Positions 1 to 41,433 of a stretch of DNA of 41,433 nucleotides are shown piece by piece. Numbering within the stretch: position 1 is the stretch's first letter; every line of letters starts with the position of its first letter. Position numbers and translations under genes: made by a program. This DNA comes from an uncultured Chloroflexales bacterium (GTDB lineage: Bacteria; Chloroflexota; Chloroflexia; Chloroflexales; Chloroflexaceae). The notes beneath the pieces were generated by a model. That model worked only from the letters and a program-made list of their open reading frames with translations. It was not told where the DNA came from and searched no databases. The stretch is from contig CALANA010000123.1 in NCBI GenBank assembly GCA_937925925.1, positions 1-41,433 of the forward strand, read 5' to 3'.

Positions 1-5
1 CCAGG

Positions 6-156
6 GCATTGCCCACGAGCGTGAAGCAGCGATAGGTTCATACGAATCTCGATTGAAAATGCGCAGCGCATTGCCCACGAGCGTGAAGCAGCGATGAGTA
101 AGGGCTTCGTTCAGGAACGTAGCGACGTGCATTGCCCACGAGCGTGAAGCAGCGAT
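6..156. CRISPR. Edge of a CRISPR-like array: 3 identical 28-bp repeats GCATTGCCCACGAGCGTGAAGCAGCGAT at 6-33, 68-95 and 129-156, with unique 34- and 33-bp spacers
   Basis: Three exact copies with 61-62 bp period, non-repeated spacers, and a central CACG-AG-CGTG dyad. The array probably continues left of the window. No cas genes are visible. Confidence 0.72.
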
Positions 157-157
157 C

Positions 158-366
158 CCCATCTACTACAAGGGCCAGATGCTTAACACACGCTACCGTA
201 CCGACTTCGTTTGCTTCGATGCGATGATTGTCGAACTGAAAGCGCTTGAGCAACTCACAACCAGGGAGAGGCCGTGTTGATCAACTATCTAAAGGCCAGC
301 GGAAAACAAAAGAGTCTGCTCTTAAATTTTGGTACTAAAAGTCTTCAATACAAGCGCATGGTTTTC
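158..366 (+). pseudogene. GxxExxY-family (PD-(D/E)XK-like) protein remnant, 5' truncated at the last repeat and frameshifted near 260-274
   Basis: Frame 2 from 158 reads PIYYKGQMLNTRYRTDFVCFDAMIVELKALEQLTTRE. Frame 1 from 274 continues VLINYLKASGKQKSLLLNFGTKSLQYKRMVFNPGNLRNLRI, the typical C-terminus of the family. Confidence 0.75.
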
Positions 367-656
367 AATCCAGGTAATCTGCGTAATCTGCGGATAAGGA
401 GGCGCGTATGTATATTGATCATCCCGGTTCAAGCCAGGCAGCCGACCTTTACGAAGACCGAGGAACAACAAATCGCGCAAATTGCTTACCAGGTGATTTG
501 GATCTTTGAGTATCAGCCGCAGAAATTGCTGACCATTGAGTACATCCGGCGTCCAGAGATGCAGGCAGAAATTGTTAAGAAGGTAGAAGAGCAAACCCGG
601 CCGGCTTTACTATTGCTGCGTGGCATTTCACGGCAGGTCGTATCTGTGACTATGTG

Positions 657-1181
657 TCACGTCTCCAGTCCAAACTCGCGTACGAGCTGCTGCACCCAGG
701 CCTTAATCCGTTCCGGTGTCAATTCTGGCGCATTATCATTGTCCAGCGCCAGTCCCATAAATTTGCCATCTTCCACGCCCCGCGATTCGAGAAAATCATA
801 GCCAGTGGTCGGCCAGTAACCAACGAGGTGTGCCCCACGTTCGCGAGCTTTCGCGCCAACAATCCCGATCGCATCCTGGTAGGTATCAGGATAGCCACCT
901 TCGTCCCCCAGCCCAAACAACGCCACCTGCTTGCCACTCAGGTTCAGCGTATCCATCTGTGGAAACAGCGTGTCCCAGTCCGACTGTAACTCACCAATAT
1001 TCCAGGTAGGAACACCGAGAATCAGCTTGTCATAAGCCTCTAGCTCGCGCAGATTGCAACGGGCAATGTCAGTGACGGTTACCAGACCAGGTTGCACCTG
1101 GTCAAATTCCTTCTGGATCAACTCCGCGGCCCTGGCTGTATTACCGGTATCACTCCCAAAAAATAACCCGATTCCAGACAT
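657..1181 (-). CDS. Flavodoxin
   Basis: MSGIGLFFGSDTGNTARAAELIQKEF (FMN phosphate-binding loop), GVPTWNIGELQSDWD and GLGDEGGYPDTYQDA are typical of long-chain flavodoxins. Confidence 0.93.
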   Translation of the reverse strand: MSGIGLFFGSDTGNTARAAELIQKEFDQVQPGLVTVTDIARCNLRELEAYDKLILGVPTWNIGELQSDWDTLFPQMDTLNLSGKQVALFGLGDEGGYPDTYQDAIGIVGAKARERGAHLVGYWPTTGYDFLESRGVEDGKFMGLALDNDNAPELTPERIKAWVQQLVREFGLET

Positions 1182-1247
1182 CGTCGACTCCTTATCTGCT
1201 CCTTATCTGATCGACCAGCAGCTTCAGACCAATGCACAGGCCAGTCG

Positions 1248-1271
1248 TTTTATTAGTATATACTAATAAAA
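1248..1271. promoter_or_regulatory. Perfect 24-bp palindrome TTTTATTAGTATATACTAATAAAA upstream of the flavodoxin gene; candidate operator
   Basis: Exact dyad symmetry, 67-90 bp upstream of the flavodoxin start codon. Confidence 0.6.
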
Positions 1272-1352
1272 TTTATTTGTCAATTATAAACAAAAAAAGA
1301 ACCGACCAGTTCACATCTAGGGTCTACGATGAACAGCCGGTATCGTAAAGAT

Positions 1353-1365
1353 TTAAGGTAGACCT
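1353..1365. promoter_or_regulatory. Candidate DtxR/IdeR-like box, copy 1: TTAAGGTAGACCT
   Basis: Same 13-mer as at 1831-1843, in the divergent intergenic region between flavodoxin and the small-protein array. Confidence 0.4.
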
Positions 1366-1830
1366 GTTCACCAACGATCAATGCTTCAACCACAAGCAAA
1401 CCGGGTATAGCAATCCTACCTGAGTTGTGAAGACCTGGAGTCCCGGCATAAGTCGCAATCTAGCCCCGTCCAGGCCAAAGCCGGGACTGCAATGTACAAT
1501 TGGGATAGACTTGCTATACAACGCAATTTGATGCCCATACAGCCACCAGCAGGAGTTGGACAGGGTTGTGAATGAGTTAAGAAATGACAACCCGGAGATC
1601 ATACGCTCTCTATAACCAAAACACGATCATAATCTGAGCTGCCCATGTAAGCATCAAGCGCATCAAGATGCGGGTTAAGCCCTGTTGCTGCCCCGAAACT
1701 GTACACTGCTCCTGCACACTCAGCTTACCCTCCGGCTGGACTAGACGCACAGCGTATCTGCCATTGTTCTGAGAAATAGGCGATAGCAATGCCCTATTTA
1801 CAGGTATACCAGAATGAACGAACTTTATTA

Positions 1831-1871
1831 TTAAGGTAGACCTTGACAAATAGGTCAAAATGCGGTATGCT
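1831..1871 (+). promoter_or_regulatory. Candidate promoter (TTGACA 1843-1848, 17 bp, TATGCT 1866-1871) with inverted repeat AAGGT-AG-ACCTT (1833-1844) overlapping the -35
   Basis: Near-consensus sigma70-type hexamers with optimal spacing; dyad half-sites AAGGT/ACCTT overlap the -35. Confidence 0.55.
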
Positions 1872-1977
1872 CAGAGTATCATTTTGATAAAGCAAATAAA
1901 TTCTATTTGTATGTACTAAACTAAGCTGGTAGACAGGGTACCACTCAGTTTGGAATACACAAACATGAGGCATATTG

Positions 1978-2364
1978 ATGCATGATTTCGAGCGACAGCG
2001 ACTGACACGCGATGACCCTGATTGGGCAGTGTTTAGCCTGGCCGATACCAGTATCCAGATCGACCTGGGACGAGCAGGATTGCTCCTTACAGAAGAAGCG
2101 TTTCGCGTGCTTACCAATTTTGTCACGATGACGATCAGTATTCCCTTACGAGGCACAGTTACTTCCACAACCACCCCGCAGTGCGTTATTGGTTACTGTC
2201 GCCAAACACATACACTGACACTAGGAGTTGAACAAACGCTTTTTCGCTTTCGTCCCACCGAATTTGAGCGGTTTGCACGGTTGTGCCAGCACGCCATCGA
2301 GTCTCTGGAATCAGCGACGCACAACGGTAGCCTGGCGCATACGCGAACGTTCACCCGTAATTGA
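1978..2364 (+). CDS. Small protein of unknown function, paralog A of a three-gene array
   Basis: WAVFSLADTSIQIDLGRAGLLLTEEAFRVLTNFV aligns by eye with paralogs B and C. The second half (CVIGYCRQTHTLTLGVEQTLFRFRPTEFERFARLCQHAI) looks like an internal duplicate. Confidence 0.75.
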   Translation: MHDFERQRLTRDDPDWAVFSLADTSIQIDLGRAGLLLTEEAFRVLTNFVTMTISIPLRGTVTSTTTPQCVIGYCRQTHTLTLGVEQTLFRFRPTEFERFARLCQHAIESLESATHNGSLAHTRTFTRN

Positions 2365-2535
2365 CAGGACGTACGCGGTCGCTCAAACAACATGTCTTTC
2401 GCCTTCGGCAGAGCGACACTTTTTGTGTTTTTCTCTCCACCTCTTCGCTTTCAGCGAAGTAGAGAGAAATAAAGCGATTTTTTCCGACTGCCACAGGCGA
2501 AAAGGCTGACTAACACCGCCACTACGCACGTCCTG
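2365..2535. mobile_element. MITE-like element, family 1 (CAGGACGTACGCGGT termini), between paralogs A and B
   Basis: Termini CAGGACGT.../...ACGTCCTG, flanked by 7-bp near-identical direct repeats TAATTGA (2358-2364) and TCATTGA (2536-2542). Internal hairpin around CTTCGCTttcAGCGAAG. Confidence 0.65.
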
Positions 2536-2553
2536 TCATTGAGGAGCAAGATA

Positions 2554-2949
2554 ATGCCAGAGAGCAGAACACATCGACTATTGGCGATGGATGGACGCGG
2601 CTGGGCTATAGTGCATCTAGCGGACGGAAACATTCTGCTCGATCTTGGTACCGTTGGTCTGATCTGCACCCCAGCCGATTTTACTACGCTGGCACACATG
2701 ATCGCCGCCGGGTTGGGATCATATGCCACTGGCGATATTATTGCCTGTGCTGGCCCTCGTCGGGTTTTGTACGCCGGTTCCTATCATGTCCTGATGTTAC
2801 TGTTTGACCAGACGATGCTGCGTCTGTTTGCCAGCGAAATGCCTACGCTGGCGGCCATGTGCCGCAAAGCGGTTGCAACCCTGGGGCCAATCACACCTGA
2901 ACCACCCTGCCAACCCACGCTGCCCATGTCGCAGTATCTGCCGAATTGA
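2554..2949 (+). CDS. Small protein of unknown function, paralog B
   Basis: GWAIVHLADGNILLDLGTVGLICTPADFTTLAHMI matches the pattern of paralogs A and C; GAGGAG ribosome-binding site upstream. Confidence 0.75.
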   Translation: MPESRTHRLLAMDGRGWAIVHLADGNILLDLGTVGLICTPADFTTLAHMIAAGLGSYATGDIIACAGPRRVLYAGSYHVLMLLFDQTMLRLFASEMPTLAAMCRKAVATLGPITPEPPCQPTLPMSQYLPN

Positions 2950-2964
2950 ATGGAGAAGAAACGC

Positions 2965-3387
2965 ATGTCGCAACAGCTTACGATCATCGCAAAATATACT
3001 GATTGGCAATGGATCGCGCAGTGTGAACACGGTATTCTGCATCTCACCTGGAATCGCATAACGATGCGCTTACATCCGGTTGAGTGTACGCGCCTGGCGA
3101 TCTTTCTGGAAGCCTGGTCTCCCGACGATACAGACGGTATTGCCTTTTTGCGTGATGAGAGTTTTCGGCTGATGCAGTCACCCTGTGGGCGAGTACAGTT
3201 CTGGTTGTATGACACCGGTTTGCAGTTGATGGTGCCAGATATGCTGGTTTTGCGTAAACTGGTGCAATATGCCGCCAGTTATGTCAACTCAATCAAGCCC
3301 GATCCAGTGTTCCCACGTTCGGTTGCCCGGTTGACTGACTGGTGTGAACTGCAAACACCTTTCGACGAAGCATGTTCGCGCAACTAG
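2965..3387 (+). CDS. Small protein of unknown function, paralog C
   Basis: DWQWIAQCEHGILHLTWNRITMRLHPVECTRLAIFLEAW has the same pattern; GGAG ribosome-binding site upstream of ATG 2965. Confidence 0.75.
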   Translation: MSQQLTIIAKYTDWQWIAQCEHGILHLTWNRITMRLHPVECTRLAIFLEAWSPDDTDGIAFLRDESFRLMQSPCGRVQFWLYDTGLQLMVPDMLVLRKLVQYAASYVNSIKPDPVFPRSVARLTDWCELQTPFDEACSRN

Positions 3388-3417
3388 TACACGATGACGG
3401 AAAGAGTTCCAGGGTTT

Positions 3418-3600
3418 GGTCATGCTGAGCGGAGCGAAGCATCGTGCGCCGCGAAGCATCGTGCGCCGCGATTGGTCATGCTGAGCGAAGCATCGTGCGC
3501 CGCGATTGGTCATGCTGAGCGAAGCATCGTGCGCCGCGATTGGTCATGCTGAGCGAAGCATCGTGCGCCGCGATTGGTCATGCTGAGCGGAGCGAAGCAT
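3418..3600. repeat. Tandem repeat, 34-bp unit GGTCATGCTGAGCGAAGCATCGTGCGCCGCGATT
   Basis: Units begin at 3474, 3508, 3542 and 3576 (last partial), plus a variant first unit at 3418. Confidence 0.9.
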
Positions 3601-3669
3601 CTTCCCTGCGGATGGGATATGATCCTTCGCGTCGCGCAGGATGCCAGTCGCGTCGCGCAGGATGACGTG

Positions 3670-3732
3670 CCCGCCGCGCCGGAGGCCTTACCCGCCGCGC
3701 CGGAGGCCTTGCCCGCCGCGCCGGAGGCCAGA
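3670..3732. repeat. Tandem repeat, 3 x 21 bp CCCGCCGCGCCGGAGGCCTTA
   Basis: Three contiguous near-identical copies. Confidence 0.9.
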
Positions 3733-3942
3733 CACCGTATGGCGGTCGTTAGGCCCTCTGGTACCAGGTGCGTAGCTACCGCCAACTGCGGTCAGACAAA
3801 AGACACCAATGGTTGCTTACTCAGCGGAGATGCGCCGCTGACAAAAAAAGGCCCTTGTTGCACCACGCTGACAACGCAGCGCAGCGCGACCAACCCTACC
3901 CGTGCGGGGCGCTGCGTTGGCTTTGTGGTATGGAGATTGACT

Positions 3943-4731
3943 ATGAATCGTGAGACCTATGCTGGTAACACACCCCGATGCCGCCAGTACCAGTACCACC
4001 CGGATCAACCAGTTGCCGCCGAGCGCGACTATCTCAAAATTATGTTCTACCTGAACGAGCGCGGCGAGTCGGCATCAATCACCCGCCTGGAACACTGGAT
4101 GCACGAATCTGCTCCCCGTGTCACCTATATTTTGCAGCAACTTGAACGCAAGGGGACGATCACCTGTACTCCTGCTGGCGAGATTGTGTTGACGGTTAAA
4201 GGCCAATGTTTAGTGCAACCGATCATTCGCCGCCAACGCTTGCTAGAGTGTTTCTTGTTGAATGTGTTACACATTCCCTGGTATCTGACCCATCGCGAAG
4301 CGATACGCCTTGAACCGTTTATTTCACCCGTGATGGAAGAGCGGGTCACATGTCTCGTTGGTGATGTTCAGACATGTCCGTATGGTAATCCCATCCCAGG
4401 TTGTCATCTGGCCCGACGTGGCACCATGCAATTACATACGGTGCCGCCAGATATGCGCTTCGTTATTACCCATATTGACGAAGAGGCACAAACCGATATA
4501 CAGCTTTTGCGCTGGTTCTTGACATGGGGATGTATACCCCAGACCACCCTGGTGGTCGTGGAAAAACAGACAGACCATTCGATTATTACCTGTCAGGCTA
4601 CACGCCAGAGTTTCATTGTGCCCCACCAGTCAGCCGCTTTTGTCTGGGGGGAGATTGTAGATGAAGGAGAGACTGATGATTACTGTCGCCAATCGGATTT
4701 TTGTGGCCCCGGAATACGCCGAGGCATTTGA
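3943..4731 (+). CDS. DtxR/MntR-family metal-dependent transcriptional regulator (start 3943 rather than the longer ORF start)
   Basis: RDYLKIMFYLNERGESASITRLEHWMHESAPRVTYILQQLERKGTITCTPAGEIVLTVKGQ (winged helix) and the RRQRLLECFLLNVLHIPWYLTHREAIRLEPFISPVMEERV dimerisation region. Codons before 3943 lie in repeat DNA. Confidence 0.85.
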   Translation: MNRETYAGNTPRCRQYQYHPDQPVAAERDYLKIMFYLNERGESASITRLEHWMHESAPRVTYILQQLERKGTITCTPAGEIVLTVKGQCLVQPIIRRQRLLECFLLNVLHIPWYLTHREAIRLEPFISPVMEERVTCLVGDVQTCPYGNPIPGCHLARRGTMQLHTVPPDMRFVITHIDEEAQTDIQLLRWFLTWGCIPQTTLVVVEKQTDHSIITCQATRQSFIVPHQSAAFVWGEIVDEGETDDYCRQSDFCGPGIRRGI

Positions 4732-5038
4732 GGAGCGCTTTCGTAGCCGGGCACGGCTGGTCGATACTATGCCCGGCTTTATTCTCAACCAGGTCTTACG
4801 TCCAGTCAATCCTGGTGATCCCTATATCATCCTGACGTTGTGGGAGACGCGGGCCCATTTTGATGCCTGGGTGCAATCCGATGCGTTTCGACAGGGCCAT
4901 GCGCGCTCTAATGCGCTACCAGCGGCTGCATTTACCGCACCTAACAGGCTGGAAATTCACGAAGTTATTCAAGATACCAGCCGGGCGCAACTTCAGATCG
5001 AGCCACGCGGCAAGCCGTTTCAGATACATGCAACATAA
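4676..5038 (+). CDS. Antibiotic-biosynthesis-monooxygenase/HmoA-IsdG-like protein (putative heme-degrading monooxygenase)
   Basis: MITVANRIFVAPEYAEAFEERFRSRARLVDTMPGFILNQVLRP...YIILTLWETRAHFDAWVQSDAFRQGH is the ABM fold signature; overlaps the 3' end of the DtxR ORF. Confidence 0.8.
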   Translation: MITVANRIFVAPEYAEAFEERFRSRARLVDTMPGFILNQVLRPVNPGDPYIILTLWETRAHFDAWVQSDAFRQGHARSNALPAAAFTAPNRLEIHEVIQDTSRAQLQIEPRGKPFQIHAT

Positions 5039-5099
5039 CATCATGAGCCGCACAATACGTGCAATCAGATTTGGGTAATCTCTTGCTGTTGACGAGTAT

Positions 5100-6170
5100 A
5101 TGCACATGATGAGTCCCTTGCCACGCACTATGTTCCCCTCCGGGGTGTTTTTTCTGACATTAAGCGTTCTCTGCCTGGGAACGATGCTGCTCTCGATTGG
5201 AATCGGCGCGATTGCGATCCCACCGCTTGCCACCATTGCCATCCTCCTGCAGCAGATCGGGATCAGCATCGAAGCCCCGACCACGGTGCAGCAAGAGTCA
5301 CTCTTGCTCATCGTGCGGTTACCGCGTGTTCTTGTGTCAGCGCTGGTCGGAGCAGGACTGGCCGTCGCCGGAGCGCTCTTGCAGGGCGTGTTTCGCAATC
5401 CACTGGTTGATCCTGGACTAATTGGCGTCAATAGTGGCGCTGCATTTGGGGCAGTGGTTGTACTGGCGCTGGGGGTAACCCCACTGGGCATGTTTACTCT
5501 GCCCATAGCATCGTTTGTGGGCGGAGTTGCCACCACACTGCTGGTCTATCGTCTGTCATTGCGGCAAGGATATATCGATGTGATGACTATGCTACTGGTT
5601 GGACTGGCACTCAATGCCATTCTGGTTGGACTGACCGGCATATTGACGTTCACGCGCGGCGGGGGCAATCCCGCAATGGGTACGCTGTCTTTCTGGACGA
5701 TGGGCAGCCTGACGGGTTCTCTGTGGCAAACAGTGATCAGCGTTGCCCCTTTGATACTGGTAGGCAGCCTCCTGGCTCCAACCCTGGCGCGTGCGCTGAA
5801 CATGCTGGCGCTGGGGGAACAAGAAGCCCGGCATCTTGGGGTACAGACTGAACAGGTGACCCGACGGGCAGTGGTGGTGGCAGCACTCCTGGCAGGCGCG
5901 AGTGTTGCCGCTGCTGGCGCAATTGGTTTTATTGGCTTGATTGTGCCGCATCTGGTACGGCTCATACTTGGCCCGGATCATCGACGGGTTATTCCGGCGT
6001 CAATGCTGGGCGGTGCCACACTGCTTACGCTGGCCGATCTGCTGGCACGCACCGTCGCCGCTCCACTCGAAATGCCGGTGGGACTGGTAACGGCGTGCAT
6101 CGGTGGTCCGTTTTTTCTGGTACTTATTTTGCGAACACCAGCTTCTTTCGGTAGTTTCTTCCGTGCGTAG
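5100..6170 (+). CDS. FecCD-family iron/heme ABC transporter permease
   Basis: LPRVLVSALVGAGLAVAGALLQGVFRNPLVDPGLIGVNSGAAFGAV and AAGAIGFIGLIVPHLVRLILGPDHRRVIPASMLGGA are FecCD signatures. Confidence 0.95.
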   Translation: MHMMSPLPRTMFPSGVFFLTLSVLCLGTMLLSIGIGAIAIPPLATIAILLQQIGISIEAPTTVQQESLLLIVRLPRVLVSALVGAGLAVAGALLQGVFRNPLVDPGLIGVNSGAAFGAVVVLALGVTPLGMFTLPIASFVGGVATTLLVYRLSLRQGYIDVMTMLLVGLALNAILVGLTGILTFTRGGGNPAMGTLSFWTMGSLTGSLWQTVISVAPLILVGSLLAPTLARALNMLALGEQEARHLGVQTEQVTRRAVVVAALLAGASVAAAGAIGFIGLIVPHLVRLILGPDHRRVIPASMLGGATLLTLADLLARTVAAPLEMPVGLVTACIGGPFFLVLILRTPASFGSFFRA

Positions 6171-6385
6171 CACATCATACTATAACAATTTTTTACCGCA
6201 GAAGGTGTAGAGGAACACAGACGGTATTGAGAACAGCGAACGGTTCTCGTACTCTGACATTCTCTGCACTCGCTGGGGTGCGGGCCTGGAAAGGAGAATG
6301 GAAACGCTACTGGTCGAATGGGATATCTATCATCTGTAGCATCATACAGCGGTTATAGTGTACATATGAGGGAGGTCATCTGGAT

Positions 6386-7417
6386 ATGGGACACATACGA
6401 AACAGGGTTACATTGGTCTGGCTAATCATCGTTGCAATCATCCTGATCTTGCCAGCTTATCATCAAGGCATGACTGCATCGAGAGTCAATGCCCAGCAAA
6501 CGCCGGGAGCGAATACCACCGTTTATTTGCCCTTGATTATCGGCCCTAATCCGTTTCAAGGGCCACCCCAACTGCCGGCCATCGTCACGGATATGAATGG
6601 AGATACGGTTACGATACAATCGGTTGAGCGCATTATTGGTCTCAGTGGTGATATTACCGAGATTATTTTCGCGTTGGGGTTGGGCGACCAGGTCGTTGCC
6701 GCCGACATTAGCGCGACCTATCCTGCACAAGCCCGGCAACTGCCGAAAATTGGCTACCAGCGCGACTTGAATGCCGAGGCGATTATCAATTTCCGTCCCA
6801 CAGTAGTCATCGGTAAGCGAGGTGCCGGGCCACCGCCAGTACTCGTCCAACTGCGTCAGGCCGGACTAACGCTGGCGATGACCAACGATGGGGTGAGTCT
6901 CGATACCCCGGCGGAAAAGATACGGTTTGTTGCCCAGGCGCTCGGTGTGCCCGCACGCGGAACCATGTTAATTGAGCAACTTGAGGCCGATTTCGCTGCA
7001 GCCGAGGCAGCACTTCAGCAGGTCAATAACCAACCCAAACCACGGGTGATCTTTCTCTATCTGCGCCAGGGTGAGGAAGGCAATCAGCGCCTGGTGTTTG
7101 GGGCCAACACGGCCACCAGCACGATGATCACCGCTGCCGGCGGTATTGATGCCGCGGCGGAGATTGGTATTCGCGGCGTTTTACAGCCAATTACCACCGA
7201 AGCCCTGATTGCGGCCCAACCAGATGTTATCCTGGTGTTCGAGTCTGGATTGGCGGAGATCGGTGGCGAGGAAGGCCTCCTGGCTCTGCCTGGTATTGCG
7301 CAGACCCCGGCCGGACAAAATCGCCGGATTGTGGCTATGGATGGGCAATATCTAGCCGGTATGAATCCACGGACTGGTAAGGCGTTACTCGACTTGATTG
7401 GCTTGCTGTATCCCTGA
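6386..7417 (+). CDS. Heme/siderophore ABC transporter substrate-binding protein (HmuT-like)
   Basis: Signal peptide; VERIIGLSGDITEIIFALGLGDQVVAADISATYPAQARQLPKIGYQRDLNAEAIINFRPTVVIGKRGAGPPPVL resembles HmuT-type hemin-binding proteins. Confidence 0.85.
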   Translation: MGHIRNRVTLVWLIIVAIILILPAYHQGMTASRVNAQQTPGANTTVYLPLIIGPNPFQGPPQLPAIVTDMNGDTVTIQSVERIIGLSGDITEIIFALGLGDQVVAADISATYPAQARQLPKIGYQRDLNAEAIINFRPTVVIGKRGAGPPPVLVQLRQAGLTLAMTNDGVSLDTPAEKIRFVAQALGVPARGTMLIEQLEADFAAAEAALQQVNNQPKPRVIFLYLRQGEEGNQRLVFGANTATSTMITAAGGIDAAAEIGIRGVLQPITTEALIAAQPDVILVFESGLAEIGGEEGLLALPGIAQTPAGQNRRIVAMDGQYLAGMNPRTGKALLDLIGLLYP

Positions 7418-7450
7418 TGCCAGGCGCTATGCTGTGGAAGAAACGCTCTT

Positions 7451-7491
7451 TTCCCTCCAAATTTTCGCCTACGACGAAAATTTGGAGGGAA
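7451..7491. repeat. Long perfect hairpin TTCCCTCCAAATTTTCG-CCTACGA-CGAAAATTTGGAGGGAA
   Basis: 17-bp perfect stem, 7-nt loop, downstream of the binding-protein gene. Confidence 0.85.
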
Positions 7492-7532
7492 GCACAGCAA
7501 AACGACCACATTATAACAAGTGCGATTAGTAT

Positions 7533-8804
7533 ATGATACCGGTTACGAACAGACAGTGCCAATACTGGGTAGTATGCATCGGTAGCATTTGCTGCCTGCT
7601 GATGGCAACCAGTCTGCGCAGTGTAACCGCACAGGATGCCCCGGATCGTACCACCCATGTCGGAGTGGTCGTGGATGCTGGCAATGGTACGGTTGAAACC
7701 AGTTGTCTTGAATTGGGGCCAGGCGGCCAGGCGGATGGGGTGCAGATTCTGGCTGCTACGGGATTCACTACGCAGCAGATCAGTGATCGCGAAGAAGTCA
7801 GGATGTGCATGATCAACAATCAGGGCTGTCGCGTTGATGCTGGCGAAGCCTGTTTCTGCCAGTGCGATGATCAAACATGCTATCAGTGGATCTACTACGA
7901 ACTGGTCAACGATACCTGGCAGCGACGCTGGTCGGCCAGCAGCCATACCATAACACCGGGGATGCTCGTCGGCTGGGTCTGGGCAGACACCCAGGCTGTA
8001 CCGGTTATGCAGCCGGCATTGCGCACGTTTGAGCAGGTGTGCGCAAGCGCTACCCCCACGCCAACCGCATCGCCAACTGCCACGCACACCAGCATTGCGA
8101 CTGAGACCGCGACGCCCACCGAGACCGCGACGTCGCTGCCAGAAGAAACACCCACCGCCACAGACATTCCAATCGAAACACCGACACCAACTGTCACCGA
8201 AACACGACCAACTACAGTCCCCGACACAGAACAGAGTGCGGCAGAGACAATGCGCAACGTTGTTTATTTGCCGTTGATCATCAATGCATCCCCGACAAAT
8301 GATGATGCGTTTAATGATCTCTCATCCAATCCATATCCAGATCCTGATGCATTGCCAGATCTGCCTGATCCACCTGAGCCGGATATTGTGCCAACACCAA
8401 TGCCAACGCCAACGCCAACACTCACCCCTAGCCCGACGTTAGAGCCTACCTCGGCGATTATTATTGAGTTTGAGCGACCAACCATGGAACCGCTTGCGCT
8501 ACCAGAACTTGATCGCCCACCGCCGCCCGCCGCTGCCGGAATACTACCGGGACAATCCGCACCTGACAGCACATCCACCTCGATGCCCAACCAGGCACCT
8601 GCCATGAGCAACGAAGAAATAGACGCCTATCCCGGCACGGTGCCCCCGGATCAGCGTTCATCTGCACGCGATGCGTGGTGGCTTCTTGGCCTACTCTTAC
8701 TGATCGCAATTATCTATAGTGGCCTGATCATCTTTCTCTACACACGACAGCAGCATGAGTTTGGGGCCGCCGACCTGGCGTTCAATAGTTCTGATGAGCA
8801 ATAG
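7533..8804 (+). CDS. Secreted/anchored Cys-rich protein with Thr/Pro-rich stalk and C-terminal TM helix
   Basis: N-terminal hydrophobic segment; THVGVVVDAGNGTVETSCLELG...CMINNQGCRVDAGEACFCQCDDQTCYQWIYYELVNDTWQRRW; long TP-rich linkers; C-terminal WWLLGLLLLIAIIYSGLIIFLYTRQQ. Confidence 0.8.
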   Translation: MIPVTNRQCQYWVVCIGSICCLLMATSLRSVTAQDAPDRTTHVGVVVDAGNGTVETSCLELGPGGQADGVQILAATGFTTQQISDREEVRMCMINNQGCRVDAGEACFCQCDDQTCYQWIYYELVNDTWQRRWSASSHTITPGMLVGWVWADTQAVPVMQPALRTFEQVCASATPTPTASPTATHTSIATETATPTETATSLPEETPTATDIPIETPTPTVTETRPTTVPDTEQSAAETMRNVVYLPLIINASPTNDDAFNDLSSNPYPDPDALPDLPDPPEPDIVPTPMPTPTPTLTPSPTLEPTSAIIIEFERPTMEPLALPELDRPPPPAAAGILPGQSAPDSTSTSMPNQAPAMSNEEIDAYPGTVPPDQRSSARDAWWLLGLLLLIAIIYSGLIIFLYTRQQHEFGAADLAFNSSDEQ

Positions 8805-8919
8805 GGCAAACAAGGTACAAGGTTGTAGACGCGCCACTACCGTTGTCCGTGCTCGCAGCGCCTGGTGCTGCGGGCGCAACGCTATCAGCGCGGAGGTTTC
8901 AACGTCAACGTATGCCGCT

Positions 8920-9708
8920 TCATCCCCGCAACCCGCGCTCGCGCAGGTGGGCATCGAGCCAGGCCGCATCATCAGCACTGAGGGCCGGCGGGGGCGGATC
9001 GGCGCGGTAGTTTATCCGCCGTTCGTAGCGTGCGCTGCGGTAGATCTGGCGCAAAGCTTCCCCAAGATCAAGCACGACATCTGGATCGGGACGACGCAAC
9101 GGCACCGGCACGGGATGGATCGGTGTACGTAACGACAACGGCCAGACTTCAAGGCGTGGTCGGCGTTCTGCCCGGCTCAGGAGTATAAAGTAGGGAGCGT
9201 CGGGCAAGGGTGTGGCAGTCTGCGGGCGCTTCCCGTTGCGCAGCAGGTCAATCTCCAACAGATGTGCCTCACTGCGAAACAGTTCCTGACGCTTTTTCTC
9301 GTAGGCATCAGCCCCATCCACACCAGGGCGCTTATTGACGGGTGAAAGCAGTTCGATAGCAGTAACAAGTGCTTCATTGCCAACCGTGCGGATTTCCAGG
9401 CGGGCGTAGCGCGTGGGAACTTGCATAGTAGCCGTGACGACCAGCGGCGCAGGAGCAACGGTTGTCAAGTTGCTTGCCGTAGCCGGTAGATCCGTTTCGA
9501 GGATGCCCACATCTGGCACAACCGCCAGGCGCACGGGTGTGATCTCCAGGTTTTCAAAGGCGACATACGGGGTGATAACAGCAGTATAGTGCGGCTGCAA
9601 CTGGGCCTGGATTTGATCGCACAACACCGTAGTTAACCGGTGATGGACATCCGGCCAGAAGCCAGGAGCTTCGAGATAGGGATCCATACCTGGAAAAGGC
9701 AGTTCCAT
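8920..9708 (-). CDS. DUF4058 family protein
   Basis: MELPFPGMDPYLEAPGFWPDVHHRLTTVL and a C-terminal YRADPPPPALSADDAAWLDAHLRERGL. Confidence 0.9.
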   Translation of the reverse strand: MELPFPGMDPYLEAPGFWPDVHHRLTTVLCDQIQAQLQPHYTAVITPYVAFENLEITPVRLAVVPDVGILETDLPATASNLTTVAPAPLVVTATMQVPTRYARLEIRTVGNEALVTAIELLSPVNKRPGVDGADAYEKKRQELFRSEAHLLEIDLLRNGKRPQTATPLPDAPYFILLSRAERRPRLEVWPLSLRTPIHPVPVPLRRPDPDVVLDLGEALRQIYRSARYERRINYRADPPPPALSADDAAWLDAHLRERGLRG

Positions 9709-9794
9709 TCTAGCGTTCCTCTCCATAAGTATCATCATCCTACGCCAGGCGCATACGAGCGTTGGGGCTTTGACCTCGTTCCTACGATGGGCAC

Positions 9795-10586
9795 TTACGT
9801 CCACAACCCGCGCTCGCGCAGGTGGGCATCGAGCCAGGCCGCATCATCAGCACTGAGGGCCGGCGGGGGCGGATCGGCGCGGTAGTTCATCCGCCGTTCG
9901 TAGCGCGCACGGGCATAGATGTGGCGTAGCGCCGTCGTCAGATCAAGCAGAACGTCGGGGTCAGGCGACAACAACGGGATCGGCAGGGTCGGCAGTGGCT
10001 CCGTGAGCGCCACCGGCCAGATCTCGGAAACACGCAGGTGGTCGGGGCGAGCCCGGTTGACCAGGCAAACGTAGGCGGCGTCTAGCGGCGGATCTTCGAC
10101 CTCCCAGCCAGGACGCTGTCCACGTCGCAACAGATCCAGCTCGACCAGATGACAGGGCGACAATAACAGGCGTTCACGCTTGTGGCGATACTGTTCCAGC
10201 CCGCGCCCACGTTTGCTATCCGGTGAAAGTATCTCGATGGCTGTTACGAGGGTACTATCGCTCGTCAGGCGGATCTGTACTGTACGCGAGCGCGTGCGTT
10301 CGGTGGGCAGTGCAAGCCGCTGGAGGGGTGCGCTGATGACCGGTGTGACTACCGCCGTCGGCGATTGTGGCTCACATGCAAGCACGGCGGCATCAGGATA
10401 GACCTCAATCGCAACCATGATACCAACTTCGTCAAGTGATGCACGCACTTCAACATCGGCAAAATATTTTGGGCTGAGGCACGTATTCAACAGGGTCATC
10501 ACCTCTTCGGCAAGATGATGATGAAAACTGGCCCAATATGTCGTGCTTTCCAGATAGGGATCCATGCCAGGAAACAGTGGTTCCAT
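9795..10586 (-). CDS. DUF4058 family protein (tandem paralog)
   Basis: MEPLFPGMDPYLESTTYWASFHHHLAEEVM; C-terminus nearly identical to the neighbouring paralog. Confidence 0.9.
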   Translation of the reverse strand: MEPLFPGMDPYLESTTYWASFHHHLAEEVMTLLNTCLSPKYFADVEVRASLDEVGIMVAIEVYPDAAVLACEPQSPTAVVTPVISAPLQRLALPTERTRSRTVQIRLTSDSTLVTAIEILSPDSKRGRGLEQYRHKRERLLLSPCHLVELDLLRRGQRPGWEVEDPPLDAAYVCLVNRARPDHLRVSEIWPVALTEPLPTLPIPLLSPDPDVLLDLTTALRHIYARARYERRMNYRADPPPPALSADDAAWLDAHLRERGLWT

Positions 10587-11115
10587 CGGATAACTCCTTT
10601 CGACTGGTGTGCTTCATGATACCATACGGCAGTGGACAATGGACGGTGACATGGTGGAATGTTCCCAGGCTATTGGCACAAGATGTTCGGTGTTGGGCAT
10701 CTCTGCCGGTTGGAGATCAGGCAGTATAGCACGGATACCGCGTGCGGGTGACGAATCGGAACGACATACCGCTGGTAGAACCATGCTCTGTTGTACCTGT
10801 TCACATTTGGGGGAAGCTCTGTATCGTACTTGACAGATCAGGCCATTGCGATTATAAAACAAGGTAAGTAAATTCTAAATATTGATATAAGTATACACTT
10901 CCTAAAAAGAGAAACCATACCCGAAGGATCATCTATTCTCTTTTTGTTTCCGCTGATTGCACCATAGGTTATGGCATCCATCATAATCTTGCACCTATCA
11001 AGCCGGGACTCCGGTTCATCGCATATCTAGATTCTATGGTTCAACGTTCATAAACCAGGACAGATCGCTAAACCGGCTGAAGCCGGGACTGTGATTGCTT
11101 TGGGGAGGACTTTCA

Positions 11116-12162
11116 ATGACCACATTCACCGCCAGATCCCAACTTGCTCGCACCGAACGCCTGACTCGCGCCCGCACACTGCTAGTTGTGGGCTTGCCGA
11201 TCTGCCTGGGCCTGCTTGCGCTGGCGATGATGAGCAGCATCGCCTTCGGTGCCGCCGACATCGCCCCAGCCGATGTATGGGCGGCGCTGGTCAACTTTGA
11301 TGCCAGTTCGACCAATCATCTGATCATTCGCACCTTACGGGTGCCACGGGCGGTGATTGCAGCACTGGTGGGGGCTGCGCTAGGGGTGGCTGGTGCCCTG
11401 ATGCAGGGCATTACCCGCAATCCTATGGCTGACCCGGGTATTCTGGGGATTAACACTGGTGCGGCGCTGGGCGTTGTTGGTGCGGTCTTTTTACTCAAGA
11501 TCTCGTCGCTCACGCTTTACGCGCTCTTTGCCTTTGCAGGTGCCGCACTGACGGCCAGCGCGGTCTATACGCTCGGCTCACTGGGGCGGGGTGGGCCAAC
11601 TCCGCTCAAGATTACCATCGCCGGTGCAGCACTCACCGCGCTCCTCTCATCACTGACCACGGGTGTCCTTATTCTCAACCAGCGCACGCTGGAGGAGGTG
11701 CGCTTCTGGCTGGCTGGCTCAGTTGCCGGACGCGATCTGAACCTGCTGCTGCAAGTGACGCCCTACCTGGGGATCGGGTTGCTGGTTGCGCTGGCATTGG
11801 GCCGCCAGATTACCACACTGTCGCTCGGTGATGATGTGGCGCAAGGTCTCGGCCAGCGCACTGGCTGGGTCAAGGGTCTGGCGGCGCTGTGTGTGGTGCT
11901 GCTGGCAGGCAGTTCCATAGCAGTCGCCGGGCCAATCGGCTTTGTCGGGCTGGTTATTCCGCATGCAGTGCGCTTCTTTGTTGGCGTGGATTACCGCTGG
12001 ATTCTGCCCTATTCAGCACTGGCGGGTGCCACTTTCCTGGTTGCGTCCGATGTAGCCGCACGGCTGGTGCTACGACCGACCGAAATGCCCGTCGGTGTGA
12101 TGACGGCGCTGATCGGTGGGCCGTTTTTCGTCTATCTGGTGCGGTGGAAGGTGAAGCGCTGA
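11116..12162 (+). CDS. FecCD-family iron-siderophore ABC transporter permease
   Basis: [48 protein letters not shown] and [32 protein letters not shown]. Confidence 0.95.
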
Positions 12163-12200
12163 TACGGGTGGGTCGGTACTTTTTTTCTAACGAGGAGATC

Positions 12201-12881
12201 ATGCAAACACCCTGGATCACCGTTCGGACGCGCCGGTTTTCGATGCGCATTGATCGGCGTGTGCCGCCAGTGCTGCTGCTCACCTTGCTCACAACCCTGG
12301 CCGTGATGGTCATTAACATGGGGGTAGGTGAGTATCCAATTGGCCCGCTTGATGTGATGAAAACTGTCCTGCGTCTGCCGACAGACAACAGCGATTATGA
12401 TTTTATTGTCAACACGTTGCGCCTACCGCGTATGCTGGTTGCAGCGCTCGGCGCAGGCTGGGCGGTGAAGCGCTTCGGACGTAAGGCAGCCCTGGTCAGC
12501 TTTGCGCTGCTTCAAGCCGTAACTCTGCTGGTGCTGCTTGGCCCGGCGTACGGCAATACTAGCGATCTGGTCGTTGCGTTGGCGGTGGGGGCGATCTTCT
12601 TTGGCTATAGTCCAGCCTTTACCGTACTCTCGACCGTGATGATGGACAAGACGCGCCAAAACACAGCCGGCACCGACTATACCGTCCAGTACAGTGCCAT
12701 GTCGCTGGTAAGTTTTGCTGTGGGTGGGTTAGGCCTGACGCTAGCCGGGGTGCTTGGCTATGTCACCACAATTATCATTGCCGCTACGTGCGGGCTACTG
12801 GGAGCTGGCGTCGTACTGACGCTCTACCATCCGGCCAAAGCAGAGACTGAGACGGTGCTAGAAGGCACGTTTAGCGCATGA
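12201..12881 (+). pseudogene. In-frame chimera: N-terminal ~85 aa of a FecCD permease joined to the C-terminal part of an RhtX/FptX-like MFS siderophore transporter
   Basis: [42 protein letters not shown] is FecCD. It switches at ~12450 to [27 protein letters not shown]...[31 protein letters not shown], which is MFS/RhtX-like. Confidence 0.8.
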
Positions 12882-12903
12882 TCGGAACAGGTGGAACCAG
12901 AAC

Positions 12904-13101
12904 ATGGCGACCAGCGTTCTCGACAACAAAACCCTCTTCAGTGCCGCCTCTCTACTGATGAACGTGGTGCTTATGGCACTGAAAGCCCTGATCAGCATCT
13001 GGAGTGGTGCGATCAGCTCGGAGGAGACGGCACAACACGGCGAGCCAGCGTGTCAGCGTGGTGGCGTGAGTCGCGGCGGCAAGCGAACATGCGGCAGGTA
13101 G
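12904..13101 (+). pseudogene. Possible truncated remnant of a membrane protein (cation-diffusion-facilitator-like N-terminus)
   Basis: FSAASLLMNVVLMALKALISIWSGAISSE resembles the first TM helices of CDF transporters; the rest is out of family. Confidence 0.3.
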
Positions 13102-13251
13102 GATCATGCTGTGGCACACCTGGCATACAGCATCACTCCGCCCCAGGCTTTCATACGTTTTTTGGAGATCACGAGCGATGTGGCCAGACTTTTTGAAGAC
13201 GGGCCATGATTCGGGTATGCTTCCAGTACCCAGATACGTTATTATAGACAA

Positions 13252-13900
13252 TTATGATCCGTCTTCCTTCGGAAGATACACAATGTGCGGGCGCCGGGTC
13301 TGCGGGTTGATATGCACTTCAGCATGCACACCGTAGACAGCTTCAATGTACACCGGAGTCAACACATGCGCGGGGGGGCCAACTGCAACTACCTTGCCTT
13401 GATGCAGTAAACACAACTGATCGCAATACATTGCAGCCAGGTTGAGGTCATGGAGTGCGGCGATGGTCGTGACGCGGAGCCGCTTTACCAGCGCCAATAC
13501 TTCCATCTGATAGCGAATGTCGAGATGGTTCGTTGGTTCATCAAGCACCAGGCAACGTGGTTGTTGTGCGAGCGCACGTGCGATCAACACCCGCTGCTTT
13601 TCGCCACCCGACAGGGTACGAAACAAGCGCTGGGCACATGTGTGCATGTTTACCCGTGCGAGCGCATCGGCGACAATCTGCTGATCCTGTGTATTCGTGC
13701 GCTCCAGGGTGTGCTTGTGTGGGTTGCGGCCAAGCAACACACACTCCCACACCGTGAAGTCAAAGTCGCCTGGTCGCTCTTGAGTGACAACCGCCATCCG
13801 TTGTGCCAGATCACGCGGCGAACACTGCCACACGGCCATAGCATCAAGGGTAATTGAGCCAGCATGCGGCTTAAGTACACGGTAGATTGTGCGCAGCAGC
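13252..13900 (-). pseudogene. 5'-truncated FepC/BtuD-type ABC transporter ATPase lacking Walker A
   Basis: [27 protein letters not shown]...[31 protein letters not shown] (signature and Walker B present). The frame ends upstream exactly where GxxGxGKST would be expected. Confidence 0.8.
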
Positions 13901-13910
13901 GATCTCCTTA

Positions 13911-13966
13911 TCTATGTTCGTTAGACGAATACAGCCAAATCTATGATCGTTAGACGAATACAACCA
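13911..13966. repeat. Two 27-bp near-identical direct repeats TCTATG(T/A)TCGTTAGACGAATACA(G/A)CCA, 29-bp period
   Basis: Copies at 13911-13937 and 13940-13966, adjacent to the truncated ATPase start. Confidence 0.85.
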
Positions 13967-14176
13967 ACAGGCGACCCTGATACACTCGGTTGAGTATAGC
14001 AAAGGGGCGGAAAAAAATGTTGTGTGATTTCGCACAACCTTGTTGTACGATTCGACACCGTAGATATGTCGTTTGACACATCCTGTATTTATAATACATT
14101 GTCGCAATATAAACCTGGAAATGTATCACGTATCATGCTGTACCCAGGCGCATCGCCACGTGTAGTAGAGGTAGGT

Positions 14177-14301
14177 GTAACCGTTCAGGTGGGGTGGTTT
14201 GGAGGGGCATTGCATTGCCCTTCCGTCGTTTCTTTTGAGGGTTTCGCGACGGCCGCAGGCCCCCGCAACCCCCGTGGGCGCACGTTCCCCGGAATGGTTA
14301 C
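14177..14301. mobile_element. MITE-like element, family 2 (GTAACCGTTCAGG...GGTTAC)
   Basis: Left end GTAACCGTTCAGG, right end GGAATGGTTAC, flanked by 9-bp near-duplicates GAGGTAGGT (14168-14176) and GAGGCAGGT (14302-14310). Confidence 0.65.
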
Positions 14302-14379
14302 GAGGCAGGTCATTGCCGCGCTGTCCTACCACGCGGTGAACAGGTGTATCTTCTGCCATAGAAACTCTGTGGTCAACCG

Positions 14380-15354
14380 ATGACCTACGTGCAATTTAGC
14401 GGCTCCACACTGCCAGGATCGAATATCCTGCAAACCCTCTATGCCCATGGCTACCGCCTGGTGCTGGAACCTCACCTCCAATCCCTGGTAGCTGGCACAA
14501 TCACGCAGTCACCCTTGATTATGCTGCTAGCGCTGCATAGTGAGCCTGAAATCCGGTGCTTTGGGCATCTCGCCCAACGTCAGACAACCGCATGGCTTGG
14601 CTGGAATACCACCGACGATCCCGCGCTGACGCTGGCGGCGTATGCTGCGGGAGCTCAGGCGGTACTTCCGGCAGCAATGACGGCATCCATGCTGTTGCAG
14701 AGTATTGAACGTTCTTGTACCAGCAGGCCAGCACGTCCCATCCGTTCCGAAGATCCACCCGGCCTTCAACGAACCTGCCGCCGGGGTGAGGTGATTCAAC
14801 TCGCTGCGGATGAGGTGATAGATGTGGTTGATGGTGTGGTCGCCCAGACCGTGTTTCATAGCGATGGGAGCGAAGTTTTGATCGGTCTGAGTGGTCCGGG
14901 GCAGTTGTTAATTGCTCACCCTGATGACGCATGCTGCTTGCAACTACGTGCCCATACCAATGCGCTGATCATTGTGCGCTCCTGGCAGGCTGCAGCGACA
15001 ACCCTGCATTTCCTTGAGTGGCTACGCGATCGGGTGCGCTTGCTGGAAGGATGGAGCGCCATGCAGGCTCGTCCGCACCTTGATGAGCGCATCATCGGCA
15101 TTCTCTCCGTGCTTGCCGAGCAGTTCGGAGTACCTCATACACGGGGCTTGCTTGTGGATCTCCGCATCACCCATGCCCAACTTGCGGCTGCGGTCGGCAC
15201 CACACGCCCAACGGTGACGCGCCTGCTAGGTCATCTGCGGATGCGCGGCGCACTTGATATTATCGGGCAGGGTGAAAGCGGGCGCTTCTGCCTGTCCCGT
15301 TGGGAGCAGACCAAACACACCAAATGTGAGCCGATGAACCTGGTGTCACGCTGA
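14380..15354 (+). CDS. CRP/FNR-like transcriptional regulator with an extra N-terminal domain
   Basis: C-terminal LRITHAQLAAAVGTTRPTVTRLLGHLRMRGALDI winged helix, preceded by a cupin/cNMP-like region (GEVIQLAADEVIDVVDGVVAQTVFHSDGSEVLIGLSGPGQLL). Confidence 0.75.
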   Translation: MTYVQFSGSTLPGSNILQTLYAHGYRLVLEPHLQSLVAGTITQSPLIMLLALHSEPEIRCFGHLAQRQTTAWLGWNTTDDPALTLAAYAAGAQAVLPAAMTASMLLQSIERSCTSRPARPIRSEDPPGLQRTCRRGEVIQLAADEVIDVVDGVVAQTVFHSDGSEVLIGLSGPGQLLIAHPDDACCLQLRAHTNALIIVRSWQAAATTLHFLEWLRDRVRLLEGWSAMQARPHLDERIIGILSVLAEQFGVPHTRGLLVDLRITHAQLAAAVGTTRPTVTRLLGHLRMRGALDIIGQGESGRFCLSRWEQTKHTKCEPMNLVSR

Positions 15355-15774
15355 GAAAAGCTGGATTGTGTATGCGGAAGAAGGGCAGTAGTCGATCGTG
15401 GAAGATGGCGCGGGTGTTGCGTAAACCTGATGTAAGCCCGGCCTGCGCGGCCGAACCATCGGAGACAAACGCATACAGGTAGACGCCACCAGTCAGACTA
15501 AGTACGGCACCCTGTCAGGTAAACTCCATTGACACCCTTTTCAAGCACGAGATCTACCAGGATGGCACCAGTCTCCGTCGCCGCGGGTCGGCAGTTGAAC
15601 GCCTGACGTCATGTAGCTGTGTGCTACTGGTCAGCCTCATAGGGAGTCAGCTCCCCGGCAATCACAGCAGTAAGCAGGGCGACCAGTGCTGGAACATGCG
15701 CATGCAACACAACCGGAAGTGAGTCCCTGAGCGTACGCTCAGGTTCTCGTCATAGGTAGTTGCTGCTTTTCAGT

Positions 15775-15886
15775 GTGGGAGAAGGCACTCGCCTACGTCC
15801 TGTTAATCAACTTGAATGCATGCACCCGTTCATCCAGATTGGAAATACGGTGGGAGAAGGCACTCGCCTACGTCCTGTTAATCAAC
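15775..15886. repeat. Two exact 37-bp direct repeats GTGGGAGAAGGCACTCGCCTACGTCCTGTTAATCAAC, 38 bp apart
   Basis: Copies at 15775-15811 and 15850-15886; they contain TACGTCCTG, the terminus of MITE family 1. Confidence 0.85.
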
Positions 15887-17269
15887 GGCAGACTGCTGGA
15901 TTCCTGTTTCTGCAAGAGGTGGAAACGGCTCGTCAGGCAACAGTCCGGCCGGACGGCGTGGCTTTCCGAAGCGGCCATAGATATAGCGATAAATATCTCG
16001 AATCACTGCGGTCATCGGTACTGCCAGAATCAGCCAGATAATCCCCAGGGGGGTCAGAACAATAATTAACATCATCACCAGTGCCGGATGAATGTTGACG
16101 CTATCACCAACGACGCGTGGCACCAGGATATTGCCTTCAATCTGCTGAATGATCAAAAACATCAGCGCAATCGCCAGGCCGGTCTGCCAGGAGTGGAACA
16201 GCCCCACAATGACAGCCGGTACAGCTCCCAGGATCGGCCCGATAATCGGAATCAACTCCATAAAACCGGCAATCAGGGCCAGCAGCAATTCATACTGAAT
16301 GCCCTCCACGCCAAACAGTTTCATAATTGTCAGACCGCTATAGACCGCAACCGCAATAATAATGCCCAGGAGGAGTTGCCCACGGAAGTAGCGGCTAATA
16401 ATACGATCCGAAATGCGCAATATTGCCCAGAAATCTGCATGGAGCCAGCGCGGAACCACACGATCCACAGATTGGGCCGCACTTTGCAAGTCCATCAAAA
16501 CAAAGAAGAGCCAGAAGGGAATCACGACAAAGCCTATCAAGAAAGTGACCGTTGATACCACACCCAACCCGGTATTCACCAGAAAATTGATCGTACTGCG
16601 AATATAGGTGACCACATTATTACGCAACATAACCAGCGCTTGCTGAAAGCCTTCATTGATAAAGACGCGTGTCCCTTCTGGAAGCGTGCTAATATATTCC
16701 TCCAGGCTGGCAATCCACTGCTCAAACTGAACTGTCGTTGGCAGCCCCTGGAGCAAACTATTCAATTGACTGATCAAGGCTGGCACCAGCACCCAGATGA
16801 TCGACGATATGGCGATCAACCCTCCCGACAATACCAACACGACGGCCATCCAGCGCGGCATCCAACGGTTCAACCGATTGACCAGCGGGAACAACAGGTA
16901 CGTTAACACCACCCCAATCTGAAAGGGCAGCAGCGCAGACCAGGAATACCAGATGACCCAGATAAAGGCAACAATGGCGATAATAACCAGAAACAGACGG
17001 ATCAGATCGTCAGGGTCAATACTACAAATACGCATCCAGAGCCGTTTCCAGGCCCGAAAAGAGCGGGCCTGAGACTGCACCAATTCATCGTCTTCCGACA
17101 GGGCTTCCATCTCCATACCTGCGCGAATTGGAAGATGGGGCGCATCGACCGAGATGTGCGCTGGCGGTATGTGCAACTGTTCAGGGCCAATCACATGTGG
17201 TTCAGGTTCAAGTATGTTCGATGTATCTTGCCGATCCTGACATGATCGTTCCGTTCGTATACTCATCAT
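15878..17269 (-). CDS. AI-2E family transporter (permease)
   Basis: Multi-TM protein; FMELIPIIGPILGAVPAVIVGLFHSWQTGLAIALMFLIIQQIEGNILVPRVVGDSVNIHPALVMM. Confidence 0.92.
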   Translation of the reverse strand: MMSIRTERSCQDRQDTSNILEPEPHVIGPEQLHIPPAHISVDAPHLPIRAGMEMEALSEDDELVQSQARSFRAWKRLWMRICSIDPDDLIRLFLVIIAIVAFIWVIWYSWSALLPFQIGVVLTYLLFPLVNRLNRWMPRWMAVVLVLSGGLIAISSIIWVLVPALISQLNSLLQGLPTTVQFEQWIASLEEYISTLPEGTRVFINEGFQQALVMLRNNVVTYIRSTINFLVNTGLGVVSTVTFLIGFVVIPFWLFFVLMDLQSAAQSVDRVVPRWLHADFWAILRISDRIISRYFRGQLLLGIIIAVAVYSGLTIMKLFGVEGIQYELLLALIAGFMELIPIIGPILGAVPAVIVGLFHSWQTGLAIALMFLIIQQIEGNILVPRVVGDSVNIHPALVMMLIIVLTPLGIIWLILAVPMTAVIRDIYRYIYGRFGKPRRPAGLLPDEPFPPLAETGIQQSAVD

Positions 17270-17289
17270 ATTTCTCCTGATATGTAGGG

Positions 17290-18390
17290 CTATGTTGCCT
17301 CTTTCGTTTCGTTTGCCGTATTCTGAAGGGTAGCCACTGTTCGGATCCTGACGGCTTGCTGCAAACGAAACTCGCGATCAAGAACCGTTATCAATACCAC
17401 CACTGGTACTGTGAGAAGTGCGGTGACAATACCCCCAATTTGTCCCCCAATAAAGAGTGCAAGCAAAATAGCGGCTGGGTGGACATTAATGGCACGTGAA
17501 AAGAAGAAAGGAACCACAATGTTTACTCCAAGAATACCAATAGGCACACCCCAGACAACTGACCACAATGCAAGCCATGGGTCAACTGTTAGGGCACTGA
17601 GGATCATCAAAATACTGCCAATAATACCTCCCAGATACGGGATAAACTCCAGAAAACCACTAATGATACCAATCGTGAACGCATAGGGAATACCCAGCAG
17701 TTGCAACATCAGGGTATAGGCTATCATCCAGTAGCCTGAGATACACAACTGGGCCACGAACCAGCGACTTAAACCCACACTGGCGCGTTCGGTAAGCTGG
17801 ATGATACGTTCATGATGATGTTCAGGTATCCAGGTTCTGAGCAAGGCCCGGCTGATATTTTGATCGACCACCAGAAAGAAGACCAGGACGGCAATAATAA
17901 AACCAGTGAAAAGCAGATTGCCGGTATTGGCCAGGGTTCCCGGAATAGTGAGCGCCAGACCACGGAGTACTTCGGTGACCGCTGGTGGTGGGCCATCTTC
18001 CGGTTGATTGGACAGGTTAAGCAAGCGACCAATCCCTGGCAGTTCATCGAGGTTCGCAACAATACTGGCGATGATCTGTTCACTATTGGTTGCCAATGCC
18101 CCCAGATTATCCAGGACTAACGGAACAATCAGCGCCAGAATCAAGGCCACGATGAGCATGGCTCCAATATAGACCAGAATAACAGTCCACATCCGGGGCA
18201 ACCCCCGTTGCTGGAGCGTGTCGGCGAGCGGATTGATTAATAAACTAAGCAACACGGTAATGAACAACAAGCCAAAGATGTTGAACAACACGTTCACATA
18301 GGTAATAACGATATAGACCGCAATTGCCAGTCCAAATAACGCGAACCAGGTTCTAATAGTAAAAACAAAAACCGATTTTTGTTTATGCAT
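17290..18390 (-). CDS. AI-2E family transporter (permease), tandem paralog
   Basis: FLEFIPYLGGIIGSILMILSALTVDPWLALWSVVWGVPIGILGVNIVVPFFFSRAINVHPAAILLALFIGGQIGG. Confidence 0.92.
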   Translation of the reverse strand: MHKQKSVFVFTIRTWFALFGLAIAVYIVITYVNVLFNIFGLLFITVLLSLLINPLADTLQQRGLPRMWTVILVYIGAMLIVALILALIVPLVLDNLGALATNSEQIIASIVANLDELPGIGRLLNLSNQPEDGPPPAVTEVLRGLALTIPGTLANTGNLLFTGFIIAVLVFFLVVDQNISRALLRTWIPEHHHERIIQLTERASVGLSRWFVAQLCISGYWMIAYTLMLQLLGIPYAFTIGIISGFLEFIPYLGGIIGSILMILSALTVDPWLALWSVVWGVPIGILGVNIVVPFFFSRAINVHPAAILLALFIGGQIGGIVTALLTVPVVVLITVLDREFRLQQAVRIRTVATLQNTANETKEAT

Positions 18391-18613
18391 ACGCTATGTA
18401 TTAACCTTAACTGGTGGTCTGCATAGCATCAAATGACAAAATATTTTCAGACCCCCTACTATACTAATCTAATACCGTTTCGACATGACCCTTCGACATG
18501 TTCATGTCATGCACACGTGGTATGCGGTCGTGCATCCCCCGATGGGTTTCGCCTAAGGCAGGAATTCCTCCTGACTCCCTACCCCTCCAGGCAGGGGGGT
18601 GGGGGTCGAAAAG

Positions 18614-18758
18614 GTAACTGTTCACACTCAAGAGAGTACGCCCACCTACGAGCGCGGGCCGCGTGTCCGCACGTGCGTGATGGCGGGCAGGACACCCGCG
18701 CTCCCAGGCACACCATGAACGCTGACGACAGAGCGTACCCCCAGATCTGAACAGTTAC
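18614..18758. mobile_element. MITE-like element, family 2 (GTAACTGTTCA...TGAACAGTTAC)
   Basis: 11-bp perfect terminal inverted repeats; flanks TCGAAAAG (18606-18613) and TCAAAAAG (18759-18766), 7/8 identical. Confidence 0.65.
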
Positions 18759-19014
18759 TCAAAAAGATATGGTACAACATACACGCTGGGGCATCCGCCG
18801 ACCGGTTTCGCCTGTGGCAGTGTCGTGTGTCTGCCCTTGCTCTGCCATAGACGAAAAAGACGTCTGTCTCAAACCAACGCATAACTTCTGTCATGATAGC
18901 TAATATTCTGCCATTCTTTCACGCTTTGAGCAACCGGTATATCTATAGCCAGTCGCAATGAGTCGTAAGAGAAGTGTTCAGTCTTCTCCTGGGAGCGCGA
19001 GCAGATTGCCCGCA

Positions 19015-19113
19015 CAGGTACGACGGCGGGCGGGACGCCCGCGCTCTCAGGTTCGACGACGGGCGGGACGCCCGCGCTCCCAGGTACGACGGCGGGCGGA
19101 ACGCCCGTGTTCC
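19015..19113. repeat. Tandem repeat, 3 x 33 bp CAGGTACGACGGCGGGCGGGACGCCCGCGCTCC
   Basis: Units start exactly at 19015, 19048 and 19081; each contains a GGGCGGGACGCCC dyad. Confidence 0.9.
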
Positions 19114-19174
19114 CAGGCGTACCATGAACGCTGACGACAGCGCTTTCCTCTCAATGTGAACAGGTACTCCAAAC

Positions 19175-19287
19175 GTACCTGTTCACATTTCTCCTGAGAG
19201 CGAGGGCATCTTGCCCTCGTGTGCCCGATCGAGTGCGCCCCACTCTCGCGCCCAGGGGTGCGTGGTACCCCAAGGGTGAATAGTTAC
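19175..19287. mobile_element. MITE-like element, family 2 (GTACCTGTTCACATT...GTGAATAGTTAC)
   Basis: Imperfect terminal inverted repeats (10/12); exact flanking direct repeat TCCAAAC (19168-19174 and 19288-19294), extending to ACTCCAAAC. Confidence 0.65.
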
Positions 19288-19377
19288 TCCAAACCATATC
19301 TTGCGCAAGATGATCTCCCATGTTACACTATACCATCCTGGTATTAACCAATGCTCAAAAGCATGAAAAGGCCTGAT

Positions 19378-19734
19378 ATGGTAAATCAACAGGATCAAAC
19401 AATGCCCTCAATACCTGCCTCTGATGATCAGATCGCCCGCATTGAACACCGCCTGGCGGATATTCAGCTTTTGTTAGAGCATCAGACGATTGCGATTGCG
19501 CAACTACAGGATGAGATTCATCATGCGCGGCGTAGTGATGATTGGTATCACGTGCAATTTAGTGAAATGATCCGCATCTTAATACGCGACATTCGTGAGT
19601 TGCGCGCAGCATTGATCTGCTCAGTTATTAACGATGGCCCGATTAACGCCCAGTTGTTGTATACGTTACTGCGCAAAACAGCGGACGATGAACGCGATCT
19701 GTCGGCCCTGTCTAACCCACCGCGATTATTTTGA
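19378..19734 (+). CDS. Small coiled-coil hypothetical protein
   Basis: MVNQQDQTMPSIPASDDQIARIEHRLADIQLLLEHQTIAIAQLQDEIHHARRSDDWYHVQFSEMIRILIRDIRELRAAL; heptad-like. Confidence 0.55.
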   Translation: MVNQQDQTMPSIPASDDQIARIEHRLADIQLLLEHQTIAIAQLQDEIHHARRSDDWYHVQFSEMIRILIRDIRELRAALICSVINDGPINAQLLYTLLRKTADDERDLSALSNPPRLF

Positions 19735-19856
19735 CTAACTATTGTATCATCAACTGGCACGACGTTTGCGCAACGATGCGGTATCCATATTTTCTTTTCT
19801 TGCTGTCCCAGATCAACAGGGAGTAAGCAACCCGCAATCCTTCCCATAAACCTACC

Positions 19857-20753
19857 GTGAAGGTTCTGTGTATGATCAATCGCTTCCGCTATTACCTGAC
19901 GCTGATTGGACTACTCTGGGGGATCTTGCTTCCTTCCGCCTGTGCGTACCTGGCAGAGAGTTCCCCGCCTGCCCCCACGGCCACACCACCACGTTCGGCC
20001 CTTATGGCTCCGATCATTGTCAACACTCCGGCAACACCCTCAGTAACCCCGGAGCCTCCGGTTTATACCTATACCGTTATCAATACCTACCCCCATGATC
20101 CGGCCGCTTTTACCCAGGGTCTGATTTTTGAGAATGGGGTGTTGTATGAAAGTACAGGCTTATATGGCCGCTCCTCGTTACGTAAGGTTGACCTGGAAAC
20201 CGGCACAGTCCTACAAATCCACGAACTGGAGCCACAATTTTTTGGCGAAGGCCTGACCGCGTTTGGCGATACGCTGATTCAGTTGACCTGGCAATCGAAC
20301 GTGGGATTTGTGTACGATAAACACAGTTTTAACCTCTTGCGCGAATTTTCCTATCCAACGGAGGGGTGGGGCATCACCCACGATGGCGAACAACTGATTA
20401 TGAGTGATGGTACGGATCGGCTGTTTTTCCTTGACCCGGAGACGTTCCAGATAACAGGGCACATCTATGTCACCGATGCTGGTCATTCGGTAGACCGGCT
20501 GAACGAACTGGAGTATATCCATGGCAAGATCTATGCCAATATCTGGCAAACCGATCTCATAGCTCGCATTGATCCGCACACAGGTGCGGTAGAAGGATGG
20601 ATTGACCTGAGTGGATTACTGGCAGAAGAATATCGTCAGCAACCGGTCGATGTCCTCAACGGCATTGCCTATGATGCCGAACATGATCGGTTCTTTGTCA
20701 CCGGGAAGCTCTGGCCAAAGCTCTTTGAGATCAAACTGATTGTCCGTGAATAA
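19857..20753 (+). CDS. Glutaminyl-peptide cyclotransferase (plant/bacterial beta-propeller type), probable lipoprotein
   Basis: VINTYPHDPAAFTQGLIFENGVLYESTGLYGRSSLRKVDLETG, FGEGLTAFGDTLIQLTWQSNVGFVYD and LNELEYIHGKIYANIWQTDLIARIDP. Confidence 0.93.
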   Translation: MKVLCMINRFRYYLTLIGLLWGILLPSACAYLAESSPPAPTATPPRSALMAPIIVNTPATPSVTPEPPVYTYTVINTYPHDPAAFTQGLIFENGVLYESTGLYGRSSLRKVDLETGTVLQIHELEPQFFGEGLTAFGDTLIQLTWQSNVGFVYDKHSFNLLREFSYPTEGWGITHDGEQLIMSDGTDRLFFLDPETFQITGHIYVTDAGHSVDRLNELEYIHGKIYANIWQTDLIARIDPHTGAVEGWIDLSGLLAEEYRQQPVDVLNGIAYDAEHDRFFVTGKLWPKLFEIKLIVRE

Positions 20754-20852
20754 TACCGTTTCGACGTGAACCTTCCGCATGTTCTTGCCATTTGTACTCC
20801 AATGAGACTGCGTCGGGTGGGCGGGGGCCTGCGGCTCCCGCCTATGTTCCTT

Positions 20853-20889
20853 TGCTGGTGCGGCGCAGCTTTGCCGCGCCGCACCAGCA
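20853..20889. repeat. Perfect hairpin TGCTGGTGCGGCGC-AGCTTTGCC-GCGCCGCACCAGCA, part of an interspersed repeat
   Basis: 14-bp perfect stem; related sequences at 37610-37642 and ~38690-38715. Confidence 0.8.
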
Positions 20890-21089
20890 AGAGCATTTCG
20901 GCGGAGCTGCGCCTCGCGCAATCTCGTTCCAGGGAAAGGCTCGTTGTCGTATGCGCAAGCGAAAGACGAACCAACGGATGCGGAAGGTCGAAGTCACATT
21001 GGTATAACACGAGTAGGACTTACGCGGTGGTATGGTCAGATAGCCTTTTCGCCTGCGGCAGAGCGGTACGTCGTGTACATACTATTTGC

Positions 21090-21890
21090 TTAGAGTTGTG
21101 CCGCATACCGCACAGCATTCTGGAATAACAGCAGCCCATCGCCCATTTGTCGCCAGGGTTCGCGTGTCCAGCGTGGATGTTGTTGTGGTAGCACCGCATC
21201 TTCGGGATGCGGCATTAAACCCAGCACGTTCCCTTGCGGATTGCATAGTCCGGCAATATTGCCAACCGAGCCATTGGGATTGGCTGGATAGGTGACATCG
21301 CCCCCATCAGGAGCAACATAGCGCAAAGCGATCTGCCCCTGGGTCTGTAACTGATCGAGTATGGTGTCGTCTGCTACCACCAGACGGCCTTCACCATGGG
21401 CGACAGGCACCTCGATCGGCATCGTCATCCCCTGTGTAAAAATACAGCGACTTGCTGGCTCGGCAGCCAGTTGCACCCAGCGGCATTCAAAGTGGCCGGA
21501 GGCATTATGCGTCAGGGTTGCCTGTGGGCGAACATGCTCGGTGGCTGGTTCACCCCCCTGCAATCCCGGCAAAATAGCAGCCTTGATCAGCACCTGAAAG
21601 CCATTGCAGATGCCCAGCACCGGTCGTCCATCAGCCACGAACGTAGCCAGTTGTTCCCCCAGCCGATGTTGCAGATCAATCGCCAGCAGTTTGCCCGCAC
21701 CAAGATGATCACCATAAGAAAAACCACCAGGTATGACCAGGAACCCATAATCGTGCAGACACAGGCTGTGATCAGCCAGGCGATTGATATGCACCCGCTC
21801 AGCCTGGGCACCTGCCAGTTCACATGCTGCTGCTGCATCAGCATCACGGTTAATACCGGGCGCACGCAAAATCAATACTCTTAAGCCCAT
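21090..21890 (-). CDS. purQ: Phosphoribosylformylglycinamidine synthase subunit PurQ
   Basis: MGLRVLILRAPGINRDADAAAACELAGA, IPGGFSYGDHLGAGKLLA, VLGICNGFQVL and VLGLMPHPEDAV. Confidence 0.95.
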   Translation of the reverse strand: MGLRVLILRAPGINRDADAAAACELAGAQAERVHINRLADHSLCLHDYGFLVIPGGFSYGDHLGAGKLLAIDLQHRLGEQLATFVADGRPVLGICNGFQVLIKAAILPGLQGGEPATEHVRPQATLTHNASGHFECRWVQLAAEPASRCIFTQGMTMPIEVPVAHGEGRLVVADDTILDQLQTQGQIALRYVAPDGGDVTYPANPNGSVGNIAGLCNPQGNVLGLMPHPEDAVLPQQHPRWTREPWRQMGDGLLLFQNAVRYAAQL

Positions 21891-23224
21891 CGAAACTCCA
21901 ACTCTACTTCGCCCACCTTGATACGATCACCTTGATGCAGGCGTTGCGGAACGTGGGCTGGTATATGCACGCCGTTAATCGTTGTCCCGTTTGTGCTACC
22001 GAGATCGGTGAGCGTATAGTGATCGTTGTTTCGGTCGATAATAGCATGATTACGCGAGGCAATGCCCCGGTCATGTTCGGCCAGATCGATTTCAGGATAG
22101 TGATTTTTGCGCGGATCACGTCGCCCAATATTGCATGGCAACCGATCAAGTTTGATCTCCCACGTGCTACGGGGCGATGTTGCCAGAATACGTGCCGATG
22201 GCAACCCTGCCAGCGGCGCTCCACATCCAGCACAGAAGCGTGCGTTCACTTTGTTCAACCGGCCACAGCGGTCACATGTTTTTCCATCGACTACGGGTGC
22301 TGGGGGTGGTGGCGACGGGGGAGCCACCGGTACTGGCTGTGGTGGTGGAGCCTCAATCGGTGGTGGAGTAATGCGCTGCGTCGGATCAATATAGGGCGCA
22401 TCCAGGCAGTTGAGCAAGGCCTGTTCCATCACCAGCGCAGACTGGTAGCGCTGTTCGCGGTTCAAGGACATGGCCTTGATGATCACCTGTTCGGTTTCGG
22501 CATCGACCGAGGGATTCAGTTTGCGAATGGAGCCTGGCTGTGGTGGTTGGAGTGGTACGGGAGGCAGGTTCGTTAGCAGATGTAGCAATGTGGCTCCCAG
22601 TGCATAGATGTCGCTGCGCGCATCGGTCTGCCCTTTCCCATACTGCTCTGGTGGTGCATAGCCCGCTGATCCCATGGCGACCGTGTCTTTGGATTTGCGC
22701 ACCTTGTAGGTACGTGCCACGCCAAAATCAATCAGTTTGAGAACACCTTCAGGCGTAATCATGATATTGGAAGGCTTGAGATCGCGGTAGATAATCGGTG
22801 GGTTCAGGGTGTGCAGATAGTGCAGCACTCGACACAGTTGTACCCCATAACCAATGACTTCCTGCTCCAGCAGTGGTGCATTGGCATCGTGGATGCGCAT
22901 CTCGAGCGTCTTACCAGGGACAAACTCCATCACCATGGTTGGGCGCCCAGATTGCTCAAAGTAGTCACTCACCACAATCAGGTTCGGATGGTGAAGTCGG
23001 CGCAATAACTCAACCTCCTGCTGAAAGAGTTTGTGATTGTCTTCCACTTCTTCCGGGGGCGTGTTTGGTGGTAAGCGCATTTCCTTCAGTGCCCAGATCG
23101 AGTTATCACTGGTGCGCCGCACACGATAGACTGCACCCATACCACCCCGACCGATCGGGTTCAGAATGACGTAGTCACTGTGGGTACCGTGCAAGGTCGT
23201 ATCTGGTTGTAGCAGGTCAAACAT
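21881..23224 (-). CDS. Serine/threonine protein kinase with zinc ribbon and C-terminal FHA domain
   Basis: GRGGMGAVYRVRRTSDNSIWALKEM, IYRDLKPSNIMITPEGVLKLIDFGVAR, CDRCGRLNKVNARFCAGCGAPL, and FHA IGRRDPRKNHYPEIDLAEHDRGIASRNHAII. Confidence 0.95.
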   Translation of the reverse strand: MFDLLQPDTTLHGTHSDYVILNPIGRGGMGAVYRVRRTSDNSIWALKEMRLPPNTPPEEVEDNHKLFQQEVELLRRLHHPNLIVVSDYFEQSGRPTMVMEFVPGKTLEMRIHDANAPLLEQEVIGYGVQLCRVLHYLHTLNPPIIYRDLKPSNIMITPEGVLKLIDFGVARTYKVRKSKDTVAMGSAGYAPPEQYGKGQTDARSDIYALGATLLHLLTNLPPVPLQPPQPGSIRKLNPSVDAETEQVIIKAMSLNREQRYQSALVMEQALLNCLDAPYIDPTQRITPPPIEAPPPQPVPVAPPSPPPPAPVVDGKTCDRCGRLNKVNARFCAGCGAPLAGLPSARILATSPRSTWEIKLDRLPCNIGRRDPRKNHYPEIDLAEHDRGIASRNHAIIDRNNDHYTLTDLGSTNGTTINGVHIPAHVPQRLHQGDRIKVGEVELEFRWA

Positions 23225-23787
23225 GGTTCTATGCTTTATGATCCATGATTCGGAATTGCGTACACGTCCATTATATCACGATGCTGCACCAGGTTTGATA
23301 ACGTCTATGTACGTAACCGTTCACATCTGGGGGAAGCGCGGTCGTCAGCGTTCATGGTGCGCCTGGGAGCGCGGACGTCCCGCCCGCCAGCACGCACGTG
23401 CGGGCACGCGGCCCGCGCTCGCAGGCGGGCATGTTCTCTTGAGGATGAACAGTTGTTCAGACAGGCTCTAAGGTTGTAGCTGCATCGCTCTCACCTGTTG
23501 CCTGTCATCGATCGCCACATTGCGCCCTAGTCCAAGCGGGCCTCCCTCCCTGGTTGTCGGTCATCCTGCGCGGAGGCGTCGCCGGAGCGAAGGGCATCCT
23601 GAGCAAAGCGCAGGGCATCCTGAGCAAAGCGCAGGCTCGTATCCCAGCAGACGGGGAGATGCTGCGCTGCGCAAGATGCTGCGCTACGCTCAGCATGACA
23701 CAACCCTGCGCAAGATGCTGCGCTGCGCTAAGATGCTGCGCTACGCTCAGCATGACACAACCCTGGAGCGATGACCGTCATCGGGGA

Positions 23788-23879
23788 CTAGTGGTTGACC
23801 ACCGTGATGGTGAGGGATACGTAGGAACGACGTTCGTCGTTCCTACATGCTCTGTATATTGAGCGTGGTCAACCACTAG
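23788..23879. mobile_element. Compact 92-bp palindromic element with 15-bp perfect terminal inverted repeats CTAGTGGTTGACCAC and a nested 12-bp hairpin
   Basis: CTAGTGGTTGACCAC (23788-23802) / GTGGTCAACCACTAG (23865-23879); inner GTAGGAACGACG-TT-CGTCGTTCCTAC (23821-23846). Confidence 0.7.
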
Positions 23880-24268
23880 CGTTGAATGAGCGGCAGCATA
23901 GACTTGCTGACCGGTTGGCATCGGTGATGCTTTCATATCATCCAATTCCCGTCGCACATGCGCGGGCAAGCTGCCCGCACGCCCCGGAGCAGCGTGAACT
24001 CTTACGATGGGATATGTATTGACACCACCGCCGGTCTATATTACACTAAGGAGCATCTTTACCAATGTATGGAACGCTTCGCAGTCAACAAAGCGGCCCT
24101 CTGCTAGACGAGACAATGAGTGGCGCGGTGCAATAACCCGATCCACATTTCCGCGACCAGCATATGGTGTTGCAGGTCAGTGCATCTCTCTACCCCACTG
24201 TTTGATGAACATATAGTGTGCGATCATAGCGTGTACCGAATAAACAACATAATGTGAAGGAGGTTTTG

Positions 24269-25441
24269 ATGTTACCGCCCCGAGATTTTATTGTTCCGGC
24301 CATGATTCGCGTTGGTTCCGGTGCTGCCGATCAGGCAGGTGAGTTGTGTCGCGTAAAAGGGTTTAAAAAGGGCTTGATTGTCACCGATAAAATCATGCAA
24401 AACCTGGGATTGGTGAACAAGCTGGAACAGGTATTGGGCCAGCAGGATATTCAGAGTGCCGTCTATGCTGGGGTAAATAGTGAGCCAGTAGTTGAATACG
24501 TCCAGGAAGGGTTTGATCTGTATCGAGAACAGGGCTGTGATTTCCTGGTGGGGCTGGGTGGCGGTAGCCCGATCGATACCGCCAAGGCCATTGCCGTTAT
24601 GACCACTAACCCCGGCTCAATTGAGAACTATAAAGGCATTGGCAAAATCGGGCAGCGCGGCGCACCCCTGATTGCTATCCCCACCACTGCTGGCACGGGT
24701 AGCGAAGCCACGATGTTTACAGTGATTACCGATACAAAAACAGATGTGAAGATGTTAATTGGTAGTCCACATCTGATGCCAGATATTGCTATTGTTGATC
24801 CGCTGCTCACGATCTCTTCACCACCGAGCGTGACGGCAGCAACTGGTATTGACGCCCTGGTGCATGCCATTGAAGCCTATGTCTCCGTGAAGGCCCAACC
24901 GATGTCAGACATATTCTGCCTCTCGGCAATTGAATTGATCGCCGGCAACATTCGGCAGGCCTGGTCGAATGGCACGAACCAGGAGGCCCGTGAGAAGGTG
25001 ATGCTCGGCGCACTACAAGCAGGCATAGCCTTTAGCAACTCCTCGGTTGCCCTGGTACATGGCATGTCGCGGCCAATCGGAGCATATTTCCATATTGCCC
25101 ATGGCGTCTCGAATGCCGCCTTGCTGGCAGTGGTGACGGAGTTTAGCCTGATTGGCGATCCGGTGCGCTACGGGCATGTGGCGCGAGCCATGGGTGAGCA
25201 TACTGATTTCATGCCCGTGATGGAAGCGGCCGACCTGGCGGTCAAGGCAATCAAGCGCTTGATACGTGACATCAAGATCCCCTCGCTGGCTGAACTGGGC
25301 GTGGAAGAGGAGAAGTTGATCCGCCTGGCTCCATCTATGGCGGATGCGGCGATTGACAGTGGTAGCCCGGCCAACAATCCACGTAAGCCGACCAGACAGG
25401 AAATTATCGATCTGTATAGTCGCGCCTATCATCAGGCGTGA
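24269..25441 (+). CDS. Iron-containing alcohol dehydrogenase
   Basis: GGGSPIDTAKAIAVM, PTTAGTGSEATMFTVITD, GIDALVHAIEAYVS and ALVHGMSRPIGAYFHIAHGVSNA; AAGGAGG ribosome-binding site. Confidence 0.95.
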   Translation: MLPPRDFIVPAMIRVGSGAADQAGELCRVKGFKKGLIVTDKIMQNLGLVNKLEQVLGQQDIQSAVYAGVNSEPVVEYVQEGFDLYREQGCDFLVGLGGGSPIDTAKAIAVMTTNPGSIENYKGIGKIGQRGAPLIAIPTTAGTGSEATMFTVITDTKTDVKMLIGSPHLMPDIAIVDPLLTISSPPSVTAATGIDALVHAIEAYVSVKAQPMSDIFCLSAIELIAGNIRQAWSNGTNQEAREKVMLGALQAGIAFSNSSVALVHGMSRPIGAYFHIAHGVSNAALLAVVTEFSLIGDPVRYGHVARAMGEHTDFMPVMEAADLAVKAIKRLIRDIKIPSLAELGVEEEKLIRLAPSMADAAIDSGSPANNPRKPTRQEIIDLYSRAYHQA

Positions 25442-25490
25442 GGTTGGCCCCTCTGCAGCAGGTATCTGCATTATCCGGACACTACTGACC

Positions 25491-25547
25491 AGGCGACCCT
25501 CGGTATTGTACCAGGAGCAACCTGAATATTGTGAGGGTCGCCTTTTT
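25491..25547 (+). terminator. Rho-independent-type terminator after the alcohol dehydrogenase
   Basis: AGGCGACCCTC ... GAGGGTCGCCT stem (11 bp) followed by TTTTT; loop is long (31 nt). Confidence 0.7.
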
Positions 25548-25956
25548 GTGCTACTATATCCTGCACAGCTTTTGAAACCATTGATTGTCACTTCTGTGGC
25601 TTTCAGGTATCATAGAGGCATGCAGCGTTGCACAGGATGGCCTCTGCATAAGATCGCTATGCACGATGTGTTCCGCAGCATAGTATCCATAAAGCGAGGT
25701 GAATGGTCAACCAGGTCAATGCTGGCTCGGAGTTCTCTGCCCATACTGCCCGAAGTATCTCACAAGACGATCAGCGGATCATGACTGGTCATGCAAAGTC
25801 TGTGGAAACCCGGCAGGATACCATAGCTACCAGGCACAATGAGAGGAGTAAGAATAGACGCACAGCGTTGTGCGCAATAGCAGTGTGAGCTTCAAAATCA
25901 AAGAGAAAGAGATCTCAGGAAAAGAAAGAACCTTCGCTATTGTGGAGTTTAGAAGT

Positions 25957-28299
25957 ATGAGTAACCTATCTGTTGAACGTAATGGATTGCGATGGATACG
26001 CGTTGATTTACATATTCACACCCCTGCATCCGAAGATTATGCTGAGCCAGGCATCAGTTATCTGGATATTCTGCAAGAAGCTGAACGACGGGAATTGGAA
26101 ATTATTGCCTTTACCGATCATAACACTGTTCAGGGCTATGAGCATTTTCAACGTGAAATCGATTTTTTATGCACCCTGGAAACCGCCGGGCGGCTCACTC
26201 CTGAAGAACAAATACGATTGGATGAGTATCGGCGGTTGTTGAGTAAGATCAATGTGCTACCCGGTTTCGAGTTTACGTCGCATTATGGCGCACATATTCT
26301 TGGTATTTTTAACACCAACCACTCGCTGAGCTTTATTGAAGCAACACTGATTCAACTGGGTATTCCTCCCGATCAACTCAAGAAAGGTCTGTGTAGCATA
26401 CCCAACACCCGCTATGTCACCGACGCCTACGACATTATCGCTCGTGCCGGTGGACTGGTTATTGCGGCGCATGTCAATGGCCCGAATGGCGTTATCACCG
26501 AAACGCTGCGGATGGGCACTAGTGGGCAATCGCGGGTTGCCGCTACCCAGAGTTCCTCCCTGCATGCGCTTGAGTTTATTAACTTTTATACCGACCACGA
26601 CAAATTTACCTCGCCTGGTTTCTATAACGGCAAAACCGAACACTATGAGCGACGGATGTTCTGTATTCAGGGCAGCGATGCACATCGTCTACGCCGCCTA
26701 CCCGATGGGGACTTACAGGATTGGCGACGACATGGCATTGGCGATCGCTATGTTGAATTGTTGTTGCCCAATAACAGCTTTGAAGCGCTCATAGAGTTGT
26801 TTACAAGCCAGCACTTTGACCGCGTGCGGGTGCCCAAACGCGATCAAAAACAGTGGGCAATTGATGTCTTGCGGTCAGGTGCTACTTCCGAACGCCAGAT
26901 TTTGCGCAGTATCGACGACGATCCGCTGTCTGCGGGTGAATTGTGGCGCGATGTCGCTGCGTTGGCGAATGCAGATGGCGGCGTGTTGATTATTGGGTGT
27001 GAACCAGGCGGGCGCATTACTGGGATCACCCGACCTGAACAGGTCAGCGAGATTCTACGCCAGAGTGTACGCGAACACCTTGACCCCCAGCCATACATGT
27101 CGCTTGAACTGATGCCCTATGAAGGGCACGATGTGATGCGGGTTGAGGTCAAACCCGATAGCGTCCCACCATACATAGGTGACAACGGGGTCATCTATGT
27201 GCGTCACGATGGCGAAACGCAGCCTGCTGATCGCGGCGAGATTATGCAACTCTGCCGCCGGGCACTGGCCAAAGGGGGCAGTTCGCCCCTGGATAATGGG
27301 CAGGATCTCGATTTACCACGCAGTGGAGTCGAGATTGTGAGCGATCAGCGGCGTGGTGGTATCTGGAACTACGAAGTGCGTGATCTACGCACGACGGCCG
27401 GTGTCACCCGTGATAAGGCGCAGGGATTGTGGGCCTATGCGATCAGCCGCCACGAAGATTTGCGCGAAGGCCGAATCGACCTCCAGAGCCAGGTACGCTG
27501 GCGGGGCCGCCTGGGAGTCTGGCGTGCCTATCGGCAGGGAAATCGTACCAAATACGATCTCGTGCATCGTGATGCAAATGGAATGATCGATCACGTGTTC
27601 TATGGTGTTTCCGATTGGGGTTTGAGTGAGAACTGGCTGGCGCTGTTGAATGAGCGCAGTGGTGTACCCATTGAACAAGAGCCACAGGCGTTTGATCAAG
27701 AGGAAGACCTGCCCTTTGGCCCTGACGATAGCTTGCCAGACCTGACAATACCTGACAAACCCTGGGGTGAGCGTCGCTACCGTTGGCGGGGGCGTGGCGG
27801 TTTATGGCGTGTGTACCTCGATGGTCATAACGGGGCTTATTTTGATCTGGTTATGAAGGACAAAGACGGCAACGGCTATCAGGAGTTTCAATCTGTACCC
27901 CGCTCCAAGTTGACCGATCCCTGGCTGGCGCTGATCCGTGTCCCGCGTCCACGCACTGGCATTGAAGTAGTCAGTGCGGAACTTGATGAAGATGGCGAAT
28001 GGCGGTATATCTTCCGCAATCTACGCACTGGTGACGTGAGTGGTATGCCCTGGCGACTGCAAGACATTGAGGCCGGAACAGTACGTGAATATGCGGCCCG
28101 CATGTATCTGCGCGATAATCCACTCGACGAGTCACAGGTGCGCTGGTGGGGCAATATTGGCTATATGCGCCCTATGCGCAGCCAGGTTGACCTGGTCTAT
28201 CGTGATGAGCAGGGCAAGGATCATTTCTTCTATGCAGCACGCCGCGAAGAGCTACAGGGCGAGTGGCGTGACTTGCTCGATCTGTATGAGGAAATGTAA
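25957..28299 (+). CDS. PHP-domain + AlbA_2 (Schlafen-type) multidomain protein with C-terminal repeated domain
   Basis: PHP motifs VDLHIHTP, AFTDHNT, LPGFEF and GSDAH; AlbA_2 ELWRDVAALANADGGVLIIGCEPGG...GVIYVRHDGETQPA; C-terminal repeats GVEIVSDQ.../GIEVVSAE... with VRWRGRLGVWRAY/YRWRGRGGLWRVY/VRWWGNIGYMRPM. Confidence 0.9.
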   Translation: MSNLSVERNGLRWIRVDLHIHTPASEDYAEPGISYLDILQEAERRELEIIAFTDHNTVQGYEHFQREIDFLCTLETAGRLTPEEQIRLDEYRRLLSKINVLPGFEFTSHYGAHILGIFNTNHSLSFIEATLIQLGIPPDQLKKGLCSIPNTRYVTDAYDIIARAGGLVIAAHVNGPNGVITETLRMGTSGQSRVAATQSSSLHALEFINFYTDHDKFTSPGFYNGKTEHYERRMFCIQGSDAHRLRRLPDGDLQDWRRHGIGDRYVELLLPNNSFEALIELFTSQHFDRVRVPKRDQKQWAIDVLRSGATSERQILRSIDDDPLSAGELWRDVAALANADGGVLIIGCEPGGRITGITRPEQVSEILRQSVREHLDPQPYMSLELMPYEGHDVMRVEVKPDSVPPYIGDNGVIYVRHDGETQPADRGEIMQLCRRALAKGGSSPLDNGQDLDLPRSGVEIVSDQRRGGIWNYEVRDLRTTAGVTRDKAQGLWAYAISRHEDLREGRIDLQSQVRWRGRLGVWRAYRQGNRTKYDLVHRDANGMIDHVFYGVSDWGLSENWLALLNERSGVPIEQEPQAFDQEEDLPFGPDDSLPDLTIPDKPWGERRYRWRGRGGLWRVYLDGHNGAYFDLVMKDKDGNGYQEFQSVPRSKLTDPWLALIRVPRPRTGIEVVSAELDEDGEWRYIFRNLRTGDVSGMPWRLQDIEAGTVREYAARMYLRDNPLDESQVRWWGNIGYMRPMRSQVDLVYRDEQGKDHFFYAARREELQGEWRDLLDLYEEM

Positions 28300-28300
28300 G

Positions 28301-28346
28301 CGGCAGGGTTGGAGCGTTGGAACGCTCCAACGTTCCAACCCTGCCG
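28301..28346. terminator. Long hairpin directly after the PHP-AlbA_2 stop codon (terminator-like or REP-like)
   Basis: CGGCAGGGTTGGAGCGTTGGA-ACGC-TCCAACGTTCCAACCCTGCCG; 21-bp stem with a single G:U; no strong U-tract. Confidence 0.6.
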
Positions 28347-28420
28347 AAGGTCAAAAAGCTTGTCCTGAACGAAGGTGAAGGGACGTTGTGTTTGAGCAAC
28401 CGCGTAGCCCGTGTTCATAA

Positions 28421-28669
28421 CAGGACGTACGCGGTGGTATGGTCAAATAGCCTTTTCGCCGTAGTTTACCCCTTCGACGACGCTCAGAGCTTGCCCTGAG
28501 CGCAGTCGAACGGGGCAGGCTCTGAGCGAAGCCGAATGGGGCAAAACAGTACTTTGTTTCTTTTTCACCCACATTTTCACCTACGGGGAAAATGTGGGTG
28601 AAAAGGGAGTTTCTTCTACGCTGCTGCAGGCATAAAGGACGTTCTGTTCACGCGACCGCGTACGTCCTG
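28421..28669. mobile_element. MITE-like element, family 1, intact copy (249 bp)
   Basis: 15-bp perfect terminal inverted repeats CAGGACGTACGCGGT/ACCGCGTACGTCCTG; exact 7-bp flanking duplication TTCATAA (28414-28420 and 28670-28676); internal 17-bp-stem hairpin at 28562-28604. Confidence 0.85.
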
Positions 28670-28785
28670 TTCATAAGGTACTAGAACTGAGGAACAGCAA
28701 CTCAGCACAGAGGATGCAGCAGAGCGCATCGTTCAGCAACTCTGAATTCTATGCGCTCTCTGTGGTAAAAGATTTCCGTTCTACT

Positions 28786-30144
28786 CTACACCAGCAAACT
28801 CAACGGTGCTTCTAGTAGCCGCTTGAACTCTTGCAGAAACTGCGCCGCTATTGCTCCATCAACGATCCGATGATCAACACTGAGCGTGACATGCATAATC
28901 TCGCCTATGACGATTGTGCCATCACGTACCACCGGTACTGTGCGCACAGCCCCGACCGCCAGTGCTGCCGATTGTGGTGGCGTAATGATCATCCCGAACT
29001 CAACCACGTCATACATCCCGAGATTGGAGACCGTAAATGTGCCGCCCTCCAGTTCATTGGGCTTGATCTTGCCTTCCCGCGCCCGTGTTGCCAGTTCCTT
29101 GACTTCTGCCGCAATGATACCCAGGCTCTTTTTGTCCGCATCAACGATGGGCGGTGCCACCAGACCCTCTTCTATCGCAATCGCCACACTGATATTGATC
29201 TGCGCATGTTGCACAAAGCCAGGTTGCCCGTCGGAACCAGCAGCATAGCTGCTATTGACCACCGGAAATGCTCGTAATGCCTTCGCTGTGGCCTTGATCA
29301 CCAGGTCGTTCACCGAGATTTTAACCGGGGCCACACCGCTCTCATTGATCTGCGCACGCCACTGGAGTGCGTTAGCCATATCAACCTCGGTCGTCACATA
29401 AATATGCGGTATGCCTGGCTTGGCTTCAGTCATACGCCGCGCAATAGCACGCCGCATGCGAGTCATAGGAACGACTTCCCCTGTCGGCAGGGTTGCTGCC
29501 GCAGGTGCTGGTGCCGCTGCCGGTCTGGATGCGGGTGCGGGCGCTGCAGGCGCTGCAGGTTCTGCCTTTTTGGGGCCGGGTACCGGTTTCGGTGGTGCCG
29601 CAGCCGGTGCTGATGTGGTCTGGCGCTGTTGATAGAGCGCTTCCACATTCTCCTTGATGATCCGCCCACCTGGCCCGGTACCTTCAACGTGCCGCAGATC
29701 AATCCCATATTCCTCGGCCAGACGCCGAGCGACGGGTGAGGCGATGATCCGATCCTCAACCGCATGTCCATTCCCTGGCACCTGACGTGCCGGGCCGCGC
29801 TGCCTTCCCTGCGCTTCAGACGGTGGTTCAGCCTGCGTCAGTTGCGATCCTACCGCTGCTGCTGACTCGCTCGACGGACTGGTTGCCGTTGTATCAACGG
29901 GGTCTGCCTCGCCTTCGCCAATAATCGCTATCGTTTCGCCAATTGGAACCGTCTGCCCCTCCTGCACGAGAATTTGCTGCAGTGTGCCGCTTTCATACGA
30001 CTCAAGCTCCATGGTGGCCTTATCGGTTTCGATTTCGAGCAGAATATCACCTTTCTCCACCTGGTCACCCGGTTGCTTCAGCCAGCGCCCAATGGTACCC
30101 TCCTCCATCGTGTCGCTCAGGCGAGGCATAGTCAACTCGGCCAT
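28786..30144 (-). CDS. pdhC: Pyruvate/2-oxoacid dehydrogenase E2, dihydrolipoamide acetyltransferase
   Basis: MAELTMPRLSDTMEEGTIGRWLKQPGDQVEKGDILLEIETDKATMELESYESG lipoyl domain; E2 catalytic VDHRIVDGAIAAQFL. Confidence 0.95.
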   Translation of the reverse strand: MAELTMPRLSDTMEEGTIGRWLKQPGDQVEKGDILLEIETDKATMELESYESGTLQQILVQEGQTVPIGETIAIIGEGEADPVDTTATSPSSESAAAVGSQLTQAEPPSEAQGRQRGPARQVPGNGHAVEDRIIASPVARRLAEEYGIDLRHVEGTGPGGRIIKENVEALYQQRQTTSAPAAAPPKPVPGPKKAEPAAPAAPAPASRPAAAPAPAAATLPTGEVVPMTRMRRAIARRMTEAKPGIPHIYVTTEVDMANALQWRAQINESGVAPVKISVNDLVIKATAKALRAFPVVNSSYAAGSDGQPGFVQHAQINISVAIAIEEGLVAPPIVDADKKSLGIIAAEVKELATRAREGKIKPNELEGGTFTVSNLGMYDVVEFGMIITPPQSAALAVGAVRTVPVVRDGTIVIGEIMHVTLSVDHRIVDGAIAAQFLQEFKRLLEAPLSLLV

Positions 30145-30197
30145 TGTATCGCTCCTTTGCTGTTTGCCGTGGCACAACTGGCTGCACGGCGATGTTA

Positions 30198-31187
30198 CTA
30201 TCGTGTCCCCACCAGCGTCTGATGAATTGCGTCAATGAGATGTTGCGCACTGGGTAATGCCGCCCGTTCCAAGACCTTGGCATAGGGCAGGGGCACCTCA
30301 ACCCCCGCGACCCGGCGCACTGGCGCATCCAGATAATCAAACGCTTCTTCCTGAATAGTGGCCGCAATCTCGGCCCCAATGCCATACGAGCGCCAATCTT
30401 CCTCAAGAATAACCGCCCGATTGGTTTTCTTCACCGAATTCACTATTGTTGGCTTATCCAGTGGGCGGAGCGAGCGTAAGTCAACCACCTCGATACTCAA
30501 GCCCTCTTCTTCCTCCAGACGGCGCGCCACGTCTAACGCCAGTACCGTCATCCGCGAGTAGGCAACAATCGTCAGATCCGTACCTGTCCGTTTGACTTCA
30601 GCCTCGCCAATCGGGATCGTATAGTCACCATTCTCTGGAACCTCGCCCCTGGTGTTGTACAGCGCCAGATTTTCAATAAAAATGACCGGATCGTTATCCC
30701 GAATAGCACTGCGCAACATGCCCTTCGCATCATAGGGGGTCGAGGGCACCAGCACCTTCAGGCCCGGCACATACGCGAACCAGGCCTCAAAATTTTGCGA
30801 GTGTGTCGCTGCGAGTTGTTGCCCTCCGCCACCCGGCGTGCGGATAACCATCGGCACTGATGATTGACCACCAAACATATAGTGGATCTTGGCCGCATGA
30901 TTGACAATCTGATCAATCGCCAGCAGAATAAAATTGATGGTCATAATCTCTACCACCGGCCGCAGACCAAGCATCGCCGCACCCGCAGCCATACCCACAA
31001 AACCCTCCTCGGCAATCGGCGTATCAACGACCCGCTTCGGCCCAAATTCCTGGAGTAACCCTGCCGTTACCTTGTATGAACCCTCAAAAATCCCGATTTC
31101 CTCGCCCATCAAAAACACATTTTCATCACGCCGCAGTTCTTCGCGCAACGTTTCGTTTAGCGCCTGTCGATAGGTAATGACTGGCAT
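30198..31187 (-). CDS. pdhB: Pyruvate dehydrogenase E1 component, beta subunit
   Basis: MPVITYRQALNETLREELRRDENVFLMGEEIGIFEGSYKVTAGLLQEFGPKRVVDTPIAEEGFVGMAAGAAM. Confidence 0.96.
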   Translation of the reverse strand: MPVITYRQALNETLREELRRDENVFLMGEEIGIFEGSYKVTAGLLQEFGPKRVVDTPIAEEGFVGMAAGAAMLGLRPVVEIMTINFILLAIDQIVNHAAKIHYMFGGQSSVPMVIRTPGGGGQQLAATHSQNFEAWFAYVPGLKVLVPSTPYDAKGMLRSAIRDNDPVIFIENLALYNTRGEVPENGDYTIPIGEAEVKRTGTDLTIVAYSRMTVLALDVARRLEEEEGLSIEVVDLRSLRPLDKPTIVNSVKKTNRAVILEEDWRSYGIGAEIAATIQEEAFDYLDAPVRRVAGVEVPLPYAKVLERAALPSAQHLIDAIHQTLVGTR

Positions 31188-31188
31188 G

Positions 31189-32277
31189 TCAGGTTCCCCT
31201 TTCAGCTATCAGTGCCGCTGCAACGGCATCAGATGCGCCTGGTGTATTGGCGACCGGAGTGGCATACATAAAAGTGAAGAGATCTTCAACCTGGGGATCG
31301 GGACTATCATTGGCAAAATCGATAGCCTCCTGCACCTCACGTTCTACCTGGTCAGCCATGTGCTTAAGCCAGGCATCATCTATAAACTGCGCGTTGAGCA
31401 ACGCCTGGGCATAGCGTTGGATGGGATCATCGGCCCGTCCCTGGCGCACTTCCTCTTCTGACCGATACCGCGCCGGGTCAACCACCGAATGCCCTCGAAA
31501 CCGATAGCTGATTGCCTCCAGAATGGCCGGCTCGCCTTCATGCTGCGCCCGCTCACGCAGACGGCGAGTGACATCACGCATCGTCAGCACATCTTTGCCA
31601 TCAACGCGTTCTCCATGAATGCGATGCGCACAGCCCTTTTTATACAATTCTGGTTCGGCTGACCCGCGTTCAACCGTCGTGCCCATGCCATAGCCATTGT
31701 TCACCACCAAAAAAATCACCGGTAACTGATAGAGTTTTGCCATATTGAGCGCTTCATGCCATGCCCCGATATTAGTAGTGGCATCACCCATCTGGCAAAT
31801 CACCACCCCCTCACGCTCCTGATATTTCAGCGCAAATGCCGCTCCAACTGCCAGTGGGATCTGCCCACCAACAATCGCATACCCACCCATAAAATTGGTC
31901 GCACGATCAAACAGATGCATGGAGCCGCCCCGCCCCCGCGAAACACCGGTGTCTTTGCCAAAAAGCTCGGCCATCACTACCCCCGGTGATACGCCACGTG
32001 CGAGAATGTACCCATGCTCACGGTAGTTGGTGAAAATGTAGTCCTGCGGCTGAATACCGGCCATTAAGCCAACAATCGTGGCTTCCTCACCCAGATTCAA
32101 ATGGCAATACCCACCAATGCGCGCCTTCGTATACATTTCACCAGTACGTTCCTCAAAACGCCGGATCAAAAGCATCTGGTGGTAATAGTGCCGTAATTGT
32201 TCGGCATCTTCTTCTGCCAGATTGCGCTGGTTATTCGTTGCAATGTTCATCCGGGCTTCTGTTGCTATTTCGCTCAT
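31189..32277 (-). CDS. pdhA: Pyruvate dehydrogenase E1 component, alpha subunit
   Basis: YYHQMLLIRRFEERTGEMYTKARIGGYCHLNLGEEA; ThDP motif GDATTNIGAWHEALNMAKLYQLPVIFLVVNNGYGMGT. Confidence 0.96.
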   Translation of the reverse strand: MSEIATEARMNIATNNQRNLAEEDAEQLRHYYHQMLLIRRFEERTGEMYTKARIGGYCHLNLGEEATIVGLMAGIQPQDYIFTNYREHGYILARGVSPGVVMAELFGKDTGVSRGRGGSMHLFDRATNFMGGYAIVGGQIPLAVGAAFALKYQEREGVVICQMGDATTNIGAWHEALNMAKLYQLPVIFLVVNNGYGMGTTVERGSAEPELYKKGCAHRIHGERVDGKDVLTMRDVTRRLRERAQHEGEPAILEAISYRFRGHSVVDPARYRSEEEVRQGRADDPIQRYAQALLNAQFIDDAWLKHMADQVEREVQEAIDFANDSPDPQVEDLFTFMYATPVANTPGASDAVAAALIAERGT

Positions 32278-32582
32278 CGTCTGTCACTCCTTAGTGATAC
32301 ATTTCCATGGCGTTAAAATTACATCACACGCCGCATGCCGCCCGTCTCGTGCCTCGTGCGCCGCCCGCCCCGTCGCTCATCATTGACGCCGAGTGGCACC
32401 GGAATGACCGTGCCGCACCTTGACCGGACGCGCTCCATCCGCCGTCTCACGCTTCGCCCCGCATGCCGCATAGAGAACAGGGAACAGAAACCAGAACCTC
32501 CCACTAATCAGACTGGGCATCTGTAACCTGTAACCTGAGGATACCTCGCGCATCAGGCATCCTCGCCTCTTCAACGCACGCT

Positions 32583-33050
32583 TCACATACCCGGTGGCTC
32601 AACCTCATGCACAAATGCGCTCTGCGGTGCATGGCAGCGGGGACACTGCGTTGGTACCGTGGCGCTACGCACAATTTCACCACAGACGTTGCACACCCAG
32701 CGCATAGCAATCTGACGTATCAGATCGGAACGACTGAGAATACCGACAATTTTGCCCCCTTGCAGCACTGGTACACGACGAATGTGTTGAATGGTTAGCA
32801 AATGCGCAACTTCCTCAACATCGGTATCAACGCTCACACTAATAACGCTCCGGCTCATAACATCGGCAACCGTATGTCCTTCTCTGGCAATCAAGTCATG
32901 CTCAGTAATCATCCCAACCAACCCGCCCGCGTCATTTACCACCGGTATTCCACTAATCCGATGGCGTGCCATGAGGCGGGCAGCATCCTCCACAATGCTG
33001 CTTTCCCGTACCGTAATGACGTTCGGTGTCATAATATCTCTGGCTTTCAT
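32583..33050 (-). CDS. CBS-domain pair protein with C-terminal rubredoxin/rubrerythrin-type zinc ribbon
   Basis: MKARDIMTPNVITVRESSIVEDAARLMARHRISGIPVV... two CBS motifs; CNVCGEIVRSATVPTQCPRCHAPQSAF. Confidence 0.9.
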   Translation of the reverse strand: MKARDIMTPNVITVRESSIVEDAARLMARHRISGIPVVNDAGGLVGMITEHDLIAREGHTVADVMSRSVISVSVDTDVEEVAHLLTIQHIRRVPVLQGGKIVGILSRSDLIRQIAMRWVCNVCGEIVRSATVPTQCPRCHAPQSAFVHEVEPPGM

Positions 33051-33303
33051 GCCACAAACCCCTTTTTGCACCAATCCTGAGTGTGGCGCTACGTTGCCTC
33101 CATAATATGCAAAAGGTGGGCCATTTCATCCCCTTTCACATTCAGTCAGGATTATAAAAATTCTACATATCTGGTAGTATAACAAAGGTTCAGGTGATTC
33201 CGTAGTATGCGCGCACACGCTGATGCGAGACACAGATCAATATGAGCGCAGCGGAGGCTCGACTCAGAGGCTTGACATTGAGCGAAGGTTTTATCGCCGC
33301 AGC

Positions 33304-33591
33304 TTAATCGCCATCGGCATTCTGTTGGCGGTTGCGTAACTCGGCGTGGAGTTGGAGGGCCCGTTCTTCACCTAACTCGTCCCGCAGGCGCGTCCACAGC
33401 CAGTCCCAATCACTTTCCGGTTTTACCGGAACCTTGATGTGTAAGACTGCACCGCGCAATGGCGCTCCGCATTGGGGACATTGGGTGATATGCTTTTTGG
33501 TCACGGGATCATAATAGACCCGTGAATGCTTCACCCCATCCCAGATTTTCTGCACCCAGATCGCACACCCACACGCATGGTAGCGTATCAT
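33304..33591 (-). CDS. Small zinc-ribbon hypothetical protein
   Basis: MIRYHACGCAIWVQKIWDGVKHSRVYYDPVTKKHITQCPQCGAPLRG; two CxC/CxxC knuckles. Confidence 0.65.
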   Translation of the reverse strand: MIRYHACGCAIWVQKIWDGVKHSRVYYDPVTKKHITQCPQCGAPLRGAVLHIKVPVKPESDWDWLWTRLRDELGEERALQLHAELRNRQQNADGD

Positions 33592-33830
33592 CTCCTCACC
33601 TCTCTACTTCTGCAGCTGGTGTCGATACTGTACCGTATTCGTTTGTATTTTTCTTAGAACAACCAGTTATCCAGAAGCATACCTGCTTGTTTTGTGAATA
33701 ATGTACAAACTATAACAATAAACATACGGAGAACAAGCTGCAAATGGGTAGATACATGAGGTAGCTTATGCCTACCCGAATGGATAGGCATAGTTCAGAA
33801 CAATGGGTAGGGTTCACCGCACCGAAGTGG

Positions 33831-35723
33831 CTAGCCCGTACCACGGATATAAATATTCGGCCAGGGCTTGAAGGTGGTGGGAAACGTATCTTGACGAATA
33901 ATAACATCACCCTGGCGCACAACGCGATAGATCTCAACTTTCATGCCGCTCAAGGCATAGTCGGTCTGGCGCACATAGCCGCGTGGGAGCGACGGGTCAT
34001 TCAGATAGACCGGGGTACGCGGGGCCGGGGTACGTTCCAGAATGGCATGACTTATCGTCACCGCCCGGTGAACAGGTGGCCCATACAGCGCAATCGTCAA
34101 TCGCTGGCGATTCAAATCCGGCCAGGCCTGCACCAGCAGCCAGCCACCGGTATCGTTTACAAACTGCAAATCCTGGGCACCCGTATAAATCGTAGCATCA
34201 AGCCCAGGCGGTTCACCCAGTTCCTCATACCATGGAATGCGGAACGAATGCTCATGTCGCTCAATAATCGGCAATCCCGACCAGAAAGCTGCCCGGAACA
34301 TCGTCGTCGAAACCTGGCACAGACCACCACCCCATTCACGCTGAGTACGATTGTTCACAATCGCCAGGCCCTGGACAAACCCACCACTGGCATCAACAAC
34401 ACCCAGGTTATCATTGAACGAAAAAACACCATCGGGGGGCACCAGCAACCCGTGCATACGGTTTGAACCAGCGCGAATATTGGTGATACGATATCCTTCC
34501 GAGGCCCGAAACGAACTGACGCCAGCACCGACCAGATGCGTGATCCCAAGACTGGCAAGATTGGCCTCCGTCACCGGTGGCGGAATCTGCGTCATTGGCA
34601 ACTCAATCGTGCGCGACCCACCGCGTAGCGCCACATTCACCGCCTCCAGCGCCAGAGCGGCATCAAGCCCACGCCCTGGTAACCCGTGTTGAAATATTTC
34701 CAGATGACCATCGTTCCAATTGAGGCGTGGTAACGTCCCCTCCTCGCGTAGCGCCTCGGACATAGGAATGAGCGCGTTGCGCAGGCCAGCTTGATCCACG
34801 AAGGGTGTAATCACCGCACGACCATCGGCGTCAGTAGTACGATCCAGATGAATCCAGGTAGCTATCTGTTCGGGTAGCCATTCCCAGGCGCACGTGTGGA
34901 TGCATTGGCCGGCAGCACCGGTCAGAATAATCGGCTCATCCAGGAGTGTATGCAGTTCCGCCACGATGGGTGCAATATCAGTATCGCGCACTGCGGGCAA
35001 GAGCATGCGCGTACGTAACACAACTGATTGTGGTTCTAAAGCCTGAATAGCGGCGGTCATGTCTTGCAACATATCATCAACCAGCACCTGGGTACCGATC
35101 TGCTCGGATGTTACCACAATATGTGGCCCGTGTAATGCGACATCCGCATCACGCGGTGGCGTCTCAACACTCTGCGCCACCGCCAGCAGGTAGTTTTGCA
35201 TAACTGTTTGATCTACCGCTACCCGCAACGGTATCTCAACGCCATGCTCCCAGATCGCTGCCGCCATTTGTGCATTATCGATACGATTACCGATTCGACC
35301 TGTGGCAAAAGCGGCTTGAATAGCCTGGTCAAAATCAAGATAAATACCCAATTCCTCGGCATTCGGGCGCCAGCGTTGTTCACCATACACAATCTCGACC
35401 GGGTTCTTCTGAAAATTGGCATACCGTCGTTCAAGCGCCGCATGTGCCCTGGAAAGCCGATAGCCACCCAGATCCAGACCGCGCACACTGATGTGCGGAT
35501 AGATACGCTGGTCAAAATTACGTTCACCAATGAGTAGCACTGCCACGCCAATTCCACCTACCAGCATCAGCAACATCAATATGACCAGAAACCACTCGAG
35601 TGGATTACCCAGTCGTCGCTGTCGTTGCCGCCGATCACGCTGCCGTAGTGGTTGAATCGGACGTGGACGAGGCCTGCCGATTGTCTCTACAGCCGGTTGC
35701 TCTCGAATGATATATTCGTTCAT
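33831..35723 (-). CDS. VanW family protein with N-terminal TM and peptidoglycan-binding-like domain
   Basis: SSFRASEGYRITNIRAGSNRMHGLLVPPDGVFSFNDNLGVVDASGGFVQGLAIVNNRTQREWGGGLCQVSTTMFRAAFWSGLPIIERHEHSFRIPWYE is the VanW signature. Confidence 0.93.
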   Translation of the reverse strand: MNEYIIREQPAVETIGRPRPRPIQPLRQRDRRQRQRRLGNPLEWFLVILMLLMLVGGIGVAVLLIGERNFDQRIYPHISVRGLDLGGYRLSRAHAALERRYANFQKNPVEIVYGEQRWRPNAEELGIYLDFDQAIQAAFATGRIGNRIDNAQMAAAIWEHGVEIPLRVAVDQTVMQNYLLAVAQSVETPPRDADVALHGPHIVVTSEQIGTQVLVDDMLQDMTAAIQALEPQSVVLRTRMLLPAVRDTDIAPIVAELHTLLDEPIILTGAAGQCIHTCAWEWLPEQIATWIHLDRTTDADGRAVITPFVDQAGLRNALIPMSEALREEGTLPRLNWNDGHLEIFQHGLPGRGLDAALALEAVNVALRGGSRTIELPMTQIPPPVTEANLASLGITHLVGAGVSSFRASEGYRITNIRAGSNRMHGLLVPPDGVFSFNDNLGVVDASGGFVQGLAIVNNRTQREWGGGLCQVSTTMFRAAFWSGLPIIERHEHSFRIPWYEELGEPPGLDATIYTGAQDLQFVNDTGGWLLVQAWPDLNRQRLTIALYGPPVHRAVTISHAILERTPAPRTPVYLNDPSLPRGYVRQTDYALSGMKVEIYRVVRQGDVIIRQDTFPTTFKPWPNIYIRGTG

Positions 35724-35869
35724 AAAGTAAAGACGATCTTCATGAAGTTCCACTGAAAGTAGCTGTGAGTCTACACCTGGAAGTGATCAGTGTCAAGTAC
35801 CAATATCGTCAATTGGCCTCCGATTACTTGCAATCGGCTAAAGCGTATGCTATACTCCTGATGCATAGT

Positions 35870-35953
35870 GGGGATGTGGCGAAATGGCAGACGCGCATGC
35901 CTTAGGAGCATGTGCCGCAAGGCGTGTGGGTTCAACTCCCACCATCCCCACCA
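35870..35953 (+). tRNA. tRNA-Leu (anticodon UAG), CCA encoded
   Basis: GGGGATG/CATCCCC acceptor, CATGC-CTTAGGA-GCATG anticodon arm, long variable arm, GTGGG TTCAACT CCCAC T-arm, then ACCA. Confidence 0.95.
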
Positions 35954-36191
35954 ATATGCTTCTGCACCACGAACACATAGTAACGATGCGATCTCTCTAG
36001 TACAAAAGGGCCTACATACCTCCGTAGTTGTCTGTCATCCTGAGTGGAGGCGTCGCCGGAGCGTATGGCATCCTGAGCGGAGCGAAGGATCGTGATCCCA
36101 TCAGAAGGGGAGATTCTTCGCTCCGCTCAGAATGGCAAAACCCTGGAGCTATTTCCGTCATCGTGTACTAGTTACCCAGACAGACTATCTC

Positions 36192-36309
36192 GTAACCGTT
36201 CAGGGGAACGTTCGCCAGCGGGGGTTGTGGGGGCTTGCGGCCCCCGCGAAATCCCGGGAACCTCCTGGAGGGGTACTGCCCCTCCAAACCAACCCACCTG
36301 AACGGTTAC
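36192..36309. mobile_element. MITE-like element, family 2 (GTAACCGTTCAGG...CCTGAACGGTTAC)
   Basis: 13-bp perfect terminal inverted repeats; flanks GACTATCTC and AACTATCTT share ACTATCT (36184-36190, 36311-36317). Confidence 0.75.
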
Positions 36310-36599
36310 AACTATCTTCACAATTGGTTCCACGGTTGTATGCTCGATGGAAGATGAGCAAACAATGGTCTACCCCGATGCGTACCCTATGCACTATACT
36401 CTACCGTGGACATTATAAAGATGGACTGCTAGTTACGCTTCATCACTAATATCTGAAACCGTGTGTTAGTCCGGTGATCATGAGGCATACTATCCCCATC
36501 ATACACCAGATAGTACTCATGTTGTTAAAACGAGTTACCCTGTCGCTCGCAGCTCATGTCCTTTTTAACCCGCTGCAGCAGAGAACGGGCTGTTTTCGT

Positions 36600-36629
36600 G
36601 CAAAATGTTCACTGTAGGCAAACATTTTG
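36600..36629. repeat. Hairpin CAAAATGTT-CACTGTAGGCA-AACATTTTG within a decayed family-1-like repeat
   Basis: 9-bp perfect stem; followed by GCTCTGCCGAAGGCGAAAA, also seen (reverse complement) in family-1 copies. Confidence 0.6.
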
Positions 36630-36727
36630 TAGGAAAACAACAGAAAAATATGGCTCTGCCGAAGGCGAAAACCATAAGGGAGAGAGGGACGACTGGGTAA
36701 AGTATGTTGTTAAGGAAAGGAACCGAA

Positions 36728-37390
36728 ATGGTACGTGTTCGCTTCGACTATATTATTCAAGACATACGTGGCGATCTAGTAAACCTGGGGCATATGGTTG
36801 AACAGTCACTGGAACACGCTATGCAGAGTCTCGCAACCTGGAATACTACTACTGCTGGCTGGATCATCCGCGATGATCCACAGATCGATGCAGCCCAGCA
36901 AGCCATTGAGGAACGGGTGATGGGGTTATTGGCAACCCAGCAACCCATCGTTGCCAGTGATTTGCGTCTGATGAGTGTCGTAGTTGCCATCGCCACCGAA
37001 CTGGAACGCATTGGCGATTATGCCAGTGGCATCGCCAAACGTATTCAGCGTGCCAGCCACCGCCCGGTACGCATCGATCCGCCAACCGAGATCAACAGCA
37101 TGTCCCGGATGGCCCAGTCAATGCTGCATACCAGTCTGGATGCCTTCCTCCATCAAGATCTTGATCTGGCCCGTAGCCTGGCACAACAAGAAGAGCAAGT
37201 TGATGGCCTGGAAGATCGACTACATGCGCACTTGCTCGATCTGGCCCACGAAGATCCGCAACGGATCGGCGTGGTGGTCGACCTCATAGATATCGTCCAT
37301 GTGCTGGAGCGGGTGGCTGACCGTGCCACCAATATTGGTGAGCGGGTGATCTATCTGGTGACATGCCATTCAGAAATGCTTAATCCATAA
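36728..37390 (+). CDS. phoU: PhoU-like phosphate transport regulator
   Basis: LVNLGHMVEQSLEHAMQSL, IVASDLRLMSVVVAIATELERIGDYASGIAKRI and DIVHVLERVADRATNIGERVIYLVT. Confidence 0.93.
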   Translation: MVRVRFDYIIQDIRGDLVNLGHMVEQSLEHAMQSLATWNTTTAGWIIRDDPQIDAAQQAIEERVMGLLATQQPIVASDLRLMSVVVAIATELERIGDYASGIAKRIQRASHRPVRIDPPTEINSMSRMAQSMLHTSLDAFLHQDLDLARSLAQQEEQVDGLEDRLHAHLLDLAHEDPQRIGVVVDLIDIVHVLERVADRATNIGERVIYLVTCHSEMLNP

Positions 37391-37869
37391 CCACTCGCGG
37401 GTTGGCAGCACTTAACGATGCGCTCTACCCGCTGGTGGCGGTTTTTTGGCAGGGGCTGTGTCCTGTGCAGCCTCTGCCGTATCTCCACACATCAGACGCT
37501 CTATTATGCTCCATGCCAAACCGATCCACCAGAAAGATGCTCGTACTCCAAGGAGACTTCCCCTGGAAAGAGATGGCGCGGGGCGCGAGCTTCCTCTGAC
37601 ATCTCCTCTCTGGTGCGGCGCGGCAAAGCCACGCCGCACCAGCAGCAGTCTTGTTGGAATACTCGTAAACGATCTCCTTTACTGCCCTGTTGCACCCGAC
37701 TGCTCGTAGAGGTTGCCATGAACCCACCGTATATCCTCTGTCATAAAACCTGAACAAATGTACTTCTATTACAAGTCTACACGCATTTGACGTGGTACTT
37801 AAGGAATGATATACTTAATCCTGTTGAATATCAAGAAGTCCTAGCAACTTTCAGGAAGGCTTCAGGCAC

Positions 37870-38376
37870 GTGACACAGCAAGATCCGCAGATGGGGGTTG
37901 AGTACAACCAGCAAACCAATTTTGAAGAGGTAGAGCGGGTCATTATGCAGATCAGCTGGCTAGGTCAACGCCAGTTTATGCAGTTGCTCGACGAAGAACG
38001 ATTTCATCTCACCCTACCCCAGTTCTACACGCTCCTGCACCTGCATCAAATCGCCGATGCATGCAAAATGTCCGATCTAGCCGATGCGACGCATCAGTCG
38101 GCCGCATCCCTGACCGGCGTAGTTGACCGTCTACTGGAAAAACAACTGGTTGAACGCACCCGTCATCCCCGTGATCGGCGTCAAGTCATGGTCGTGGTGA
38201 CCCCGCGTGGTAACACGTTGATCGCGGAAATCAAGCGTGCCCGCCACGAACAGATGCATTCAGCCTTTATGCATTTGCATCCAGATGATATTGATACGCT
38301 GCTACGGTTGCTGGATCAAGTACTGCTTGGCATGATGCGTGTCCTGGAGCGTGCTGATAGTGGCCGTTGGGCATAA
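37870..38376 (+). CDS. MarR-family transcriptional regulator (GTG start)
   Basis: CKMSDLADATHQSAASLTGVVDRLLEKQLVERTRHPRDRRQVMVVVTPRG. Confidence 0.93.
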   Translation: MTQQDPQMGVEYNQQTNFEEVERVIMQISWLGQRQFMQLLDEERFHLTLPQFYTLLHLHQIADACKMSDLADATHQSAASLTGVVDRLLEKQLVERTRHPRDRRQVMVVVTPRGNTLIAEIKRARHEQMHSAFMHLHPDDIDTLLRLLDQVLLGMMRVLERADSGRWA

Positions 38377-38504
38377 TGTGGGATATAACGAATGGTTGAT
38401 GACACGATGAAAGTATGGATGGTTGGAAACATTACAGAATGCTCACGAACGTGTTGGGATCGTACCGTTTGACGTTTATAAACGGTAGTTTCATTAGAAG
38501 AGTC

Positions 38505-38584
38505 GTCTTCGTTCAGGGGAACGTTCGCCAGCGGGGATTGCGGGGGCCTGCGGCCCCTCCAAACCAACCCACCTGAACGGTTAC
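38505..38584. mobile_element. MITE-like element, family 2 (short copy, degenerate left end)
   Basis: GTCTTCGTTCAGG ... CCTGAACGGTTAC; flanks GAAGAGTC (38497-38504) and GAAGAGTA (38585-38592), 7/8 identical. Confidence 0.6.
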
Positions 38585-38914
38585 GAAGAGTATATGTGCA
38601 TGACTGATTGGCAAAAATAGTACACCAACGAGACGTTGTCTCGGCGAGGGTGCGGGGGCCACAGGCCCCCGCACATACTCCCTTCCTGGTGCAGCTTTAC
38701 TGCACCGCACCAGAAAAGAGATTTCGGCGGAAGCCCTCGCCCCGCGCAATCTCTCTCCAGGGGAAGCCTCGTTGGAGTCATAGTAGAGACACACAGGAAG
38801 CTGAATAGATGCTCATCAATAAAGCAAAAACTATTTGCTCAACAATAATTATCAATAGCGTACCGATGCGTTCGAAACAGGCCCACGATTGTCCTGTAGA
38901 AAAGAGGAACACCG

Positions 38915-41356
38915 ATGACTAATGACGTGTTAGCAGACCAGGAAGCAATGCGCACCAGCAATGTGACCCAATTTGAGCGTGAACTACCACTGGTGGTACT
39001 GGGGGAAATGGTGATTATGCCCCATATGACAGTGCCACTTCAGGTAGGACAAGGCAAATCCTATCGGGCAATGGAGCAGGCCTGGGAGGAGGAGCGCGAA
39101 GTTCTGCTGATTTTTGTCTCCGAAAATGAGATCGAGGGCTACAAGAGCAACCAGGCGCAACAACTGCCGCCCATTGGCGTGATTGCGAAGCTCGAAGAGT
39201 TCATTAAACTGCCCGATAACACCGTGCGCATTATTCTTGAAGGTGCTTATCGGGCTCGCGTTTTAGATGCTGTGCAGAGTGAGCCGTTTTATCGGGTGCG
39301 CTGTTTGCCACTCTTCGATCCCGAAGTCAGTGGGATGGAAATTCAGGCCTTGATGGAAACAGTTAAGCAGCAGGTTGACGAGTTTGTTGACCATCTGGGC
39401 GAAGTGCCCCAGGAGGCGGTCGCATTTGTCCACCGCATTGATCGTCCAGGTCATCTAGCCGATATTGTCACCTATGGCCCGGCGTTTGAGTTTAAGGATC
39501 GTCTGGAAATCCTCAAAACGCTTGATCCGGTCGAGCGTCTGCGCAAAGCCTATCTGATTCTGGCCCGCCAGATCGAGTTGCTTAAGCTACGCCAGAAGAT
39601 CCAGCAGGACACCAAGGAAGTGCTAGATCAGAGCCAGCGGGAGTATTTTCTGCGTGAACAGATGCGCGTTATTCGGCGTGAACTGGGCGAAGACGAAGAG
39701 AGCGATGATCCAATCGATGAACTGCGGCGCAAGATCGCCGAACTTCAGGCCCCCGATTATGTGAAAGATCAGGCTTTACACGAAGTGCGTCGCCTGGCCC
39801 AGCAGGGCATGAATAGCCCCGAAGCCGGGGTTATTCGTACCTATCTGGATTGGATTATTCATTTGCCCTGGGCCGATGAGGAGTTTCCCGAAATTCGGAT
39901 TACGGAAGCGCAGAAGGTGCTGGACGAGGATCACTATGGCCTGGAGAAGGTCAAAGAACGTATTCTAGAGTACCTGGCGGTGCGGAAGTTGGCCGGAAAC
40001 AAAATGCGCTCACCAATCCTCTGTTTCGTTGGGCCGCCCGGTGTTGGCAAGACCAGTCTGGGACGTTCGATTGCCCGTGCGCTGAACCGCAAATTCGTGC
40101 GCGCCAGCCTGGGTGGCGTGCGCGACGAGGCCGAAATTCGCGGCCATCGACGCACGTATATCGGTGCAATGCCAGGGCGTATTATCCAGGGCATGAAATC
40201 TGCAAAGTCGAGAAGCCCGGTCTTTATGTTGGATGAGATCGATAAGGTTGGTATGGATTTTCGCGGCGATCCCACCTCGGCCCTGCTGGAGGTACTTGAT
40301 CCTGAACAGAATAATACCTTTAGCGATCATTATCTGGAGATCCCCTATGATCTCAGTCAGGTGATTTTTATCGCCACTGCCAATCAACTCGAACCTATTC
40401 CCAGTCCACTCCGAGATCGTATGGAGATCATCGAGATTGGCGGTTATACCGAAGACGAAAAGATGGGTATTGCCCGTGGCTTTTTAATTCCCAAGCAGCG
40501 TGAGTTTCATGGGTTGACTGACGACCAGTTGATCATTACCGAAAAATCGATTATGAAGCTGGTACGCGAATATACCCGCGAGGCAGGTGTGCGCAATCTG
40601 GAGCGTGAACTTGCCAGCCTGTGTCGTAAAGTAGCGCGTAAGGTGGCCTCTGCCAGTGATGAACAGGTGCCTGTCGCAGATGCGCCAGACAGCGGAACCA
40701 ACAATGGCACAGAACCACCGGCTTTATCCTTTACGATTGACGTGGCCGATGTGGCTACCTACATTGGCCCCGAGCGCTACACCTATGGGCTGGCCTCTGA
40801 TAAAGATGAGGTTGGCGTTGCGACCGGGGTTTCCTGGACGTATGCCGGTGGCGATATTTTGAGTATTGAGGTCTTACCCGTTCGTGGCAAGGGTACGTTG
40901 CAGATTACCGGCCAGTTGGGTGAGATTATGAAGGAAAGCGCTCAGGCGGCGATGTCCTATGCTCGTTCGTGGGCCGAACAGTCGGGAATTGATCCGAAGT
41001 ACTTTGAAGATCACGCCTTTCACATCCATGTGCCAGAAGGGGCGGTTCCCAAAGATGGCCCTTCAGCCGGTATTACCTTGACGACCGCGCTGATCAGTGC
41101 CGTTACCGGGCAGCCTGTTCGCCGCGATGTGGCAATGACTGGCGAGATTACGCTACGTGGGAAAGTGCTGGGTATCGGTGGGTTGAAGGAGAAAACGCTG
41201 GCCGCCCATCGCGCCGGTATCAAGACGTTTATTCTGCCCAAGGAGAACACGAAAGATATTGGCGAGTTACCGGAAAAGGTTAAGCAAGAACTGACGCTGG
41301 TACCCGTTTCTTCGATGGAAGAGGTCTTGAAGATTGCGCTCAACACGACCAAGTAA
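38915..41356 (+). CDS. lon: ATP-dependent Lon protease
   Basis: LPLVVLGEMVIMPHMTVPLQVG, Walker A GPPGVGKTSLGRSIARAL, GGVRDEAEIRGHRRTYIGAMPGRI, catalytic VPKDGPSAGITLTTALIS. Confidence 0.97.
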   Translation: MTNDVLADQEAMRTSNVTQFERELPLVVLGEMVIMPHMTVPLQVGQGKSYRAMEQAWEEEREVLLIFVSENEIEGYKSNQAQQLPPIGVIAKLEEFIKLPDNTVRIILEGAYRARVLDAVQSEPFYRVRCLPLFDPEVSGMEIQALMETVKQQVDEFVDHLGEVPQEAVAFVHRIDRPGHLADIVTYGPAFEFKDRLEILKTLDPVERLRKAYLILARQIELLKLRQKIQQDTKEVLDQSQREYFLREQMRVIRRELGEDEESDDPIDELRRKIAELQAPDYVKDQALHEVRRLAQQGMNSPEAGVIRTYLDWIIHLPWADEEFPEIRITEAQKVLDEDHYGLEKVKERILEYLAVRKLAGNKMRSPILCFVGPPGVGKTSLGRSIARALNRKFVRASLGGVRDEAEIRGHRRTYIGAMPGRIIQGMKSAKSRSPVFMLDEIDKVGMDFRGDPTSALLEVLDPEQNNTFSDHYLEIPYDLSQVIFIATANQLEPIPSPLRDRMEIIEIGGYTEDEKMGIARGFLIPKQREFHGLTDDQLIITEKSIMKLVREYTREAGVRNLERELASLCRKVARKVASASDEQVPVADAPDSGTNNGTEPPALSFTIDVADVATYIGPERYTYGLASDKDEVGVATGVSWTYAGGDILSIEVLPVRGKGTLQITGQLGEIMKESAQAAMSYARSWAEQSGIDPKYFEDHAFHIHVPEGAVPKDGPSAGITLTTALISAVTGQPVRRDVAMTGEITLRGKVLGIGGLKEKTLAAHRAGIKTFILPKENTKDIGELPEKVKQELTLVPVSSMEEVLKIALNTTK

Positions 41357-41364
41357 GAGAACGT

Positions 41365-41433
41365 GTAACCGTTCAGGTGGGGTGGTCAGGAGGGGCGTTG
41401 CCCCTCCTGGAGTCTCTTCAGTTGTGGGGGGGG
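41365..41433. mobile_element. Left end of another family-2 MITE-like element, cut by the window edge
   Basis: GTAACCGTTCAGGTGGGGTGGT, same start as 14177. Confidence 0.55.

Follow-up and report, generated by a model that had tools for sequence, protein, structure and literature searches.

A family of small proteins with a C-terminal asparagine at iron and heme loci of Chloroflexales

Introduction

Proteobacteria, Firmicutes, and Actinobacteria have well-studied iron regulons; those of filamentous anoxygenic phototrophs have hardly been studied. In actinobacterial DtxR/IdeR regulons, importers and iron-sparing genes are preceded by an operator of the form TTAG-N6-CTAA (the IdeR box). Heme uptake operons of the HmuTUV/HmuQ kind group an ABM monooxygenase with FecCD, periplasmic-binding-protein (PBP), and ATPase genes; to our knowledge, no small proteins like those treated below have been described from them. 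PUR repeat proteins, such as human PURA (8cht), carry two successive bbbb-alpha repeats per chain, with the helix after the sheet. The precursor peptide of microcin C (MccA) ends in asparagine. It is reported to be modified C-terminally with a nucleotide (PMC6495379). In Bacteroidetes, DUF2023 accompanies flavodoxin in an iron stimulon (PMC10434189); by name, it is a different family. A literature search on iron regulation in Chloroflexus gave nothing relevant.

The window analyzed here is a stretch of 41,433 nucleotides from an uncultured Chloroflexales bacterium. A first-pass annotation of its letters had proposed that three small open reading frames (P1, P2, and P3) are divergent paralogs of no named family, internally duplicated, and plausibly involved in iron or heme metabolism. 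In this study, we describe the family to which they belong, its genomic surroundings, and its possible role.

Materials and methods

Members of the family were searched for in 84 Chloroflexales genomes using profiles of the P3 type and of the P1/P2 type, in a phylum-wide sample using a pooled profile (A3), and in plasmid records. Very weak matches in seven other Chloroflexota genomes (G178, G248, G192, G232, G396, G158, and G295) were pieces of longer frames and were excluded from the members. Sequences were compared with Pfam, NCBIfam, and PDB entries. Models were built with AlphaFold and compared with known structures using Foldseek.

Results

P1, P2, and P3 are paralogs beside iron and heme genes

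The coordinates first given for P1, P2, and P3 were all correct, and Pfam matches were obtained for all four neighbors described with them, namely the DtxR-like regulator, the monooxygenase, the FecCD permease, and the HmuT-like protein. Three features had not been remarked on: the flavodoxin gene just upstream on the opposite strand (657-1181), two palindromes (at 1253 and 1906), and the common C-terminal asparagine. The genes are as follows.

657-1181, minus strand: long-chain flavodoxin FldA, a divergent neighbor and iron-starvation marker (TIGR01752, 2e-59; NF006736 over cut-off)
1978-2364, plus strand: P1, 128 aa, P1/P2 type, C-terminus ...TFTRN (Asn codon 2359-2361)
2554-2949, plus strand: P2, 131 aa, P1/P2 type, C-terminus ...QYLPN
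2965-3387, plus strand: P3, 140 aa, CEHG type, C-terminus ...ACSRN
3943-4731, plus strand: DtxR-family regulator with FeoA-like C-terminal domain (PF02742, 7e-18)
4661-5038, plus strand: ABM/HmuQ-like heme monooxygenase (PF03992, 1e-22; HmuQ NF053649, 2e-14, below cut-off)
5100-6170, plus strand: FecCD-family permease (PF01032, 6e-88)
6386-7417, plus strand: PBP-type substrate-binding protein (PF01497, Peripla_BP_2, 1e-28)

P1 and P2 matched each other in pairwise comparison (phmmer E ~1e-12; 30% identity with E 8e-11 in a search of the whole 5.2-Mb genome). P3 is too divergent for a pairwise match to either; its profile aligned with that of the P1/P2 type end to end over 109 columns (hhalign E 9e-6, probability 83%). 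The proposal that the three are homologous thus stood, directly for P1 and P2 and through profile-profile comparison for P3. No characterized family was matched by the three proteins or their relatives in Pfam, NCBIfam, or PDB sequence searches, the last giving chance matches only, in agreement with the earlier 'no named family'. The PF03992 domain (ABM, HmuQ/IsdG) was absent from P1, P2, and P3 and present only in the neighbor at 4661-5038. A possible resemblance of the family's N-terminal pattern to DUF6686 (PF20391) is a lead only; no profile match was found in the window's own genome, and none in hmmscan of the members.

P3 and the DtxR gene are 555 bp apart. They are separated by two arrays, one a 34-bp tandem array (3451-3593, 4.2 copies, 99% matches) and the other of 21 bp (3654-3729), which may interrupt co-transcription. 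Elsewhere in the window, the contig starts with the end of a CRISPR array (6-156, three 28-nt repeats GCATTGCCCACGAGCGTGAAGCAGCGAT with 33-34-nt spacers). Two adjacent DUF4058 proteins are encoded on the minus strand (8920-9708 and 9795-10586). A second FecCD-type permease (11116-12162), what looks like a fused permease/MFS fragment (12144-12881), and a partial ABC ATPase on the minus strand (13252-13797) follow.

The family has several types and occurs in two phyla

The P3 profile matched in 34 of the 84 Chloroflexales genomes and the P1/P2-type profile in 15. The CEHG type, to which P3 belongs, has the signature MC..TxLA...IAQCEHGTIHLxW. A fourth, acidic type (PGRLIGxAPDGDLRLVWD...) was detected with the P3 profile. 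An initial scan of genome contigs had given one close relative only.

In the phylum-wide sample, one distant Chloroflexota genome (G088) had a clear member (E 8e-16 with the pooled profile A3; E 9e-33 with profile A5, which contains the G088 sequence itself). Plasmid records yielded homologs in Deinococcus taeanensis (E 2e-6), D. gobiensis, Thermus oshimai (E 2 only in tblastn), and T. brockianus. A profile built from Chloroflexota alone recovered all four Deinococcota homologs among the 684 ORFs of those loci (E 1.4e-17, 2.7e-16, 1.9e-12, and 8e-6). On sequence grounds, this is a so far undescribed and unnamed family kept in Chloroflexota and Deinococcota. Two degraded copies were seen, each reflecting gene decay or an assembly break: the closest relative has a 42-aa relic similar to the end of P1 (L071, 7998-8123), and L097 has an N-terminally truncated CEHG-type gene (7859-8128).

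Relatives are linked to iron and heme genes

At six loci of related Chloroflexales genera, P1/P2-type genes lie inside clusters of the order FecE-PBP-FecCD-[member]-CcmC; an ABM monooxygenase is also present, together with DtxR in most and a CEHG-type gene in some. CEHG-type genes adjoin flavodoxin, siderophore-type PBP, Fbp transporter, Feo, or DtxR genes at ten loci, in one of which (L085) flavodoxin is flanked by two of them. The G088 member has a DtxR gene on one side and, on the other, a pair consisting of a lipoprotein and an FTR1 iron permease. In D. taeanensis, the homolog opens a SIP-PBP-FecCD-ATPase operon next to a dihydroxybenzoate siderophore cluster, and in D. gobiensis, it stands ahead of flavodoxin. 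On the T. oshimai and T. brockianus plasmids, the order is ABM-DUF3386-(hemin) PBP-permease-ATPase-[homolog]-PBP. Linkage to iron genes, traced by profile search, is thus conserved in other Chloroflexales genera, a distant Chloroflexota family, and Deinococcus/Thermus.

Around P1/P2-type genes, iron genes were significantly denser in the inner 3 kb (40/76) than at 3-8.5 kb (18/82; p 7e-5). The same inner-outer comparison gave no significant difference for the CEHG type (37/116 vs 19/89, p 0.11), in part owing to the length of the clusters around these genes. The fourth type showed no inner-outer enrichment; at six loci and others, it pairs with a Dps ferritin and/or a 2Fe-2S ferredoxin-like gene, not with uptake genes. 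At four Chloroflexales loci (L082, L084, L109, and L110) and at the trio of the closest relative (L071), no iron gene was found nearby.

Flavodoxin is rarer than other iron genes, so its link is the more telling. It occurs in 17 copies in 13 of the 84 Chloroflexales genomes, and for 6 of the 17, a family member is no more than 2.2 kb away. The CEHG type is present in 12 of the 13 flavodoxin genomes vs 5 of the 71 others (Fisher 7e-10, uncorrected for phylogeny). Around genes of the CEHG and P1/P2 types and Fbp/flavodoxin genes, a small cupin and a YwiC-like membrane protein also recur (six loci).

A palindromic candidate operator precedes family, importer, and flavodoxin genes

Two palindromes lie in the region between the flavodoxin gene and P1.

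1253-1266, no strand: TTAGTATATACTAA, candidate operator without mismatch, 78 bp ahead of the flavodoxin gene
1906-1919, no strand: TTTGTATGTACTAA, candidate operator with two mismatches to TTAGTATATACTAA, 66 bp upstream of P1

TTAGTATATACTAA is a DtxR-like palindrome of the form TTAG-N6-CTAA, in agreement with the DtxR/IdeR half-site; the copy at 1253-1266 is the only exact one in the window's 5.2-Mb genome. Allowing up to two mismatches, 32 matches were found in the first set of loci (618 kb), compared with 0-5 for each of 104 other palindromes from half-site permutation and 0-2 for Markov shuffles. The boxes lie some 40-150 bp in front of genes for FecE, flavodoxin, FbpA, and CEHG- or P1/P2-type proteins; they are also found ahead of DtxR and FeoA. 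Four of the six genome-wide boxes of genome G198 fall within 45 kb around its cluster, and two of the four in G118, presumably Chloroflexus aurantiacus, at its CEHG-type locus, where the gene spans 406,305-406,709. Across whole genomes, boxes with up to two mismatches were not more numerous than those of a reversed-pattern control, so single weak boxes elsewhere are not to be trusted; only the clustering of boxes at iron loci is non-random.

A common palindromic candidate operator, a feature of DtxR-type regulons, is therefore found upstream of family, importer, and flavodoxin genes. Given this box and the co-location described above, the family very probably belongs to a DtxR-type iron regulon, in which the regulator would bind the box and respond to iron. 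The iron or heme role first suggested for P1, P2, and P3 gains support from both context and palindrome; 'heme' holds for the P1/P2 type, and the CEHG type points more generally to iron starvation.

A radical-SAM family (PF04055, weakly PhpK/HpnR-like) was observed in 42 of the 84 Chloroflexales genomes, with copies at L072 (904-2145), in the window's own genome (G000:C57:25951-27171), and at L085, L143, and L148. Several copies, including that of the window's own genome, carry a palindrome of the TTAGTATATACTAA type upstream, and the radical-SAM family is likely another member of the iron regulon.

The proteins are predicted to contain two bbbb-alpha repeats

When the N-terminal and C-terminal halves were compared as profiles, they matched with E 1.9e-8 (probability 94%) for the whole pooled family and more weakly for each type alone (E 0.01 and 5e-4). 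The AlphaFold model of P3, built from 45 sequences, is bbbb-alpha-bbbb-alpha (pLDDT 86.6), with repeats at residues 5-49 and 61-109 and a disordered, low-confidence tail at 111-140. P2 without its tail is likewise modeled as two bbbb-alpha repeats (pLDDT 93.5, pTM 0.84). The internal duplication noticed at first was thus borne out, with a unit of four strands and one helix in place of the strand-strand-helix then proposed. The P2 and P3 models share the same fold, against the possibility that the proteins are not homologous.

For both models, the top Foldseek matches were the PUR repeats of PURA and two cyanobacterial proteins, with E 5e-3 to 8e-3. The duplicated bbbb-alpha fold of PUR repeats is present in the models, at moderate Foldseek scores. 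No PUR sequence similarity and no Pfam match were found for any member, and core charge ranges from neutral to acidic (pI about 6; 4.3-5.6 in the fourth type, with net charge to -8). Because sequence similarity is absent and the cores are not basic, the likeness to PUR proteins is taken as a weak fold resemblance between models, not as family membership.

The same data bear on whether the proteins are nucleic-acid-binding regulators that would use a PUR-like fold on ssRNA or ssDNA for post-transcriptional iron sparing, like Bacillus Fbp proteins or an RNA chaperone. Human PURA repeats I-II as a top structural match (E 8e-3, prob 1.0; TM up to 0.58) and the cyanobacterial 2nvn and 2it9 among the best ones would fit such a function. 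The core charge argues against single-strand binding by a basic sheet, Foldseek E never fell below 1e-3, and the topology is shared by proteins for which no nucleic-acid binding is known (among the matches listed is the SsgA-like 3cm1). We therefore regard nucleic-acid binding as improbable.

The CEHG type carries a Cys/His motif

One feature of P3 is a candidate ligand site.

3022-3051, plus strand: C-E-H-G-x-x-H-x-x-W motif of P3 (C20, H22, H26, W29), candidate metal/cofactor site

C20 and W29 never vary across 19 sequences of the CEHG type and its Deinococcota relatives, and G23, H26, and H/C22 are nearly invariant; H22 is replaced by Cys in Deinococcus and T. oshimai. On the first hairpin, these residues could plausibly form a site for a metal or cofactor. 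Neither the P1/P2 type nor the fourth type has this C-x-[H/C]-G-x-x-H-x-x-W motif; hence metal binding is not possible as a family-wide function.

A role of the family proteins as iron- or heme-binding adaptors is tentatively suggested, at clearly less than even odds. They may also be accessory subunits or adaptors that work through protein contact only and bind no ligand, such as a DtxR co-effector or an importer brake, with the asparagine as a docking or stability signal. The diversification of types without a common metal motif would suit contact alone, as would the members adjoining DtxR at four loci (L077, L081, L083, and L141); the retention of the motif in the CEHG type across two phyla does not, and no single partner gene is common to all loci. 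We consider this alternative doubtful.

The last residue is almost always asparagine

P1, P2, and P3 all end in asparagine. This residue is the last one in 55 of 59 Chloroflexales members vs 6 of 463 neighboring genes, in 58 of 63 members when G088 and the Deinococcota sequences are included and one 42-residue relic is left out, and in 22 of 26 clusters below 45% identity. It is kept in D. gobiensis (...YALN), T. brockianus (...RHLN), and G088 (...FSTN), and not in D. taeanensis and T. oshimai. The tail ahead of it varies in length and sequence and is predicted to be disordered. Both codons (AAT and AAC) and all three stops (TGA, TAG, and TAA) occur, so a nucleotide-level explanation was dropped; selection acts on the terminal amino acid itself. 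An intein-like reading, in which a Cys close to the N-terminus pairs with the final Asn, was rejected, the P1/P2 and fourth types having no initial Cys and the fold not being Hint.

The terminal asparagine hints at a recognition or modification step in the iron economy. It might serve a dedicated enzyme or receptor of the bacterial iron economy as substrate or as recognition code, though this is rather doubtful; we know of no response to iron starvation for which a C-terminal single-residue signal has been described. On the model of microcin C, the tail might be adenylated, amidated, oxidized, or trimmed, giving a protein-borne metallophore or signal. Such substrates might show what is seen here in two phyla, a near-invariant last residue on disordered tails that are not conserved otherwise; one apparent exception, in L011, traces to a short indel that, compared with L010, carries the frame beyond ...TIWN. 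In the neighborhoods inspected by eye, however, no MccB/ThiF-like or other modifying enzyme was recognized beside the genes, and the co-regulated radical-SAM family, also present in Chloroflexus genomes with no family member, is thus no dedicated partner. C-terminal modification of this kind appears unlikely.

Discussion

The best overall explanation, to which we assign a probability of roughly 0.6 from sequence-based evidence, is that the proteins form an iron-starvation-induced cytosolic family for iron and heme handling, with the asparagine as a docking or processing signal. When Fe(II) is scarce, a DtxR-type Fe(II) repressor would leave the TTAGTATATACTAA box, and P1, P2, and P3 would be made together with flavodoxin and the heme/iron importers. 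The products would work in the cytosol as small adaptors or binding proteins for iron or heme entering the cell, the CEHG type acting through its C-x-[H/C]-G-x-x-H-x-x-W hairpin and the P1/P2 type next to the heme permease and a heme-handling protein like CcmC. The flexible tail with its asparagine may be a signal read by a partner or modifying enzyme.

What emerges is a candidate DtxR-type regulon of Chloroflexales, with an operator and an unannotated protein family kept across two phyla. A near-absolute C-terminal asparagine on otherwise unconserved tails is a sharp clue to a recognition or modification step missed by annotation.

Among described systems, PURA has the same succession of two bbbb-alpha repeats; unlike PURA, the family here shows no sequence similarity to it, a TM of only 0.4-0.58, a neutral or acidic core, a disordered tail ending in asparagine, and an iron-gene context. 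The cyanobacterial 2nvn and 2it9 are of the same size and are best or near-best matches of P2 (2nvn, E 5e-3, prob 1.0, TM 0.50), but their identity to the family is 18% at most; being of unknown function, they do not explain it. MccA shares the terminal asparagine, found here in most clusters, but is a 7-residue peptide, whereas the members are folded proteins of 83-164 residues with no modifying enzyme recognized alongside on inspection. HmuTUV/HmuQ operons are resembled in the ABM monooxygenase with FecCD/PBP/ATPase genes around family members. With actinobacterial DtxR/IdeR regulons, the loci share TTAG-N6-CTAA ahead of importers and iron-sparing genes and a DtxR gene inside the cluster; unlike them, the operator has the central hexamer TATATA, the phylum is Chloroflexota, and the targets include a new family.
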